Below, one piece after another: positions 1 to 64,000 of a stretch of DNA of 64,000 bases. This stretch comes from Herpetosiphonaceae bacterium. GTDB taxonomy: Bacteria > Chloroflexota > Chloroflexia > Chloroflexales > Kallotenuaceae. The first letter of the stretch is position 1; every line of letters starts with the position of its first letter. The notes below the pieces were generated by a model, which worked only from the letters and a program-made list of their open reading frames with translations, was not told the DNA's origin and searched no databases. The DNA is taken from assembly GCA_036374795.1 (NCBI GenBank), contig DASUTC010000264.1, positions 1 through 64,000 of the forward strand. Direction: 5' to 3'. The position numbers and the translations under genes are program-made.

Positions 1-809
1 TGCTGGCGCTCCACAGCGTAGGCGCGCGCGTACTCAAAGGCTTGTTTGGCCGAGCCAAGCGACGCCGCGCCCAGGCCCGCGCGCCCAATGTCGAGCGTCT
101 GCATCGAGATCGCGAAGCCCTGGCCGGGCTGTCCGATTACGTTCGCGGCGGGCACGCGACAATCCTCGAAGAACAGGCTGGCGGTGTGCGATGCGCGCAG
201 GCCCATCTTCTCCTCGACCTTGCCGACCTTGAAGCCGGGAAAATCTTTCTCGACGATGAACGCCGTGATGCCGCGCGGCCCTAGCGACGGATCGACCGTG
301 GCGAAGACCACCAGCGTATCGGCGAACGAGCCATTGGTGATCCACATCTTGCTGCCGTTGAGCACCCACTCATCGCCGTCCTGCCGCGCCGTGGTGCGAA
401 TATGCGCCGCGTCCGATCCGGCGTTGGGCTCCGTCAGGCACCACGCGCCGATCTTCTCGCCCGTCGCGATCGGCGTGAGGTATTTGTGCTTCTGCTCCTC
501 GTTGCCGCCCAGGAAGATCGTCATCCCCGCAAGCTGCACCGACGCGCCGATGATCGTCCCAACCGATGCGTCGTACCGATTCAACTCCTCCATCAGGATG
601 CAATAGCCGGTGATGCCCATCTCGATGCCGCTGTACGCTTCGGGAAAAGGAATGCCCATCAGCCCTAGCTCAGCCGCCTTTTTGAGCACAGGATACGGCA
701 CGGCCTCTTCTTCGTCGTACTGGCGGGCGACCGGCGCGACTTCCTTCTCCGCAAACTCGCGGATCGTCTGGCGCAGCATCTTCAAGTCTTCGGATAGTTC
801 GGTAGGCAT
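1..809 (-). CDS. Acyl-CoA dehydrogenase, 3' end off window
   Basis: FAD enzyme that oxidises an acyl-CoA to the 2-enoyl-CoA and passes electrons to ETF, in the cytoplasm. The 269 residues present begin MPTELSEDLKMLRQ. They hold the helical N-terminal domain and the middle beta-domain with the family signature near residues 121-132 (WCLTEPNAGSDA) and 146-157 (WVLNGSKMWITN). The C-terminal helical domain with the catalytic base is beyond the left edge. GGAG lies about 10 bases before the ATG at 809. The gene diverges from the TetR-type gene at 1065, a usual arrangement when that regulator controls it. Substrate chain length cannot be told. Confidence 0.93.
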   Translation of the reverse strand, partial: MPTELSEDLKMLRQTIREFAEKEVAPVARQYDEEEAVPYPVLKKAAELGLMGIPFPEAYSGIEMGITGYCILMEELNRYDASVGTIIGASVQLAGMTIFLGGNEEQKHKYLTPIATGEKIGAWCLTEPNAGSDAAHIRTTARQDGDEWVLNGSKMWITNGSFADTLVVFATVDPSLGPRGITAFIVEKDFPGFKVGKVEEKMGLRASHTASLFFEDCRVPAANVIGQPGQGFAISMQTLDIGRAGLGAASLGSAKQAFEYARAYAVERQ

Positions 810-966
810 AGTGGTGGCTCCTTTGCACGTGTACAGCTCGTGTGCAGGATCGACGAGGATGGTGCTGACGGCGCTGTCAGCATTCGAGCGATTCAGCAGC
901 GCGATGGCTGGTATGAGCTATACTTTGCTGTTCCTCATTGCGCAGAGAAGACGCTCAACAAAACAG

Positions 967-996
967 TTGCGCCACTCGACGGGACACAGCTATAAT
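967..996 (+). promoter_or_regulatory. Sigma-70-type promoter of the TetR gene
   Basis: TTGCGC (967-972), an 18-base spacer and a perfect TATAAT (991-996). Transcription should start near 1003, about 60 bases before the ATG at 1065. The stretch 1003-1035 is AT-richer and would be a natural place for the regulator to bind, but I see no clean palindrome in it. Confidence 0.6.
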
Positions 997-1064
997 GAGG
1001 AAACCTGAAAAGTATTCAGATTATAAGTCCGCTCTGACGACGCTGTCAAGCGCATGAGGCCCCC

Positions 1065-1709
1065 ATGACTCGCAAACAGCCCATATCGACGCCGCTGCTC
1101 AACCAGCCGAAGCAAGCCCGCTCACGCCAGACAGTGACGCGCATTCTGGATGCCGCCGCCGAGCTATTCACGACCCAGGGCTACGACAACACCACCACCA
1201 GCGACATCGCCAATCGTGCAGGCAAGCCGGTCGGCTCGGTCTATACCTACTTCAAAGATAAACAGCAGATTTTACTGGCGCTGTGGGATAAGCTGTACCA
1301 GCAAGAAACCGAGGCCGCGCTGGCCGAGCTGGAGATTGGGGAGTCGGAAAATCTGCGCGAACTGATCGATCGGGCGGTCGCGCGGCTTTTCGAGCGGCAT
1401 ATGTTCTACCGCAAGCTCAGCCCGACGCTGGCCTACCTTGCCACGCAGGACGCGGAAGTCGCCGCCCGTGTGCGCGAGCTGAACCGGATCGCCCTGGAGC
1501 GGATTCAGCGCTTCTTGCGGCAGATCAACGAGCACGGGCTGGGCCATATCGCCGACCCGGAGGCGGCGGCGGTTGTGATTCAGGTTTCGACCGAAACGCT
1601 GGCGGGCATGGGCCTGCCCTACACCACGCACATCAGCAGCGCCCGGGTCCAGGCGGCGCTCAGCGCGATGATCTGGAGCTTTATCACGCTACCGGCACCA
1701 CGCTCATAG
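1065..1709 (+). CDS. TetR/AcrR family transcriptional regulator
   Basis: A 214-residue DNA-binding repressor. The TetR helix-turn-helix is at about residues 18-65: TRILDAAAELFTTQGYDNTT, then SDIANRAGKPVGSVYTYF with the typical YxYFKDKQQIL recognition-helix end. The rest is an all-helical ligand and dimer domain without a family-specific motif I recognise. Divergent from the acyl-CoA dehydrogenase at 809, so fatty-acyl or amino-acid catabolism is a likely target (inference from position). It is convergent with the EamA gene, whose stop is only 14 bases away. Confidence 0.92.
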   Translation: MTRKQPISTPLLNQPKQARSRQTVTRILDAAAELFTTQGYDNTTTSDIANRAGKPVGSVYTYFKDKQQILLALWDKLYQQETEAALAELEIGESENLRELIDRAVARLFERHMFYRKLSPTLAYLATQDAEVAARVRELNRIALERIQRFLRQINEHGLGHIADPEAAAVVIQVSTETLAGMGLPYTTHISSARVQAALSAMIWSFITLPAPRS

Positions 1710-1723
1710 TGCCCGATCGGGAG

Positions 1724-2626
1724 CTAGCGCTCTGAGACTGTGGGCAGATACCCATCGGCTGCTCTGGTCTGACGTGTCTCGCTGCGCGCCAGTAGGATCA
1801 CTGCCACCAGGATCAGGCCGCCGCCCACAATTTGCACCAGCATGATTCTCTCGTGCAAAAAGAGCACCGCCAGCAGCACCGTCACCAGCGGCTCGAACGT
1901 CGAAAGCGTCGCGGCATTGGTCGGGCCGACGCGCTCCAGGCCGGCAAAAAATGTGACGATCGCCAGCACGGTCGAGATCAGCGCAATAGCTACGATGGCG
2001 CTCCAACCGGCGATGGTCGTGGGAAAGTGTACGCCCTGGATCGCGGCGATCGTGGCGTAGACCAGCGCCGCCGCCGTCATGATCACCGCCGACGAGGGAA
2101 TCGCGCCGGTTCGGGCGGTCACGCGGCTGCCGACCAGGATGTAGACGGCGTAGATCACGGAGGTGGCAACACCCAGCGCGATACCAAGCGGCTGGCCGCC
2201 TCCCGCAGGGCCGATCGTCAGCGCCGCGCCGACCAGGGCGCAGACGAGCGCGGCCAGCTTAACCGGAGTGATGCGCTCGCGCAGAAAGATCGCCGATAGC
2301 GCTGTCACCAGCACGGGATAGAGATACAGCAGCAGCGCCACCAGCGACGCCGAGGCCATCGTCAGCGCCATGAAGTACGCCAGCGATTGCGCGACGTAGC
2401 CGATGCCACCCATCAGCGCGAGGTTCAGCAGTATCCGCCCGCGCGGAAAGCGCAGCCGCCACGCGCCCATGATGCCGCCCATCACCGCCGAGGCGATCAC
2501 GAAGCGCACAAACAAGACCGTTATCGGATCGGCACCGGCGTCGTAGGCGATCCGGGCGAAGATCGCCAGTGCGCCGAAGGAGAGCGCCGAGATAATAATC
2601 AGGAGCAGGCCAAGTCCACGTTGCAT
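1724..2626 (-). CDS. EamA/DMT family membrane transporter
   Basis: Inner-membrane drug/metabolite transporter of about 300 residues with some ten hydrophobic helices in two EamA halves. The first half begins at GLGLLLIIISALSFGALAIF, and the second contains TNAATLSTFEPLVTVLLAVL, the usual EamA end signature (FEPLVAxxLA). Members export amino acids, nucleosides or drugs; the substrate cannot be read from sequence. Start chosen at the ATG at 2626, where the first helix follows at once. A longer frame begins at 2713 but adds a non-helical leader. No good Shine-Dalgarno is visible before either start. Confidence 0.85.
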   Translation of the reverse strand: MQRGLGLLLIIISALSFGALAIFARIAYDAGADPITVLFVRFVIASAVMGGIMGAWRLRFPRGRILLNLALMGGIGYVAQSLAYFMALTMASASLVALLLYLYPVLVTALSAIFLRERITPVKLAALVCALVGAALTIGPAGGGQPLGIALGVATSVIYAVYILVGSRVTARTGAIPSSAVIMTAAALVYATIAAIQGVHFPTTIAGWSAIVAIALISTVLAIVTFFAGLERVGPTNAATLSTFEPLVTVLLAVLFLHERIMLVQIVGGGLILVAVILLARSETRQTRAADGYLPTVSER

Positions 2627-2794
2627 AGCGGGGAGTGTAGCCGTCGTGGTCGGCGGTGTCAACAGACCTTCGGCGCATGCCGGGTGGTCGGATCGCTTCC
2701 GTTGGTACCACAATTAGAGGTTTGTGATACGAATCACGGGAGGTATGTCGATGGAGCTACGTAGCGTTGATCTACTTTTACTACCTCGCGCTGC

Positions 2795-2823
2795 TGGTCA
2801 AGATGCTTGAAATGGACTATACT
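2795..2823 (+). promoter_or_regulatory. Promoter for a probably leaderless transcript
   Basis: TGGTCA (2795-2800), 17 bases, then TATACT (2818-2823). Transcription is expected about 7 bases further on, at or beside the A of the ATG at 2831. No Shine-Dalgarno precedes that ATG. Together these suggest a leaderless mRNA for the small-protein/HNH pair. Confidence 0.45.
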
Positions 2824-2830
2824 CAAGACT

Positions 2831-3076
2831 ATGGTACGTGCATACGAAGAAATCATTGATTTTATCGCAGCGGGAACTAGCCCCGGCAAAATTATCGCCT
2901 TCCGCCCGTCCGAGACGACAAAAGCACGTGTCGCTGATCTCATTCACCGTGAGAAAACCGGCGGGTTGTCGTCGGATGAGGCTGCTGAGTTGGCTCATTA
3001 CCTCCAACTTGAGCACTTAATGCGCCTCACGAAAGCGCGTGCGCTACACCATTTGGCCCATGACGAGCTACATTAG
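2831..3076 (+). CDS. Small conserved helical protein paired with HNH nuclease
   Basis: An 81-residue soluble protein (MVRAYEEIIDFIAAGTSPGK..), charged and probably all helical, with ELAHYLQLEHLMRLTKARA near its end. I know this protein type from cyanobacteria and Chloroflexi, where it directly precedes a small HNH nuclease. Here too it overlaps the HNH reading frame by 17 bases, so the two are translated together. Function is unknown; a partner or modulator of the nuclease is possible. An upstream in-frame ATG at 2807 would lie before the predicted transcript start. Confidence 0.7.
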   Translation: MVRAYEEIIDFIAAGTSPGKIIAFRPSETTKARVADLIHREKTGGLSSDEAAELAHYLQLEHLMRLTKARALHHLAHDELH

Positions 3077-3511
3077 TGCGGAATTACGGCGGCTTGTCAC
3101 GGCGCGTGCCGACGGTATCTGCGAATATTGCCTGATTCACGAAGACGACACGTACTTCGGCTGCCAGATCGATCATATCATTAGCGAAAAACACGGCGGC
3201 CCACAAGTGAAGACAACCTCGCCCTCGCCTGCATCTTCTGTAATCGATACAAAGGGAGCGATATTGGCTCCATCGATTGGGCAACCAATAGCTTTGTACG
3301 CTTTTACAATCCCCGTACCGACGCCTGGGCAGATCACTTTGAACTCGATGGGATTATCATCAAACCACGCACAGCGATTGGTGAAGTTACTGCACGCATT
3401 TTAGAGCTTAACAACAGTGAGCGCTTGCTAGAGCGGCAGATGCTCCAGGCTGTGGACCGATATCAAACTCCAGAAGCGCGAGTCCGTACACAAACGTACC
3501 CGACGCTCTAA
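3060..3511 (+). pseudogene. HNH endonuclease, broken by a 1-base frameshift
   Basis: The first frame reads MTSYISAELRRLVTARADG, then CEYC, then GCQIDHIISEKHGGP. This is the N-terminal zinc pair and the His half of an HNH nuclease. After about 3207 the frame changes: the next frame continues DNLALACIFCNRYKGSDIGS (second CxxC and the N/H part), then VRFYNPRTDAWADHFELDG, and ends at the TAA at 3509-3511. One G missing from a GG at about 3208 (GTGGAAGAC read as GTGAAGAC) restores a protein of about 150 residues, normal for the family. It is either a recent inactivation or a sequencing error. It overlaps the upstream gene by 17 bases. Confidence 0.8.
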
Positions 3512-3726
3512 AACCCCTTGATGCGCCCGCTTCCCGTGATGCCTCGCGGTTTTTTTACATCGCCAATAAGAGGCACAAAACGATTCTGACCCTCAATAAA
3601 CCTCATCCTCAAACCCTTATACGCTACTGTGACGCGGCCAGGAGGTAGCGATCGACTCGCCAGCAGCGCCGATCTCCGATACACTATCCAGAACAACTGA
3701 CCAGACGCAACTTAATGGAGCCACAC

Positions 3727-4539
3727 ATGCGCGTTTTCATCTCGGTTGACATGGAAGGCATCGCGGGGATCGTCCATGCGGAGCAGACGCGGCCACACGC
3801 GCCGGAGTACGAGCGAAGCTGCCGCCTGATGACGGCGGAGGCCAACGCGGCGATCGAAGGGGCGCTTGCGGCGGGCGCGCGCGAGATCGTCGTCAGCGAC
3901 TCGCACTGGGACATGCGCAACATCATCGCCGATGAGCTGAATCCTGCCGCCGAGCTGATCCAGGGATCGCCGCGCCCGTGGTCGATGATGCAGGGCATCG
4001 ACGAGCGCTTCGACGCGGTCTGCTTCGTCGGCTACCACGCGATGGCCGGGACCGAGGCGGCGGTGATCGATCACACCTACACCGGCAGCATCCTGAACGT
4101 CCGCCTGAACGATCAGCCCGTGGGCGAGATCGGCATCAACGCGGCGCTGGCAGGACACTTCGGCGTGCCGGTCAGGCTGGTGACGGGCGATCAGCAGGCC
4201 GTCGCCGAGGCGCACGCGCTGCTGGGCGCGGATCTCGTCACCGTCGCAGTGAAGCAGAGCGTCGCGCGATTTGCCGCCCGCTCGGTCGCGCCGGTGGTCG
4301 CGCGCGAGCGCATCCGCGAGGCGATGACGCAGGCGCTACGCCAGCGCCGCGAGCCGTGGCGTGTCACAGGATCGATCAAGCTATCGGTGGACTTCATGAA
4401 GACGCAGCAGGCGGACATGGCGGCGCTGCTGCCGGGCGCTGAGCGAACCGCGCCGCGAACCGTCGAGTTCGCGCACGACGATTATTTGACTGTTTTTCGC
4501 GCCTGGCGGGTGCTGTTCACGCTGGGACAGTTGGATTAG
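3727..4539 (+). CDS. dppA: M55 family D-aminopeptidase (DppA-like)
   Basis: Zinc peptidase releasing N-terminal D-amino acids (typically D-Ala) from short peptides, probably cell-wall derived, in the cytoplasm; the family forms decamers. The metal-site motifs of M55 are present: SVDMEG at residues 5-10, VVSDSHWDM near 57-65, FVGYHAMAG near 100-108, and GEIGINAALAGHFGVP. Length (270 residues) is normal. The ATG at 3727 is chosen because GGAG sits 6 bases before it; an ATG at 3715 overlaps that ribosome site and has none of its own. The gene stands alone between two intergenic regions. Confidence 0.9.
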   Translation: MRVFISVDMEGIAGIVHAEQTRPHAPEYERSCRLMTAEANAAIEGALAAGAREIVVSDSHWDMRNIIADELNPAAELIQGSPRPWSMMQGIDERFDAVCFVGYHAMAGTEAAVIDHTYTGSILNVRLNDQPVGEIGINAALAGHFGVPVRLVTGDQQAVAEAHALLGADLVTVAVKQSVARFAARSVAPVVARERIREAMTQALRQRREPWRVTGSIKLSVDFMKTQQADMAALLPGAERTAPRTVEFAHDDYLTVFRAWRVLFTLGQLD

Positions 4540-4567
4540 GTCGATCGTGGGGCAGATAACAAGCGTA

Positions 4568-4605
4568 GGCCCTCACCCCCGAATGTTAGCGACGGGGTGA
4601 GGGCC
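4568..4605. terminator. Perfect 12-bp hairpin after dppA
   Basis: GGCCCTCACCCC (4568-4579) pairs exactly with GGGGTGAGGGCC (4594-4605) around a 14-base loop. It lies between the convergent dppA and the small gene ending at 4627. There is no T-run on either side, so it may be a protective or bidirectional hairpin rather than a classic terminator. Confidence 0.5.
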
Positions 4606-4626
4606 AAACGATCAGTACGTTACTTC

Positions 4627-4881
4627 TCAGTGGGTAACTTCGTGCGCGGCAGGCTCGCCGTGCAACTGCGGACCGGCGCTGGACTGAAGATCGCCGCGAG
4701 CGCCGCCCTCGCCTTCGAGACGCTCGGCATGGCCGTCGTGCTCTGGCTCATGCGCCCCGTGGTGATGATGCGAGGCACCCGTCGGATCGTAGTGCTTGAC
4801 AAGGCTGGCTGTGCGAACCCGCCGATCGTACTCTCCATCAACTGCGGCAACGAAAGATTTGAGCGCATCGAACAGGCCCAT
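4627..4881 (-). CDS. Small histidine-rich protein of unknown function
   Basis: An 84-residue soluble protein. The N-terminal third (MGLFDALKSFVAAVDGEYDR) looks helical. The middle contains HHHHGAHEPEHDGH, a cluster that could bind Zn, Ni or Cu. I recognise no family. Support for the gene is local: AGAGGTG lies 7 bases before the ATG, and a strong promoter stands 43 bases upstream. The frame on the opposite strand over the same bases has neither. Metal handling is inference from composition only. Confidence 0.6.
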   Translation of the reverse strand: MGLFDALKSFVAAVDGEYDRRVRTASLVKHYDPTGASHHHHGAHEPEHDGHAERLEGEGGARGDLQSSAGPQLHGEPAAHEVTH

Positions 4882-4923
4882 ATGCTACACCTCTTGAGAT
4901 GATTTTCACATAATTGCACGGCA

Positions 4924-4952
4924 AGTATAATGCCTCTATAGATCCTTTGCAA
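4924..4952 (-). promoter_or_regulatory. Promoter of the His-rich small gene
   Basis: On the minus strand: TTGCAA (4952-4947), 17-base spacer, TATACT (4929-4924). Expected start near 4917, giving a leader of about 36 bases that carries the AGAGGTG ribosome site. Confidence 0.6.
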
Positions 4953-5033
4953 GTACTGTTCCGGCGCTGAAACATGGCATACCGCCGCGTCGGACGGAGT
5001 ATAATACCAGAGCGTTTCGCGAAAGGAGCCCGT

Positions 5034-5774
5034 ATGTCCGCCCCACTCGGCTGCCTGATCCTGCACGGCTTCACCTCCAGCTTAGATACCGTCCGCGCGC
5101 TCGTGCCAATGGTCGAGCGGCTTGAGCTGCCGTACCGCCTGCCAATCCTGCGCGGGCACTGCACCCGCCCGGAGGACCTGTGCGGCGTCACCTGGGGCGA
5201 CTGGTACGAGGATGCCGCTGCGGCCATGCACGACCTGCGCACCGAGGCCGATCAGATCGTCGTCTGCGGCCTGTCGATGGGCGGGCTGGTCGCGCTGCAT
5301 CTGGCCGCCGAGCATCCCCACGACATCGCGGGCGTCGTCACGATCGCGGCGGCGCTCCAGATTGCCGACCCGCTGATCCACTTCAGCCCGATCCTGGCGC
5401 GTCTCGTCAAGATGTGGAAGGCCAATCCGGGGAACGGCTACGCCGATGCGTCGCTGGTCGCCAGCAACACCAACTACACCCGTATCGCCACCGACGCGCT
5501 CGTATCGCTCCACCGCTACGGCAAAGTCGTCACCAACATCCTGCCGCGCGTCGAGACGCCGCTGCTGCTGATCCACAGCCGCCGCGATCGCGTGATCAAG
5601 CCCGCGTCGGCGGAGATTATCCACCAGCGCGTTAGCTCGCGCAACAAGCGGATACGCTGGTTCGATGTCTCAGGGCATGAGATGTTGCAGGACTGTGAGG
5701 CGGATGCCGTCGTCGCCGAGGTGGAGCAGTTCATTCGGACGCTTCAGGTGACTAACAGGTCGGTGCTGGCGTAA
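5034..5774 (+). CDS. Alpha/beta hydrolase (carboxylesterase/monoacylglycerol lipase-like)
   Basis: Cytoplasmic serine hydrolase of 246 residues, similar to Est30-type carboxylesterases. The oxyanion-hole motif LILHGFTSS is at residues 8-16. The nucleophile elbow is GLSMGG near residues 80-85, the acid is in HSRRDRVI and the catalytic His in VSGHEML. Thus Ser-Asp-His are all present in order. Start at the ATG at 5034, with GAAAGGAG 6 bases upstream and TATAAT at 5000-5005. An in-frame ATG at 4974 lies upstream of that -10 box. The natural ester is unknown. Confidence 0.88.
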   Translation: MSAPLGCLILHGFTSSLDTVRALVPMVERLELPYRLPILRGHCTRPEDLCGVTWGDWYEDAAAAMHDLRTEADQIVVCGLSMGGLVALHLAAEHPHDIAGVVTIAAALQIADPLIHFSPILARLVKMWKANPGNGYADASLVASNTNYTRIATDALVSLHRYGKVVTNILPRVETPLLLIHSRRDRVIKPASAEIIHQRVSSRNKRIRWFDVSGHEMLQDCEADAVVAEVEQFIRTLQVTNRSVLA

Positions 5775-5797
5775 ATTCTGCTATACTTGGTAATGCT

Positions 5798-5821
5798 AGG
5801 GCGCAGGTGCTGCGCCCTTTT
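5798..5821 (+). terminator. Rho-independent terminator of the hydrolase gene
   Basis: AGGGCGCA (5798-5805), loop GGTGC, TGCGCCCT (5811-5818) and then TTT. Compact G/C stem with a short T-run, 24 bases after the stop codon. Confidence 0.75.
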
Positions 5822-5861
5822 GGTGCAATGCATAGAATGAAGTAACAAGGATACCTGAAGC

Positions 5862-7310
5862 ATGGCTCAACCGCAACGCCCGTATCGCGCACCCAATCGC
5901 GTCCCACCTCGGCGGCCAACACCGTCAAGCGCGCGGGCATATGGCATCGGACGGGCTCGGCGCAGCGGTGGTTGTAGCTTGATCATCGCCGCCCTGCTCG
6001 CCGTGCTGTGCGTCGGCGGAGCGTACACCTATAAGCGCGTATCGGGAGCGATCAATGCGATCAGCAGCGGGCAGGAGGTGCGCAGCACGCAGGTGGCCGC
6101 GGGGCCGCCGCCCGTGATTTTGAAGGAGCCATTCAACGTGCTGGTGATCGGCGTCGATCTGCGGGCCAACCAGCAGGACGAGGGCGCGCGCTCCGACACG
6201 CTGATCGTGGTGCATGTCGATCCAGTTCAGAAATGGGCCTCGATGCTCTCGATCCCGCGCGATACATTCGTCCAGATTCCTAACAGCGCGTGCGCGGGTG
6301 CCGCTGGCACCAAGATCAACGCGGCCTACTCATGCGGCTACAGCAATCCCAGCATCTACGGGCCGAAGGCCACCCCGCAAGACGCGGGGGCGGCGCTCGC
6401 CGCCGATACGGTCGAGGATTTTCTGGGCATCACCATCGACTACACCGCGCAGGTCGACTTCAACGGCTTCCAGAAGATCGTCGACGCGCTGGGCGGCATT
6501 ACCGTAGACGTGCCGCGCGCGATCCTCGACGCCGAGTATCCGACCGAAGACAATGGCTACATGCGGCTGTACATTCCCGCCGGGCTCCAGCGCATGGACG
6601 GCACGACCGCGCTGCGCTACGCCCGGACGCGCCACGCCGACAACGACTTTGGCCGCGCACAGCGGCAGCAGCAGGTGATGCAGGCCGTGCTTGACGAGCT
6701 GAAACGCCAGGGCTTGCTCAGCCGGGTCGAGGCCGCGCCGGAGCTGCTCGATGTCGCCAGCCAGTCGGTCAGGACCACGATCAAGCTCAACGATCTTAGC
6801 ACGCTGCGCGGCCTGGCGGCGCTGGCGCAGGAGATCAAGCCCGATCAGATCCAGCGCCTGGTGATGAAGCCCGAAACCAATCCCGACGGCACGAGCAACC
6901 TGATGGGCGATCTCAGCTCGGCGATTCAGTGGGACCCGGCATATGTGCAGCGGATCGCGCAGCAGTTCCAGCTTCCGCCCGGCGAGCAAGCGCCGTCGCC
7001 TGCGGTGGTCCAGGTGCAGAACGGGACGCTGATTCGTGGCCTGGCCGGGCAGGTGACGACCGATCTTGAGGTGCGCGGGTATAAAACCGCCAAGCCGACC
7101 GACGCGCCTGAGAAGGGCATTCCCCACACGCTGATCCTCGACTACACCGGCAAGCCGGATGTCACCAGGCGCCTGGCGCAACTGCTGAGCATCGACGCGG
7201 CGTACATTCAAGACGCCTCAGCGGAAAGTCCGCCGCCGAATGTGGACGTTGTGGTGCGGCTGGGAGATGATTACCAGCCGCCGACCAGCGCGACCGGCAT
7301 CAAGCAGTAG
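5862..7310 (+). CDS. LytR-CpsA-Psr family cell-envelope ligase
   Basis: Membrane-anchored phosphotransferase of the LCP family, which attaches glycopolymers to peptidoglycan from polyprenyl-phosphate carriers. It is 482 residues long. It has a short basic, Pro-rich cytoplasmic start, one membrane helix at about 37-56 (SLIIAALLAVLCVGGAYTY), and the LCP domain at about 85-270. Family Asp/Arg motifs are visible: VIGVDLRAN, ARSDTLIVVHVDP, MLSIPRDTFVQIP and RYARTRHADNDFGRAQRQQQ. A LytR_C domain follows (VVQVQNGTLIRGLAGQVTTD, ~380-470). AAGGAT lies 12 bases before the ATG. Single gene between two hairpins. Confidence 0.92.
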   Translation: MAQPQRPYRAPNRVPPRRPTPSSARAYGIGRARRSGGCSLIIAALLAVLCVGGAYTYKRVSGAINAISSGQEVRSTQVAAGPPPVILKEPFNVLVIGVDLRANQQDEGARSDTLIVVHVDPVQKWASMLSIPRDTFVQIPNSACAGAAGTKINAAYSCGYSNPSIYGPKATPQDAGAALAADTVEDFLGITIDYTAQVDFNGFQKIVDALGGITVDVPRAILDAEYPTEDNGYMRLYIPAGLQRMDGTTALRYARTRHADNDFGRAQRQQQVMQAVLDELKRQGLLSRVEAAPELLDVASQSVRTTIKLNDLSTLRGLAALAQEIKPDQIQRLVMKPETNPDGTSNLMGDLSSAIQWDPAYVQRIAQQFQLPPGEQAPSPAVVQVQNGTLIRGLAGQVTTDLEVRGYKTAKPTDAPEKGIPHTLILDYTGKPDVTRRLAQLLSIDAAYIQDASAESPPPNVDVVVRLGDDYQPPTSATGIKQ

Positions 7311-7315
7311 CGGGG

Positions 7316-7340
7316 CAGCGGGCAGGTCATCTGCCCGCTG
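7316..7340. terminator. Perfect 10-bp hairpin between convergent genes
   Basis: CAGCGGGCAG (7316-7325), loop GTCAT, CTGCCCGCTG (7331-7340). It sits between the stops of the LCP gene and the phosphoribosyltransferase gene, only 3 bases from the latter, and can serve both directions. T-rich tail is weak. Confidence 0.65.
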
Positions 7341-7343
7341 TGC

Positions 7344-7907
7344 TTATCCTTCCGCCGATGTCCTTACATCACCGCCCGGTTGTTGCAGCCGCAGCGCCGA
7401 TGCCAGCTCTGGATGGGTGACATATTGCCCGTCGACCAGCACCTCGCGATCCCAGGGGTTCAAGATCAGCGCATCCGAGGTCAGCGCCACAAAGTCGGGC
7501 CGGGGCTGCGCCCAGGTGTGCGCGTACAGCACCGCCGTGCGCACGTGAGTAGCGCCCATTCGCTGCACCTCCTCGGCGGCGATCGAGAGCGTCTGGCCGC
7601 TATCGGCGATCTCGTCCACGATCAACACACGCCGTCCTTTGACCTTATCCGGCGGCCTGATGATCCAGGTGGGATGCTGCCGCACCACCGCGTCGTTGAA
7701 GCGACGGGTTAGACGGATCGGGTACAGCTCGCGGCGCAGAATACACGCGAGCATCGTCGCCGGAAAGAACCCGCCCCGCGCGATGCCCAGGATAATCTGC
7801 GGCTCGTCCCGCTCGATCTGCACCGCAAGCTGGCGCACCATCGCCTCGAAGCGCTCCCACGAGATCGGCTCGACCCCGACGCGATGTGAATAATCGTATG
7901 ATTGCAT
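7344..7907 (-). CDS. Purine-type phosphoribosyltransferase
   Basis: Transfers the phosphoribosyl group of PRPP to a base, most likely hypoxanthine, guanine or xanthine (salvage), in the cytoplasm. The 187 residues show LGIARGGFFPATML (substrate-side loop) and the PRPP-binding signature RVLIVDEIADSGQTLSIA. They end with a domain like archaeal/xanthine PRTases (ILNPWDREV). Start at the ATG at 7907 (MQSYDYSHR) because GGAG sits 6 bases upstream; a longer frame from 7964 has none. Exact base specificity is not clear. Confidence 0.85.
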   Translation of the reverse strand: MQSYDYSHRVGVEPISWERFEAMVRQLAVQIERDEPQIILGIARGGFFPATMLACILRRELYPIRLTRRFNDAVVRQHPTWIIRPPDKVKGRRVLIVDEIADSGQTLSIAAEEVQRMGATHVRTAVLYAHTWAQPRPDFVALTSDALILNPWDREVLVDGQYVTHPELASALRLQQPGGDVRTSAEG

Positions 7908-7970
7908 GGGCACTCCACTGCTAGCACACACTTGGTATTGTAACCAATTAATCCCGCCATCCAAGACGAA

Positions 7971-7994
7971 AGGGACGTTCCGCTGAACGCCCCT
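7971..7994 (-). terminator. Terminator of the aldolase gene
   Basis: Read on the minus strand: AGGGGCGTT, loop CAGCGG, AACGTCCCT (one G-U pair), then TTCGTCTT. It lies 25 bases after the aldolase stop codon. Confidence 0.65.
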
Positions 7995-8018
7995 TCGCGC
8001 CGACCGTGAGCCTCGCCG

Positions 8019-9068
8019 CTACCGCTGGGAATCTACGACCTCGATGTTGTCCTTGCCGCCGTAGAAATCCCACCACGGCTTCGCGCCCTTGGCGAGGACT
8101 TCGTTGAGCGCCGCGATGTTTTGCACGCCGCGATCTTCCAGCCACGTACGCAGCCCTTGCGCGCCGCCCTTGCCGTACTCAGGAATGCCGTCCTGCCACG
8201 TGGCGCGGCCACACAGCACACCCGCGAAGGGCGTGCCCGCCTCGGCGGCCAGCTCCAGCGTCTCGCGGAAGATCTCGTCGGTGACACCCGCGCTGAGGTA
8301 GATGAACGGCACCCGCGCGACCTGCGCCGCCGTGCGGAAATGCTCCTTGGCCTCTTCGCGGCTATACGCAACCTGGCCGTCGTGGTTTGCCTTCGAGCCC
8401 TCGACGTAGCGCACGTTGACCGGCACCTCAACCTTCAGCACGTCCACGCCGTACTGTGGCTTGGAAAACTCCTGCATGTACTTGGTGACTTTGTCGGGCT
8501 TGGCGCGCGCAAACTCGATGCTTTTCTCGTCGCCGATCTCGTCGCTGTAGCAGATCGGCTCGAGGAAGAAGGGCACGTCGTTGGCGCGACACTCGGCTCC
8601 GATTCGCTCGATGAACGCATGCTTGATGGTATTGATCTGCGGATCGTCGTCGGGATCGTAGTACAGCAAGATTTTGATCGCGTCTGCACCGGCCTCGACC
8701 AGCCGACGCACCGACCATTCGGGCAGCAGATCGGGCAGGCGGCCTTTAACCGTCACGTCGTAGCCGGTCTTCTCGTAGGCGAGCAGCACACCGGCGTTCT
8801 TGGCCCGATGCTTGATCGCCTCAAGGCCATATTCGGGGTCCATCAAGATCGCGCTGGCGTGCGGCGTCAGCACCTCGGTGACGATCGCCTTGAACTCGCT
8901 CAGCTCGGCAGCGCTCGACTCGCCGCCCTTGGCCTTGGCTATCGCTTTCTGGAGCGAGCCGCGCTGGTCCATCGCCGCCGCCGCAATAATGCCTTTTTCG
9001 TCGGCGACGGCATTGATCCCCTCGAACTTGCCGCGAGTCATGCGGACTTTGGATTGTGTTTGTGCCAT
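8019..9068 (-). CDS. Class I aldolase, LacD/tagatose-bisphosphate type
   Basis: Schiff-base aldolase cleaving a ketohexose 1,6-bisphosphate to dihydroxyacetone phosphate and glyceraldehyde 3-phosphate; 349 residues. Visible LacD-family segments are AAAMDQRGSLQKAI near residue 30, ILMDPEYGLEAI, GADAIKILLYYDPDDD (candidate Schiff-base Lys), VDVLKVEVPVNVRYVEG, and PFIYLSAGVTDEIF (phosphate site). With no lactose genes nearby, it probably acts as the general fructose-1,6-bisphosphate aldolase (inference). Start at the ATG at 9068, with GGGAGGAT upstream. The 5' leader is about 110 bases. Confidence 0.88.
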   Translation of the reverse strand: MAQTQSKVRMTRGKFEGINAVADEKGIIAAAAMDQRGSLQKAIAKAKGGESSAAELSEFKAIVTEVLTPHASAILMDPEYGLEAIKHRAKNAGVLLAYEKTGYDVTVKGRLPDLLPEWSVRRLVEAGADAIKILLYYDPDDDPQINTIKHAFIERIGAECRANDVPFFLEPICYSDEIGDEKSIEFARAKPDKVTKYMQEFSKPQYGVDVLKVEVPVNVRYVEGSKANHDGQVAYSREEAKEHFRTAAQVARVPFIYLSAGVTDEIFRETLELAAEAGTPFAGVLCGRATWQDGIPEYGKGGAQGLRTWLEDRGVQNIAALNEVLAKGAKPWWDFYGGKDNIEVVDSQR

Positions 9069-9184
9069 ACCACTTATCCTCCCATGATGCTCGATCTCTT
9101 GCACAAACAGATGAGGTTCTCCCTGGACGCCTGCGCGCAGAGACGAAGCCGGTCGGCTCACCGTCTCGCGCCAGGTTCCGACCG

Positions 9185-9214
9185 AGTATAGCACAGCCTC
9201 AATCGGCTTGACAA
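9185..9214 (-). promoter_or_regulatory. Aldolase promoter
   Basis: Minus strand: TTGTCA (9214-9209), 18 bases, TATACT (9190-9185), preceded by TGC as an extended -10. It is back to back with the promoter of the CruA-like gene. Confidence 0.6.
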
Positions 9215-9236
9215 AACAGCGCCGGAGCAGGCGCGG

Positions 9237-9265
9237 TTGACCGCAGCACATACCGACCGTACACT
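9237..9265 (+). promoter_or_regulatory. Promoter of the CruA-like gene, probably leaderless
   Basis: TTGACC (9237-9242), 17 bases, TACACT (9260-9265). The expected start, 7 bases on, is 9272, exactly the A of the ATG. There is no Shine-Dalgarno. This supports ATG 9272 over the in-frame GTG at 9266. Confidence 0.55.
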
Positions 9266-9271
9266 GTGAGT

Positions 9272-11383
9272 ATGCACATCCATCGCTATATCGAGGTTCC
9301 CGCGCCGCTCGATCTCACCCGGTCGCTGCTTGCCGAAGCGCCGCCCTTCGACGGCGAGCGGCTCGGCGCGCTCTGGCGCTGGCAGGACGAGCTATGGACG
9401 ATCGAGCAGCGCTGCTTCGACGATGGCCGCATGCTCTGGCGCGGCACCTGTCCCGCCTTGCCCCAGGCCAGCTTCCTGCTCTCCGCGACGCTGCACGACG
9501 CGATTGTCGCCACGCAGGTCGAGATTCATCTGGCCGTTACGCTGCCCAGGCGTGGCCTGTGGCATCTCCAGCGCGATCGACGCCGCAGCCGCCTGCTTGC
9601 CGATGGCCTCGACGCCGCGCTGGCCTCGCTGAAACAACGTGCGCTTCAATCCGCGCCCGCTCCCGCGGCGTCCACCAATCTGCCAGTCGATCCGCAGCAG
9701 CTTGCCGCCGCGCTCCAATCGACTCATCCTGACACCGTCGCGGCATTCACCGCGATGCACGCCTTGTCAGGTCTGGCGGCGGTCGTGGCGCTCGATCAGC
9801 GCTGGCAGGCGACCGAGGCGGGCGCGTTCGACCCGGATGTGTATCAGCAGGCCGCAGATCTGCCGCCGACGCTCGCCGACTACGATCTGATCTATGCGGG
9901 CGGTGGCCTGGGCCTGCTGCACGCCGAGGTGATGGCCCGGCGCTACGGCTACCGCGTGCTGCTCTTCGATCGCGGCGAGGTCGGCTGCGCGCACCGCGAG
10001 TGGAATATCTCGGAGCGCGAGCTACAGGCGCTCGTGACGATCGGGCTGTGTACCTGGGCGGAGCTTGAGCCGGTGATCATGCGGCGCTACCAGGATGGGA
10101 TCATCCGCTTCTGGCCCGATCGGAGCGCGGTTCGTGCCGCCGCGCTGCATCTGCCGGATGTGCTGAACGTGGCGCTGGATGCCGCCGCGCTGCTGCGACT
10201 AGCCCGCCAGCAGCTTGAGGCCGCCGGTGGCACGATCCTCGATCGGCGGGCGTTCCGGCGGCTCTGCGCGCAGGCTCCCGGCAAGATCGCCGTCGAGGTG
10301 GAGCGCGAGGATGGCGGGCGCGAGCGCTACGGCGCGCGGCTGCTGCTCGACGGCATGGGCGCGACCTCGCCGCTGGCGCTGCGGCGCTTCGCGGGGCAGC
10401 CCTTCGCGGGCGTCTGCCCCACAGTCGGCACGGTTGTGGAGGGCCTGGAGCACGGCCCCGCGCCCGATCAGCATCATCCCGATGTCGGCGATATTCTGGT
10501 ATCGATCACCGACACGCAGCGCGATCGACAACTGATCTGGGAGGGCTTCGCCGGACGCGACGATGAGCTGACGGTGTATGTGTTTTATTACGATACGTTA
10601 AAGAACAAAGTTCGACACACTCGAACGTCGAACCTCGAACCTCGTCACTCCCTGCTCGATCTCTTTGAGGATTATTTTCGCCTGCTGCCGACGTACAAGC
10701 GTCCCGGGCCGCGCTTCCGGCACATCAAGCCGGTCTATGGCTTCATTCCCGCGCGACACACCCAGCGTCGACAGACGGTGCCGCTCCTGCCGGGCGTGCT
10801 GCCGATCGGCGACTCGTCGGCGCAGCAATCGCCGCTGACCTTCTGCGGCTTTGGCTCGCACGTGCGCAATCTCGATCGCACGACATCGCTGCTGGACCGC
10901 GCGCTGCGCCGCGAACTGCTCGCGCCTGAGCACCTGGGGCAGATCAGCGCCTACCAGGCCAACGTCGCGCTCAACTGGGTCTTTAGCCGCTTCATGCAGC
11001 CCTGGCGCGCGCCGAACGATGTCAACCGGCTGCAAAATATCTTTGCGCGCGTGCTCAACGATGTTGGCGTAGACGTGGCCGTGCGCTTCTTTCAGGATCA
11101 GATGACCTGGCGCGACTACGGGCGAATCCTCAATCATACGCTGGCGATCTACAAGGCGATCATTCCGACGACGCTGGCCGTGCTTGGGCCGCGTGATACC
11201 GCGCGCTGGATCGCCGACTGGCTGCGCTTCTCCGGTGCCGCCGCCACAGCCGCCCTAGGCCGGACAATCGGCGGGCCGTCGCTCGACTCCTTTGCCGATC
11301 GTCTCGATCGCTACGCGCCCGGCTGGGCTTTTTGGCTGGCCTCGCGGCGGGCGGAGTGGCGCGCGATGGGCTGGGATCGTTGA
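9272..11383 (+). CDS. CruA/CruP-type lycopene cyclase-like flavoprotein
   Basis: A 703-residue FAD-dependent protein. The N-terminal 200 residues have no motif I can name. A Rossmann FAD site follows (IYAGGGLGLLHAEVMARRYG, ~207-226), then HREWNISERELQALV, a segment typical of the CruA/CruP cyclases. FAD-family motifs near the C-terminal half are GVLPIGDSSAQQSPLTFCGF and GSHVRNLDR. CruA makes gamma-carotene in green bacteria and Chloroflexus, so a carotenoid role is likely but unproved. No other carotenoid gene is in the window. Residues ~443-460 come from an inserted heptamer-repeat tract (10600-10650). Confidence 0.78.
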   Translation: MHIHRYIEVPAPLDLTRSLLAEAPPFDGERLGALWRWQDELWTIEQRCFDDGRMLWRGTCPALPQASFLLSATLHDAIVATQVEIHLAVTLPRRGLWHLQRDRRRSRLLADGLDAALASLKQRALQSAPAPAASTNLPVDPQQLAAALQSTHPDTVAAFTAMHALSGLAAVVALDQRWQATEAGAFDPDVYQQAADLPPTLADYDLIYAGGGLGLLHAEVMARRYGYRVLLFDRGEVGCAHREWNISERELQALVTIGLCTWAELEPVIMRRYQDGIIRFWPDRSAVRAAALHLPDVLNVALDAAALLRLARQQLEAAGGTILDRRAFRRLCAQAPGKIAVEVEREDGGRERYGARLLLDGMGATSPLALRRFAGQPFAGVCPTVGTVVEGLEHGPAPDQHHPDVGDILVSITDTQRDRQLIWEGFAGRDDELTVYVFYYDTLKNKVRHTRTSNLEPRHSLLDLFEDYFRLLPTYKRPGPRFRHIKPVYGFIPARHTQRRQTVPLLPGVLPIGDSSAQQSPLTFCGFGSHVRNLDRTTSLLDRALRRELLAPEHLGQISAYQANVALNWVFSRFMQPWRAPNDVNRLQNIFARVLNDVGVDVAVRFFQDQMTWRDYGRILNHTLAIYKAIIPTTLAVLGPRDTARWIADWLRFSGAAATAALGRTIGGPSLDSFADRLDRYAPGWAFWLASRRAEWRAMGWDR
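10600..10650 (+). repeat. Heptamer-repeat tract inside the CruA-like gene
   Basis: Contains AAAGAACAAAG and then GAACGTC, GAACCTC, GAACCTC and GTCACTC in 7-base register, the same unit type that fills several intergenic regions in this window. It adds about 17 codons without breaking the frame (protein NKVRHTRTSNLEPRHS), just before LLDLFEDYFRLLP. The surrounding gene is otherwise typical high-GC coding DNA. Confidence 0.65.
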
Positions 11384-11514
11384 TCTGAAGCGCCAGCCTG
11401 TGGCATTGTGGCATGTGCAGTGCTACAATAGGCCCAGAGCGAATCGGCGCGCGTTGAGCACATCGCTGGTACCTCCGCGCCGGTCGCCGTAACAATAAGG
11501 CACAAAAAAACCGT

Positions 11515-12279
11515 ATGGCAGCACAGCCCCGCGACATATCGGCGCGGCCACAGCCGACGCCAACTCAGCTCCCGACCGCACGGCCTCTCACGCCGAGCGA
11601 ATTCAATACTGCGCTGGTCCATCTGTATCGCGGCGAGATCTCACGCGCCAACACCTGGCGCACGCGGCTCGACGGCACCACCAACTGGGCGGTCCTGACC
11701 ACCGGCGCGACGCTTTCGTTCGCGTTTAGCAGCCCTGGCAACACGCACGTGATGATCCTGCTCAACTCGCTGCTGATCGGCTTTTTCCTGTACATCGAGG
11801 CCCGGCGCTACCGCTACTACGATCTGTGGCGGGCGCGCGTGCGGCTGATGGAGACGGAGTTCTTCGCCGATCTGCTGGTCGCCAACCAGAACGATGCCGA
11901 TACCACCCACTGGCGCGAGCTGCTGGCCGCCGATCTGTTGCAGCCGCACTTCACGATCAGCATGTGGGAGGCGATGGGCCGTCGCCTCCGCCGCAACTAC
12001 AGTTGGATCTTCACGGTGCTGGTGCTGAGCTGGATCGTCAAAATTGGGATTCATCCCACCCGCACCACCGACATCGCCACGATTGTGGATCGCGCCGCGA
12101 TCGGGCCGTTCCCTGGCATGGTCGTTCTGGTGATTGGCTTCGTCTTCAACGGGCTGCTGATCCTGCTGGCGCTGCTGACCAGCAACTCGTTCAGTCGCTT
12201 CACATCGAGCGGCGAGATCCGTTCGCGTGAGGAAACCCGGCAGCAGATGGAGGAGGTCGAGCGGAATTGGTGGGAATAA
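11515..12279 (+). CDS. DUF2270 integral membrane protein
   Basis: A 254-residue membrane protein matching what I know of the DUF2270 family; role unknown. After a Pro/Thr-rich start there is the family segment LVHLYRGEISRANTWRTRLD. Two membrane helices follow near 62-95 (WAVLTTGATLSFAF; MILLNSLLIGFFLYI) and two near 165-220 (IFTVLVLSWIVKIG; MVVLVIGFVFNGLLILLALL). It ends with a charged tail (EETRQQMEEVERNWWE). It lies 56 bases upstream of the protease gene on the same strand. No clear ribosome site before the ATG. Confidence 0.8.
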   Translation: MAAQPRDISARPQPTPTQLPTARPLTPSEFNTALVHLYRGEISRANTWRTRLDGTTNWAVLTTGATLSFAFSSPGNTHVMILLNSLLIGFFLYIEARRYRYYDLWRARVRLMETEFFADLLVANQNDADTTHWRELLAADLLQPHFTISMWEAMGRRLRRNYSWIFTVLVLSWIVKIGIHPTRTTDIATIVDRAAIGPFPGMVVLVIGFVFNGLLILLALLTSNSFSRFTSSGEIRSREETRQQMEEVERNWWE

Positions 12280-12335
12280 CCTCAGCCTGGGCCTTGCATT
12301 CACCCAGCGCCTTATTAAGAACGGCTTAGGAGCTG

Positions 12336-14387
12336 ATGAAACGTTCAATTCTCCTCGTGCCTGCGCTGATCGCTCTGATCATCGGCATGGCTGTGCCGCC
12401 CGCTACCGCCCAACAGTCTCGGCCCAATCCGCCGCACGATGCTCGTCCGGCGCTGGATCGGATCAAGCGCGAGCGCGGCCCGATCGATGTCCAGCTCGAT
12501 CCTGAGACGAGCGCGCCCGCCTACCTCCACGGCGCGCTCGTCGCCGATGCCGGACGCGATCCGCTGGCGGCGACGCGGGCGTTCTTCGCGCGCTACGGCG
12601 ATGCCTGGGGCGTTAGCCAGCCTGAGCAGACGTTGCGGCTGCTCGCCCGCGACGCCGACCGCCTGGGCTACCTCAGCCTGCGCTTCGAGCAGCAGGTCGC
12701 GGGCTATCCCGTGCTCGATACCGATCTGCGCGTTCACATCAGCCGCGAGGGCGTGCTCGAAACAATCAACGGGCGCTTGCAGCCCAATGTGCAGCTTCTG
12801 GCGCTGCGGCCACAGATCAGCCGCGCGGCGGCGGTAGCGCGTACCCAGCAGCTTGTCGGCGGCACGCTCCAGGGCGAGCCACGGCTGGGCCTCGCGCGGA
12901 TCGATGGGGCGGATCATCTGGCCTGGGAGATCTGGCGGCTCGACACCCAGCGACCGGCGCGCTGGCGCTTGCGGCTGGATGCGCTCGATGGCGCGCTGCT
13001 GGAGCAGATCGATGTGCTGGCCTTTGCCCGCGACCGGCGCACGTACGATGCCGGGCAGATGACGTTCTTGCCCGGCGAGCTGGCGCGCAGTGAGAACACG
13101 CCGCCGGTAGCCGATGAGGTGGTCAACGCCGCGCACGATCATGCCAAAACGGTGTACGACTACTTCTACGCCATGTTTGGCCGCGATAGCATCGACGGCG
13201 CGGGCATGCCGATCACCTCGACGGTTCACTTTGCCGAGGGCTACAATAACGCCTTCTGGGACGGTACGCAGATCGTCTATGGCGACGGCGATGCGGCGAT
13301 GTTCGCGCCGCTGGCGCACTCGCTCGACGTGGTGGCGCACGAGCTGGCACATGGCGTCACCGAGCGCACCGCGCGGCTCTACTACAGCCAGCAGCCGGGC
13401 GCGCTCAATGAGTCGTTCTCCGATATTTTCGGCATCTTGATCGATCCGGCCAACTGGGAGATCGGCGAGACGGTCTACACGCCTGAGATTCCCGGCGATG
13501 CCCTGCGCTCCGCCGCCGACCCGACGCGCTACGGCGATCCGAGCCTGTGGGGCGAGTACCTGTATGCGTCGGCCAGTAACGACAGCGGCGCGATCCACTC
13601 CAACAGCGGGGTCTTGAACCATATCGCCTACGAGATCGCGACGACGATCGGACGAGCCAAGACCGCGCAGGTTTTTTATCGCACGCTGGCGCAAAAGCTG
13701 ACCGCCAACTCCGATTTTCTGGTCACGCGCACGATGACGATCCAGGCGTGTATCGAGCTGATCGGCACGGCGGGCATCACGCCCCGCGACTGTGAAGATG
13801 TGCGCATGGCGTTCATTCGATCGGGCGTTGGTCTATCCAGCGCCGTCACGCCGCCCGCAGACGCGCCGCACAAGGTAATCTTCCCGCTGGTGCTGCAAGG
13901 CAACTCCGGCCTTGCGTCGCGCCTACCGCTGCCGGAGCTGCCGCGCTGCGGCACGGAGCTGGTGCGCAACGGCACCTTCGAGGCCGGACACAGCGCGTGG
14001 CCCACAGACGCGCCGAATCCTGCCGTCGTCGCCGGAAACTCGATGGGCGAGGGCAGCCGCAGCGGGCGGCTCACGATCGGCTATCAACTGCTGCAATGGG
14101 TGCGCCTGCCACCGGGCGCGCAGACGGCGACCTTCCGCTTCCATCTTTATCGCGCCGGGCCGAACGCGCCAGCCGAGCAAGAAACCTTCTACGTGCTCAC
14201 CGAAACCTCGGATGGCGAAACCCGCGACGAGCTGGTCACGCTCACGGGTGGCGATCCGGTCAACGAGTGGCTCAGCTTCACCGAGACGCTCGACGTGCGG
14301 AACGTGCGCGACCTGCGGCTGGTCTTCCAGAACCGCTACGGCTTCCAGCATATCGATAACGTCAGCCTGATCGCGGAGTGTGGCTAG
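12336..14387 (+). CDS. Secreted thermolysin-like M4 metallopeptidase
   Basis: Zinc protease of 683 residues. Signal peptide ~1-25 ends PPATAQQ. An FTP/PepSY propeptide (about 30-235) includes LRFEQQVAGYPVLDTDLRVH. The catalytic domain carries H335-E-L-A-H339 (zinc ligands and catalytic Glu336) and the third ligand Glu359 in LNESFSDIFG. The later GAIHSNSGVLNHIAY is the M4 active-site His region. After about residue 515 a C-terminal jelly-roll-like domain follows (LVRNGTFEAGHSAW .. FQHIDNVSLI), likely for substrate or surface binding. AGGAG precedes the ATG. Fits a scavenging lifestyle (inference). Confidence 0.93.
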   Translation: MKRSILLVPALIALIIGMAVPPATAQQSRPNPPHDARPALDRIKRERGPIDVQLDPETSAPAYLHGALVADAGRDPLAATRAFFARYGDAWGVSQPEQTLRLLARDADRLGYLSLRFEQQVAGYPVLDTDLRVHISREGVLETINGRLQPNVQLLALRPQISRAAAVARTQQLVGGTLQGEPRLGLARIDGADHLAWEIWRLDTQRPARWRLRLDALDGALLEQIDVLAFARDRRTYDAGQMTFLPGELARSENTPPVADEVVNAAHDHAKTVYDYFYAMFGRDSIDGAGMPITSTVHFAEGYNNAFWDGTQIVYGDGDAAMFAPLAHSLDVVAHELAHGVTERTARLYYSQQPGALNESFSDIFGILIDPANWEIGETVYTPEIPGDALRSAADPTRYGDPSLWGEYLYASASNDSGAIHSNSGVLNHIAYEIATTIGRAKTAQVFYRTLAQKLTANSDFLVTRTMTIQACIELIGTAGITPRDCEDVRMAFIRSGVGLSSAVTPPADAPHKVIFPLVLQGNSGLASRLPLPELPRCGTELVRNGTFEAGHSAWPTDAPNPAVVAGNSMGEGSRSGRLTIGYQLLQWVRLPPGAQTATFRFHLYRAGPNAPAEQETFYVLTETSDGETRDELVTLTGGDPVNEWLSFTETLDVRNVRDLRLVFQNRYGFQHIDNVSLIAECG

Positions 14388-14447
14388 GAGCGGCATCTCA
14401 AGATTCATCCGCTCCTCCGGCCTATCTTACCTACCCGGAGCCATCCC

Positions 14448-14807
14448 ATGCGCGTACTTTCCCTGATACTGCTTGTGCTGGCGGGGCTTGTCCTCACGGC
14501 CTGCGGTGATACTCGTCCGGCCCTGACGTTCTCGCCCGACGCGCTGCCAGCGGCCCGTGTCGGTCAGCCCTACACCGCGACGATCACCGTCTCCGGCAAC
14601 GTGACGCCGGTCGGCGGCGCTGGTGTCGAACCCGGATCGCTCCCTCCTGGCCTGGTGCTCCAGCACCGCAACGAGGATGATCAGATTGAGATCACCGGCA
14701 CGCCTGAGGCATCCGGAACGTTCACCTTCACGATCGATGTCTGGTGCTATGGCACCAACCAATCCGGGCAGACGGGCGAGCGATCGTACACGCTGGTGGT
14801 GGAGTAA
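14448..14807 (+). CDS. Small Ig-like lipoprotein
   Basis: A 119-residue lipoprotein. The signal peptide with lipobox LVLTAC puts the lipidated Cys at residue 19. The mature part looks like one putative Ig (He_PIG/cadherin-like) domain: RVGQPYTATITVSGN, GSLPPGLVLQ, ITGTPEASGTFTFTIDV. Such domains mediate binding outside the membrane; the partner is unknown. It follows the protease gene by 60 bases with its own GGAG, so the two may be co-expressed. Confidence 0.8.
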   Translation: MRVLSLILLVLAGLVLTACGDTRPALTFSPDALPAARVGQPYTATITVSGNVTPVGGAGVEPGSLPPGLVLQHRNEDDQIEITGTPEASGTFTFTIDVWCYGTNQSGQTGERSYTLVVE

Positions 14808-14833
14808 TCGACACATCCTCGACCGCTTAAACC

Positions 14834-14862
14834 ATCAGGGCACGCGCGATGCGTGCCCTGAT
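14834..14862. terminator. Perfect 12-bp bidirectional hairpin
   Basis: ATCAGGGCACGC (14834-14845), loop GCGAT, GCGTGCCCTGAT (14851-14862), between the convergent lipoprotein and aconitase genes. Confidence 0.7.
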
Positions 14863-14884
14863 CGTCTCACCGCGCCATCCAATC

Positions 14885-17704
14885 CTACACCGTCGTGACA
14901 GACTTGCCCTTGGCAAGCTGGCGCAGCACGTACTGGAGAATCCCGCCGTGCTCGTAGTAGGCCAGCTCCCCCGCCGAGTCGATGCGCGCGCGGACCTGGA
15001 AGCTAATATCCACGCCGTCCTCGCTCTGCGCGCGCACCGTGAGCGTCTGGCCGGGCGTCATCATCTCGATGCCATCGATCATATAGGTTTCGGTGCCGGT
15101 CAGCCCCAGCTCCTCCCAGCCGTCGCCCTCCTGAAATTCGAGCGGCAGCACGCCCATGCCGATCAGATTGGAGCGGTGGATACGCTCGAAGCTCTCGGCG
15201 ATCACCGCGCGCACGCCCAGCAGGAACGTGCCCTTGGCGGCCCAGTCGCGCGATGAGCCGGTGCCGTACTCCTTGCCCGCCATCACGATCAGCGGCGTTT
15301 GATCCTGCGCGTAGCGCATCGCCGCCTCGTAGATCGACATCTGCTCGCCCGTGGGCAGATAGATCGTCACGCCGCCCTCGGTGCCGGGCGCAAGCTGGTT
15401 GCGCAGGCGAATATTGGCGAAGGTGCCCCGCAGCATTACCTCGTGGTTGCCGCGCCGCGCGCCGTAGGAGTTGAAATCGCGCGGCTCGACGCCATGCTCG
15501 ATCAGGTAGTGACCTGCCGGACTATCCTTCGGGATGCTGCCCGCCGGTGAGATATGATCGGTGGTAACGCTATCGCCGAGCAGCGCCAGCACGCGCGCAC
15601 CCTGGATCGAGCGCAGCGGCGGCACCTCAAGCGTCATGCCCTCGAAGTAGGGCGGATTCTGGATGTACGTCGAGCTTTCGTCCCAGGCGTAGATGTCGCC
15701 GCTAGGAATGCGAATCTTGTTCCACTGCTCGTTGCCGGTATAGACCTGGCCGTACTGCTCGCGGAAAAGATCGGCGCTGAGCGCCGATCTGAGCGCCTCC
15801 TGAATCTCCTCCTCGGTCGGCCAGATGTCGGACAGAAAGACCGGCTGCCCGCTCTTGTCGATGCCGAGCGGCTCCTGATCGAGGTCGATGTCGACCGAGC
15901 CGGCCAGCGCGAACGCGACGACCAGCGGCGGCGAGGCCAGGTAGTTGGCGCGTACCACCGGGTTGATGCGACCCTCGAAGTTGCGGTTGCCGCTCAGCAC
16001 TGCCGCGACGACCAGATCGCTCTCTTTGACGGCGCTGGCGATCTCATCCTGCACGGGGCCGCTGTTGCCGATACAGGTGGTGCAGCCGTAGCCGACGACG
16101 TTAAAGCGCAGTTGCTCCAGGTAGGGCAGCAGCCCGGCCTTCTTCAGATACTCCGTCACTACCCGCGAGCCGGGCGCGAGGCTGGTCTTGACGAAGGACG
16201 GAACCTCCAGACCACGCTCGACCGCGTTCTTCGCCAGCAGGCCCGCGCCGACCATCACCGATGGATTGGAGGTGTTGGTGCAGGAGGTGATCGCGGCGAT
16301 CACCACCGAGCCGTGAGTCAGATGCACCTCGCTGCCGTCGCCGCCGACGTTGACCTGATAGCCTTTGTACAGGTTTTCGCGGTGCGGCTGTCGCGGCGCG
16401 GAATCGTCGATCTCAAGCGTGTTGCCGCTCTCGCCGGTCCAGCGAATATAGCCACGGCCCGGCAGCTCGTCGGTCTTGATCTCGCGGTTGAAGGTCGTTT
16501 TCATCGCCTGCCAGAACGAGTGCTTGAGATCGTCCAGCACCACGCGATCCTGCGGGCGTCGTGGACCGGCCACGCTCGGCTCGACCGAGGCGAGATCCAG
16601 CTCCAGCAGCTTGGTGTACGTCGGCTCCGGCGTATCTTCCGTGTGGAACAGGCCCTGCTCCTTGCAGTAGGCTTCGACCAGCTGGATCAGCTCCTCGGAG
16701 CGGCCCGTCACGCGCAGATAGCGCAGCGTCTCGTCGTCCACGGGGAAGAAGCCGCAGGTCGCGCCGTACTCCGGCGACATATTGGCGATCGTGGCGCGAT
16801 CAGCCAGGCTCAGCTTGCTCAGGCCAGGGCCGGTGTACTCCACGAACTTACCGACGACGCCCTCGCGGCGCAGCATCTCCGTCACCGCCAGCACGAGGTC
16901 GGTTGCGGTCGCGCCGGGTCGCAGCGAGCCTGTGAGTCGCACGCCGACGACCGCGGGCGTGAGCATCGCCAGGGGCTGACCAAGCAGCACCGCCTCGGCC
17001 TCGATCCCGCCGACGCCCCAGCCGAGCACGCCCAGGCCGTTGATCATCGTCGTGTGGCTATCGGTGCCGACCAGCGTGTCGGGCATGGCGATCGTCGCGC
17101 CGTCGACCTCTTTGGTCTGCACCACCGTCGCCAGAAATTCGAGGTTCACCTGATGGCAGATGCCGGTCGCGGGCGGCACGACGGTGAAGTTATCGAACGC
17201 CTGCTGGCCCCAGCGCAGGAACTCGTAGCGCTCGCGGTTGCGCTGGAACTCCAGATCCGCGTTGATCTTCAGCGCCTCGTTCGAGCCGAAGACATCGACC
17301 ATCACCGAGTGGTCGATCACCAGATCCGCGCGCGACAGCGGGTTGATCTTCGAGGGATCGCCGCCGAGCTTTTGCATCGCGTCGCGCATCGCGCCAAGAT
17401 CGACCACCGCAGGCACGCCCGTGAAGTCCTGCAACAGCACCCGCGCGGGCTTGAACTGGACCTCACGCTGCCCGGCGCTCTCCGGCGACCACCGCGCCAG
17501 CGCAAGCACATCTTCCGCCGTGGTAAAGCCGTCGCCGACGTTACGCAGCAGCGACTCAAGCACAATGCGGATCGAGAAAGGGAGCTGTGCGAGATCGACT
17601 TCGGCCTCTTCCGCGATTCGTTGCAGCCGGTAGACTGTGTACTGGCGTCCACCAACATCCAGCGTCGAGCGAGCGCCGAACGGATCAAAGGGATTGCCGT
17701 TCAT
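14885..17704 (-). CDS. acnA: Aconitate hydratase A
   Basis: Isomerises citrate to isocitrate in the TCA cycle with a [4Fe-4S] cluster. At 939 residues it is a full-length AcnA/IRP-type enzyme. The cluster cysteines are in [16 protein letters not shown] and in [11 protein letters not shown]. Substrate-site segments [30 protein letters not shown] and [16 protein letters not shown] are all present, as is the swivelling C-terminal domain. Start at the ATG at 17704 ([12 protein letters not shown]), with AAAGG 11 bases upstream; an in-frame GTG at 17746 is less likely. The long open frame antisense to it is a codon-bias artefact. Confidence 0.96.
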
Positions 17705-17768
17705 AGGATAGAACCTTTCTATTGCTACATAGCGTGTTTTCAGCACGCAATGGGCCAGAAGCTGCTCC

Positions 17769-17836
17769 TATTATAGCCGCTGCTCGAATTATTGAAAATA
17801 GATACTATTATCAATTTCTATAGATACTATCTATAG
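17769..17836 (-). promoter_or_regulatory. acnA promoter with palindromic operator
   Basis: Minus strand TATAAT at 17774-17769 with a weak -35 (TTTTCA) 17 bases upstream. Above it lies a perfect 19-base palindrome, CTATAGATACTATCTATAG (17818-17836), and a second copy of its core ATAGATACTAT at 17798-17808. The two copies are 22 bases apart, two helical turns, upstream of the -35. This is the position expected for an activator. The stretch is far more AT-rich than its surroundings. The bound protein is unknown. Confidence 0.6.
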
Positions 17837-17933
17837 ATCGATGCAGGAATGCGAGCTTCGCCGCGCCGGGACCGTGCTATGATCGCCGAGGAAGATGCTG
17901 CACTGATCGTGCCGACGCTCGCCGGAAACGCGC

Positions 17934-17967
17934 CAGGGCGATCCCATGCATGGATGGGATCGCCCTG
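17934..17967. terminator. Perfect 13-bp hairpin after the sortase gene
   Basis: CAGGGCGATCCCA (17934-17946), loop TGCATGGA, TGGGATCGCCCTG (17955-17967), 35 bases beyond the sortase stop codon. No strong T-run. Confidence 0.6.
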
Positions 17968-18002
17968 AGCTGTGCTGTGGATGCTGAATTCCTGGTCCGA
18001 GG

Positions 18003-18809
18003 CTATCGCACCCGATCTGCGATCGTCACCAGGCGGTACTTCTTGGTAACATTGCCCTGGACGATCACATTCTCTCCGATGCACGACACCAGCGTCACCT
18101 GCTCTTTGCCGGTCGGCAGGATATAGCTGACCTGATCGGGTGTCACCTGGACGGCGCGGGTCACTCTGTAGTACGCCTTCTGGCCCTTGGCGGTCGTCAG
18201 AATAATCTCCGCGCCCGGCTTCAGCTCCTTGACCCGCGCGAAGGGTGCCGGGATATTCGGACGGTTCTTGAAGCGCAGCACATGGCCCCAGAAGACGACA
18301 TTATCGCCCTGGCCCGGCATCGCGCTCAGGTTATACCAGCCGACATCGTGCTTGGGAACGATCGGAATGCGATTTTTGTCGAGGCCCACCGAGACGGGCT
18401 TATAGTCCAGCTTGATCGCCGGAATCACAATCCGCACTGGCTGTGCGGGACTGACCGCGGCGATCGACTGATCGATCGGCTGTGCCTGCGCCGACGTATC
18501 TTCCATCTGCGGTGTATCGTTGGTATCGGCGGCCACAGCGGGCGGCGGCGCGGCGGCCTCCTGGGGCGGCGCGGGCGGCGGAGGCGGCGCAGCAGTTGGC
18601 GCGACTGTCGGCACCGCAGTAGGAACGGCGGTGGGCTGTGATGTTGCGGTTGGCGGTATCGTCGTCGCCGTCGGCGCTTGCGTGGCCGTGGCGGGAGCAG
18701 GTGTGATATTAGCGCTGGAAACGGCTTGCGGGCGCTGCGCGGCACTGCCGCAGCCTGCCAGCAGCACGCCGACGAAAAGAAGCGTAGAGCAGAATGTTCG
18801 TGTTCGCAT
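18003..18809 (-). CDS. Lipid-anchored sortase-family transpeptidase
   Basis: 268 residues. A lipoprotein signal (LLFVGVLLAGC, Cys20) is followed by a ~90-residue Thr/Pro/Ala-rich spacer and a C-terminal sortase domain from about residue 128. The triad is visible: His176 in VVFWGHVLR, Cys243 in TLVSCIG, Arg259 in TKKYRLV. Sortases join surface proteins to each other or to the wall. A lipoprotein anchor instead of a membrane helix is unusual. No LPXTG substrate or pilin gene is adjacent, so a housekeeping or class D/E/F role is open. AAGGAA precedes the ATG at 18809. Confidence 0.88.
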   Translation of the reverse strand: MRTRTFCSTLLFVGVLLAGCGSAAQRPQAVSSANITPAPATATQAPTATTIPPTATSQPTAVPTAVPTVAPTAAPPPPPAPPQEAAAPPPAVAADTNDTPQMEDTSAQAQPIDQSIAAVSPAQPVRIVIPAIKLDYKPVSVGLDKNRIPIVPKHDVGWYNLSAMPGQGDNVVFWGHVLRFKNRPNIPAPFARVKELKPGAEIILTTAKGQKAYYRVTRAVQVTPDQVSYILPTGKEQVTLVSCIGENVIVQGNVTKKYRLVTIADRVR

Positions 18810-19038
18810 TCGTGAGCTTTCCTTGTAGTCGAGAGACGCGCTGCATTGTACCATGCGCCTCTGCCGACAATCCGGCGGCCTGTGTCCCCCATTATGGCTA
18901 CTTTCTAAAGTACTATACGTCGCAGCCATCTCTTTTAGATCGCATCACAGCGACAGCCAATGCATGCTATTCTGCAAATTGGAGCAGGCATGGTAAGATC
19001 AGCATATCATTCACTGCCTACATCGTGGAGGTGATGTG

Positions 19039-19383
19039 ATGGCGACGACAATTACATTGCCGGATACTCTGGAGTTTCAATTACGGCAGCAGGCGCAGGT
19101 CCAACATCGCTCAGTTGAAGACATTGCGCTTGATATCTTGCGCGACGCCCTCGACATAGCAGCGCCCTCCCCGACCACCGATGATATTGTTGCGAGGATC
19201 AAAGCGACACCACCCAATCCGCAGAATATTCGACCGGCGCGCGGCTCGCTTGCCGATGCGCTGCGAGATGAGCCGGGCAATCCTGATTTTGACCTTGACC
19301 AGTGGGAGCGGGATTGGGCGGAAGTCGAAGCAGAGATGCGGGCCATGACCCGCACAGATAATCTCGCTGAAGGGTGGGAATAG
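19039..19383 (+). CDS. Antitoxin-like protein paired with a PIN toxin
   Basis: A 114-residue acidic protein. The start (TTITLPDTLEFQLRQQAQVQ) resembles a ribbon-helix-helix DNA-binding half, followed by SVEDIALDILRDAL. The C-terminal half (PDFDLDQWERDWAEVEAEMR) is the usual disordered toxin-binding tail. It ends 6 bases before the PIN gene, as in VapB-VapC modules. A strong GGAGGTG stands 5 bases before the ATG at 19039. It should neutralise the toxin and repress its own operon. Confidence 0.75.
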   Translation: MATTITLPDTLEFQLRQQAQVQHRSVEDIALDILRDALDIAAPSPTTDDIVARIKATPPNPQNIRPARGSLADALRDEPGNPDFDLDQWERDWAEVEAEMRAMTRTDNLAEGWE

Positions 19384-19389
19384 CATTCT

Positions 19390-19794
19390 ATGCCAGCTTA
19401 TTTACTCGATACCAACCATGCCTCACCGCTTGTAACACCGGGGCATCCCTTACGGGGACGAGTACTACAGCAATTGGATGTAGGTGACACCTTTGCTATC
19501 TGCGTGCCAGCTCTCGTAGAAACACTGTTTGGTATCGGCATCTTGCCTCGTGCGACACAACACCGCTCAGAATGGGCGCGGCTGCAACCTGTGTTGCCAT
19601 GTTATCTCACCGATGAAGCGGATGCGATGCTGGCAGCAGACTTACAGATTTCGCTCCGACGTCAAGGGCGGCAACTGGCAACCGTGGATGCATTGATTGC
19701 CGTCATTGCGCTGCGCTATAATCTCATTTTGTTGACAACGGATCGTGACTTTCAATCCGTTCCCAACCTTCAGCAGGCAAATTGGTTACGCTAA
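19390..19794 (+). CDS. vapC: PIN-domain ribonuclease toxin (VapC-like)
   Basis: A 134-residue PIN-domain protein, the usual VapC length. The acidic metal-binding residues fit the family: Asp7 in YLLDTNHAS, Glu44 in VPALVETLFG, Asp98 in TVDALIAV, and Asp116 in LLTTDRDFQSV. VapC toxins cut specific tRNAs or rRNA when the antitoxin is lost. It follows the antitoxin by 6 bases. A GTCGGGGTTTTTT stretch near 19835-19847 could end the transcript, but its hairpin is imperfect. Confidence 0.85.
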   Translation: MPAYLLDTNHASPLVTPGHPLRGRVLQQLDVGDTFAICVPALVETLFGIGILPRATQHRSEWARLQPVLPCYLTDEADAMLAADLQISLRRQGRQLATVDALIAVIALRYNLILLTTDRDFQSVPNLQQANWLR

Positions 19795-19946
19795 GCATAG
19801 ACCTCGCATGATACAACGTCGGGACGCCGCCTATGTCGGGGTTTTTTCGTGCCCCGGACTACGCCCATTTTGGATTATGCCTACTATACGTAGAAAACAC
19901 TCCCCGAAGATGCACTTGCTATAATAGACTGTAGGAGGGTTTCTCA

Positions 19947-20933
19947 ATGACTCAAGCAGTGTCATCTATCGCCATGCCAAACGCGACGACCTACCGGGCG
20001 ACGCTCGAAAGCGTTGTCCGCTTCGATAACAGCGCGCGTGGTCGGCTGCGGCTCACCGACCGCGACCGCGCGCAGTTGCTCCAGCGACTAACAACTAACG
20101 ACATCGTCGGGCTGACGCCGGGCGAGGGCGCGCGCAGCGTGCTGATCAACAGCCACGCGCGCATCCTGGATCTGCTCACGGTCTACGCGCTGCCGGAGCA
20201 TCTGCTCGTGACCTGTAATCCGGGCCAGGGCGGCGCGCTGATGCGCTTTTTGCAGAGCCGCGTCTTCTTCCAGGATAAGGTCGGCATCGAAGATCTTTCA
20301 AGCACGACGATCCAGATCGATCTGTACGGTCCCCAGGTGGCGGCGCTGCTCGCGCAGGCCACGTCGGTCGATCCGCAGGAGTGGCCGCTGCACCACATCC
20401 AGGCCGCCGCGATCGGCACCGCCCAGGTCTGGCTCGCGCGCACGCTGCCGATCGGCGGCGCTGGCTTCAGCGTCTTTGCTCAGCGCGCCGACGCCGAGGA
20501 GGTGCAGCAGGCCATCGCGGCTGCCGAGCCGCTCGACGAAAATACCTACGATGTGCTGCGGATCGAGCAGGGCTATCCCGCGCCCAGACACGAGCTATCG
20601 ACCGAGTACATTCCGCTGGAGACGGGCCTTACGGATGCCGTCAGCTTTACCAAAGGCTGCTACGTCGGCCAGGAGATCATCGCCCGCATGGAAAGCCGCA
20701 ACCGGCTGGCGAAGCGGCTGATGGGCCTGCGTCTGGATCAGATCGTCGCGCCGGGCAGCGGGCTGCACCACGAGGACAAGGAAGTCGGCACCGTGACTAG
20801 CGCCGCGCACTCGCCGCGCTACGGCTCGATCGGCCTGGCCTACATTCGCGCTGCCGCCGCCGTGCCGGGAACGCGGCTACGAACGGCGGACGGCAACAGC
20901 GCCGAGGTGATCGAGCTGCCGCTCGCGCAGTGA
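19947..20933 (+). CDS. ygfZ: Folate-binding YgfZ/GcvT-like protein
   Basis: A 328-residue tetrahydrofolate-binding protein of the YgfZ/CAF17 group, which helps assemble or repair Fe-S enzymes. It is not a true glycine-cleavage T protein. The diagnostic motif KGCYVGQEIIARMESRN is near residues 236-252. Upstream LTPGEGARSVLINSHARILD matches the substrate-entrance segment. GGAGGG lies 9 bases before the ATG. TATAAT at 19920-19925 is preceded by TGC (extended -10). A terminator follows directly. Confidence 0.9.
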   Translation: MTQAVSSIAMPNATTYRATLESVVRFDNSARGRLRLTDRDRAQLLQRLTTNDIVGLTPGEGARSVLINSHARILDLLTVYALPEHLLVTCNPGQGGALMRFLQSRVFFQDKVGIEDLSSTTIQIDLYGPQVAALLAQATSVDPQEWPLHHIQAAAIGTAQVWLARTLPIGGAGFSVFAQRADAEEVQQAIAAAEPLDENTYDVLRIEQGYPAPRHELSTEYIPLETGLTDAVSFTKGCYVGQEIIARMESRNRLAKRLMGLRLDQIVAPGSGLHHEDKEVGTVTSAAHSPRYGSIGLAYIRAAAAVPGTRLRTADGNSAEVIELPLAQ

Positions 20934-20955
20934 TACCGACAGACATCACGGATCG

Positions 20956-20984
20956 TCGGAGCGGCGGGCGCTGCTCCGATTTTT
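20956..20984 (+). terminator. Rho-independent terminator of ygfZ
   Basis: TCGGAGCGGC (20956-20965) pairs with GCTGCTCCGA (20970-20979) with one G-U and a 4-base loop, and is followed by TTTTT. Confidence 0.85.
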
Positions 20985-21047
20985 GTGCCCTGCATCCTTG
21001 GGCGCGGCTCATGCTATACTCGCCCACTGTTGATACAGGAGGTGCCC

Positions 21048-21920
21048 ATGAGCGTATGGCAGCAAGCGCTCTTCCAAATTCAGTGCAGCGACGGCCAGAC
21101 GATCGCGCAGTGCCTCAGCACACTCTCGGTCGGCTGGCGCGAGTCGGTCCTCAAAAATATTCCCAACCTGATCCAGGCGCTGATCGTCGTGGCGGTTGCG
21201 CTCTTCGTCGACGATCGCGCGCAGCGCGCGGTGGAGCACGTCGTCGGGCTGCGCAACGAGCACCGTGAGCTGGCGCGGCTGCTGGGACGCATGGCGCGGA
21301 TCGGCGTGCTGCTGCTGGCGGCGCTCTACGTGCTGTCGGTGTTCAAGCAAACCCAGCTCGTCACCAGCTTCATCGCCAGCCTGGGCATTGCCGGTCTGGT
21401 CATCGCCTTTGCGCTTCAGGACATTACCAAAAACTTTGCGGCGGGCGTCCTGCTGCTGATCCTACGGCCCTTCCGGCTGGACGATCGGATCAAAGTCAAA
21501 GATTTCGAGGGCGTTGTCACGGATGTCTCGCTGCGCGCCACCACGCTGCGCACCAACGACGGCGAGCAGGTGCTGGTGCCCAATGCCGACGTGTACAGCA
21601 GCCCGATCGTCAACCTGACGCGCTATGCGCGCCGTCGCTTTCATGTAGCGATCAGCGTGCCCGCGACCCTGCCGATCGAGCCGGTGCGCCAGCAGTTAGA
21701 GGCGGCGCTGCGCGAGATTCCAGGGCTGGAGCAGGAGCCGCCGCCGCAGGTCGTCGTATCTGCGCTGTCCGCCGATGCGGTCACGCTCGACGCGCAGTAC
21801 TGGCTGCCCGCGCAGGCTCCCGACGCGGCGCACAAACAGTCGCAGGTGATCGAGCAGCTCAACGCGTTGGCACAGACGCTGAAAGCACAGGCCATCCAGC
21901 AGGCAGACACCGCATCGTAG
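21048..21920 (+). CDS. Small-conductance mechanosensitive channel (MscS family)
   Basis: A 290-residue inner-membrane channel that opens under hypo-osmotic stress. Membrane helices lie near 27-46 (LIQALIVVAVALFV), 75-95 and 99-140. The last contains the pore helix with Gly/Ala-rich ASLGIAGLVIAFALQDITKN. The beta-domain FRLDDRIKVKDFEGVVTDV .. VPNADVYSSPIVNLTR is the MscS signature. AGGAGGTG precedes the ATG at 21048. TATACT with an upstream TGC (21015-21020) is the likely extended -10. Confidence 0.92.
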   Translation: MSVWQQALFQIQCSDGQTIAQCLSTLSVGWRESVLKNIPNLIQALIVVAVALFVDDRAQRAVEHVVGLRNEHRELARLLGRMARIGVLLLAALYVLSVFKQTQLVTSFIASLGIAGLVIAFALQDITKNFAAGVLLLILRPFRLDDRIKVKDFEGVVTDVSLRATTLRTNDGEQVLVPNADVYSSPIVNLTRYARRRFHVAISVPATLPIEPVRQQLEAALREIPGLEQEPPPQVVVSALSADAVTLDAQYWLPAQAPDAAHKQSQVIEQLNALAQTLKAQAIQQADTAS

Positions 21921-21976
21921 CGCGTCGGGCGAACGGCACCCTGAGTGCGGACTCTGATGATCGTTGAGATGAGATG

Positions 21977-22609
21977 TTAAGGCTTCTCGAACGGGGCTTC
22001 ACGAGCGAGGTAATAAGTCATGCTGTGGAGCAACGACACGGGATCGATGTGCCGCACCCACACGCCTTCGGGCACCTGCACAATCACCGGCGCGTAGTTC
22101 AGGATCGCTTCGACGCCAGCCTTGACCAGCAGATCGACCACATCCTGCGCCTGCTCCGCCGAAACCGCGACAATCGCCATCCGCACGTTCTGCTCGCGCA
22201 CCACGGTTGGGATCGTATTGACGTGATGGATCGTCAGCCCCACAAGCTCAGAGCCGATCTTTCTGGGATCGGTATCGAACAGCCCGACGATATGAATACC
22301 TTTTTCGCTGAAACCACTGTACCGAGCAATCGCCTGGCCCAGATGCCCGACGCCGACCAGCACCACGTTCCAATCCTGGCTAAGCCCAAGGATGCGATTA
22401 ATATGCTCCAGCAGATCATCGACTTTGTAGCCGATGCCCTGCTTGCCGAGCTGACCGAAGTAGGAGAGATCCTTACGGATCTGTGCCGCGGTCACATTGA
22501 TACGCGCGCCAAGCTCTTGCGAAGAAACCGACTTCACTCCTTCTTGTTGTAGGTAGGCGAGCGTACGGGCGTAGAGCGGCAAACGCCGGACCACGACGTC
22601 CGGGGGCAT
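21977..22609 (-). CDS. rex: Redox-sensing transcriptional repressor Rex
   Basis: A 210-residue NADH/NAD+ sensor that leaves DNA when NADH is high, controlling fermentation and respiration genes. The winged-helix domain is [20 protein letters not shown] .. [19 protein letters not shown], and the Rossmann domain is [19 protein letters not shown]. The final helix [17 protein letters not shown] is the domain-swapped one. The start is uncertain: ATG 22609 ([10 protein letters not shown]) fits family length; GTG 22624 and upstream ATGs at 22663/22666 are alternatives. Two Rex-type sites at its promoter imply autoregulation. Confidence 0.93.
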
Positions 22610-22651
22610 AGACTGCTTATCCACCCTGTATCTCCATTTTCTCGTGGATGT

Positions 22652-22710
22652 TTGTGAAATCATCACAAAGTATAGGGCAAGCCCGAAAGAGTTGTCAACT
22701 TATTTCACAA
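22652..22710. promoter_or_regulatory. Two Rex operators around the rex promoter
   Basis: TTGTCAACTTATTTCACAA (22692-22710) is close to the published Rex consensus TTGTGAAATAANTTCACAA when read on the minus strand. A second, shorter site TTGTGAAATCATCACAA is at 22652-22668. The rex promoter lies between and within them: TTGACA (22698-22693), 18 bases, TATACT (22674-22669). So one site covers the -35 and the other the start point. The upstream site also abuts the divergent lipoprotein promoter (TTGCCC 22717-22722, TATAAT 22741-22746). Confidence 0.75.
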
Positions 22711-22778
22711 ATGGGATTGCCCAAAGCTCAGCGCGTCTGCTATAATCCCCGCCGATCCAATCTCAGGAGGATAAACGC

Positions 22779-23696
22779 ATGATTCGTGGCGCACAACGCG
22801 CACGTTGGCTTGGAATCATTCTGCTCGCGCTGCTACTCACAGCCTGTAGCGCACCTGCCGGGCTGATTAATACCCCCCCGACCGTCTATGATCTGGTCCA
22901 GCGACCGCAGGAGTTTGCCGGAAAAGATGTCACGGCACAGGGCTTTTACCTGTGGAAGCCGGGCGATCCCGCCACCTCGGTGCTGCTGCCGGGCGTGAGC
23001 ACCGCCGATCGCAGCACGCAGGACGCGCAGCCGATCTATGCGAGCGTCCAGTGCGGCAGCACCGGCGAGTGCCAGCCCTCGACCACTGCCGTCGGCGAGC
23101 CAAGCACCGGCGCGATCTGGCTGGAGAACTTTCCCGCCGCCGTGACCGCCGATCTGCATCGTCCCGGCGACTCGGTCTGGGGCGTGGTGGAAGTGACCGG
23201 CTTGTTCGAGGCAAACGGCGGCTACGGCCCCGGCGGCGCGTACAAATACCGGCTCCAGGTCAAAGAGGCCAGATCGCTGCAAGAGATCGAGCGTGTCGTC
23301 GCCGAGGTCAAAGACGAGCCGCTTGGCGAGGGCAGGGTTTCGATCTTCGCGCTATCCGCCGATCCGGCCACGTACAGCGGCCAGCGCGTGACCTCGCGCG
23401 GCTACTACTTCTGGAGCCCGGCCACACAGGGCATGTTCGTGCAAAAAGTGGAGAGCGAAAAGACGCCGGATGGCAGCGCTGGTGGGGCTCCGATGCCGGG
23501 CGGTATCACCATGGGCCTGGACGGCTTCCCGCCTGAGAAGTCGGGGCAGCTCAACATCGGGCCGAACAACACCTTTGTCTGGGGTCTTGTCGAGGTGACG
23601 GGCACGTTCCAGACCGGCGACTTCGGGCCGGATGGCCGCTACAAGCAGCAGATCAAGGTTGAAAGCGTCGAAGTGCTAGAGCAGCCCAAGCAGTAA
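22779..23696 (+). CDS. Lipoprotein with two similar beta domains, unknown function
   Basis: A 305-residue lipoprotein with lipobox LLLTAC (Cys23). The mature part has two related halves: VYDLVQRPQEFAGKDVTAQG .. WGVVEVTGLFEANGGYGPGG, and IFALSADPATYSGQRVTSRG .. WGLVEVTGTFQTGDFGPDGR. Each looks like an OB-fold-type beta barrel. I cannot assign a ligand. It is transcribed divergently from rex, with a Rex site between, so it may respond to redox state. AGGAGGAT lies 7 bases before the ATG. The promoter has TGC-TATAAT at 22741-22746. Confidence 0.75.
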   Translation: MIRGAQRARWLGIILLALLLTACSAPAGLINTPPTVYDLVQRPQEFAGKDVTAQGFYLWKPGDPATSVLLPGVSTADRSTQDAQPIYASVQCGSTGECQPSTTAVGEPSTGAIWLENFPAAVTADLHRPGDSVWGVVEVTGLFEANGGYGPGGAYKYRLQVKEARSLQEIERVVAEVKDEPLGEGRVSIFALSADPATYSGQRVTSRGYYFWSPATQGMFVQKVESEKTPDGSAGGAPMPGGITMGLDGFPPEKSGQLNIGPNNTFVWGLVEVTGTFQTGDFGPDGRYKQQIKVESVEVLEQPKQ

Positions 23697-23726
23697 GGCT
23701 CAATCAGCCAGCCGATCCGGCGCGAA

Positions 23727-23750
23727 ATGGCAAAAGACATCTTTTGCCAT
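23727..23750 (+). terminator. Perfect 10-bp hairpin after the lipoprotein gene
   Basis: ATGGCAAAAG (23727-23736), loop ACAT, CTTTTGCCAT (23741-23750), 31 bases beyond the stop codon. There is no T-run after it, so it may act as an RNA-stabilising end. Confidence 0.5.
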
Positions 23751-23786
23751 GTTGCATCGGCACACGATCAGAATCAGGAGTAGCGC

Positions 23787-24422
23787 GTGTACTTCTTTAT
23801 CGAGCCGATGCGTGAAACCGACGTACCGCGCGTTCAGGAGATCGAGCGCCAGAGCTTCACCACTCCCTGGTCGGCAGCAACCTACCTCCGCGAACTGCGC
23901 TCGCCCGAGCACTCGCGCTACATCGTCGCGCGCGGCAGCCGTACACGTCCGCCCGACGATCACACTCCGCCGCCGGAGCCGCGCCGCAGCTGGCTTGCCA
24001 ACCTGCTGCCCGCGCGCTTCAGCACCCCGGCCACGCCGAGCCCGTATCCGGTGGTCGGCTATGGCGGCATCTGGCTGACCGTGGATGAGGCGCATATCAC
24101 CACGATCGCATCCGCCCCTGAGGTACGCGGCCAGGGCGTCGGCGAGCTGGTGCTCAACGGCCTGATCGATCTTGGGATCGAGCTGGGCGCGAACTTTATG
24201 ACGCTTGAGGTCCGCGTGTCGAACACCGTCGCGCAGAACTTATACCTGAAATATGGTTTCGAGGCGCGCGGCACGCGGCGGCGCTACTACACCGATAACA
24301 ACGAAGACGCGCTGGTGATGTGGACCAACGAGATCACCACGCCTGAGTATCAGGCCCGGCTCAGACAACTGCGCACGGTCCTTGCCGAGCGACTCAAGCG
24401 CCAGTCCGAGCAAGATCCCTAG
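23787..24422 (+). CDS. rimI: Ribosomal-protein S18 alanine N-acetyltransferase-like GNAT (RimI)
   Basis: GNAT enzyme of 211 residues using acetyl-CoA. RimI-type segments include VQEIERQSFTTPWSAATYLR at the start, the acetyl-CoA loop APEVRGQGVGELVLNGLI, and LEVRVSNTVAQNLYLKYGFE. Compared with ordinary RimI (~150 residues) it has a Pro/Arg-rich insertion of about 45 residues (near 50-90, GSRTRPPDDH .. STPATPSPYP) before strand four. GTG start at 23787, with AGGAG 6 bases upstream. Known substrate of the family is the N-terminal Ala of S18; other targets are possible. Confidence 0.85.
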   Translation: MYFFIEPMRETDVPRVQEIERQSFTTPWSAATYLRELRSPEHSRYIVARGSRTRPPDDHTPPPEPRRSWLANLLPARFSTPATPSPYPVVGYGGIWLTVDEAHITTIASAPEVRGQGVGELVLNGLIDLGIELGANFMTLEVRVSNTVAQNLYLKYGFEARGTRRRYYTDNNEDALVMWTNEITTPEYQARLRQLRTVLAERLKRQSEQDP

Positions 24423-24444
24423 CGGAGAACCAAGAACTACGACG

Positions 24445-24473
24445 CCGGGTGCCCATGCCCAAAGGGCACCCGG
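24445..24473. terminator. 10-bp hairpin between rimI and gpsA
   Basis: CCGGGTGCCC (24445-24454), 9-base loop, GGGCACCCGG (24464-24473). The right arm sequence GGCACCCGGAAC recurs at about 24488-24499 and 32670-32680, so it may belong to a dispersed repeat as well as ending both convergent genes. Confidence 0.5.
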
Positions 24474-24510
24474 TCTGGCACCCGCCCGGCACCCGGAACG
24501 CAGACCTGGG

Positions 24511-24545
24511 GAGTTGAAACTCGAAACTTGAAACTTGGAACTCGA
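24511..24545. repeat. Heptamer-repeat tract
   Basis: GAAACTC, GAAACTT, GAAACTT, GGAACTC in exact 7-base steps, ending at the gpsA stop codon. Two more units (GAACCAA, GAACTAC) lie at 24426-24439. Confidence 0.8.
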
Positions 24546-25583
24546 TTACAGCCCAAGCAATCCGCGCATGCCCTCAAGCTCGTGCTTGACCTCCCGCTGC
24601 ATCAGCTCGACGATCGCGTGCTGCGGCGATCTCCCCCCGAACAGGATCGCATGCAACTGGTCGGCAATCGGCAGCTCGACCTGATACTGCGCCGCCAGCT
24701 CACGGGCTGTCTGGACTGTCGTCACGCCTTCGGCGATGCCGCCAAGCTGCGCCCGCGCGGTTTCGAGAGTCAGGCCACGCGCCAGCGCCTCGCCCATGCG
24801 CCGGTTCCGGCTGTAGGGACTGGCGCAGGTTGCGACCAGATCGCCCAGACCGGCCAGACCCGCGAAGGTCAGCGGATTCGCGCCGAGCATAATGCCCAGG
24901 CGCGCGATCTCGGACAGGCCGCGCGTCATAAACGCCGCCTTAGCGTTATCACCGGCATTCAGCCCGTCGGCGATGCCCGCGCCAAGCGCGATGATATTCT
25001 TAAGCGCGCCCGCCAGCTCGATCCCGACCACATCGTCGCCGGTGTACACGCGGAAATGTGAGGTCGTCAGCAAGCGCTGGGCCGTCTCCGCCATCGTCTG
25101 ATCCGGCGTCGCCACGACCGTCGTCGCGGGCTTGCTCTCAAGAATCTCGCGCGCGATATTTGGCCCTGAGAGCGCGCCGATCTGCGCCGGATCGAGCGGC
25201 AGCACCTCCGCCAGCACCTCACTCATCCGCTTGAGCGAGCCCTGCTCAAAGCCTTTCGCGCAGCTCAGCACAACCGCGTCCGATGGCACGTACGGCTTGA
25301 GCGTCTCGGCATTCGCGCGCATCGTCTGCGAGGGCACGACCAGCAGTACCAGACGGCAGCCGCGCATCGCTACTGCGGGATCGCTCTCGATCGCCAGCGA
25401 GAGCGGAAAGGGCACGCCCGGAGCAAAGCGCTCGTGCTGCCCGGCGGCGCGCAAGCGCCCTGCCTCCTCCTGCGTGCGCGCAAGCAGCGTCGTGCGCCGC
25501 CCGGCGCGAGCCAGAGAAATCGCGAGAGTCGTACCCCAGCTTCCGGTGCCGACGACGGTAATCGAGTGAGATGAGATATCCAC
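24546..25583 (-). CDS. gpsA: Glycerol-3-phosphate dehydrogenase [NAD(P)+]
   Basis: Makes sn-glycerol 3-phosphate from dihydroxyacetone phosphate for phospholipids, in the cytoplasm; 345 residues. N-terminal NAD site VVGTGSWGTTLAISLARAG. Then VVPSQTMR, SCAKGFE, and SGPNIAREI. Catalytic Lys and C-terminal motif are in ELAGALKNIIALGAGIADGL and LAGLGDLVATCASPYSRNRR. GTG start at 25583, since AGGAGG lies 6 bases upstream; an upstream ATG frame from 25619 lacks one. The final codons abut a heptamer-repeat tract. Confidence 0.95.
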   Translation of the reverse strand: MDISSHSITVVGTGSWGTTLAISLARAGRRTTLLARTQEEAGRLRAAGQHERFAPGVPFPLSLAIESDPAVAMRGCRLVLLVVPSQTMRANAETLKPYVPSDAVVLSCAKGFEQGSLKRMSEVLAEVLPLDPAQIGALSGPNIAREILESKPATTVVATPDQTMAETAQRLLTTSHFRVYTGDDVVGIELAGALKNIIALGAGIADGLNAGDNAKAAFMTRGLSEIARLGIMLGANPLTFAGLAGLGDLVATCASPYSRNRRMGEALARGLTLETARAQLGGIAEGVTTVQTARELAAQYQVELPIADQLHAILFGGRSPQHAIVELMQREVKHELEGMRGLLGL

Positions 25584-25692
25584 AGCGGGCCTCCTATCAC
25601 ACGAGCGGATCAACATCACGAGCCAAACACCACAGCGCGGGAGCAGCTGCTCCCGCGCCTTATCGCACGCTCTGGCAATGTCGTCTCAGACG

Positions 25693-25968
25693 TTAGTTCG
25701 GGCGTCGGCTATTCAAACGACGCATGACCAGGAAGATCACCATGCCCGCGCTAAAGCTGGCACCAGTGGTCAGCGCATCGGTCACGCTGATAGCGCCTTG
25801 AAAGACCGGGCCGCCGAGGGCCACAGCCATCCACGCAAACCACAAGGGAATGACCAGCAGGCGCCGCGTTCGCGGGCTGATTCGTGAGTGAACGATCCGG
25901 TAGCATGTCGCCAGCCAACCTGCAAGTGCAAAAAACATAGCCTGCATCAAGGCGTAGTTTGAATCCAT
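25693..25968 (-). CDS. Small membrane protein of unknown function
   Basis: A 91-residue protein with three likely membrane segments: ALMQAMFFALAGWLATCY, LLVIPLWFAWMAVALGGPVF, and ALTTGASFSAGMVIFLVM, with basic ends (RISPRTRR; MRRLNSRRPN). AGAGGTG stands 4 bases before the ATG at 25968. I recognise no family. It lies between gpsA and a metallo-hydrolase, both on the same strand, with about 100 bases either side. Confidence 0.6.
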   Translation of the reverse strand: MDSNYALMQAMFFALAGWLATCYRIVHSRISPRTRRLLVIPLWFAWMAVALGGPVFQGAISVTDALTTGASFSAGMVIFLVMRRLNSRRPN

Positions 25969-26061
25969 GATCACCTCTGTCAATGGTAGCTACGGGGCTG
26001 TGGGTATTCTACCATCAATCCTGGCCGATGCAATTCCTCCGAAGCAGACGCTAGTCTTGTT

Positions 26062-26781
26062 TCAGCTTGAGCGGTGTGTCGAGACGGCCCGGTACCTGTC
26101 CTGGCGCGCGACCGCCGCGAGCCGCTCCATGAGCGTCGGATCGTCGATGACGGGCGAGCCGTGCCCGAAACCGGCGCTGCGCAGGCGTAGCCCGGCCAGC
26201 AGCGCTACCGAGGACCGCGCCAGCGACATCTGCGATGTGAAGATCCAGGGCGAGCGGCGCAGGCCCATGATATTGACGACCGCGTCGCCGACGAGTAGAA
26301 ACTCGCGTTCGGGATGATAGAAGCTGATGTGATCCGGCGTATGGCCCGGCGTGCTGACCACGCGCCAGCCTGGCATGTGCGGAATAGCCGCGCCCGAATG
26401 CAAAAGATGCTGCACCGCAACCGGCGGGGGCGGCATCAGCGTGGTAGCGATAATCTGCGGCAGGGCTTGTAATCCGGGCGGATGCGGCAGCGGCGCGCGG
26501 CCCTCGATCGCCGCCGACTCCCCCGGCGAGGCGCAGATCGGCGCGCCCGTGGCCTGCTGCAAGGCAAGCGCGCTGCCGATGTGATCGCTGTGAGCATGAG
26601 TGATCACGATCGCGCGCACCTGCTGCGCGGTGAAGCCAGCGTGGTGCAGCATGTCGATAATCGCGTTGGCACTGCCGGGGATACCCGTATCGACTACGAC
26701 CGCGCCGCCGTTTGTCGCGACGATATAGACATTCGACGCGCGCAGCTTATCTACCAGCCAGATCCCATCGGCGATTTGCAT
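26062..26781 (-). CDS. Metallo-beta-lactamase-fold hydrolase
   Basis: A 239-residue zinc hydrolase. The metal motif THAHSDHIG (HxHxDH) is near residues 60-68. The later ligands are in STPGHTPDHISFY (His), LVGDAVVN (Asp) and FGHGSP (His). This is the glyoxalase II/quorum-lactonase-like branch of the fold. The substrate cannot be chosen from sequence: thioesters, lactones and others are possible. Start at the ATG at 26781, with TGAGGT upstream; a longer frame from 26820 is possible. Confidence 0.85.
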   Translation of the reverse strand: MQIADGIWLVDKLRASNVYIVATNGGAVVVDTGIPGSANAIIDMLHHAGFTAQQVRAIVITHAHSDHIGSALALQQATGAPICASPGESAAIEGRAPLPHPPGLQALPQIIATTLMPPPPVAVQHLLHSGAAIPHMPGWRVVSTPGHTPDHISFYHPEREFLLVGDAVVNIMGLRRSPWIFTSQMSLARSSVALLAGLRLRSAGFGHGSPVIDDPTLMERLAAVARQDRYRAVSTHRSS

Positions 26782-26964
26782 GGTGTACCTCATAAATACG
26801 AGAGCTACGCGCTTTGTCAACCAATGGCTGCCAGCCAGCCGCAGCAGGGTACGATTCTGCCCAGGGCGCGTGCATTGAAGGGCGCAACTCCAGTTAAATA
26901 CGCATGTCCTTGCCGAAACGACAAGGACAGCAAATCGTATGCAGCTAACCCGATCATCGCGCGA

Positions 26965-27090
26965 TTAGCGGCGGCGACGGGGCGTGTTGGCCGGGACGGG
27001 AACCGGCACCAGCTCAGGCGTGCCGCCGCCCAACACCCGCTCCAGCCAGGCGGCGATTCTATCGAGAATACGCGCAAATACATGCAACAT
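26965..27090 (-). CDS. 41-residue small protein
   Basis: Short frame with good expression signals: GGAAGGAT stands 6 bases before the ATG, and TATAAT lies at 27131-27126, some 35 bases upstream. The protein begins MLHVFARILDRIAAWLERVL, an amphipathic helix. It continues GGGTPELVPVPVPAN and ends with a basic tail TPRRRR. No cysteine and no membrane helix. It diverges from secD. Function unknown; membrane-surface or ribosome binding would fit the helix and basic tail, but that is a guess. Confidence 0.5.
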   Translation of the reverse strand: MLHVFARILDRIAAWLERVLGGGTPELVPVPVPANTPRRRR

Positions 27091-27164
27091 GCGATCATCC
27101 TTCCAGAGAAATCAGACACCTACTCATTATACGCAGCCTGGCCGAAATTGGTTTTGATAAAGCT

Positions 27165-27193
27165 TTGACAGGCCGTGCGCTACAGCCTATAAT
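27165..27193 (+). promoter_or_regulatory. Consensus promoter of secDF
   Basis: Perfect TTGACA (27165-27170), 17 bases, perfect TATAAT (27188-27193). The best promoter in the window. It leaves a leader of about 115 bases before secD, in which I see no clear riboswitch or hairpin. Confidence 0.8.
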
Positions 27194-27314
27194 TCCTTCG
27201 TTTCAAGCTTAAGCACCGCTCACCAGAAAATCGATAACCTTTGTCCACAGCGCGGTCTGGCTTAATACATACAAACCCCAACCAATCCCTTTGTTTGAGG
27301 AGGCAAGCACACCT

Positions 27315-28778
27315 GTGCGGCGACGAGAAATTAACATGTTGCTCTTGATCCTGGTGATCACGGGCCTCGCACTCTGGATCGATTTTACACCACGTGTCAG
27401 CGAAGAAGACAAACGTGCCTTGTGGCCTACACAAGGACTGGCCTGGCGCGACGTTCACACCCGGCTTGGACTCGATCTGCGCGGCGGTACGCAGGTATTG
27501 CTCCGCTCCCGCGATTCCAACATCGACGCGGAGAGCCTCGAAGTCGCGCGCGGCGTGATCGAAAGCCGTGTCAACGGCCTGGGCGTGAGCGAGGCGACGG
27601 TGCAAACATCCGGCAGCGACCGCATCATCGTCGAGCTGCCCGACGTCGATCAGCCGGAGACGGCGCTCCAGACGATCCGCTCGACCGGTAAGCTCGAGCT
27701 GATCGATCCGCAGGGGCAGTACCTCCCCCAGGGCCAGCTTGTGCGTACCACCGGCAGCCCCACCCCGTCGATCGCGAGCACCAACAGCCTCACCAGCACC
27801 GATACCGTCTCTGCGACCCAGGATGTCACGGCGACTCAAGAGCTGGCTCAGGCCATGAGCGGGCCGCTGTTCGAGGTCGTCGCCGACGGCAACGAACTGA
27901 AGACCACCTCGGTCCAGCCCGGCGTGGACCAGACCGGCAAGCCGGTGGTCAGCTTCGAGTTCGAGGGCGACTCGGCGACGCGCCTGCAAACCTTTACTGC
28001 GCAAAATATCGGCAAGCCGCTGACGATCGTGCTGGATAACCGCGTCCAGTCGAGCGCGACGATTCAGGACGTGCTCCCCGGCAGCGGGCAGATCTCGTCC
28101 AACACCACGCAAGACCGCGACGCGATCTATAACGTGCTGCGCTACGGCTCGCTGCCGGTCGGCTTCGATGTCGAAACCAGCCGCACCGTGACCGCGACGC
28201 TGGGCGAAGCCTCGATCAACGCCTCGTTTATCGCCGGTATCGTCGGACTGTTAGCGGTCGCGCTGTTCATGATCATCTACTACCGGCTGCCCGGCCTGCT
28301 GTCGGTGATCGCGCTGCTGATCTACACGGCGATCTCGTTCGCGCTCTACCGCTTCATCCCGATCACGCTGACGCTGGCCGGTATCGCCGGTTTCATCCTG
28401 TCGATCGGTCTGGCGGTTGACGGCAACGTGCTGATCTTTGCCCGCCTGAAAGAAGAGCTGCGGCGGGGCAGATCGCTGAACGCGGCGGTCGAAGAAGGCT
28501 TTATCCATGCCTGGCCGTCGATCCGCGACTCGAACATCTCGACGTTCATCACGACGATGATTCTGTACTGGTTCGGCTCTAGCTTCGGCGTCAGCATCAT
28601 CAAAGGCTTTGCTCTGACGCTGGGCCTTGGTATCGCCGTCAGCCTCTTCACGGCGGTCGTGATTACGCGCACCTTCTTGCGTCTGCTGGTCGAGTCTGGG
28701 GCGTTCCGCAGGCGCTGGTGGTACGCCGTCGAAGAGCCGTCACAGCAGAGCGCAGCCCGCGCTGCCGAGGCGCTCTAA
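27315..28778 (+). CDS. secD: Protein translocase subunit SecD
   Basis: With SecF, uses the proton gradient to pull proteins out through SecYEG. 487 residues. There is one N-terminal membrane helix (NMLLLILVITGLALWIDF), then the signature LGLDLRGGTQVLL, a periplasmic P1 region with a Thr/Ser-rich stretch near residues 145-180, and five C-terminal helices with GIAGFILSIGLAVDGNVLIF. GTG at 27315 (VRRREIN..) is chosen: it gives a positive-inside start and has GAGGAGG 11 bases upstream. Co-transcribed with secF. Confidence 0.95.
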   Translation: MRRREINMLLLILVITGLALWIDFTPRVSEEDKRALWPTQGLAWRDVHTRLGLDLRGGTQVLLRSRDSNIDAESLEVARGVIESRVNGLGVSEATVQTSGSDRIIVELPDVDQPETALQTIRSTGKLELIDPQGQYLPQGQLVRTTGSPTPSIASTNSLTSTDTVSATQDVTATQELAQAMSGPLFEVVADGNELKTTSVQPGVDQTGKPVVSFEFEGDSATRLQTFTAQNIGKPLTIVLDNRVQSSATIQDVLPGSGQISSNTTQDRDAIYNVLRYGSLPVGFDVETSRTVTATLGEASINASFIAGIVGLLAVALFMIIYYRLPGLLSVIALLIYTAISFALYRFIPITLTLAGIAGFILSIGLAVDGNVLIFARLKEELRRGRSLNAAVEEGFIHAWPSIRDSNISTFITTMILYWFGSSFGVSIIKGFALTLGLGIAVSLFTAVVITRTFLRLLVESGAFRRRWWYAVEEPSQQSAARAAEAL

Positions 28779-28791
28779 CACTAACGATGCG

Positions 28792-28824
28792 GTACGGCTG
28801 CGGGATCGAGAGCCACAGCCGTAC
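28792..28824 (+). other. Hairpin between secD and secF
   Basis: GTACGGCTG (28792-28800) pairs exactly with CAGCCGTAC (28816-28824), 15-base loop, no T-run. It may mark an RNA processing site or tune secF expression. Confidence 0.4.
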
Positions 28825-28855
28825 ACAGTTCATTTTGTCTGTTTGAGGAAACACG

Positions 28856-29821
28856 ATGCTTAATCTTGTCGGTAAACGGTATGTGTGGTTCGCGATCTCG
28901 CTGCTGGCAATTATTCCGGGGCTGATCTTCCTGGTCATGCCCGGCGGTGGTCTGAGGCCCAGCATTGATTTCGCGGGCGGGACGCTGTGGGAATTTTCGA
29001 TCCCCAATCGCACCACAGCGGTCGGGACGAACGAAGTCCAGACGATCTTTCACGAGCAGGGCGTCGAGGCTATCGCGCAGGTGAGCCCGCCCAACGCGCT
29101 GCAACAAGAGGTCGTCACGGTGCGCTCGCCCGAAGTCAAGGCGGAAGACCCCAAGAAGCAGCAAGTCACCGATGCGATGACCAAGGCCTTTCCGGGCGCG
29201 GAGCTTACCCGCTTCGAGACGGTGGGCGCGACGGTCAGCCGCGAGTCGACCCAGCAGGCGGTGATCGCGGTGATGGCGGCATCGCTGGCAATCCTGGGCT
29301 ACCTGACGTTTGCGTTCCGCCACGCGCCCAACCCGCTCCGCTACGGCGTGTGCGCGATCCTCGCGATGCTGCACGACGTGCTGCTGGTGCTTGGTATGGC
29401 CTCGATCCTGGGCTATTTCATCGGCCTGGAAGTCGACGCGCTCTTCCTGACGGCGCTGCTGACGGTGATCTCGTTCTCGGTCCACGATACCATCGTCGTG
29501 TTCGACCGGGTGCGCGAAAACCTGAGGTACCGCCGCACGGGCCAGCCCTTTGAAGAGGTGGTCAACGTCTCGATCGTCCAGACGCTCAGCCGCTCGATCA
29601 ACACCCAGCTTACGGTTATGCTGACGCTGCTGGCGCTGCTGCTCTTCGGCGGCCAGACGATCCAGCACTTCGTGCTGATCCTGCTGATCGGTCTGCTGTC
29701 GGGAACGTACTCCTCGATCTTCAACGCCGCACAATTGCTGGTGGTCTGGGAGAACGGCTGGGGCAACGATTGGCGGCGCGCCTTCGGACACGATCAGCGG
29801 CCCAATCAGGTGGCGGCCTAG
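28856..29821 (+). CDS. secF: Protein translocase subunit SecF
   Basis: Partner of SecD in the inner membrane; 321 residues. N-terminal helix VWFAISLLAIIPGLIFLV, then RPSIDFAGGTLWEF (the SecF form of the D2 motif). The five helices carry ILAMLHDVLLVLGMASILGY and FSVHDTIVVFDRVRENL, the conserved proton-path region. It ends LLVVWENGWGNDWRR. GAGGAA lies 6 bases before the ATG. 77 bases after secD. Confidence 0.95.
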   Translation: MLNLVGKRYVWFAISLLAIIPGLIFLVMPGGGLRPSIDFAGGTLWEFSIPNRTTAVGTNEVQTIFHEQGVEAIAQVSPPNALQQEVVTVRSPEVKAEDPKKQQVTDAMTKAFPGAELTRFETVGATVSRESTQQAVIAVMAASLAILGYLTFAFRHAPNPLRYGVCAILAMLHDVLLVLGMASILGYFIGLEVDALFLTALLTVISFSVHDTIVVFDRVRENLRYRRTGQPFEEVVNVSIVQTLSRSINTQLTVMLTLLALLLFGGQTIQHFVLILLIGLLSGTYSSIFNAAQLLVVWENGWGNDWRRAFGHDQRPNQVAA

Positions 29822-29907
29822 CCTCGACACAACTGCGCTTGTTCGAGCCACCCCGTGAAGCATCGCGCGTGTTTCCGGCGGTGGCTTCGACGTTTCAAGG
29901 AGGAAGC

Positions 29908-30243
29908 ATGGAGGACGCACTGCCCTGGCACAGGCCGATCGAGCGGCCTGAGGAGCCGGAAGCGCAGCCGCAGACGAGCGCGACCACACGATTCGGCGGC
30001 GACGGCGACGACGCGCCCGTTCTGGTCGCGGTCGTCAGCGGGCCGGTCGAGATCGAGATGGCGAACGATGCGCTTCAGAGCGCGGGCATTCCGGCCTACG
30101 TCAAGCGCAACAGCCTGGGGCCGCTCTACGGGCTGTCGATCGGCTCGTTCGGCAGCGCCGAGATCTGGGTGCCGCCCGCGCTGGCCGAGCAAGCCTACAA
30201 CGAGCTGGTCGGCATCGGCGTGGTCCAACCGGGAGACGAGTGA
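29908..30243 (+). CDS. DUF2007-type putative signal-transducing protein
   Basis: A 111-residue soluble protein. After an acidic, Pro-rich 35-residue start comes the ferredoxin-like DUF2007 fold: PVLVAVVSGPVEIEMANDAL, SAGIPAYVKRN, and AEIWVPPALAEQAYNELVGI. The family is often fused or next to membrane and proteolysis proteins, but its ligand is not established. AGGAGG stands 5 bases before the ATG. It follows secF by 86 bases on the same strand and may be read through. A heptamer-repeat tract begins at its stop codon. Confidence 0.75.
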   Translation: MEDALPWHRPIERPEEPEAQPQTSATTRFGGDGDDAPVLVAVVSGPVEIEMANDALQSAGIPAYVKRNSLGPLYGLSIGSFGSAEIWVPPALAEQAYNELVGIGVVQPGDE

Positions 30244-30363
30244 ACGAGGGAACAAACGAAAGAACAAAGAACAACAGAACAAAGAACAGAGAACAACGGG
30301 AAGAACCAAGAACCAAGGAGGAACTTGAAACTTGAAACTTGAAACTTGGAACTTGGAACTCCC
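30240..30363 (+). repeat. Long heptamer-repeat tract
   Basis: About 120 bases of near-tandem 7-base units. The first part is GAACAAA/GAACAAC/GAACAGA-like. It passes through GAACCAA units and then AACTTGA x3, AACTTGG x2, AACTCCC. The common core is RAAC at 7-base spacing. It fills the whole gap between the DUF2007 gene and the convergent metallophosphoesterase. Confidence 0.85.
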
Positions 30364-30373
30364 AGCCCGATGG

Positions 30374-31801
30374 CTACGACGACATCAGCAGCGGCAGCGG
30401 CTCCACCCGCTCTGCCGCATCGTTCCAGAGCATCAACCGGGCCTGCACCTGGCCCTGCGCTGGATCGCGTGTGATCTGCACGAATGAGAAACGTTCGCGC
30501 GTGCTCACCAGATCGAACGCATGCGGCACGAGCGGCGTCCAGGTGCCCGTGTTCAGATAGCGCGGGCCGTCGTCGGAATCGATCAGCGGATATTGCTCGG
30601 CGGTATGGGTATGCCCGAAGACGTAGGCGGGCACGGCGGCGTTGATCCGGCTGAGCTGCTCATGAATGCGGAGCGCGGCTGCGAAGAGGTAGGTGCCCGG
30701 CTGCGTCGCTGGACGGAGCAGGCGCCGCTCGCGCCAGAGCAAGCCGCCGATGCCGCCCATCAGCATTAAGAACGAGCGCATGCCGGGGCGCACCTTCTTG
30801 GTCGCGCGGTAGATCGCCGCTACCGCCGCCAGCGCAGGTATGCCCGGAATCATCGGACGCACCACCAGCGCCTCAACCTGCCGCAGGTGGTTCGACATCG
30901 CCGGAATCGCCGCCATCCGGTCGATCTCGACCAGCGTCTCCACCGGCAGGCCAATCGTCGCGGCATACGGCGCGACAACCGCGCGGCGGTAGGCTTCGCG
31001 CCGCGCCTGCTGCTCCGCCTCGCTGAGCTTACTGGCACTGCGCAACACTTTCACAAAGAATTGCAGATGGTAGCCCAGCGAGGCCAGCGCAACGATCGGA
31101 TGGGTGCGTATCGCCCAGCTCAGGTAGCGCGTCGCGGGCTTGACGTTATCCGCGAAAGGATCGAGACGCTCCAGGTGATTGAACAGGTATAGCACGAAGA
31201 ACGAGCCAAGCGGCATCTCGATCAGCGCCGGATTGGACGGCAGCATCGGCTGCAACAGCGTCGCGAACGAGTTATAGATGTCGTACTGCTGCCCGTGCTC
31301 GGCGTAGAGCACGCCCGGCACGTAGAAGATCCAGGGATGAACGGTAATCTGGGCGGCAGCGTCATCTGCCCGCGCGTGCTGCGCGATCAACTGCTTGAAG
31401 CGCGCCTGCACATCGGGCCAGATGAACTCGATGTCATGGTTGCCGATGACCAGATCGACGACATGACCGGCGTCGATGAAGCGAGCCAGCGAGGCAAAGA
31501 TTCGCACATGACCCCGCGCGATCTCCTCCAGCTTTGAAACCGTGTCGGCGCTTGAGGTAATGTTGTCGTGGTTTCTGGGCCGCTCCACCTGCAAGAAATC
31601 TACGAAATCGCCCAGGATCACCAGCCGCCAGCCGCGCTGCTCCCTCTGCGCCTGCGCGATCAGCTTGTCGATGAAGCGCTCGAACGCGGCATCGTAGAAA
31701 AAATCCTCGTTTCGGCTGAAGGTGCCGGTCCGCTGATTATAGCCGGACGACATATGAAAGTCGCTCACAATTACGATGTCGCGACCATCGTCTGCGGGCA
31801 T
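30374..31801 (-). CDS. Calcineurin-like metallophosphoesterase
   Basis: A 475-residue two-metal phosphoesterase. Motifs in order are VSDFHMS (residues 11-17), LGDFVDFLQ, VIGNHDIEFIW, YAEHGQQYD and FGHTHTAEQ near the C-terminus. Between the last two lies a ~220-residue, partly hydrophobic insertion (FFVLYLFNHL; ALASLGYHLQFFV) that may sit on the membrane. The substrate is unknown; nucleotide, lipid or protein phosphates are all possible. GGGAG lies 7 bases before the ATG at 31801. 79 bases downstream of thiN. Confidence 0.85.
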   Translation of the reverse strand: MPADDGRDIVIVSDFHMSSGYNQRTGTFSRNEDFFYDAAFERFIDKLIAQAQREQRGWRLVILGDFVDFLQVERPRNHDNITSSADTVSKLEEIARGHVRIFASLARFIDAGHVVDLVIGNHDIEFIWPDVQARFKQLIAQHARADDAAAQITVHPWIFYVPGVLYAEHGQQYDIYNSFATLLQPMLPSNPALIEMPLGSFFVLYLFNHLERLDPFADNVKPATRYLSWAIRTHPIVALASLGYHLQFFVKVLRSASKLSEAEQQARREAYRRAVVAPYAATIGLPVETLVEIDRMAAIPAMSNHLRQVEALVVRPMIPGIPALAAVAAIYRATKKVRPGMRSFLMLMGGIGGLLWRERRLLRPATQPGTYLFAAALRIHEQLSRINAAVPAYVFGHTHTAEQYPLIDSDDGPRYLNTGTWTPLVPHAFDLVSTRERFSFVQITRDPAQGQVQARLMLWNDAAERVEPLPLLMSS

Positions 31802-31880
31802 GGCTACGCTCCCTTCGTGCGTCTTGTCGGTGGGCGATCGTACCATAGGCGCTGGTTATCGGGCAACCGATGAATCATGA

Positions 31881-32546
31881 TCAGGTGTGCGGCTCGCGCA
31901 GCTCGTGCATACATAGCAGAATGCCGCCGCGCACGCCGATGCTGGCCTCTGTGCTGACCAGGACATTGCTGACGCCGCGAGCGGGGCCGAGAAACAGCGC
32001 CTCGTCGCGCAGCGGGTAGTACAGCCCCTCGGTGACGATGCCCACGACCTGCTCGGTCATCGGCAGCAGCGAGACGGTTTCGCCGGGCGTGCCGGAGATC
32101 CGCGCCGAGTGGCGGATCGCGAAGACCTCCCAGCGCTCGTGCAGCATACGCACGTCGGCCTGAGCGAGCGCAGGATGCGTCAGCAGTTGCAGGTTCGCCA
32201 GGTGTTGGTCGGGCCGTCCGCCGAGCGCCGCCAGCACATAGATGCAGCGCGCGCCGCGTCCAATCGCTTGCAGCAGCGCCAGCTCCAGGTCGGTTTCGTT
32301 TTTGTGGATCGAGTGACGCTGCACCTCGACGCCCGCCTGCACCAGGATCTCAAGCTGCTCAGGCGTGAGCGAGTCGAAATCTCCGACCGCGATGTGCGGC
32401 AGCATGTCGAGCGCCAGCAGATAGCGCGCGCCGCCGTCCGCCGTGATCAGCAGATCGGCGCGCTGCAACAGCGCGCGGAACGGCAGCAGGTCGTGCGTCG
32501 GCGCATCGGCGATGACGATGGCGCTGGAGTGGTTATGCTCATCCAT
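31881..32546 (-). CDS. thiN: Thiamine pyrophosphokinase
   Basis: Turns thiamine plus ATP into thiamine diphosphate. 221 residues. Family motifs: LLITADGGARYLLAL, AVGDFDSLTPEQ, HKNETDLELALLQAI, and LGGRPDQHLANL. The C-terminal beta-sandwich (TEGLYYPLRDEALFLGPARG, SNVL) binds thiamine. The ATG at 32546 has no Shine-Dalgarno; a TTG at 32558 lies upstream in frame. A G/C hairpin repeat and heptamer units sit directly before the start, which may have displaced the original leader. Confidence 0.88.
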   Translation of the reverse strand: MDEHNHSSAIVIADAPTHDLLPFRALLQRADLLITADGGARYLLALDMLPHIAVGDFDSLTPEQLEILVQAGVEVQRHSIHKNETDLELALLQAIGRGARCIYVLAALGGRPDQHLANLQLLTHPALAQADVRMLHERWEVFAIRHSARISGTPGETVSLLPMTEQVVGIVTEGLYYPLRDEALFLGPARGVSNVLVSTEASIGVRGGILLCMHELREPHT

Positions 32547-32565
32547 ACGAAAGAACAAGGGCCGT

Positions 32566-32596
32566 CAGGCCGGGGGTGTGGGGGTGCCCCCCACAA
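32566..32596 (+). repeat. G/C-hairpin dispersed repeat, copy 1
   Basis: GGCCGTCAGGCCGGGGGTG, then GTGGGGGTGCCCCCCAC, whose ends pair. The opening CCGTCAGG and GGGGGTGT blocks recur in the copy at 60696-60741, and CCGTCAGG again at 61193-61288. It is followed after 25 bases by a heptamer tract. Confidence 0.55.
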
Positions 32597-32620
32597 TCTT
32601 TCTTCCCTGCCATGTACGGT

Positions 32621-32763
32621 GAACAAAAGAACAAAAGAACAAAGGAACAAGGGAAACCAAGACGCCCAGAGGGCACCCGGAACCAAGAACTAAGAACCAA
32701 CTCAGAACTCAGAACTCGGAACTCAGAACTTGAAACTTGAAACTTGAAACTTGAAACTCGAAC
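32621..32763 (+). repeat. Heptamer-repeat tract between glnQ-type gene and thiN
   Basis: Units GAACAAAA, GAACAAA, GAACCAA, GAACTAA and GAACTCA/GAACTCG, ending in AACTTGA x4. It contains the block GAGGGCACCCGGAACC shared with 24464-24499. It fills the 220-base gap together with the hairpin repeat before it. Confidence 0.85.
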
Positions 32764-32766
32764 CGC

Positions 32767-33493
<727 letters not shown>

Positions 33494-33510
<17 letters not shown>

Positions 33511-34276
33511 TTGTCCTCCGTTCGATCAAGCGCACGCCCAGCGAGAGCAGCAGCGTGAGGATCAGATACAAAACGGCTACCGCATTCAGCGTGCGGAACT
33601 GGTCGAATGTGCGCGCCGCCTCGATCCGCCCAAGCTGCGTCAGCTCGTTGACCGCAATCGCCGAAACCAGCGACGAGTCTTTGAGCATTGCGATAAAATC
33701 GTTGCCGAGCGGCGGCAGCACGCGCCGGATCGCCTGGGGCAGGATGATATGGCGCATCGCCTGGGTATAGCTCATGCCGAGCGAGCGCGCCGCCTCCATC
33801 TGGCCCCGCTCAATCGACTCGATGCCCGCGCGATAGACCTCCGCCAGATACGCGCCGTAGCCGATCGAGAGCGCGACGATGCCGGAGATCACCGGGCGGC
33901 GGTTGAAGCCCATCGTCGAGGCGACGTTGACCTGGGTGTAGATGATGATCACCAGCAGCGGAATGCCCCGGATCACCTCGACGTAGATCGTGGAGAGCGT
34001 GTACACAATCTGGTTGCGGGCTACACGTCCCAATCCGGCGATCAGGCCGATCACCAGCGCAATCGCGTACGATACCACCGATAAGAGGATCGTCAGGCCC
34101 ACGCCGCGCAACAAGTAGGTGAGCGACTGGACGTAGCGCTGCTCTTGCAGCATCGAAAAGAGCACGATCGCCATCGCCAGGACGACGATCACCAGCCACC
34201 AGGGCGTACGATCCACCAGGCCCAACGGCAAAATGCCGCGACGTCCCGGCTGCGTTCTGCTGCCCGCACCAGCCAT
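33494..34276 (-). CDS. Polar amino-acid ABC transporter permease
   Basis: HisM/GlnP-type membrane subunit, 260 residues. A helix near 26-42 is followed by the permease core with [20 protein letters not shown] and the EAA loop [20 protein letters not shown], which docks to the ATPase. Only one permease gene is present, so it probably works as a homodimer. The ATG at 34276 is preferred: AGGAG is 7 bases upstream, while an ATG at 34282 lies too close to it. 85 bases after the binding-protein gene. Confidence 0.92.
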
Positions 34277-34361
34277 GCGCATTCTCCTGCGGTTGTCGGC
34301 GAGGGATTGGTTTCCCCCGCCGCGCACCGGCATCGCTACTTGATGCCGAGGACCGACATCG

Positions 34362-35231
34362 CTACTTGATATTGTACTTTTGCTTCAACTGGTCGATTGT
34401 GCCGTTCTCCTTAAGCTGTGCGAGCGCCGCGTTGATCGCGTTAAGCAGCTCGGTATCGCCCTGCTGCACGGCGATGCCGTAGCTCTCGGTGGTGAAGGCC
34501 TCGCCGACGATCTTCAGCTTGTCTTTGTACTGCTCCTGCGAGATGTAGTTGGCGACGGTCGGGTTGTCCGCGACGACCGCGTCGATCGTGTTATTCGCCA
34601 GCTCGGCAAAGGCCAGATCGATCGTCGGGTAGCGCTTCAGGTTGTTGTCGGCGACCTTGGCCTCGGTGCCGGCTGCCTCCTCGCCGGTGGTGCCCGTCTG
34701 CACGCCGACGAGCGCGCCGCTCCCCAGATCTGCCGCGCCGTTGATCTTGGTGTCGTCCGCGCGCACGACCACCACCTGCCCGACCTCGATGTACGGCTCC
34801 GAGAAGGCGACGATCTTCTTGCGCTCGTCGGTGATCGTCGCCGACGAGACAACCGCGTCGAACTGCTTGCTCTGGAGCGCTGTGAAGATCGTGTCGAAGG
34901 CGGCGTTCTGGAACTCCGGCTTGATGTTGATCAGCTTGCCGATCTCGTTCATCAGGTCCACGTCGAAGCCGACGATCTGGTTGCTGTTGCGATCGACCGA
35001 CTCCATCGGCGGATAGGTCGCGTCGGTGCCGATCACCACTTTGCGACCGCCGAGATCGGGCAGCGCGCCGCCCGCCGCTCCGCTTCCCTCGACAGCGGTG
35101 GAGCTGACCGGAGCGCTGGCAGCCGGAGATCCCTGAGTCCCGGTCGTGTCGGAGCCGGTGCCCTGCTGACCGCAGGCCGCCAGCAGTGCCATCAGCAGAC
35201 CCAGCAGTGCCGTAAACGAAATCCGTTTCAT
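34362..35231 (-). CDS. Polar amino-acid ABC transporter substrate-binding lipoprotein
   Basis: A 289-residue family-3 solute-binding lipoprotein (lipobox LLAACG, Cys20). After a Gly/Ser/Thr spacer, the domain starts KVVIGTDATYPPMESVDRNS and QIVGFDVDLMNEIGK. Then come DAVVSSATITDERKKIVAFS and the hinge region GVQTGTTGEEAA. It delivers the amino acid to the permease; basic versus acidic specificity is not evident. GGAGG lies 9 bases before the ATG at 35231. First gene of the binding protein-permease-ATPase operon. Confidence 0.94.
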   Translation of the reverse strand: MKRISFTALLGLLMALLAACGQQGTGSDTTGTQGSPAASAPVSSTAVEGSGAAGGALPDLGGRKVVIGTDATYPPMESVDRNSNQIVGFDVDLMNEIGKLINIKPEFQNAAFDTIFTALQSKQFDAVVSSATITDERKKIVAFSEPYIEVGQVVVVRADDTKINGAADLGSGALVGVQTGTTGEEAAGTEAKVADNNLKRYPTIDLAFAELANNTIDAVVADNPTVANYISQEQYKDKLKIVGEAFTTESYGIAVQQGDTELLNAINAALAQLKENGTIDQLKQKYNIK

Positions 35232-35394
35232 CTGTCTTCCTCCTTGTTGAGGTCTGAGGAAAGCCATTATAAAGCAAGATGCGATCGATCCGCTACAGCG
35301 ACGAAGCGCCGTCTCACAGCGGCAGAGGCGGTGATCATCGAGCGCTCAGTCTTGCGTAGGAGCACGACGTGCCCGGCGTGTCGCGGCAAACACA

Positions 35395-35420
35395 AGAGGC
35401 AACCCCTGTGGGTCGCCTCT
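35395..35420 (-). terminator. lepA terminator
   Basis: On the minus strand: AGAGGCGACCC, loop ACAG, GGGTTGCCTCT, then TTGTGTTTG. One mismatch in an 11-bp stem. 55 bases beyond the lepA stop codon. Confidence 0.6.
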
Positions 35421-35475
35421 CTCGTCGAGCAATCTGATACCTTCTTTTGAAGGCGCGGTCTGGATCGAGCCGGGA

Positions 35476-37275
35476 CTACTCCTGCTCCAGGCTCAGCACC
35501 GCCATGAACGCCTCCTGCGGGATCTCGACGTTCCCGACCATCTTCATGCGCTTCTTGCCCTCTTTCTGCTTCTCCAGCAGCTTCTTCTTGCGCGTGATGT
35601 CGCCGCCGTAGCACTTGCTGAGCACGTCTTTGCGCATCGCTCTGACTGTCTCGCGGGCGATGATCTTCGCGCCGACCGCCGCCTGGATCGGCACCTCGAA
35701 CATCTGGCGCGGGATCAGGCTGCGCAGCTTTTCGACCAGCTTGCGGCCCTGCGGCTGCGCAAACTCGCGGTGAATAACCATCGAGAGCGCGTCCACCGGC
35801 ACGCCGTTGACCAGCACATCCATCTTGACCAGATCGGCTGGCTGGTAGCCCGCCAGTGTGTAGTCCAGCGAGGCGTAGCCCTGCGTGCGCGACTTGAGCT
35901 GATCGTAGAAGTCGATCACGATCTCCGAGAGCGGAATGCGATACTTGATCAGCACCCGCGTCTCTTCGAGATACTCCATCGACTCGAAGGTGCCGCGGCG
36001 GGTCGTCACCAGCTCCATCACCTGGCCGATGTAGCGCGTCGGCACGATCACGCTGATCTGCATCACCGGCTCCTCGATCTCCTCGATCTTGGACGGCTCC
36101 GGCATGTCCGATGGATTGTCCACCACCAGGATCTCGCCGCTGGTCGTCAGCACCTGGTACTCCACCGACGGCGCGGTGATCAGCAGGTTGAGGTTGTACT
36201 CGCGCTCCAGCCGCTCGCGCACGATCTCCATGTGCAGCAGCCCCAGGAAGCCCGCGCGGAAGCCGAAGCCCAGCGCCGCGCTCGTCTCCGGCTGATACGA
36301 CAGCGCCGCGTCGTTCAGCTTGAGCTTTTCGAGCGCGTCGCGCAGATCGGCGTAGTCGTTCGACTCGACCGGGTAGATTCCGGCGAAGACCATCGGCTTG
36401 GCCGGACGGTAGCCCGGCAGAGGCTCCGCCGCCGCTTTGCCGGGCAGCGTGACGGTATCGCCCACCTGCACATCGCCAACGTCCTTGAGCCCCGTCGCGA
36501 TATAGCCGACCTCGCCGGCGTGCAGCACGTCGACCGGCATCATCTGTGGGCGGAACACGCCCAGCTCCAGCGCATCAACCTTGACGCCGGTGCCCATGAA
36601 GAGCACCTGCTGTCCGGCGCGAATCTCGCCCTCCATCACGCGGACATAGGCGATCACGCCCTTGTAGGAGTTGTAGTGCGAGTCGAAGATCAGCGCCTGG
36701 AGCGGCTTGCTATCGTCGCCGGTCGGCGGCGGGATGCGCTGCACGATCGCTTCGAGGATCGCGGGGACGCCCGTGCCCTCCTTGGCCGAAACCAGCAGCA
36801 GCTCGTCGCCCTGCATGCCGATCACCCGCTCGATCTCGTCCGCAACGACCTCAGGCTGCGCGCCCGGCAGATCGATCTTGTTGATCACCGGGATGATCGT
36901 CAGCTCGTGCTCCATCGCCATGTAGACGTTCGCCAGCGTCTGAGCCTCGATGCCCTGCGCGGCATCGACGACCAGCAGCGCGCCCTCGCACGCCGCCAGC
37001 GCGCGGCTGACCTCGTAGGAGAAGTCGACGTGGCCGGGACAGTCGATCAGGTTCAGCTCGTACTCCTGGCCGTCGTGCGCAAGGTAGCTCAGACGTACCG
37101 CTTTGGCCTTGATCGTGATGCCCTTCTCGCGCTCCAGGTCCATGCTATCGAGCGCCTGCTCACGCCGCTCGCGCTCCGAGATCGCGCCCGTCAGCTCCAG
37201 CAGCCGGTCGGAGAGCGTGGTTTTGCCGTGGTCAATATGGGCGATAATGCTAAAATTGCGTACGTTCTTTGTCAT
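35476..37275 (-). CDS. lepA: Elongation factor 4 (LepA)
   Basis: Ribosome-binding GTPase that aids translation and 30S assembly under stress; 599 residues, standard length. G1 [20 protein letters not shown]3 [14 protein letters not shown], and G4 VINKIDLP. The LepA-specific C-terminal domain ends the protein ([20 protein letters not shown]). The ATG at 37275 has no clear Shine-Dalgarno; a 16-base palindrome lies 21 bases upstream. Confidence 0.97.
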
Positions 37276-37295
37276 TGTGTGCGTTTTCGGTCTTG

Positions 37296-37311
37296 GTACT
37301 CAAGCGAGTAC
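37296..37311. promoter_or_regulatory. Palindrome upstream of lepA
   Basis: GTACTCAAGCGAGTAC, 6-bp arms with a 4-base centre, in the lepA leader or promoter. It could be an operator or an RNA hairpin; nothing here decides which. Confidence 0.35.
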
Positions 37312-37429
37312 AAAAATATGGCGAACGATGATCGCCACACAGCATTGCGATGCAGATTTAACGACGCTCGTAGTATACCATGAAGCGGCGTACGCAGGGC
37401 GCACGGGTTGCGCTCATCTGGGGCAGGTA

Positions 37430-38029
37430 TTAGTTGTAGCTCTGCTTCTGGAGGGCCGTCCCGTTCTCGTCCAACACCTGAAGTTGCTGAATAGCCATAC
37501 CATCTTCAATCATCAAGGCGAAATAGCCGTTTTGAGGAACCTCGCGACGACGCTCGCCATTGAACAAAACGATTTCAAGCGCTGCTACTTGCGGCGAGTA
37601 CACCCTACCAAACATAACTACATAGCTCTTCCCATCATCAGACACACTCCCGCCTCGGTGAACATCGATCAGCGCATCCGGCGCTGGTGAGTCGAGTGTT
37701 CCGATTGACAGACCGGCTCCGTCAACCCATCCACCGATCTCGCGGACGACCTCAGCAAAGCCATAAACGGGGAGATTCATTGGCTGCCCCGGATTGGGCG
37801 GGCATATCGCCGTGTAAACGATCAACGAGCCACGAGCCAGCGGGTAGGTGCTCTGGATCTGGATCGTATCGAGCGGCGGATCACAGCCGTTGGTGCGGCG
37901 CACAGCCTCCTCAAGCGTCAACGCGGGTAATTTGTTGCTTGAGCCTGAGCCTACGAACGGAAGATTACATCCGGTCATCGGCAACAGGGATGCGAGGAGC
38001 AAGAGGACAAAGGTTAGGATTTTTCGCAT
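37430..38029 (-). CDS. Lipoprotein of unknown function
   Basis: A 199-residue lipoprotein (MRKILTFVLLLLASLLPMTG, then Cys21). The mature part has two further Cys (NGCDPP; TAICPP) that could form a disulfide, and a Gly/Asp-rich middle. No family recognised. GC is lower than in neighbours and codon use is less biased, as in the next gene upstream. AGGAA lies 10 bases before the ATG at 38029. Confidence 0.65.
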   Translation of the reverse strand: MRKILTFVLLLLASLLPMTGCNLPFVGSGSSNKLPALTLEEAVRRTNGCDPPLDTIQIQSTYPLARGSLIVYTAICPPNPGQPMNLPVYGFAEVVREIGGWVDGAGLSIGTLDSPAPDALIDVHRGGSVSDDGKSYVVMFGRVYSPQVAALEIVLFNGERRREVPQNGYFALMIEDGMAIQQLQVLDENGTALQKQSYN

Positions 38030-38046
38030 GAGTTTTACATTTCCTA

Positions 38047-38092
38047 CTACCCACAACAGCAGTATAGCTAAAGAGCATGCTGCTGTGGGTAG
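38047..38092 (-). terminator. Long hairpin between the two secreted-protein genes
   Basis: CTACCCACAACAGCA (38047-38061) pairs with TGCTGCTGTGGGTAG (38078-38092) with one mismatch and a 16-base loop. It starts 6 bases after the stop of the 38098-38796 gene. On the minus strand the loop contains CTATACTG, a possible -10 box for the lipoprotein gene downstream. Confidence 0.6.
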
Positions 38093-38097
38093 ATAGC

Positions 38098-38796
38098 TTA
38101 GTCGAAGTAGTAGAATCCGTAGGCTGAGTGGAGATAGGTACTCGTGCTATGTCGGTATTGGCGCATGATGAAACTATCCTGTTCTGGTTTCATAGCCGTC
38201 CAATTACCATTGATTGGCTGATTCCAGAAATTACAACGTCTATTCACCGCAGATTCTGCATCAGTACACGATGAATTCCAGGTAATTCCAGCTGTTCCGT
38301 CCGTACGTGTTTGGTCAGTAACACCATAGACCCTACATGTACCCTCAATTTTGTAAAACAACTGGTAGGCAACCTCCCAGCCAGTAGAGAACCGGTACCT
38401 ACCATTAATCCACCTACCCAAAGTCTCCTGGCAGGCGGCTGGATAAACGCCGGTACCGTGGATTCTAGCGCTCACGCGGCTGGCTAACTCATCCTCTAAC
38501 GCCTTATTTTGAACAGAATCATCGGTCAGTATAACGTAGTCTCTGATACCTGCGCGCTGTGCTTCAGCATACGTCATCGTCCGTGTCCAGATGACTGAAC
38601 CGGGAGAGCACGCATGCTCTGGTCCGAAGTCGACCGAGATTTTACACCCGGACTCCGTTGTTTTGTCCTCGGCAACAACGACAAGGGGTGCTGATGCTGG
38701 CGGTTTGAAAGGTGCGGACAGGCTGTTCGCTGCGGCTGGTAGTGTGCCGATTGTAAGCACAGCACCGAGCAGCAGACCTTTGAGCATGAGCTTCAT
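38098..38796 (-). CDS. Secreted protein of unknown function
   Basis: A 232-residue exported protein with a clear signal peptide (~1-23, ending TLPAAANS). The mature part has six cysteines, aromatic-rich YRFSTGWEVAYQLFYKIEGT, and a Tyr/His-rich C-terminus (STYLHSAYGFYYF). It has no membrane helix, lipobox or known motif. The gene is clearly lower in GC than its surroundings, suggesting recent arrival. GGAG lies 7 bases before the ATG. A long hairpin follows it. Confidence 0.65.
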   Translation of the reverse strand: MKLMLKGLLLGAVLTIGTLPAAANSLSAPFKPPASAPLVVVAEDKTTESGCKISVDFGPEHACSPGSVIWTRTMTYAEAQRAGIRDYVILTDDSVQNKALEDELASRVSARIHGTGVYPAACQETLGRWINGRYRFSTGWEVAYQLFYKIEGTCRVYGVTDQTRTDGTAGITWNSSCTDAESAVNRRCNFWNQPINGNWTAMKPEQDSFIMRQYRHSTSTYLHSAYGFYYFD

Positions 38797-38885
38797 CAGG
38801 TCACTCCGTCATGGATGAAATAGTGATTCGGGGGGAGGGAACAACGGGATTATACCAATATTTAACATTTAAACAACCACCTCCC

Positions 38886-38914
38886 TTGACAGCCCCACGA
38901 GCTGCGGGTATGCT
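38886..38914 (+). promoter_or_regulatory. Promoter of the VTT-protein gene
   Basis: Perfect TTGACA (38886-38891), 17-base spacer, TATGCT (38909-38914). Start near 38921, leaving a leader of about 25 bases with GAGG before the ATG at 38946. Confidence 0.65.
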
Positions 38915-38945
38915 CCTGCCTGTTTTACGACCAGAGGACCGATTC

Positions 38946-39542
38946 ATGGAGATTGACACGTCAACCGAACGACCCGCGCTGCGGAGCGTGGAGCAGACCC
39001 GGCGCAGCATACCCTGGCGTCCGCTGCTCTCGTTGCTCGGCACGATCGCGCTGACGCTGCTGCTGGTGGCGCTGCCGGTCGACGTGACCAGCTGGGGCGC
39101 GCTCGGCTATCTCGGCGCGTTCGTGCTCACGCTGCTCTCAAGCGCGACCGTGCTGGTGCCGCGCGTGGCGCTCGGCGCGGCGCTCAAGTTCGGCGCATCC
39201 GGCGCGCTCAACCCGATCCTGGTGGGGCTGGTTTCGGGCATCGCAGCGGGGCTAGGCGAGAGTACCGGCTACCTGGCAGGCCGCAGCGGCGCGGAGCTGG
39301 CGCATCTTCAGGAGCGTCCGGCCTACCGACGCATCGCCGCGTGGGTCGAGCGCCGGGGCACGCTGACCGTCTTCATCCTGGCGGCGATACCCCTGCCGCT
39401 GATCGACCTTGCGGGCCTCGCGGCGGGCGCGATGGGCATGTCCTTCCTACGCTTCGAGCTGGCCTGTCTCGCGGGAAAAATCACGCGGTTCGTGCCGGTC
39501 GCGCTGTTCGGGCACTGGCTGCGGCTCAACGGCTGGCTATAA
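38946..39542 (+). CDS. VTT/DedA-like membrane protein
   Basis: A 198-residue inner-membrane protein of the VTT (SNARE-associated, DedA/TMEM41) type, linked elsewhere to lipid scrambling or carrier recycling. Helices: LLSLLGTIALTLLLVALPV; GYLGAFVLTLLSSATVLVP. The typical re-entrant loop region GVSGIAAGLGES appears here as LVSGIAAGLGESTGYLAG. Then LTVFILAAIPLPLIDLAGLA and the C-terminal LAGKITRFVPVALFGHW. ATG 38946 is chosen for GAGG 7 bases before it and the promoter upstream. rdgB follows by 15 bases. Confidence 0.82.
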   Translation: MEIDTSTERPALRSVEQTRRSIPWRPLLSLLGTIALTLLLVALPVDVTSWGALGYLGAFVLTLLSSATVLVPRVALGAALKFGASGALNPILVGLVSGIAAGLGESTGYLAGRSGAELAHLQERPAYRRIAAWVERRGTLTVFILAAIPLPLIDLAGLAAGAMGMSFLRFELACLAGKITRFVPVALFGHWLRLNGWL

Positions 39543-39557
39543 ACCGGAGAGGAATCT

Positions 39558-40160
39558 ATGCGAAAGCTCCTGATCGCAACGACCAATCAGCACAAGCTCG
39601 CGGAATTTGCCGCGCTGCTCGACGAGCTTCCCTTCGAGCTGGTCAGCCTGCGCGATGTTGGCATCACCGACGACGTGGAGGAAACCGGCGCTACGTTCAA
39701 GGCCAACGCCCAGATCAAAGCCGAAGCCTACAGCCAGCGCAGCGGCCTGCTGACTCTGGCCGACGACTCGGGCCTGGAGATCGCCGCGCTGAACGGCGCG
39801 CCCGGCGTGCATTCGGCGCGCTATGGCGGCGTGACGGGCGCGGCTCAGCTTGCCCTGGTGCTCAAACAGCTTGAGGGCAGGCCGTTTCACGAGCGTATGG
39901 CGCGCTTCGTCTGTGTGATCGCGATTGCCGAGCCGGGCCAGCCGATCCGCTTTGTCGAAGGCACCGTGCCCGGCGCGATCGAATTCGAGCCGAAAGGAAC
40001 GCATGGCTTCGGCTATGATCCGATCTTCTATCTGCTCGATCGCGGCATGACGATGGCTGAACTGGCGCCTGAGGAAAAGAATCGAATCAGCCATCGCGCG
40101 CAAGCAGTTAACAAAGCGCGCACGGTATTACATGCAATCGCTGCAAACAACGCAGCCTGA
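39558..40160 (+). CDS. rdgB: XTP/dITP diphosphatase (RdgB/HAM1)
   Basis: Removes deaminated purine triphosphates (dITP, XTP) as monophosphates before they enter DNA or RNA. 200 residues. N-terminal LLIATTNQHKLAEFAALL, then ETGATFKANAQIKAEAYS, LADDSGLEIAALNGAPGVHS, and FGYDPIFYL. The C-terminal KNRISHRAQAV is diagnostic. GGAGAGG lies 6 bases before the ATG. Transcribed with the VTT gene and closed by a terminator. Confidence 0.95.
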   Translation: MRKLLIATTNQHKLAEFAALLDELPFELVSLRDVGITDDVEETGATFKANAQIKAEAYSQRSGLLTLADDSGLEIAALNGAPGVHSARYGGVTGAAQLALVLKQLEGRPFHERMARFVCVIAIAEPGQPIRFVEGTVPGAIEFEPKGTHGFGYDPIFYLLDRGMTMAELAPEEKNRISHRAQAVNKARTVLHAIAANNAA

Positions 40161-40182
40161 ACATGCTACAGCCTCCACATTG

Positions 40183-40207
40183 ACGCTCCTCGGATACAGA
40201 GGAGCGT
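40183..40207 (+). terminator. Terminator of the VTT-rdgB unit
   Basis: ACGCTCCTC (40183-40191), 7-base loop, GAGGAGCGT (40199-40207), then TATT. Confidence 0.65.
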
Positions 40208-40474
40208 TATTGCTGCACGATGCATCCTGTAACCACTGATAGTGGTCAACCCCTGCTCGGAGATCGGAATATCGTTAAAAGTTTTTCACCCCTGAAAGGT
40301 ATATGGCGTACAATAGGATGAAATCATGATCGAAACGATAGAAACCATCTTGAAATTATCAATAGTTGCTGTAGAATAAAGTAAACACAAGAAAATCAGA
40401 GAAGGATTCCTTTTTCGATTGTTCTTGAATCGATCGGTACACGATTCTTGTACCATCCCAAATAGGGGGCTAAC

Positions 40475-40831
40475 ATGGCAGATATTCGTATCTTGACGCC
40501 ACAACAACTGGAAGATCGGGAGCAAAAACCCAAAGGCCGCAGTGGGCGACGCCGCAGCGAAGAGCGGACACGCATTATCGACGAGTATAAAGAGGCGCTG
40601 CGCGGTGTAGAGCCTGGTTTCGGCGGCGATGTTTCGCTGGGCGAAGATGAAGAAAAGCGGACGGTTCGGCAGAACCTAAAAGCGGCGGCTCAAGAACTCA
40701 ATCTGGCGCTGGAGTTCCGCCCGATCAAGGATAAATCGCGGATTCACTTCCGCGTGATTACGGCGGAGCAGGCCAAGGCAAAGCCCAAACGCGGCGGGCG
40801 GCCTCGCAAAAACGCATCACCGTCGGCATAG
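40475..40831 (+). CDS. Small basic, AT-hook-like protein
   Basis: A 118-residue, strongly charged soluble protein. It has an Arg-rich segment RSGRRRSEERTRIIDEYKEA, an Asp/Glu-rich middle, EFRPIKDKSRIHFRVITAEQ, and a C-terminal KRGGRPRKN that resembles an AT-hook minor-groove binder. DNA binding is inference. About 270 bases of unusually AT-rich, gene-free DNA precede it (40208-40474); within them GAATCG and CGATTC form an inverted repeat near 40430-40446. No Shine-Dalgarno beyond a G-rich AGGGGG. Family not recognised. Confidence 0.6.
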   Translation: MADIRILTPQQLEDREQKPKGRSGRRRSEERTRIIDEYKEALRGVEPGFGGDVSLGEDEEKRTVRQNLKAAAQELNLALEFRPIKDKSRIHFRVITAEQAKAKPKRGGRPRKNASPSA

Positions 40832-40891
40832 CAGGCGACACGATCCACTGACAGGATCGGCCTGCTGCACGAGCGCTTCGGCAGCGGCAGG

Positions 40892-41503
40892 CTACAACTG
40901 CTTGCAGAGCAGCAAGAGCGGCGATACTCCTAGCGGCAGCCAGGCTAATAATCCTCGTCGTCGCTTGACCAGCGTGTACCCGTGACGCTCGTATAAGCGC
41001 AGCGCCGGTCGATTGGTTGCGACGACTTCGAGCAGCGCCGTCGATTTGCCCATCTCTTGCGCCCGGCAATGCAGGTATTCGAGCAGGCTGTCGGCCACGC
41101 CATGCCCGCGCCAGGTCTGCGTGACCGCGACGCTGTAAATGTACGCCTCGGTGATCTGCGGTCGATACGGCGGAGGCTCGGTCAGCGCTGCGCGCACATC
41201 GAGCAGGATCGACGGCCCGACGCCCAGCTCTTCAAACATGGCCTGCTCTTCGGCGCGATCGAAGCGCGCCTGCATCTCCCACGTGCGCAGCCCGGCCACA
41301 CCGATCGGCGCGCTTTCTCCGTCCACAGCCACAATAATCCCATTGAGACGGCCCGGCAAGGCATGAATACGCTCGATAAAGCGCCGCCCTGCGCGCTGGC
41401 GCAGCATGCCGCCGTATTCATGCCCAAATCCTTCGAGCAGCAAATCGGCAATCGCCGGGACATCCGCGCGCGTTGCAGGACGAACCGCAAAGGCTTTGGT
41501 CAA
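40892..41503 (-). CDS. GNAT family N-acetyltransferase
   Basis: A 203-residue acetyl-CoA-dependent acyltransferase. The start is AVRPATRADVPAIADLLLEG. The acetyl-CoA loop is VAVTQTWRGHGVADSLLEYL (QxxGxG form), and the end is ATNRPALRLYERHGYTLV. A hydrophobic C-terminus (LLAWLPLGVSPLLLLCKQL) may touch the membrane. It uses a TTG start at 41503, well supported by GGAGGAG 5 bases before it. Substrate unknown. Confidence 0.85.
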   Translation of the reverse strand: MTKAFAVRPATRADVPAIADLLLEGFGHEYGGMLRQRAGRRFIERIHALPGRLNGIIVAVDGESAPIGVAGLRTWEMQARFDRAEEQAMFEELGVGPSILLDVRAALTEPPPYRPQITEAYIYSVAVTQTWRGHGVADSLLEYLHCRAQEMGKSTALLEVVATNRPALRLYERHGYTLVKRRRGLLAWLPLGVSPLLLLCKQL

Positions 41504-41606
41504 GCACGCTCCTCCAGCTTAGCTCACATCTTTGACACGTGCAGTGTACGATTTAATAGTTCCGATTGCAAAATTATAGACCGAGGTTGATCGCAGGCGA
41601 CGTAAA

Positions 41607-41634
41607 ACGGGACATACCGATTGGTACGTCCCGT
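41607..41634 (-). terminator. Terminator of the GGD-repeat operon
   Basis: Minus strand: ACGGGACGTACC, loop AATC, GGTATGTCCCGT with one mismatch, then TTTTACG. 23 bases beyond the stop codon at 41658. Confidence 0.75.
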
Positions 41635-41657
41635 GCCGGTTTGATCTGGCTGGTGCG

Positions 41658-43097
41658 CTACGCCGCACGATCCTCAAGGCCACGCAGCAGCATCTCGGCC
41701 TCGTCGGGCGAAAGCCGCCCCTCGTGGACCATCCGCAGGATCGCAAGGCGCTCGGCATCGCGATTGGCGGGCTGAGCAGCTTCGGTCTGTGCGGCTTCGG
41801 GCTCCTCGCGCTCGATCCGTACTGTCTGCCCGGTATAGCCCGACGGCGACGGCGGTCGCGGTGGTGCCGCAGGCGGACGAGGCGGTGTTGGTCGCCCAGG
41901 ACGTGACTGTTGCCAGTGCTGCAATGCCTGCTCGATCGCCTCCTGCGCGCGGCTAATACCGCCGGCTGCGGCGGCGCGTGCCTCACGCTTGAGCCGCTCG
42001 ATCTGCTCAGGATCGAAGCCAAAATCGCCGCCCTGCGGACCTCCAGGCCAGCGCCCAGGCCCGTACCGTCCGGCCTTGTAGCCGCGCGCGGCATCGCGCA
42101 TCGTCTCGCGCCCGGCTACGCGGACCTCGCGGGCAATCTCGCGACCGAGGTTGCTCAGGTCACGCGCCAGGGTCCGGCCCATCTCTTCCAGCTCACGGGC
42201 AAAGCCGCGCATTTCATCGCCGAAGCCTTCCATGGTACCGCGAATATCCTGCCAGTCGGCGGAGCCTTCGCCGTGATGCCCGGCAAAGCCGGTCGCCTGC
42301 TGCGGTGCCGCGCTGCCCTTGACCTCAAGATCGCCGCCGATCATCAGATGCATCCGCGAGCGTCCCTCGCCAAAGATCAGCCGGTGACGGCCTGCGCCGC
42401 GCCGAATATTCCACTCCTCGCCGGAGCCGCTAAGATGACCGCCGACCACCGCGACCAGCGTCAGATCGGGCTGCTGCGGCATGCGTAGCTTGACATCGCC
42501 GCCGACGATGCTGCGGATCTCGCCCTCGACGCTGCCGCCCAGTGTCACCTTAAGATCGCCGCCGATGTGACCAAGCTGGCCCACACGCTCGATCCGACCG
42601 ATCTCGGCATCGCCGCCAACCGCGCGGATGCTCAGATAGTCCGCGCGGTCGATCCGAAAATCGCCGCCGATATGGCCGATCTTGACCGTCGCGCTTGCGC
42701 CGGATGCCGCCTCGCCGGATTGACCGATCATGACATCGCCGCCAATCGCCTCCAGCTCGATCTCGGCTACATCGGCGAGCCGCGCGTCGCCGCCGACGCT
42801 ATGCGCCCTGAGCTTGGTCATGGTGTACGCGCCCAGCTCTCCCACCGAGCGCACGGTGACATCGCCGCCGATCCCGCTTAGCTCCACCGATGCGCGGCGG
42901 GGCAGCGCGATCCGCAGGCTGGTCGGATGCCCGTTGATCGTCACCGTATTGTCCTCGTGCTGCAGATACGGCTCCAGCGATTCCTCGCCCGTCACATCGA
43001 TCGTGGTGCCCTCATGCCCGGCGATCTCGACATCGCCGCCGCAGCCAAGCACTCGTAGCTGCATCTCCGGGTCTACGTCCGCATGAAAGGTTGCCAT
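41658..43097 (-). CDS. GGD-repeat beta-solenoid protein with SHOCT-like tail
   Basis: A 479-residue protein without signal peptide or membrane helix. Its first 260 residues carry ten GGD/GGH motifs (positions ~20, 77, 102, 119, 144, 161, 179, 199, 219, 254), each followed by alternating hydrophobic strands, as in DUF4097/bactofilin-like beta-solenoids. A charged helical segment follows (~285-350), then a Pro-rich linker (~400-425) and a C-terminal helical hairpin LAILRMVHEGRLSPDEAEML. The last is shared in type with the DUF2089 protein two genes upstream. The ATG at 43097 has GGAGG 8 bases before it. Role unknown; an assembling scaffold is possible. Confidence 0.75.
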   Translation of the reverse strand: MATFHADVDPEMQLRVLGCGGDVEIAGHEGTTIDVTGEESLEPYLQHEDNTVTINGHPTSLRIALPRRASVELSGIGGDVTVRSVGELGAYTMTKLRAHSVGGDARLADVAEIELEAIGGDVMIGQSGEAASGASATVKIGHIGGDFRIDRADYLSIRAVGGDAEIGRIERVGQLGHIGGDLKVTLGGSVEGEIRSIVGGDVKLRMPQQPDLTLVAVVGGHLSGSGEEWNIRRGAGRHRLIFGEGRSRMHLMIGGDLEVKGSAAPQQATGFAGHHGEGSADWQDIRGTMEGFGDEMRGFARELEEMGRTLARDLSNLGREIAREVRVAGRETMRDAARGYKAGRYGPGRWPGGPQGGDFGFDPEQIERLKREARAAAAGGISRAQEAIEQALQHWQQSRPGRPTPPRPPAAPPRPPSPSGYTGQTVRIEREEPEAAQTEAAQPANRDAERLAILRMVHEGRLSPDEAEMLLRGLEDRAA

Positions 43098-43127
43098 CGT
43101 CATATCCTCCTAATCGAAACGTTCGGC

Positions 43128-43406
43128 TTACTCAAGCGTCAGCTCGATCCGCTCATCGTGCGCGGGATCGATCCATTCGAGATGGGCGCTGCCGTGGTGC
43201 TCGGCCTGTGTGGTTAGCGCCTCGATCGAGCCGTTGGGTGGCAGCAGCCGCGCGCCGAGACGCTGTGCCACGCTGACAAGGCTGACCGGCAATGTCAGCG
43301 CGACCTTGACCTGCCCGCTACTCACATTGATGATCCGTAGCCGCAGGGAGCGCGCTCGCCCCGCAGCCGATGCGGCATAGCCGCCCGTTGGCGATGCATT
43401 GGTCAT
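43128..43406 (-). CDS. 92-residue YvlB_N/SHOCT-associated protein
   Basis: Small protein whose core LRIINVSSGQVKVALTLPVS .. VAQRLGARLLPP matches the short domain usually found next to DUF2089/DUF4097 genes: strand-turn-strand ending in an amphipathic helix. Two strands at the end (SAHLEWIDPAHDERIELTLE) complete it. It lies 30 bases upstream of the GGD-repeat gene, so the two are one operon. The ATG at 43406 is preceded by AGGT and, further off, GGAGG. A heptamer tract separates it from the DUF2089 gene. Confidence 0.65.
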   Translation of the reverse strand: MTNASPTGGYAASAAGRARSLRLRIINVSSGQVKVALTLPVSLVSVAQRLGARLLPPNGSIEALTTQAEHHGSAHLEWIDPAHDERIELTLE

Positions 43407-43428
43407 GCTATACCTGCCTTTGCCTCCT

Positions 43429-43480
43429 GGTTCCAAGTTTCCTATCCTTGGTTCTTAAATCTCGGTTCTCAGTTCTCCGG
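43429..43480 (-). repeat. Heptamer-repeat tract within an operon
   Basis: On the minus strand GAACTGA, GAACCGA, GAACCAA and GGAACC-type units, then AACTTGG AACCAGG. It sits between the DUF2089 gene and the 92-residue gene of the same operon. Confidence 0.7.
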
Positions 43481-43492
43481 CCCATCGGCGCG

Positions 43493-43882
43493 CTAGCTCG
43501 ACGATTGGCTGCGGGCCGATTTGAGCCGTTCCAGCGCTTCTTCAGGGCTGAGTTCGCCGCGCCCCAGCTGCTCAAGCACATCCATACGCGGACGCTCCGC
43601 CGGTTGCGGCGCGCTTTCCTGAAAGCCCATCGCCGTTGCCAGCTCGTCCATGCGATTACGAACGGTGTTGTAGTGGACGCCCAGATCGCTGGCGACGCGG
43701 TTCATGTTGCCGCGATTCTTCACCAGCAGCGCGATCAACTGAAGCTGCTCGCTCGTCAGCCGTTTGAGCAGCCCCAGCTCAAACTCGCCTTCCACGCCGC
43801 CGTGGCAATTGGTACAGTCGAGCCGGGTGGCGATCAGCTCGCCGTCGCAGATCGGACAGCGCGTTAGAATCGGGTAGGCCAT
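43493..43882 (-). CDS. DUF2089 zinc-ribbon/HTH regulator
   Basis: A 129-residue protein with a zinc ribbon (Cys9, Cys12, Cys23, Cys26). A helix-turn-helix at about 38-82 follows (LTSEQLQLIALLVKNRGNMN, then GVHYNTVRNRMDELATAMGF). The C-terminal helical hairpin is LEQLGRGELSPEEALERLK. This is the standard DUF2089 architecture and probably a transcription factor for the operon it heads. AGGAGAAG lies 4-5 bases before the ATG at 43882. The C-terminal hairpin resembles the one ending the GGD-repeat protein, hinting that the two interact. Confidence 0.82.
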   Translation of the reverse strand: MAYPILTRCPICDGELIATRLDCTNCHGGVEGEFELGLLKRLTSEQLQLIALLVKNRGNMNRVASDLGVHYNTVRNRMDELATAMGFQESAPQPAERPRMDVLEQLGRGELSPEEALERLKSARSQSSS

Positions 43883-44149
43883 GGCACTTCTCCTGTTTGA
43901 ACCGGTTCCTGTATCAATACCGCTCAATCATCTGTCACAATATTACAACTGAAATAGCAAAAGTCAATATATCATTTGTAGATTTTATAAAATCTCAACC
44001 AGAATCCCCGGCACACACCCCTTGAACGACTCCGGTATAATGAGGGAACCACACTGCGGCTCGATCCAAAGCTGGACTGAGCAGCATCGGATCGAGCCAG
44101 AGCGCGCACCTTACGGGCAAGCCTCCGTTGCAGATAGAAAGAGAGCCTT

Positions 44150-46981
44150 GTGAACACGATTTTTGTAGCCATCGACGTTGAAACGACAGGGTTAGAGGCG
44201 GGAACCGACGAAATTATCGAGGTTGCCGCGGTAAAGTTTCGTGATACGGAGGTGCTGGAAACGTTCCAGCGGCTAGTTCGGCCCAACCATAGCTTGCCGA
44301 TCAAGATCGCGCAACTGACCGGCATCAACGCCGAGGAGCTGGAAACCGCGCTGCCCTTCCCGCAGGTCGCGCCCGACTTCGTGCGCTTCGTGAAGAGCTA
44401 CCCGATCGTCGGTCACTCGGTCGGCTTCGACGTGCGCATGCTCAGCGCTCAGGGCGTGAAATTGCCCCAGCCCAGCTACGACACCTTCGAGCTGGCGACG
44501 CTGCTGCTGCCGGGCCAGCCGAGCTACAACCTGGGCGTGCTCGCAACGGCGCTTGGTATTCCGCATCCCGATGCCCACCGCGCGCTGGCCGACGCCGACG
44601 TTGCCCGTCTGCTCTTCACCAACCTGTTGCAGCGCATCACGGCGCTCGACGACACGATGCTCAACGAGATCGTCGGCCTGAGCAAGCACACCGACTGGAC
44701 ACCGCGCGTGCTCTTCGAGACGATCGCCCGCGAGCGCTCTTTTACGGCGCTCAGCCGTCCAATCCAGGGCGCTCCCACAGTCGATCTGCAAACGCTGGGC
44801 GTCGCCTGGCGCGGCATCAAGCCGCTCGAACCGACCAACCGGGCCGCGCCGCTGGAGCTCGATCACGTGCGCGTGTTTTTCGCGCCCGACGGCCCGCTCA
44901 AGCAGGCGTTTCCGGGCTACGAGCAGCGCGCACAGCAGCTAGATATGACCCTGGCGGTGGCTCAGGCGTTTAACGAGGGCAGCACGCTTGTGGTGGAAGC
45001 GCCAACCGGCACCGGCAAGTCGATGGCATATCTGGTGCCCGCCGCGCGCTACGCCGCCGAGCGCGGACAGCGCGTGGTCGTCTCGACCAACACGATCAAC
45101 CTTCAGGATCAGTTGTTCTTCAAGGATATTCCGGCGCTGCAACACGTGATCGACACCAGCATCATCCGCGACCAGGGCGTCGATGTCGAGCCGTTTACGG
45201 CGGCGCTGCTCAAAGGACGCGGCAATTACCTCTGCCTGCATCGCTACGCCAAGCTGCGCCGCCAGGAGCAGCCAACACCCGAACAGGCTCGCGCGCTGAT
45301 CAAGATCGGGCTGTGGGTCAAAGATACCCAGACCGGCGACCGGGCGGAGCTGGCGCTCGACGAGAGCGAGGCGCGCGTCTGGTCCGATGTTAATGTCACA
45401 GTCGATACCTGCATCGGCCCGCGCTGTCCCGAATTCGAGCGCTGCTTTTTCTACAACGCGCGTCGCGCAGCCGAGGCCGCGCATCTGATCGTCGTCAACC
45501 ACGCGCTGCTCCTGAGCGACGTGCGCGCCGAAAGCCAGGTCTTGCCGCGCTACGATCATGTAATCATCGACGAGGCGCACCATCTGGAGGATGTCGCCAC
45601 CGACCAGCTTGGGTGGTCGCTTGAGCAGGGTGAGCTGCTGCGCTTTCTGGACGAGGTGTGGCAATCGGGCGGGGCGCGGCTCTTGAGCGGCCTGCTGTCG
45701 GAGCTGCCCAACTACTTCAAAAACTCGGCGGCAACACCACACGACCTCGATCGCGCCGAGGGCTTCGCGGCGGCGCTGCGTCCGCAGGTCGATCGGACCC
45801 GTCAGGCGACCTACGAGCTGTGGCGGCAGTTGCGCGGCTGTATCGAGCGGCTGTCCAAGGAGAACGGCTACGAGCAGCGCGTGCGTCTCACGCCCCAGGT
45901 GCGCAGCGGGCCGATCTGGGCGACGGTCCAGCAAGCCTGGGAGAACGTCATGCTGCCGCTGGCCGACATCGGCAAGGGCCTGGCGAGCCTTGAGGCGCAC
46001 ATCAAAACGCTGGAGGGCGCTGGCCTGAACGAGTATGACGAGCTGCTGCTGCGCCTGGGCATGCTGGCGAACTGGGCGATCGATACGGCCATCGCCGGAG
46101 CGCGGGTGATCTATGGCGATGCCGAGGGCATTCAGTGGCTAGCGCTCGACCGACAGCGCGACAACCTGCGGCTCCACGACGCGCCGCTGCACGTCGGCCC
46201 GCTGCTGGAGTCGAAGCTCTTTGCCGCCAAAGAAACCGTCGTGCTGGCCTCGGCCACGCTCTCGATCGACGGCTCGTTTGATTACGTCAAGCAGCGCCTG
46301 GGGCTGGACTCCGCGCCCGTGGACGAGCTACAGCTTGGCTCGCCCTTCGACTACCAGCGCTCGACGCTGCTCTACCTGCCCAACGACATGCCCGAACCCA
46401 GCGACCGCAGCTACCAGCGGTCGCTCGAAGACGCGCTAATCGCGCTGGCGACGGCGACAGGCGGGCGGATGCTGGCGCTCTTCACCTCGAACAGCGCGCT
46501 GCGGCAGACCTACCGAGCGATTCAGGAGCCGCTCGAAGATCAAGAGATCGTCGTGCTGGGGCAAGGCCTGGACGGCTCGCGCCGCTCGCTGTTGCAGCGC
46601 TTCAAGGAGCATCCGCGCGCCGTGCTGCTGGGCACAAGCTCCTTCTGGGAGGGCGTGGACATCGTCGGCGATGCGCTGAGCGTGCTGGTGATCACCAAGC
46701 TGCCCTTTGCGGTGCCGAGCGATCCGGTCTTTGCGGCGCGCTCCGAGCTATTCGACGACGCCTTCACCAGCTACGCAGTGCCCCAGTCGATCCTGAAGTT
46801 CAAGCAAGGCTTTGGTCGGCTCATCCGCTCGAAAGAAGATCGCGGTGTGGTCGCCGTGCTGGACCGGCGATTGCTCACCAAGCGCTACGGCAAGCTCTTT
46901 CTCGGATCGCTGCCGGATTGTAGTATCCAGCAGGGGCCGCTCAAAAACTTGCCGCTGGCAGCAGCGCGCTGGCTGGTATAG
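44150..46981 (+). CDS. dinG: DnaQ exonuclease-DinG helicase fusion
   Basis: A 943-residue fusion. The N-terminal DEDD 3'-5' exonuclease (~1-165) has FVAIDVETTG, GHSVGFDVRML, and HPDAHRALADADVARLL. The XPD-like superfamily 2 helicase (~255-943) has Walker A VEAPTGTGKSMAYLVPAA, Fe-S cysteines (LCLHRY, DTCIGPRCPEFERCFF), DEAH box VIIDEAHHLEDV, and motif VI QGFGRLIRSKEDRG. This DinG form is common in Gram-positives and Chloroflexi. It probably unwinds and trims damaged or structured DNA. GTG start at 44150, with AGAGAG upstream. Confidence 0.94.
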   Translation: MNTIFVAIDVETTGLEAGTDEIIEVAAVKFRDTEVLETFQRLVRPNHSLPIKIAQLTGINAEELETALPFPQVAPDFVRFVKSYPIVGHSVGFDVRMLSAQGVKLPQPSYDTFELATLLLPGQPSYNLGVLATALGIPHPDAHRALADADVARLLFTNLLQRITALDDTMLNEIVGLSKHTDWTPRVLFETIARERSFTALSRPIQGAPTVDLQTLGVAWRGIKPLEPTNRAAPLELDHVRVFFAPDGPLKQAFPGYEQRAQQLDMTLAVAQAFNEGSTLVVEAPTGTGKSMAYLVPAARYAAERGQRVVVSTNTINLQDQLFFKDIPALQHVIDTSIIRDQGVDVEPFTAALLKGRGNYLCLHRYAKLRRQEQPTPEQARALIKIGLWVKDTQTGDRAELALDESEARVWSDVNVTVDTCIGPRCPEFERCFFYNARRAAEAAHLIVVNHALLLSDVRAESQVLPRYDHVIIDEAHHLEDVATDQLGWSLEQGELLRFLDEVWQSGGARLLSGLLSELPNYFKNSAATPHDLDRAEGFAAALRPQVDRTRQATYELWRQLRGCIERLSKENGYEQRVRLTPQVRSGPIWATVQQAWENVMLPLADIGKGLASLEAHIKTLEGAGLNEYDELLLRLGMLANWAIDTAIAGARVIYGDAEGIQWLALDRQRDNLRLHDAPLHVGPLLESKLFAAKETVVLASATLSIDGSFDYVKQRLGLDSAPVDELQLGSPFDYQRSTLLYLPNDMPEPSDRSYQRSLEDALIALATATGGRMLALFTSNSALRQTYRAIQEPLEDQEIVVLGQGLDGSRRSLLQRFKEHPRAVLLGTSSFWEGVDIVGDALSVLVITKLPFAVPSDPVFAARSELFDDAFTSYAVPQSILKFKQGFGRLIRSKEDRGVVAVLDRRLLTKRYGKLFLGSLPDCSIQQGPLKNLPLAAARWLV

Positions 46982-46982
46982 C

Positions 46983-47052
46983 ATCAAAGAACAAGGGAAC
47001 AAAGTAACAAAGAACACAGATGAGGGCCTGCACGCGAAACTTGGAACACATT
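46983..47052 (+). repeat. Heptamer-repeat tract after dinG
   Basis: AAAGAACAAGGGAACAAAG, then AACAAAGAACACAG, then further on GAAACTTGGAACAC, in mostly 7-base steps. It fills the gap before the next gene. Confidence 0.75.
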
Positions 47053-47063
47053 AAGGAGCAGCT

Positions 47064-47957
47064 ATGCGCATCACCTTTCAAAGTGCGCTTCAGCTTACCC
47101 TCCCGTCCGTCGCGGAACTGCAAACGGCTACCTACGGCGGCGGCTGGAAATCGAATCCCACAAAGCTCGCCGATATCTTTCGCGTCCATAACGTCGATCT
47201 TGAGCACAGCCTGATCGCCTACGACGGGCGTAAGCTGATGGGACTGGCCCTGCTTGGTCGCCGCCGCGCGCACGGCTGGCTCTACGATTTCGGCATTTTG
47301 CCCGCCTACCGTGGCAAAGGCTTGGGCACGCGCCTGCTGATGACCGCCGCTCGTGAGGCAGCCAAGGCGGGCGTACGAAGCATTGAGCTCGACGTGTGGG
47401 AAAAGCGGGACGACGCGATCCGCCTCTACCAGCGGGTAGGCTTTCAGCATGTGCGCACGTATCTCAACGTCGAAGCCTCAGGAGATGATCTGCGGCTCAG
47501 CGAGCTGGATCTGCCGCCGCGATTACGGCTAGCCGTAGGACGGGTCGAGGATGTCATCGGTTGGTACGCCGCCGCGCGGGACGAGCCGGAGCCGTGCTGG
47601 GATCGGGGCTTACCTTCGCTGCTGACCTACGGCGATGCCCAGCTCTGCACGGTCGCCGACGACCAAGGACTCGTGGCTTGTATGCACTACGTCGCACGGA
47701 GCGCATCAGGAGCCGATCCGAACCGGGTGCGCCCGATGTTTATCGGTCTTACCGAACGATCGGGCCTCGAACACATCCGCGCGCTCTTCAGCTTCGCCGC
47801 ACGCAGCGCTTTCGAGAATATTTCCACAACCATGTTCCGCGTCGCGCTTGAGCCCGAACCAAGCAAGCCAGCTCGGCTGCTGCTGGATGTTGGGATGCAG
47901 ATCGCCGGACGCGCGCTCGATATGCGCCTGAACATCGCGCAGCTCTATGGCTCGTAG
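47064..47957 (+). CDS. Tandem-GNAT acetyltransferase
   Basis: A 297-residue protein with two GNAT folds. The first (~1-150) has an intact acetyl-CoA loop, GILPAYRGKGLGTRLLMTA, and LYQRVGFQHVRTYLNVE. The second half (~155-297) keeps the overall pattern (LVACMHYVARS; FIGLTERSGLEHIRALFSFA) but lacks the QxxGxG loop, so it may be a binding or dimer domain. AAGGAGC lies 5 bases before the ATG. Substrate unknown. Confidence 0.82.
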   Translation: MRITFQSALQLTLPSVAELQTATYGGGWKSNPTKLADIFRVHNVDLEHSLIAYDGRKLMGLALLGRRRAHGWLYDFGILPAYRGKGLGTRLLMTAAREAAKAGVRSIELDVWEKRDDAIRLYQRVGFQHVRTYLNVEASGDDLRLSELDLPPRLRLAVGRVEDVIGWYAAARDEPEPCWDRGLPSLLTYGDAQLCTVADDQGLVACMHYVARSASGADPNRVRPMFIGLTERSGLEHIRALFSFAARSAFENISTTMFRVALEPEPSKPARLLLDVGMQIAGRALDMRLNIAQLYGS

Positions 47958-48517
47958 GCCAGCCGACGCGGATCGATGCAGCATCGTACCCGGCAGAGGT
48001 ACTATTCTAGGGCCGCCAATCAGCGCCGCCAAACTATCTTGACGAAATTTAACACTATGGTATTATGCCAACAATATCACTCCTTATCGTGGATCTGTAG
48101 TACGATGAGGAGATGTTTAACGTCGTGACTTTCATGCTATGAAATGGCTGGCCCTTCATAGAATCAAGGAAGTCTCACCCTCCAGGTTGAACCAGTTTGC
48201 CGTCCTGTTCGCGTTGCCTCCCGTTGGCAACAAAAAAACTGCTCTCACTCCACCTAATTTTAGGTCAGGTATTGCATGACGACACGTACGCGAGCACGAC
48301 TACCGATTGAGGATGGTATGTGCTAGGGCTAGCGTTACCAGGCATCCTTGGGCTGACATGGTGGAGCAGATGGCTGGGCTTGCCGGAGTATAACAATTGC
48401 ACACGTCACCGATGACTGCTCCCATCCGCTCCTGTGCTCAGCGTCAACACGTACAAGATAGCCGAACGGACGGAGTAGGGATAGGCACACATTCGTATGT
48501 TCTGAGGGGAGCCTGCC
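47958..48517. other. AT-richer spacer without a convincing gene
   Basis: The longest gene-poor stretch in the window (560 bases), clearly lower in GC than its surroundings. It contains GTTGCC..GGCAAC inverted arms with AAAAAAA at 48216-48239. It also holds a marginal 31-codon frame at 48320-48415 (GTG start after GAGG; VLGLALPGILGLTWWSRWLG, one membrane helix) that could be a small membrane peptide or the remnant of a larger gene. I see no tRNA or repeat array. With the AT-rich start of the next gene, it looks like imported DNA. Confidence 0.45.
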
Positions 48518-49960
48518 TTGTCAAAGCAATCACAACTTGAAACACACGATACCGCACAGACAGCTATAACATTTAACACCGAAGAGTTTAAAGAATCCAT
48601 TGAGCCCCAGAAAGATCCACAAAACAAACCAGCAAAGTCTCAAACAGTCTCATATCGGCAACTATTATCTAACCCCAACTTCCGGCGGCTCTGGCTAGGC
48701 CAGTCGATCAGCACCTTCGGCAGCTATTTTACCCGGGTTGCCATCCCGATCTATGTCTATAGAGTCACGGGAGGCTCCTACACACATCTTGGTCTTTCAT
48801 TCTTTGCATCGCTGCTGCCACCGCTCTTGTTTGGGCTGCTTGCCGGCGCGCTCGTCGATCGCTGGGACCGGCGGCGGACGATGATCGTGACCGATCTATT
48901 GAACATCGTCCTGCTTTGTGCGCTGATCGCCACTGTGCTATTGCCCCTGGGGTCGCTAGTTCAGCTTGGCGCGCTCTATACGATAACCTTCTTATCCTCC
49001 GCGCTCCACCAGATTTTCCACCCGGCGCGAATCGCAATCTTCACCGAGGTTGTGTCGGACGATGAGCTATTATCCGCCAACTCGCTCGATCAGTCGACGA
49101 CCAGCCTCGGCGAATTGATGAGCTATCCCCTGGCAGCGATCGTCCTGGGCTACTTCGGCCCGGCGATCGCGTTTGGCATCGATGCCGTCAGCTTTTTGCT
49201 GTCGGCGCTGCTGATCTGGCGCGTCAAAGTCCGCTCCACACCGCCCGAAACCCGCGCAAACACCAATATTTTGAGCGAGATTGCCGACGGCCTCGCGACA
49301 ATCAATAAACTGCCGCTGCTGCGCAAGCTTGCGATCCTGAGCCTGATCGTACCGCTCACCTTGTCGCTGCTGGCAACGCTTCAGTTGCCGTTCGCGGTCG
49401 AGATGCTAGGCAGCACGGAGGCGGTCGGTTACTCGACGTTAGAAGGCGCGACGGTGTTCGGCCTTCTCATCGGCACGCTGCTTCTCGGTCGATTCGGGCA
49501 GCACATCACGCGCTGGAAGCTGCTGGCGAGTGGGATAATTAGCTATGGCGCAGCCGTAACAGTCGTCGGCCTGGTGCCGGACATCGGCTTCTACCTGTCA
49601 CTGCCCGCAAAAACAGAGGGCAACCCGTGGACACCATTGTTACTGCTGGCGATGCCGTTTGTGTTTCTCCAGGGGGCGGCCAACAGCTTGATCTACACCA
49701 GCATACGCACGATGCAGCAGGAGCACAGCCCGCGCGCGATGTTAGGACGAGTCTCAAGCACGATCTCGGTCGCGGCAAGTGTCGGCTGGTCAACCGGTGC
49801 GCTCCTCACCTGGCTGGGTGAAGGACGTATCAATACGATGATTATCACCATCGGGATTATCATCTTCGTCATCGGTGTGTTGAGCCTGCGCTGGCTGCGT
49901 GTGCCGCCCGTAGAGCCTCAGCCGACAGCGAAGCAGGCTGTTCCAGAGCAATCGTTCTAG
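48518..49960 (+). CDS. MFS exporter (EntS/MFS_3-like)
   Basis: A 480-residue membrane transporter with about 12 helices. An unusual polar N-terminal tail of ~45 residues (rich in Gln, Thr, Lys) precedes the first helix. Typical MFS_3 segments follow: NPNFRRLWLGQSISTFGSYF, the loop 2-3 motif GALVDRWDRRRTMIVTDLLN, and SLDQSTTSLGELMSYPLA. Family members export siderophores or macrolides. TTG start at 48518, with GGGGAG 6 bases upstream. The first ~130 bases are AT-rich, unlike the rest, as is the 560-base spacer before it. Confidence 0.85.
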   Translation: MSKQSQLETHDTAQTAITFNTEEFKESIEPQKDPQNKPAKSQTVSYRQLLSNPNFRRLWLGQSISTFGSYFTRVAIPIYVYRVTGGSYTHLGLSFFASLLPPLLFGLLAGALVDRWDRRRTMIVTDLLNIVLLCALIATVLLPLGSLVQLGALYTITFLSSALHQIFHPARIAIFTEVVSDDELLSANSLDQSTTSLGELMSYPLAAIVLGYFGPAIAFGIDAVSFLLSALLIWRVKVRSTPPETRANTNILSEIADGLATINKLPLLRKLAILSLIVPLTLSLLATLQLPFAVEMLGSTEAVGYSTLEGATVFGLLIGTLLLGRFGQHITRWKLLASGIISYGAAVTVVGLVPDIGFYLSLPAKTEGNPWTPLLLLAMPFVFLQGAANSLIYTSIRTMQQEHSPRAMLGRVSSTISVAASVGWSTGALLTWLGEGRINTMIITIGIIIFVIGVLSLRWLRVPPVEPQPTAKQAVPEQSF

Positions 49961-49987
49961 GACAAACCTCGATCTATCATGCGCGGC

Positions 49988-50010
49988 AGGGACGGGCTAC
50001 AACCGTCCTT
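49988..50010 (+). terminator. Hairpin after the MFS gene
   Basis: AGGGACGG (49988-49995), 7-base loop, CCGTCCTT (50003-50010, one G-U), then GTTCTGT. Confidence 0.5.
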
Positions 50011-50061
50011 GTTCTGTGTCCGGCAGCCGCAGCGGGCTATGACGACTCGGCAGACGGCGGC

Positions 50062-51096
50062 TCAACGCGGCAGCGCCGCGATCCGCCGGTTGGTAACAGA
50101 AATCAGCAGCCGGGCGAGCATCATCGTGGCGGCGGGCAGCAGCGCGGGGAGCGGGCCGAGGAGCGCGAGCGGCAGCAGCGCAAGGTTGAGGCCAACCGCC
50201 CACAGCGTATTAAGGCGCAGCGCGCGCTGGACGGAGCGCGCAATCATGCGCAGCCGCTCCGGCTCCGCAGATCCGATCGGCACCGCCAGCAGATCGGGCC
50301 GATCCGCAGCCTGGCGCAGCGCAGCGCCCGATGGCACGAGCCAGCCCGCAGCCGCGGCCCGCTCCGCGCCCACGAGATAGGCCGACGATGTGGCAATACC
50401 AAGTGTGCATGGGCAGGCAGCAGCGATCGTCGCCAGCGCGGCCAGGCCGCTCTGGGCCAGATCGCGGGTCCACCACAGGTGCCAGCCCAGCGCCGCAGCC
50501 GCGCAGCCCAGCATCGCCAGACCCAGCCAGGTCATCGTGTGCTCGTGTGAGATGCGGCATGAGCGATATTCGGCTCCAGGGTGCGGCAGGTTGAGCGGGG
50601 AGAGCTGCTCAAGGACGACGACAAAGCGCTGCTCGATCTCGGCTGCCTGCGACCTTCCCGCCAGCAGCCAGGCCAGCGCCATCGCCGACGCATCGAAGTA
50701 CATCGGCGCGGTCGGCTGTGCCAGCGCAGGGCAGCTTGCGACAAACGCGGCCAGCGCGCCGAGGACGACAAGATCGGCGGCACGCAGACGGACAGGGCGC
50801 AGCGTCCGCCACGCTTCGCGCAGCAGATCGCGTGCCGTCCAGAAGGTTAGCAACGTCAGCCCGGCGCTCGACCAGACCACGAGCATCGCCCACCATCCAG
50901 CGCCGTGAGCGTCGTGAGCGCCGAGGGCCAGGATATGCAGCGGCACGCCAAGCGCCATCACCAGCATCGCCAGCAGCATACTGCGCATCGCGCGCCGCTG
51001 CAAAGCCACCGCATACGTCCGCCGCAGGTCGGCTTCGAGGTGGTCTGCCGTCCACGATACCGTATGCTCCAGGCTCGCGCTGTTTCCCGCCGCCAT
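50062..51096 (-). CDS. P-type ATPase-like membrane protein lacking catalytic domains
   Basis: A 344-residue protein with eight likely helices (38-59, 67-88, 106-125, 131-147, 187-207, 213-244, 295-316, 318-335) that follow heavy-metal P1B-ATPases in order. YFDASAMALAWLLAGRS matches the pre-A-domain helix, ACPCTLGIATSSAYLVG (Cys228-Pro-Cys230) the metal-transport helix, and SVQRALRLNTLWAVGLNLAL the first post-catalytic helix. The A domain (no TGES) is replaced by ~20 residues, and the P and N domains (no DKTGT) by ~10. It cannot be an ATP-driven pump alone. The frame is intact, AAGGA precedes the ATG, and it follows the B3/4 gene by 26 bases. Confidence 0.7.
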   Translation of the reverse strand: MAAGNSASLEHTVSWTADHLEADLRRTYAVALQRRAMRSMLLAMLVMALGVPLHILALGAHDAHGAGWWAMLVVWSSAGLTLLTFWTARDLLREAWRTLRPVRLRAADLVVLGALAAFVASCPALAQPTAPMYFDASAMALAWLLAGRSQAAEIEQRFVVVLEQLSPLNLPHPGAEYRSCRISHEHTMTWLGLAMLGCAAAALGWHLWWTRDLAQSGLAALATIAAACPCTLGIATSSAYLVGAERAAAAGWLVPSGAALRQAADRPDLLAVPIGSAEPERLRMIARSVQRALRLNTLWAVGLNLALLPLALLGPLPALLPAATMMLARLLISVTNRRIAALPR

Positions 51097-51122
51097 GCCA
51101 GATCCTTAGCCTCAGATAGCGC

Positions 51123-51803
51123 TTACTGCTCGTTAGCGGCAAGCACACGCCGATCGACGATCTGCCCGCCGCAAAAACGACTGAGCAACTGAGCCGTCTC
51201 GTCGACCGCGCGATCGATCGCCGATTGCGCCGCCTCGAAGCCGAAGATCGCAACGAGCACGCGCTGCGTCTCAGCCGTCACCATCGTACGCTGCGAGTCG
51301 GCGGTGGGGCTGCCGAAGATGCCCCGCTCATCGGCCAGCGCCAGCCGGTTGGTCGCATCGACCGCTTGCTTGCCGATCGGCTCGTACTGCTCGCCGTCCT
51401 CGCCACGGCGCACAACGGCGGCACCGACGATCTGCGCCAGATCGTAACAGCCGACCGCAAAGCCGTGCGCGAGCGAGATATAGTTGTTGATGTCGACAAC
51501 GACATTGATCTGCGGCAGCGCCCGATGGCTCAGCACGCGCCGGAGCAGCGCCTCGTTGGCGGGCCGGTAATGCGTGGGATCGTCGCCGAGTGCGCGATAG
51601 GCCCGGCGCGTGGCGGCAACGTGCGGATGATCAGCGGCAACCTTGCCCTTCAGCTCGAAGCGCAGATGCTCGCACAGCTCCTCCAGCATGGACCACAGCC
51701 CGGCATCATGCGCCTGGACACGAAGCTGCTCCGCCTCGACCAGCCCCACCAGCAGCTTCGGCAGTAGTTGTTGCACATGCGGATCGAGCGTCACAACCAC
51801 CAT
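51123..51803 (-). CDS. B3/4 domain protein
   Basis: A 226-residue soluble protein with the B3/B4 domain otherwise found as the editing part of phenylalanyl-tRNA synthetase beta: YRPANEALLRRVLSHRALPQ INVVVDINNYIS, then LADERGIFGSPTADSQRTMV. Stand-alone versions are common; some may clear mischarged tRNA, but the function is not settled. The N-terminal ~70 residues are helical. GGAGG lies about 10 bases before the ATG at 51803. It appears to form an operon with the ATPase-like gene downstream. Confidence 0.8.
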   Translation of the reverse strand: MVVVTLDPHVQQLLPKLLVGLVEAEQLRVQAHDAGLWSMLEELCEHLRFELKGKVAADHPHVAATRRAYRALGDDPTHYRPANEALLRRVLSHRALPQINVVVDINNYISLAHGFAVGCYDLAQIVGAAVVRRGEDGEQYEPIGKQAVDATNRLALADERGIFGSPTADSQRTMVTAETQRVLVAIFGFEAAQSAIDRAVDETAQLLSRFCGGQIVDRRVLAANEQ

Positions 51804-51880
51804 GTCGATCTAACCTCCAGCACGGATTGAATGTTGCTCCCCTCAGGATAGCACATGCTTGAACCGCTGGCGGAGAGTAG

Positions 51881-54154
51881 CTACGATCCCGCGCAGTTGA
51901 GCATCAGATCGACCGCCTCCGGCGTAGGTGTCACCACACGCTCGAAGATCCGCACATGTGGATGATCGTACCTGCGCAGCGCGGGATTGACCCAGCTATC
52001 ATCCATGATCCACGGGCCGATGCGCGGCTGTGCGTCGAAGCCAGCGCGCGGCATGAAGCCGAGCCGCCCGCCGAAGAGCGCCTGGTAGTAGCAGGCCGCG
52101 ACCGGATCGGCGGCGATGCGCTGCTCAAGGCCAAGATCGCCGCGATCGACCGCCAGCACCAGATAGTCGGCACGGGCCAGCGCCTCGACGTAGCGCGCGC
52201 GCGCCTGCGGATCAGCCCCAGTCATCGACGCGGGCAGCGCCGTCGTCGTGTAGAGATGAGCAGCGCCAATCGGTAAGCGCTCGGCTACAGAGGCATCGTG
52301 AAGCACCTGCTTGCCTGCGGGCGCATGCGCGATCAGCCAGCGGCTCGCGGCAATGCGCGGATCGGGCACGCGATAGACATTGATCAAGCCGAGCGATGTC
52401 GCCAGCACCAGGCAGAGGCCGGTGCCTGCCAGCAGGCGGACGGTGCGCTGTCCAAAACGATGCGGCAGACGCTCGCCGAACGATTGCAGCAGCCAGGCAG
52501 CCGTCAGACACAGCAGCGGCACAAGCAGAATCAGGCTCTCGACCGGCTCCGGGCTGCGCACGCCGACCGCGAAGTAGACGCCCAGGCTCCACAGCAGCGG
52601 CAGCCAGACGCGATAGCGCCGCTCGTGCAGGCTTTGCACCAGGCCAACGCCCCAGCCGACGACGCTCAACTGCATCAGCAGCGGGCCGAGGCTCCACAGC
52701 AGAACGTTGAAGAGCGCGTGGGCGTAGGCCTCGATCGCCGAAGGTAGCTGCCGACCGATCGCGGCCTTTGCATCGTCCGCAGGCTGCGGCAGCCCCGCCG
52801 ATGCCGCAGCCGGTGTTCCAACCTCGCCAAAGGACCAGAGCAGCAGGCTGCCGCAGACGATCGCCAGCGCCGTCGCCGTGCCGAGCGCTGGCAGGCGGCG
52901 GCGCCGCTGGCGCATCACCAGATGCGCGACGATCGGCGCGATCAACAGGATGCCGCCCTGTGGACAGAGCGCCAGCACCGCGCCCGACCACAGACCACAG
53001 GCGATCGAGTCGCGCAAACGGCCCCAGAGCGCCGCGCTGGTGCTACTCAGCATCAGCAGCGCGACGAGCAGCGTCTCGAATAGGAGCGGCGTTGCAACAT
53101 GGCTTTGCTGCACCAGCACGGGCGCGAACGCGACGTAGGCCACCGCCAGCAGCACCCAGCGCGGTCGCAGCAGTTGGCGGCCCAGGCGATAGACCACCAC
53201 GATCAGCGCGCTGCCAAGCAGCATTGACCAGACGCGGCCCAGCAGCACCAGGCCCCAGGCATCGGCCCAGCCCGCGTTGCCGCTCACGCGCGCCGCCCGC
53301 TGCGCCGTCCACTCGATCATCCGATACAATGGCTCGGACGCGCTGCCCTGGACCAGCGCCTGCTCGTCGGGATGGAACAGGTAGCCGCTGCCCCAGCCAA
53401 GCGCATAGCCGCGCAGCGCAGTGCCGGCCAGGAGCAGCAGCACCAGCGTCGGATGCTGGCGCGCGCTCGGCAGCAGCCCGAGCCCGGCGATCGTCAGCGC
53501 GACGAGCGGCCCGAACAGCAGCAGCGCCGGAAGATCGTCTGAGGGCAGCGCCAGGTAGAGGCTCAGCAGCAGGATGCTCGGCACCAGCGCCCAATCGAAC
53601 GGCAGGCGGCTGGTCAGGATGAGCAGCAGCGCGGGCACGAGTGCCAGCGCCAGCAGATTCGCCAGATCCAGCAGCGGCGGCCATCCGCCACGCCCGACGA
53701 CCACGAGCCGATCGACGGCCAGGCCGCGCTCTGGCTGCCACGCGACAGCCGGTGTGGTTTGCAGGCGCAGCTCGACGCTGCCGCTGGTCGATGGCGGCGT
53801 CAACAGATGGTAGGTCCGCAGCTCAGGAGCAGTTGTTGCCACAGCCGTCACGCGATCGACGCCCAGCACGAGCGGCTGCGATGCGTCTCCGCGCAATGTC
53901 AGCGCCACCTGCTGCGTTCCGCGCCGGTCGGCAAGTGGCAGCCGCAGACGGGCATCGGGCATCGCCCAGCGCACAACCGCAGCGTCGTCGGCCTCTGCCG
54001 CCCAAAATCCGCTCAGGATCGCGCCCTCGGCCGGATCGCCGAGCTCGTGATATGCCGAACGCGCGGGCAGATAGCGCATCAGCAGCACTGCCAGGGCAGC
54101 GCCGAACACCAGGATGGCTGCGACGATCCGCCGCTTGATCAGCCGATGATCCAT
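51881..54154 (-). CDS. GT-C-type membrane glycosyltransferase-like protein
   Basis: A 757-residue multi-spanning protein. After one membrane helix comes a beta-rich extracytoplasmic region (~35-160) and then about ten helices. The loop YLFHPDEQALVQGSASEP has the His-Pro-Asp-Glu acid pair of GT-C (GT39/PMT-like) enzymes, which move sugars from polyprenyl-phosphate carriers outside the membrane. The C-terminal ~150 residues form a soluble domain. The acceptor is unknown. Start chosen at the ATG at 54154 (MDHRLIKRR) with GGAG 7 bases upstream; an in-frame TTG at 54220 and an ATG at 54166 are alternatives. Confidence 0.7.
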   Translation of the reverse strand: MDHRLIKRRIVAAILVFGAALAVLLMRYLPARSAYHELGDPAEGAILSGFWAAEADDAAVVRWAMPDARLRLPLADRRGTQQVALTLRGDASQPLVLGVDRVTAVATTAPELRTYHLLTPPSTSGSVELRLQTTPAVAWQPERGLAVDRLVVVGRGGWPPLLDLANLLALALVPALLLILTSRLPFDWALVPSILLLSLYLALPSDDLPALLLFGPLVALTIAGLGLLPSARQHPTLVLLLLAGTALRGYALGWGSGYLFHPDEQALVQGSASEPLYRMIEWTAQRAARVSGNAGWADAWGLVLLGRVWSMLLGSALIVVVYRLGRQLLRPRWVLLAVAYVAFAPVLVQQSHVATPLLFETLLVALLMLSSTSAALWGRLRDSIACGLWSGAVLALCPQGGILLIAPIVAHLVMRQRRRRLPALGTATALAIVCGSLLLWSFGEVGTPAAASAGLPQPADDAKAAIGRQLPSAIEAYAHALFNVLLWSLGPLLMQLSVVGWGVGLVQSLHERRYRVWLPLLWSLGVYFAVGVRSPEPVESLILLVPLLCLTAAWLLQSFGERLPHRFGQRTVRLLAGTGLCLVLATSLGLINVYRVPDPRIAASRWLIAHAPAGKQVLHDASVAERLPIGAAHLYTTTALPASMTGADPQARARYVEALARADYLVLAVDRGDLGLEQRIAADPVAACYYQALFGGRLGFMPRAGFDAQPRIGPWIMDDSWVNPALRRYDHPHVRIFERVVTPTPEAVDLMLNCAGS

Positions 54155-54385
54155 AGCCTGCTCCATCAAACGATCCGCCTCACGCAGAGCGGCAGATCCA
54201 AGCCTTGCTCTCTTCGCCAATGCCTGCTAACTGTCCACAGCCAGTGGGTAAGCCATCCGTTCGCGCTGTCGCCGAACACACGTAGGAAGCATCTGCCGCG
54301 CTTCATGCAAAACTGATGCCACCTTTGGTAAGATTGAGCCTTCAATATTGAACAAGCTTACTCGGATCGAAGCGATGGTTGCAGC

Positions 54386-55345
54386 ATGACGACAGCACGG
54401 CCCAAGATCGAGCAGATCATCGACGATTCCCAGGCAGGAGCGCGGCTGGACTGGATCGTCGCGGAGCGCGCGGCGCTGACGCTGACGGCGGCGCACGAGC
54501 TGATCGAGCGCGGCGCGGTGTGGATCGACCGGCACCGGGTGCAGCAGCCGGATCTGCTGGTGGAGCGCGGCACGCAGCTTGTGATTCATTTTCCACCCGG
54601 CGGCGTGTACGACACGCTCACGATCACGCCTGAGGACATCGTATGGGAGGATCGCTGGCTGCTGGCGATCAATAAGCGGCCCGGCTGGCACGCGAACTAC
54701 ACGCCCTGGGATGTGTACGGCACGCTGCCGTATGCACTGGCGGCGTTTGTGAGCGCCCGCGATGAGCAGAGCGTGCCGCTGCATCTGGCGCACCAGCTTG
54801 ACCGCGACACGTCGGGCGTGCTGCTGGTGAGCAAAGATCCGGCGATCAACCCGGCCTTACAGCAGCTTTTTCTGACCGGCGGCATGCACAAAACCTACCT
54901 GGCGCTGGCTACCGGCAGGATCGATGCGCAGACGTTCGAGGCCAGCACCGGCCACGGACGCGGCAAGAGCGGCCTGTTTCGCGTCTACCCGCTCGCCGAT
55001 GTCGGGCTGAAGCTGCCGTACGGCTCGCAGCGCGTGCGCCTGATGCACACCCGCTTTGAGGTCATCGCCCGCGCCGATGCGGCCACGCTGGTGCGCGCGC
55101 TGCCGATCACCGGGCGAACGCATCAGATTCGGCTCCACCTGGCCCACCTGGGCTATCCGATCGTCGGCGATACGCGCTACGGCGGCGCGACGACCATCGA
55201 GGATCTCGCGATCCCGCACCATCTGCTGCACGCCGCGCAGCTTGGCTTTTGCCATCCCGTCACCAGAGCGCCGATCGAGCTGCGCGCGCCGCTGCCGCCC
55301 GCCTGGACCGCCGCGCTGGCACGGCTGGGCGTGCCAGCGCCTTAG
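54386..55345 (+). CDS. RluA-family RNA pseudouridine synthase
   Basis: A 319-residue enzyme that turns uridine into pseudouridine in rRNA or tRNA. The N-terminal S4-like domain is GARLDWIVAERAALTLTAAH ELIERGAVWID. The catalytic motif is HQLDRDTSGVLL, with the active-site Asp near residue 136. Then GMHKTYLALATG and GRTHQIRLHLAHLGYPIVGD, the RluA signature. Which RNA position it modifies cannot be told. No Shine-Dalgarno is obvious before the ATG at 54386. Confidence 0.92.
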   Translation: MTTARPKIEQIIDDSQAGARLDWIVAERAALTLTAAHELIERGAVWIDRHRVQQPDLLVERGTQLVIHFPPGGVYDTLTITPEDIVWEDRWLLAINKRPGWHANYTPWDVYGTLPYALAAFVSARDEQSVPLHLAHQLDRDTSGVLLVSKDPAINPALQQLFLTGGMHKTYLALATGRIDAQTFEASTGHGRGKSGLFRVYPLADVGLKLPYGSQRVRLMHTRFEVIARADAATLVRALPITGRTHQIRLHLAHLGYPIVGDTRYGGATTIEDLAIPHHLLHAAQLGFCHPVTRAPIELRAPLPPAWTAALARLGVPAP

Positions 55346-55397
55346 CCGAAAACACCGGCCTGCCATCCGACAAGCCGGTGCTCGTGAGACGAAACGG

Positions 55398-56732
55398 TTA
55401 GCCGATGCGGAAGTCGACTTCCAGCCGTCCGAACTGAACGCGCGCGCCGTCGTGGAGCGGCGTCGGCGTATCGGGCGCGATCCGGTTGCCGTCCACGCGG
55501 GTGTAGTTCGTGCTGTCCAGGTCCGTCAATAGCCACTGCCCGTTCTGCTCGCGCAGGAGCGCATGGCGGCGGCTGACACCGCCAGCCTCGCCGCCGTGAG
55601 GCGTTAGATCCACATCGGGATGAATCCCGCTGATGGGATCGTCGCGTCCGATCACGATCTCCTTGCCGGTAGTCGGCAGGCTAAGCACGCCGCCATCGCG
55701 GGTGACGAAGCGCGGGCCGCTCGCCTGAGGCTGTGCGGCGCTCGGCGGTAGCTGGTTGGTGCCGCCCATGGCCGGGGCAACCGGCTGACTCGGCGCTGGC
55801 TGGCTCGGCGCCGCAGCCTGAGCGGATACCGGCGCGGGCGCTTCCGGTTGCTGCGGCTGTGCTACGGGCTGCTCGGCGGGCTGCTCGACGGGCGCGGCAG
55901 CCTGAAGCTGTGGCGCTTCCGGCGCGACAGGAACGACAGGCGCGCTGCCGGTCAGCGCTTGCAGATCGGACTCGGCCTGGGCCAGGATTTTGCGCGCCTC
56001 TTCCAGCCCTTGCAGGATCGCCGGGGGCGTCGCCGCCCCAAAGTTCGCCTGCATCTGCTCAAGCTGCCCGATCAACTGGCGCTGCGTCCGAATCACCTCT
56101 TCCAGGCGCTGGCGCTCGGCGCTGGCATCCGGCGCTGCGGGAGCGACAGGCGCTTCCGGCGCGGCGGGCACTGCGGCGGCATCGGCGGTTGTGCCAGCCT
56201 CCGGCGCTGCTGCCTCGACCGGCGCGGGCAGCACGATTGCCTCTGCGGGAGCGGCGGCGAGATCGGGCGCTTCGGGCGCTGTAAGCTCCGGCTGATCGAC
56301 AGGAGCGTCGGACGGCCCGCCCTCGGCTGCGGCTGGCGCGTCGCCTTCCGTGATCTTCGCGCCGCAGTTATCGCAAAAGCGATTCTCGGCATCGTTCTCG
56401 GTGCCACACTGCGGGCACGCGATCGTCGCGGCGCTGGCGGTCGCGCCGGATGTACTCGCCGCTTCGACCGGCGCGCTGGTGGCCGCAGTTTCTTCTGTAG
56501 CAGCAGGCAGCGGCGGCGGTAGAGCCGCGCCACAATTATCGCAGAACGCCGTGCCCGGAACATTCTCCTGCCCGCAGATGGGACAAGTGCTGCTGGTCGC
56601 GCCGGAAGACGGGGCGGCCTGCGCTGCCGAGGGCGCGGCGCTCGCCTGCGATTCTTGCAGCGGCTCGCCGCACTGCTCACAGAAGCGATTTCCCTCATCG
56701 TTGACATGGCCGTTCGGACAGATAAGGGCCAT
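55398..56732 (-). CDS. Triple zinc-ribbon and FHA-domain protein
   Basis: A 444-residue cytoplasmic adaptor. Three double-CxxC zinc ribbons (ICPNGH..FCEQCG, TCPICG..FCDNCG, ACPQCG..FCDNCG) lie in the first 130 residues. Ala/Pro-rich linkers flank a coiled coil (~205-270). A C-terminal FHA domain (~350-444) carries IVIGRDD, GGVSRRHALL and LDSTNYTRVDG, the residues that grip phosphothreonine. The adjacent PP2C phosphatase makes a Ser/Thr-phosphorylation pathway likely; no kinase gene is in the window. GGAGG lies 5 bases before the ATG. Confidence 0.9.
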   Translation of the reverse strand: MALICPNGHVNDEGNRFCEQCGEPLQESQASAAPSAAQAAPSSGATSSTCPICGQENVPGTAFCDNCGAALPPPLPAATEETAATSAPVEAASTSGATASAATIACPQCGTENDAENRFCDNCGAKITEGDAPAAAEGGPSDAPVDQPELTAPEAPDLAAAPAEAIVLPAPVEAAAPEAGTTADAAAVPAAPEAPVAPAAPDASAERQRLEEVIRTQRQLIGQLEQMQANFGAATPPAILQGLEEARKILAQAESDLQALTGSAPVVPVAPEAPQLQAAAPVEQPAEQPVAQPQQPEAPAPVSAQAAAPSQPAPSQPVAPAMGGTNQLPPSAAQPQASGPRFVTRDGGVLSLPTTGKEIVIGRDDPISGIHPDVDLTPHGGEAGGVSRRHALLREQNGQWLLTDLDSTNYTRVDGNRIAPDTPTPLHDGARVQFGRLEVDFRIG

Positions 56733-56969
56733 TTGATCCTCCTTAAGGCTCCACTGAATGCCGCATTGTATTGCTATAAACTATGCGCATAATAGCATAG
56801 CGCGTCAATCGACCACGCACTATGACGCAAGAATCGGGCACCGGGTTGCGCAGACGGAGGAGCGGCGGCAGAGCCAACTCGCGCGAGGTGCCAGCGCTGC
56901 CAATCGCATAGGCACATGGAGCGGGATGGGCTGGACGAAGATGCACATGAGGAAGTTGGAGCGGATGCG

Positions 56970-57806
56970 CTAGACCTCAAGCCTGGTCGGCGGCTGTGTG
57001 GAGACGAGCGGCTGATGACGATCGGCGGCGATGATCACCACCGTAACATTGTCGCGACCGCCGCGCTGGTTTGCCAGCTCGACCAGGCGATCGCATGCCG
57101 CCTGCGGCGTGGGCGCGTCCGAGATCGTGCGGGCCACCTCGTAATCGGCGACATGCAGCGGCAGGCCATCCGAGCAGAGCACCAGACGCTCGCCCGTGCG
57201 CAGGTTACGCGCCGTCAGCTCAGGCTCGATCTGCGGCTCCTGTCCCAGGGTGCGGGCAAGCTGGTGCCGCTGTGGATGCGTCGTCGCATCGGCGTGTGAG
57301 ATCGCGCCCCGCCCGATCAGCTCGGCCACAACTGTATGATCGGCGGTAAGCTGGATAATATGCGGCTTGCGCGCAGCGGGACGGACCATATACGCGCGGC
57401 AATCGCCGATATGCGCGATGCGCACCCGCCGCTCGTACAGCGCGCTGAGCAGTAAGGTCGTACCCATGCCGTTGAACTGCCGCCGCGTGTGCGAGCGCGC
57501 GTGGACCGCGTTGTTTGCGGTATGCAGCGCGTGGCAGAGCGCCTCTTGCCACTGGCCCTCGGAGCTGGGGACGATCTCTTGCAGCCGCGCCGCCAGCGTT
57601 TGCACCGCAGTGCCCACCGCCAGATGGCTGGCCTCGGCTCCGGCCTGAGCGCCCCCCATCCCGTCGGCGACGGCGGCGATCACGACCCGCCGCTTGTTGG
57701 GCAGCGTCATCTCGTGAACGACGCTGGTATCTTCGTTGAACCGGCGCTGCATGCCGATGTCACTGCGCTGTGCGTAGCTGATGGACAGGGGTATATGTTG
57801 AGCCAT
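56970..57806 (-). CDS. PP2C-type serine/threonine phosphatase
   Basis: A 278-residue Mn/Mg-dependent protein phosphatase. Motifs in order: RSDIGMQRRFNEDTSVV, the metal-site VAAVADGMGGAQAGAEAS, NGMGTTLLLSAL, RIAHIGDCRAYMV, LVLCSDGLPLHV, and GGRDNVTVVII. It probably reverses kinase signals read by the FHA protein encoded next downstream (238 bases). TGC-TATAAT at about 57857-57849 on the minus strand is a probable extended -10. The Shine-Dalgarno is weak (GAAG). Confidence 0.92.
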   Translation of the reverse strand: MAQHIPLSISYAQRSDIGMQRRFNEDTSVVHEMTLPNKRRVVIAAVADGMGGAQAGAEASHLAVGTAVQTLAARLQEIVPSSEGQWQEALCHALHTANNAVHARSHTRRQFNGMGTTLLLSALYERRVRIAHIGDCRAYMVRPAARKPHIIQLTADHTVVAELIGRGAISHADATTHPQRHQLARTLGQEPQIEPELTARNLRTGERLVLCSDGLPLHVADYEVARTISDAPTPQAACDRLVELANQRGGRDNVTVVIIAADRHQPLVSTQPPTRLEV

Positions 57807-58024
57807 AACACTTCAAACGTAGCTATGTCTTATGTCGACGGTAGCTGATTATAGCACCTGCAATTTCTGTTCCGGCTCAGAAACGAATGATGTGTAACTG
57901 ACGGAACCACACGCCTTATCTTATGCCATCTTGACACTTTTTTGACATCATCCGCAGGGCCGCGCGGCGGCAGCGCCGGATCGAACGGTGGTACTATACC
58001 AGACCTGAGCGGAAGGATAGAGCG

Positions 58025-58387
58025 GTGTCAAGCAAGCGAGCAATGCGGCAGTTCGACGAAACACCCCGGCCCGGCGGGCTCTACGAGCGGATCTATGCCT
58101 GCGTCGGGCAGGTGCCGCCCGGCTCCGTCACAACCTACGGCACCGTTGGCCGGATCGTCGGGTGTCAGGCGCGGGTGGTCGGCTATGCGCTGCATGTTTT
58201 GAGTTCGGCGGAGCGGCCCGATGTGCCCTGGCAGCGGGTGATCAACGCGCGCGGCGGCATCTCGACACATGGCAACGAGCAGCGGCGCTTGCTCGAATTG
58301 GAGGGCGTTGCCTTCGACGCCGATGGATGCGTCGATCTGGAGCGCTTTGGCTGGCACTTCGCGCCGGACGATCTGAGCGAGGCGTAA
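58025..58387 (+). CDS. Alkyltransferase-like (ATL) DNA-binding protein
   Basis: A 120-residue relative of O6-alkylguanine-DNA alkyltransferase: YERIYACVGQVPPGSVTTYG TVGRIVG, VVGYALHVL, and VPWQRVINARGGIS. In true MGMT the reactive centre is PCHRV; here it is PWQRV (Trp69 in place of Cys). It can therefore flip and mark alkylated bases but not repair them, as ATL proteins do to recruit nucleotide-excision repair (known for the family). GTG start at 58025, with GGAAGGAT upstream. Confidence 0.9.
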   Translation: MSSKRAMRQFDETPRPGGLYERIYACVGQVPPGSVTTYGTVGRIVGCQARVVGYALHVLSSAERPDVPWQRVINARGGISTHGNEQRRLLELEGVAFDADGCVDLERFGWHFAPDDLSEA

Positions 58388-58417
58388 GGGAACGGACGCG
58401 ATCGAGCGTGCGCGGCG

Positions 58418-59872
58418 CTACCAGCCAAGCATCTGCTCGGCGCGTCTGCGCCACTCGCTGGCAGGCGCGAGGTCGGCGGCGGCGATCAGATGCGCGCGAC
58501 CGGCATCCTTTTCGCGATTCTCCCAGAGGGCAGCGCCCCGAAAGAAGTGCAGCGCGGGATCGTTCGGCGCGAGCGCAAGGCCGCGCTGTGCGGCCTCGGC
58601 AGCCTGCGGATACGAGCGGCAGTGGTAGAGCGTGCTCGCCAGGAGTTGCCAGGCGTAGGGCTCGTTGGCCGCGATCGTCGTCGCCTGACGCGCGGCAGTG
58701 ACACCGGCATCGCACACGTTGTAGGTCAGGCTGAGATGCTGCTCCGCCAGAGCCAGCGCGTAGCGTCCGCGCACATCGGGACGGGCAATATCGCGGGCAC
58801 GGCGGCGCTCGGCAACTGCTCGCGCATACTCGCGGCGGGCAACGAGCAGATCGGAGCGCACCAGCACAATCGCGGGATCGAGGGGGTTGCGCGCCTCGGC
58901 GGCATCCAGCGCGGCAGCGGCGGCGTCCAGCTCACCGGCATCGATCGCCACCGTCGCGAAAAGCGTCGCGATCGACGGCTCCTGCGGATAGCGCGCCACC
59001 AGCTCGCGCAGATGGCTGGTCGCGGCGGAGGTCTGGCCCAATTGCCAGCGGGCATAGGCGGCGTGCGCCTCGGCAAGCGGACGAGCGGGCGAGTCGAGCG
59101 GCACCTGCTCGAAAGCCGCCAGCGCGAGACGCGGCAGGTCCAGATCCAAAAGCTGCTGGCCGAGCAACTGAGCATGCTGCTCGCGCGGCAGAGCGAGGAT
59201 CGCGCCAAGCTGCCGCGACTGTCGCACCATCTCCGCCGATGAGAGCGGCAGCAGCGGGCGCGATTCCGGGCGCGGCTCAGGCAGAGCGGCGGGAATTGCC
59301 TCCAGGTGATGGAGCGACTCGGCTGGCTGATCCAGCGCCAGCGCCAGCGCCAGACGCAGCCGCACCAGGCTTAGCCACGGCTCGTCGAGCGGAGCGGCAA
59401 GCGCGGGCGCGTAGCGCTCGATCGCGGTGGAGCGCTCTCCGGCGTGGAGCGCGTGCTCGGCGTGCAGCACCGTGGTGAGCGCCTGGTACGGCGAGCGCGG
59501 ATCGACGGAGGACCACTCGGCCTGGGCGCGCGCCAGATCGTCGCGGAGCGCGGCGCACTGACCGGCGATCAGATGCGCCTGGGCGGCCTCGTCGCGGCGG
59601 ATTGGCTTGCGCAGCGCGGCGGCAACCTGCACCTGGGCGTGGGGACAGTCGCCACGCAGCAACAAGATCGAGGCAAGGCGCACCTCGACCAGCGCGGGGG
59701 CGGACTCGGACGCCTGGATCGTCTGGTAGCGGCGCAGGGCCTCGGCGCTCCGTCCGGCGTGCCAGAGGCGCTCAACGGCGCGCAGCTCGGTCTGCTGCGG
59801 TTCGGGACGCAGCACCACGAAGCTCACGGCGGCGATCAGCAGCAGCGCGGGCACGTGCAGTAGTCTTAGCAT
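58418..59872 (-). CDS. Membrane-anchored TPR protein
   Basis: A 484-residue protein. One N-terminal helix (LLHVPALLLIAAVSFVVL) may anchor it in the membrane with the rest outside. The remainder is a helical repeat of TPR type; clear units include HAAYARWQLGQTSAATSHLRE, DAGELDAAAAALDAAEARNP and YAWQLLASTLYHCRSYPQAA, followed by NDPALHFFRGAALWENREKD. Such solenoids bind other proteins; partner unknown. The gene is very GC-rich, so all frames are open over long stretches. Shine-Dalgarno is weak. Confidence 0.78.
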   Translation of the reverse strand: MLRLLHVPALLLIAAVSFVVLRPEPQQTELRAVERLWHAGRSAEALRRYQTIQASESAPALVEVRLASILLLRGDCPHAQVQVAAALRKPIRRDEAAQAHLIAGQCAALRDDLARAQAEWSSVDPRSPYQALTTVLHAEHALHAGERSTAIERYAPALAAPLDEPWLSLVRLRLALALALDQPAESLHHLEAIPAALPEPRPESRPLLPLSSAEMVRQSRQLGAILALPREQHAQLLGQQLLDLDLPRLALAAFEQVPLDSPARPLAEAHAAYARWQLGQTSAATSHLRELVARYPQEPSIATLFATVAIDAGELDAAAAALDAAEARNPLDPAIVLVRSDLLVARREYARAVAERRRARDIARPDVRGRYALALAEQHLSLTYNVCDAGVTAARQATTIAANEPYAWQLLASTLYHCRSYPQAAEAAQRGLALAPNDPALHFFRGAALWENREKDAGRAHLIAAADLAPASEWRRRAEQMLGW

Positions 59873-59983
59873 AGCGGCAGATCGCTCTCTGGATCACACA
59901 ACATACACGGCACTGTACCGGCTTTGTGCGCAGCCAGAAAGCCGCCGATTGCCCACCCAATCCTGATGTTGAGCAGCCATCTG

Positions 59984-60595
59984 TCAGCGATCGGGTAGTC
60001 CTGCGGCGGGCGGCAGCGCCTCGATCAGCCGGATCAGTCCAGAGATATGGCGCTCATGGCGCATCAGCCGCCAGCCATGCTGTGTGAGCAGCGCGGGAGT
60101 GTCGCGATTGGGATGGCAGCCGCCCGCGATCGTCGACCAGAGCGGCGTGATCGCGTTCAGCAGCGCGTCGGGCAGCGGGCGGTTAGTGCGGGTATGCTCA
60201 AGCTGCACCAGATGACCGCCGGGCCGCAGCACCCGCGCAACTTCGCGCAATGCCAGGGCCGGATCGGGGATCGAGCAAAAGACCAGCGCCGAGGTCACAT
60301 AGTCGAAGCTGGCGTCGGGAAACGGGAGCCGCTGCGCATCGCCAAGCAGCACCCGCGCATCGCGGCTGCGGGCGCGCACATGAGCCCGCCGCGCCAGCGG
60401 CAGCTCGACATCGATGCCGGTCACGCGCGCCGCAGGATCGTACGCCCGCAGATTCAGCCCGGTCCCGACGCCCAGCTCCAGTATGTCGCCCGTGAGCGCG
60501 CCGAACAACTGCCGCCGCCAGTGGCCCAGCAAGCCTTGCTCGAACGGCTCGACGATTCGATCGTAGAGTGCCGGATGTTGCTCAACGCCACGCAT
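59984..60595 (-). CDS. SAM-dependent class I methyltransferase
   Basis: A 203-residue enzyme of the UbiE/Methyltransf_11 kind. Motif I is ILELGVGTGLNLRAY (SAM site), the acidic residue is in VTGIDVELPL, then LLGDAQRLPFPDASFDYVTS and LREVARVLRPGGHLVQLEH. The acceptor is unknown; small lipids or quinones are typical. GGAGGAG lies 5 bases before the ATG. Confidence 0.88.
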   Translation of the reverse strand: MRGVEQHPALYDRIVEPFEQGLLGHWRRQLFGALTGDILELGVGTGLNLRAYDPAARVTGIDVELPLARRAHVRARSRDARVLLGDAQRLPFPDASFDYVTSALVFCSIPDPALALREVARVLRPGGHLVQLEHTRTNRPLPDALLNAITPLWSTIAGGCHPNRDTPALLTQHGWRLMRHERHISGLIRLIEALPPAAGLPDR

Positions 60596-60613
60596 GCCGC
60601 TCCTCCGTTTTCG

Positions 60614-60741
60614 ATTTCCAAGTTCCAGGTTCAGCTCCTCACTCCCAGCTCTTTCCCCGAACCTCGACAGGCTTCTGCCTCAGTTGCGATAGGAGCGGGG
60701 GAGGAACCGTTGGGGGACACCCCCAACCTGACGGCACGTTA
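60614..60741 (-). repeat. Heptamer units plus G/C-hairpin repeat, copy 2
   Basis: The minus strand reads from the ACT-gene stop codon: TAACGTGCCGTCAGGTTGGG and on, with the perfect hairpin GTTGGGGG-TGT-CCCCCAAC (arms at 60710-60728). Then come GAACCTG and GAACTTGG-type heptamers at 60614-60632. Same order (hairpin element, then heptamers) as at 32566-32763. Confidence 0.6.
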
Positions 60742-61128
60742 CCCCTGCACCGTATGGCCTGCCATCACTAGCACCGCAATCGCGCGCTCCGTGGCCGCCG
60801 CTTTGACCAGCAGATAATCGGTGTCGAACGTGGATACCGCGAAGATGCTGATACCCGCCTGGGCCAGCGGCAGCACCAGCGCGGCCAGAACGCCGGTCAG
60901 GGCGAAGTCCAGCGGCCCTGCCACTTTGAGGCAGCGCCAATCGCGCTCGCATGTCGTGCCGTCCGGCACAACCTCCTGCGCACAGACGATCGATAGCTCG
61001 TCGGGCGTGCGCGTGATCGAGAAGAAGTGCGATTGCAGCGCCCAATCCGGCAGCGGCGCATCGTGTGCCAGGCGGCAGACGGCCAGTGTGTGGTTGTGCA
61101 GTGTGAGTGTCAGCTTTGGTGCATTCAT
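60739..61128 (-). CDS. ACT-like amino-acid-binding regulatory protein
   Basis: A 129-residue protein resembling stand-alone ACT_7/CASTOR-like proteins: two ferredoxin-like halves with SHFFSITRTPDELSIVCAQE and VAGPLDFALTGVLAALVLPL, the latter followed by AQAGISIFAVSTFDTDYLLV. These sense small ligands such as amino acids. Its target enzyme is not obvious here. The start is at the ATG at 61128, with AGGAT about 10 bases upstream. The stop codon is the first base triplet of a dispersed repeat. Confidence 0.8.
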   Translation of the reverse strand: MNAPKLTLTLHNHTLAVCRLAHDAPLPDWALQSHFFSITRTPDELSIVCAQEVVPDGTTCERDWRCLKVAGPLDFALTGVLAALVLPLAQAGISIFAVSTFDTDYLLVKAAATERAIAVLVMAGHTVQG

Positions 61129-61192
61129 ACGCTCATCCTGATGCAGAGTCTAACAACTATCTTCGGAAAGCAGCACATCAGAATTCCGCATC

Positions 61193-61288
61193 AGAAAGGG
61201 GATGTTTGGGGACGCCCCCGCTGGGATACCATGCCAGGTGCCCTCGTGGCATGGTATCCGGTATGGCATACAGCCTGACGGTACGCTA
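61193..61288 (-). repeat. G/C-hairpin dispersed repeat, copy 3
   Basis: The minus strand reads from the nucleotidyltransferase stop codon TAGCGTACCGTCAGGCTG, then a perfect 13-bp hairpin (GGATACCATGCCA 61224-61236 with TGGCATGGTATCC 61247-61259), then GCGGGGGCGTCCCC. Its first 15 bases match those of copy 2 except two. Confidence 0.6.
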
Positions 61289-62134
61289 GCTCAGCGGCAT
61301 CTCGACAACTTTGGATGGATTATGAACATCCAGCCAGGCGTCGGCCTGAGCGATCAGCCACGCGCCAAAGGTGTTGAGTATCTCCAGCACCGTATCGCGG
61401 TCGGCAGAAGGCTCGATCGCCAGATCCAGTACCCGGCGCATGCTGCCTGCCTGATCCGGGTAGTGCCGGGCGAACAGCTCGTAGCAGGGCTTGAGATCGC
61501 GGGTAAAGACCCGCTCCTGCGCCATCACCAGGGAGCAGCCGGTCCGCAAAGTATTTTTCATGATGCGGCGACACCGATACAGCACATTCCGTGCCGAACC
61601 ATCTGTGTGCAGCGCGGCGATGGCCTCGGCGATGTCGGGCCGGATCTGGCTGATGTCGTTGTTGGCGACGACGACATCCGGCTTGAAGCGGGGCAGGCAC
61701 GGCGCGAGATCGTCGCCCCAGACGCAGGCGCTCTGCGTTTTGAGCAGAAAGCTCATTTCGGAAAAGCGATCGGACACCAGCGCCTCATCGTAGGGCCAGA
61801 TCTCCAACTGCACATCCGAGACGCACCGATGCTCTGCGGCGATTCGCGCGCCCTCGGCTTTGAGCCAGGATGCGTCGACCGTCGCGGGATCGCCCAGCGT
61901 GACGGCGAAGCAATCCAGATCGGACACGCCCTGCACAGCCTGACCACGGGGCACCGTGCCGCGCACATAGACGCCGTGCAACCGCGCGCCCAGATGCGCG
62001 CGGTACGCGCGCACGGCTGCATCGACCGCCGCGCGATACAGCGGCTCGATCTTGTCTACGCTCGCATCGTTGACGATGTAACCGTCGCCGTCGATCGGCC
62101 ATAGCCCACCGATGTCCAGCAAGGGTACGGGCAT
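61286..62134 (-). CDS. Nucleotidyltransferase-fold protein
   Basis: A 282-residue protein with the polymerase-beta-like nucleotidyltransferase pattern GVYVRGTVPRGQAVQGVSDL followed by DCF: the Gly-x motif and two catalytic Asp (D-x-D form, DLDCF). The rest is helical with Cys- and Arg-rich YRCRRIMKNTLRTGCSL. Members adenylylate antibiotics, proteins or RNA; the target is unknown. GAGGAG lies 5 bases before the ATG. Only 12 bases separate it from the ArsR gene, so the two are one operon. Confidence 0.8.
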   Translation of the reverse strand: MPVPLLDIGGLWPIDGDGYIVNDASVDKIEPLYRAAVDAAVRAYRAHLGARLHGVYVRGTVPRGQAVQGVSDLDCFAVTLGDPATVDASWLKAEGARIAAEHRCVSDVQLEIWPYDEALVSDRFSEMSFLLKTQSACVWGDDLAPCLPRFKPDVVVANNDISQIRPDIAEAIAALHTDGSARNVLYRCRRIMKNTLRTGCSLVMAQERVFTRDLKPCYELFARHYPDQAGSMRRVLDLAIEPSADRDTVLEILNTFGAWLIAQADAWLDVHNPSKVVEMPLS

Positions 62135-62146
62135 GCTATCTCCTCG

Positions 62147-62722
62147 TCACGCGACCGGCGCGTCCGGTACGCGCCAGTAGACGCCGTGATCGCGCTGCAT
62201 CAGCCGGTTCATAATCAGCTCGCGGCGCAATGTAGCACAGTCCGGGTGGTGGCGCTTGATCACCTCGTTGACCTCGCGCTCAGGATAGCGCACGCCCGGC
62301 TGGAACTGGCTGACCAGCCATCTGAGGATCACCAGACGTTTCTTCTGGCTGGCCGGGATCTCTTTCAGCCGCGTGCCCTCCACAAAGCTGCCAAGCACCT
62401 TGCGCTCCCAGGCGTCGTACGCGACATCGCTCGGCGGCGCGGCGATCTGCTCGAAGGTAAACAGCTTTTGGGTCATGCCTTGCAGCGCCTCGCCGTCCAG
62501 CCAGTAGATGTGCGTGTTGCCCTCGGCGCGCATGCCTACCAGACCAATCTCTTTGAGCTTCGCCAGGTGATGCGAGACGGTCGGCTCCTTGAGCTTGAGC
62601 AGCGCCGCCAGCTCGCCGACGCTGCACTCCTGGTTTGCCAGTATACCAAGGATTTTCAGGCGGCTTTCATGGGCCAGCACTTTCAGCAGATGCAGCGGCG
62701 TGCTTACGTCTTGAACTTCCAT
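62147..62722 (-). CDS. ArsR-family regulator with DUF2087 domain
   Basis: A 191-residue repressor. The winged HTH is at about 8-85: LLKVLAHESRLKILGILANQ, CSVGELAALLKLKEPTVSHH, LAKLKEIGLVGMRAEG. No metal-binding CxC is in the recognition helix, so it is not an arsenic sensor of the classic type. The C-terminal DUF2087 domain (KKRLVILRWLVSQFQPGVRY .. DCATLRRELIMNRLMQRDHG) probably senses the signal. AGGAGCG lies 5 bases before the ATG. It heads an operon with the nucleotidyltransferase and has a palindrome over its promoter. Confidence 0.88.
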   Translation of the reverse strand: MEVQDVSTPLHLLKVLAHESRLKILGILANQECSVGELAALLKLKEPTVSHHLAKLKEIGLVGMRAEGNTHIYWLDGEALQGMTQKLFTFEQIAAPPSDVAYDAWERKVLGSFVEGTRLKEIPASQKKRLVILRWLVSQFQPGVRYPEREVNEVIKRHHPDCATLRRELIMNRLMQRDHGVYWRVPDAPVA

Positions 62723-62732
62723 ACTGCGCTCC

Positions 62733-62770
62733 TATTTCGATTAGTATCTAATTAGAAGTATATCGAAATA
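62733..62770. promoter_or_regulatory. ArsR promoter with inverted-repeat operator
   Basis: TATTTCGAT (62733-62741) and ATCGAAATA (62762-62770) are exact inverse copies 20 bases apart, with CTAATTAG between them. On the minus strand the -10 TATACT (62763-62758) lies inside, with TTGTGT 17 bases above it. Binding of the encoded ArsR protein here would shut off its own operon. Confidence 0.6.
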
Positions 62771-62837
62771 GAGCTTGCGACACAACCCCGACGTAAGGCC
62801 AAGATCGCTGCAATCTGTGGTTAAAAATAGCCTTGCA

Positions 62838-63272
62838 TCAGCCGCTCGATCCACTCCTGCACAAGGCATCGGCAACACGGTCGAAGGCGGGCACGTAGGG
62901 CTTGATGTCCAGCACGGGCGTGCCGTCGATCGCATCCAGGCCGCGCACGCTCAGCACCGGGCCAGCCACGCCGACTATCTCAACGGCGGTCATGCCGATG
63001 GGGTTGGGACGACGCCTGGCGCGCTGGGAGAAGATCCCGACAGCGGGCATATCGGCGCGTCCGCGTGGTCGGTGGACAAGGTCGGTCGTCGCGCCGAACG
63101 AGGACTGATGCATAAAAAACACGACGATAATATGCGAAAAATCGGCGAGTCCTTGCAGCCCAGGCGCGAATGCCGCTGCGAGATGAATCTCCGAGACGAC
63201 ATCGTCCCAGTTTTCGTCCACGCCCTCGGTTATCGGCGAGCGGACGCTGCCGATCGGTTCGAGCTTGAGCAT
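62838..63272 (-). CDS. trmO: tRNA m6t6A methyltransferase TrmO, frameshifted near its end
   Basis: Adds a methyl group from SAM to N6-threonylcarbamoyladenosine-37 of tRNA. Start MLKLEPIGSVRSPITEGVDE, then FSHIIVVFFMHQ, RPRGRADMPAVGIFSQRARR, RPNPIGMTAVEIV, and GTPVLDIKPYVPAFDRV, the TsaA/TrmO series. As read, it ends CRSGSSG at 62838. One added G near 62864 gives VQEWIERLMQGYF and a stop at 62821, the usual family ending. So the C-terminus is frameshifted or misread. AGGAG lies 6 bases before the ATG at 63272. Confidence 0.85.
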   Translation of the reverse strand: MLKLEPIGSVRSPITEGVDENWDDVVSEIHLAAAFAPGLQGLADFSHIIVVFFMHQSSFGATTDLVHRPRGRADMPAVGIFSQRARRRPNPIGMTAVEIVGVAGPVLSVRGLDAIDGTPVLDIKPYVPAFDRVADALCRSGSSG

Positions 63273-63466
63273 CGTGGACTCCTTTGGATGAGCTAACGCG
63301 CATTGCTGGCAGCCGAGGAAATAAATATCCCGCGCGCTATCGTACTTTAGAGCGGCGGGAAGCGGCAAGTCGACACACGGGAGCGCCATAGCATCCCATT
63401 TGGCAGCGGCCCAGGCGTCGAGTATGATAGCCCGCTGATGACACCGCTCCAAAGTTGGATTGAGGA

Positions 63467-64000
63467 ATGTTGAGGATAGAACCTATTTTGCCATCACCAA
63501 AGCGCTGGCTGGCGCTCACCCTGAGTATGCTTCTGACGCTCTCGATCAGCGCGTGTACCACTGAGTCGCCGCCCGCTGTGCAGCCGCAGCCAACGCCGAT
63601 CCCGGCCACAGCCGCGCCGCCGGAAGCGACAGTGAGCGCCCTGCCAACGAGCACCCCATCCGTCACGCCGACCGCCGCAGCCAGCAGCACGACAACGACG
63701 CTGATCACGGATACGATCGCGCTCGCGCCGCTCCAGCCGCTCCAACGCAAGGAGATCGTCGATCGTCCGCTGCGCAACGTCCGCGCGCTGACCGACGGCA
63801 CGGTCAAATACAAAACCGCGCTCTGGAGTCCGGGCGCGGAGTGGATCGCCGCCGTGCCGCAGGATGGCCCCGGCATGGATGCGATCGACACGCGCAGCGG
63901 CGAGGTCCGCCCGATCGTCACCGATACCTTTGTGCTGGAGCCGCTCTGGGCCGATGCCGACACCCTGCTGGTGCATCAAACGGCTCCGGACGGCGATCAG
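63467..64000 (+). CDS. TolB/WD40-like lipoprotein, 3' end off window
   Basis: The 178 residues present have a lipoprotein signal (KRWLALTLSMLLTLSISACT), then a Thr/Pro/Ala-rich spacer of ~50 residues, then a likely beta-propeller start: KYKTALWSPGAEWIAAVPQD, SGEVRPIVTDTFVLEPLWAD. This is the same lipoprotein-spacer-domain layout as other exported proteins in this window. Start uncertain: ATG 63467 or TTG 63488; the latter has GAGGAT at a better distance. The right edge cuts the gene. Confidence 0.7.
   Translation, partial: MLRIEPILPSPKRWLALTLSMLLTLSISACTTESPPAVQPQPTPIPATAAPPEATVSALPTSTPSVTPTAAASSTTTTLITDTIALAPLQPLQRKEIVDRPLRNVRALTDGTVKYKTALWSPGAEWIAAVPQDGPGMDAIDTRSGEVRPIVTDTFVLEPLWADADTLLVHQTAPDGDQ

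Follow-up and report, generated by a model that had tools for sequence, protein, structure and literature searches.

A membrane core derived from a copper-type P-type ATPase, without its HMA and catalytic domains, in a Herpetosiphonaceae bacterium

We analyzed a 64,000-nucleotide stretch of Herpetosiphonaceae DNA (the window), which carries at positions 50062..51096 of the minus strand the gene for a headless P1B-type ATPase core. Sequence comparison, synteny and structural models show that this gene descends from a copper-type (P1B-1) ATPase minus its HMA, actuator (A) and P/N domains, with all eight membrane helices kept. Because a gene without the ATP-burning parts is still under selection, the pump core seems to have been retained for a new, non-pumping job. 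P-type pumps are usually regarded as inseparable from their cytosolic heads, and a selected head-free core would be a natural minimal object in which to ask whether a P1B metal site folds, binds and chooses a side without ATP machinery.

The membrane core and its missing modules

The coordinates of the open reading frame stand as originally predicted, and its strand is the minus strand. The frame runs from an ATG at 51096 to a stop codon at 50062-50064 and encodes 344 amino acids. The intact frame and ribosome site of the original prediction were both recovered, as the 344 codons are uninterrupted and a Shine-Dalgarno-like AAGGA, read from the sequence, is located at 51103..51107 (minus strand), 6 nt 5' of the ATG.

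Alignment of the headless proteins with 43 complete P1B pumps recovered the whole core: MA, MB with its amphipathic extension, M1, M2, M3, M4 with the CPC metal motif (residues 228-230, at 50407..50415 on the minus strand), M5, and M6. This bears out the claim that the membrane helices of a heavy-metal P1B pump can be followed in order, CPC included. The stretch preceding the P domain in pumps (GILIKxxEALE) is also retained, as GWLVPSGAALR. Inside segments hold 25 Lys/Arg residues and outside segments one, a positive-inside bias that fits the normal P1B topology. The P1B fold of the MA, MB, and M1-M6 core is thus found alike in the alignment, the charge bias, two AlphaFold models, and the Foldseek matches to LpCopA described below.

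Three cytosolic modules are missing from this core. The N-terminus comprises 33 residues, compared to 118-202 in CopA, and contains no HMA domains. A linker of 22 residues (166-187, at 50536..50601 on the minus strand) replaces the A domain, whereas complete CopAs have 94 residues in the same columns, or about 120 when counted to M3. The P and N domains are replaced by 29 residues (263-291, at 50224..50310 on the minus strand) that include the start of M5, compared to 261-265 in CopA. The two losses noticed at first were therefore real, although the missing HMA domains had gone unmentioned; of the linker lengths given for them, about 20 residues holds for the A domain, where we counted about 22, whereas about 10 is too short for the P/N linker, which is nearer 20-30. 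Neither the DKTGT phosphorylation site, HP and GDGxND of the P domain nor the TGES of the A domain occurs in the headless protein. Since DKTGT, TGES, and the N domain are absent, it follows that the predicted protein should be unable to be phosphorylated or to run a pump cycle, and in principle the absence of the catalytic domains would exclude ATP-driven Cu+ export.

Profile searches gave a consistent picture. The only Pfam match was to the final third of E1-E2_ATPase (PF00122, positions 118-180, E 7.6e-8), spanning M3-M4, and the Pfam search of the protein returned no HAD/hydrolase domain. Among NCBIfam models, the copper-ATPase subfamily TIGR01511 ranked first (E 1e-12), although its score of 47.7 bits remains below the curated cut-off of 397. 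In a phmmer search against solved structures, the best matches were copper P1B pumps, and separate stretches of CopA were matched in the correct order (MB-M2, M3-M4, and weakly M5). Judged by these alignments, homology to the eight-helix core of CopA-type (P1B-1) ATPases almost certainly extends over the full length of the reading frame. Its ancestry is P1B-1 but the protein is not a member of that family, because the defining catalytic features were looked for and are lacking.

Orthologue, selection and gene neighbourhood

A search for proteins of the same architecture, proposed with the original prediction, identified one in G001, a sister species in the genus of the window's genome (G000). 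This 348-residue orthologue, encoded on public contig JAFAYS010000544.1 of a Chloroflexota metagenome-assembled genome, is 49-53% identical to the window's protein, shares its three losses, and follows the same B3/4 gene. Between the two genes, identity at the three codon positions is 0.61/0.70/0.46 (second versus third position, p 1e-10), no stop codons occur, and the NG86 dN/dS ratio is 0.44 at a dS of about 1.06. In 500 neutral simulations the lowest dN/dS was 0.83, and 0.2% of the simulated sequences were stop-free (0.4% in another simulation run). These codon comparisons indicate that the gene is under purifying selection, weaker than that on the neighbouring B3/4 gene (dN/dS 0.25). With a dN/dS of 0.44 against neutral values of at least 0.83 and an open frame, the original argument for selection over decay is upheld: the gene is selected and is neither an artefact nor a fresh pseudogene, both being ruled out by the orthologue together with the dN/dS ratio. 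An assembly artefact or a mis-joining of pump fragments could be suspected because both genomes are draft and multi-contig and the sister record is a metagenome-assembled genome. However, two species whose proteins are about 50% identical in amino acids show this architecture independently, with conserved flanks; a mis-join is ruled out because two independent assemblies agree, and any artefact of this kind is hardly conceivable.

No third member was found in 158 genomes of the class (E 1e-9), where all other matches lay in frames of 552-1061 amino acids, or in 400 genomes of the phylum (1e-12; top five candidates scored per genome). A narrow peptide-pattern search of GTDB contigs returned only the same G001 orthologue, and no headless members were found in viral contigs or plasmids. 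The best identity to a pump was 31%, to a Chloroflexota CopA. In a tree of the core, the headless proteins form a very long branch (2.08) placed with weak support beside the outlier L058, probably through long-branch attraction; with this placement and the sequence divergence, the tree points to no particular parent pump.

The gene directly upstream in the same string (51123..51803, minus strand, 226 amino acids) encodes a stand-alone B3/4 domain, which is normally part of PheT. All four members of the genus carry it, with identities of 62-71% that mildly pair G000 with G001 and the two further congeners, G002 and G003, with each other. The headless gene starts 26 bp after the B3/4 gene in the window and 31 bp after it in G001, and the two B3/4 proteins are 71% identical. 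In G002 and G003 the string reads PMT-like gene, B3/4, ROK-family kinase, GNAT, DinG-like helicase, with the ROK gene directly after B3/4, nothing between them, and no headless gene. The order is B3/4, headless, ROK in G001 and B3/4, headless, then a convergent MFS gene in G000, where the ROK kinase gene is absent from the window at 49960-50062 and has no close orthologue elsewhere in the genome. Present in two of the four congeners, the headless gene has therefore, to judge from these gene orders, been put into or taken out of a pre-existing string. The pairing with B3/4 had been called odd, and the comparison lends no support to a functional pair: because two congeners keep the string without the headless gene, B3/4 appears to be a neighbour by position and probably no functional partner. 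Defence-system models gave no match.

Metal-site residues and predicted structure

In AfCopA, the high-affinity Cu+ site has been assigned to C380, C382, and M711, with Y682, N683, S714, and S715 nearby, and cytosolic entry to M158; whether E205 and D336 also belong to the entry site is debated (PMC9433437). HMA4 has the same CPC + Met site, and its release path is lined by MA, M2, and M6 and may be helped by an M2 glutamate (E387) that has an equivalent in LpCopA (PMC10973460). The conserved CPC, one of the features singled out at the start for checking together with the neighbouring genes, is present in both headless proteins (C228-P229-C230), just as B3/4 lies upstream of both genes; the same alignment column reads CPC in 41 of the 43 comparison pumps and CPH in the other two. 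Both proteins likewise retain the M6 methionine (M325), the M5 asparagine (N304), and a release-side M2 acid (D135), the last being one of only three of the 20 Asp/Glu residues common to the orthologues (D135, E163, E245). Also common to both are M37, M40, M44, M47, and H54 in MA, H61 and H64 in the outer MA-MB loop, and M139, one turn past D135.

The cytosolic entry site, in contrast to these ligands, is not preserved. The M1 entry methionine is replaced by A106, and the M2 glutamate, invariant in the 43 pumps, by A151/T in the headless pair; the third entry acid (M3 Asp) aligns, with some uncertainty, to E185 here and to Asp in the orthologue. Around the central site, CPCA has become CPCT, YN in M5 has become LN (Y to L303) with N304 kept, and MxxSS in M6 has become MxxAR (A328-R329), with M325 kept and both serines lost. 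As a class, Met, His, and Cys are not conserved above background between the two orthologues (p 0.84); for this reason the pattern of kept metal-site residues is suggestive of metal binding and is no proof of it.

The protein thus resembles P1B-1 pumps such as CopA, ATP7A/B, and HMA4 in its eight-helix order, CPC in M4, M6 methionine, release-side M2 acid, M5 N-x6-xN-x4-P spacing, positive-inside topology, and predicted fold. It differs from them in lacking HMA, A, P, and N domains, in the loss of the entry Met and Glu, in the YN to LN and MxxSS to MxxAR replacements, and in scoring far under the TIGR01511 cut-off.

Structure prediction against CopA, another check suggested in advance, was carried out with AlphaFold2 from 8-row alignments and gave pLDDT 68.8 and pTM 0.63 for this protein and 74.1 and 0.68 for the orthologue. 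Both folds match CopA, with no sign of an unrelated fold: each shows the P1B helix order, an M4 broken at CPC (213-226 and 230-249 in this protein), and an MB kinked ahead of its amphipathic end. Of the two outcomes named in advance as refuting the original prediction, a lack of orthologues with this architecture and an unrelated membrane fold, neither occurred. The best PDB match to both models in Foldseek was E2P LpCopA 4bbj, with TM scores of 0.64 and 0.66 and E values of 3.2e-5 (this protein) and 1.5e-5 (orthologue), over alignments of 669-673 columns that extend across the missing heads. Inward-facing E1 AfCopA 7r0g scored lower against both models (0.48-0.49), and 3rfu, also an E2 LpCopA structure, scored 0.64 for one and 0.47 for the other. 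These structural matches hint, weakly, at an outward-facing core.

Possible function and alternatives

We favour, tentatively and with a probability of roughly 0.4, a non-pumping, outward-facing metal-binding membrane protein that would act as a buffer, a sensor, or in metal delivery and hand-over. A soft metal such as Cu+ would enter from the outer side, passing D135, M139, and perhaps H54, H61, and H64, and would be held by C228, C230, M325, and N304; the cytosolic entry route through the M1 Met and M2 Glu is gone. The metal might then be buffered, sensed, or handed over at the outer face, or its occupancy signalled to a partner. Metal binding from the outer side would be the simplest job, given the loss of the inner entrance and the retention of the ligands at the centre and on the outer side. 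The conservation behind this reading comes from two members only, so that "conserved" means common to a single pair of proteins that are about 50% identical. Arg329 beside the metal site (SS to AR), together with the loss of Tyr (YN to LN), could abolish Cu+ binding, and this arginine may be regarded as the main argument from sequence against both metal binding and a channel. Furthermore, no metal-handling gene adjoins the headless gene, and the E2-like reading comes from 8-sequence AlphaFold models and may reflect training bias. Complete P-type pumps are already encoded in the genome, namely a CopA with two HMA domains on contig C123 and several others, so the headless protein does not substitute for a pump.

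The presence of these pumps would suit a different role, in which the core joins one of the genome's complete P1B pumps in the membrane as a regulatory or dominant-negative partner and, metal-bound or not, adjusts how that pump assembles, how stable it is, or how active it is; the retained scaffold and the lost catalysis and cytosolic entry point the same way. However, P1B pumps are mostly regarded as monomers, no pump gene is linked to the headless gene, and congeners G002 and G003 live without it; we consider such a partner unlikely. A passive path or channel, through which Cu+ or another cation would equilibrate across the membrane, could draw on the S/His/acid residues that the orthologues share in MA, M2 (D135, M139), M4 (CPC), and M6 (M325), but the loss of the entry Met and Glu and the conserved R329 at a pump serine position argue against an open cation path, and we consider a channel very unlikely. 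The gene might instead be a slowly eroding relic, or its product might be retained purely as a scaffold in the membrane without any part in metal handling, as its faster evolution than B3/4, its presence in half of the congeners, and the loss of several copper-site residues (Y, SS, entry Met) would suggest. Against this stand the uninterrupted frame, the clear purifying selection sustained over a dS of about 1.06, and the CPC pair, N304, M325, and D135 kept in a gene intact in both species; we regard a relic or scaffold as rather unlikely.

There is an even chance that this naturally evolved, motorless P-type core has been put to new use at the membrane, as a receptor or carrier for metal or as a regulator of pumps. 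It may equally well be, or not be, the P-type parallel to pseudoenzymes, with three cytosolic modules removed and the metal site kept. If a headless core does regulate or supply complete pumps, it would be a pseudo-transporter, and one from a superfamily that is present in every domain of life. Our literature search on headless, pseudo-, inactive, or transmembrane-only P-type ATPases, which lay mostly outside subscription papers, retrieved no description of such a protein. MJ0968 of Methanocaldococcus jannaschii, a soluble P-type catalytic domain, is likewise a P-type ATPase cut down to a part, and the headless protein is its mirror image, a membrane part without the head. TMEM94/ERMA is P-type-ATPase-like with disputed pump activity, one study having detected no ATPase activity (PMC12134183, PMC13322241). 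It shares the P-type fold and a helix-breaking motif in M4 with the headless protein, but it has ten helices, and its A-, P-, and N-like domains, all absent from the headless protein, are still present and folded.

Elsewhere in the window, the product of a minus-strand gene at 55401-56732 begins with double zinc ribbons, which a long linker of low complexity separates from an FHA domain at the C-terminus. This gene adjoins one for a PP2C-type phosphatase (56973-57806, minus strand), and the two products look like a phospho-signalling pair.
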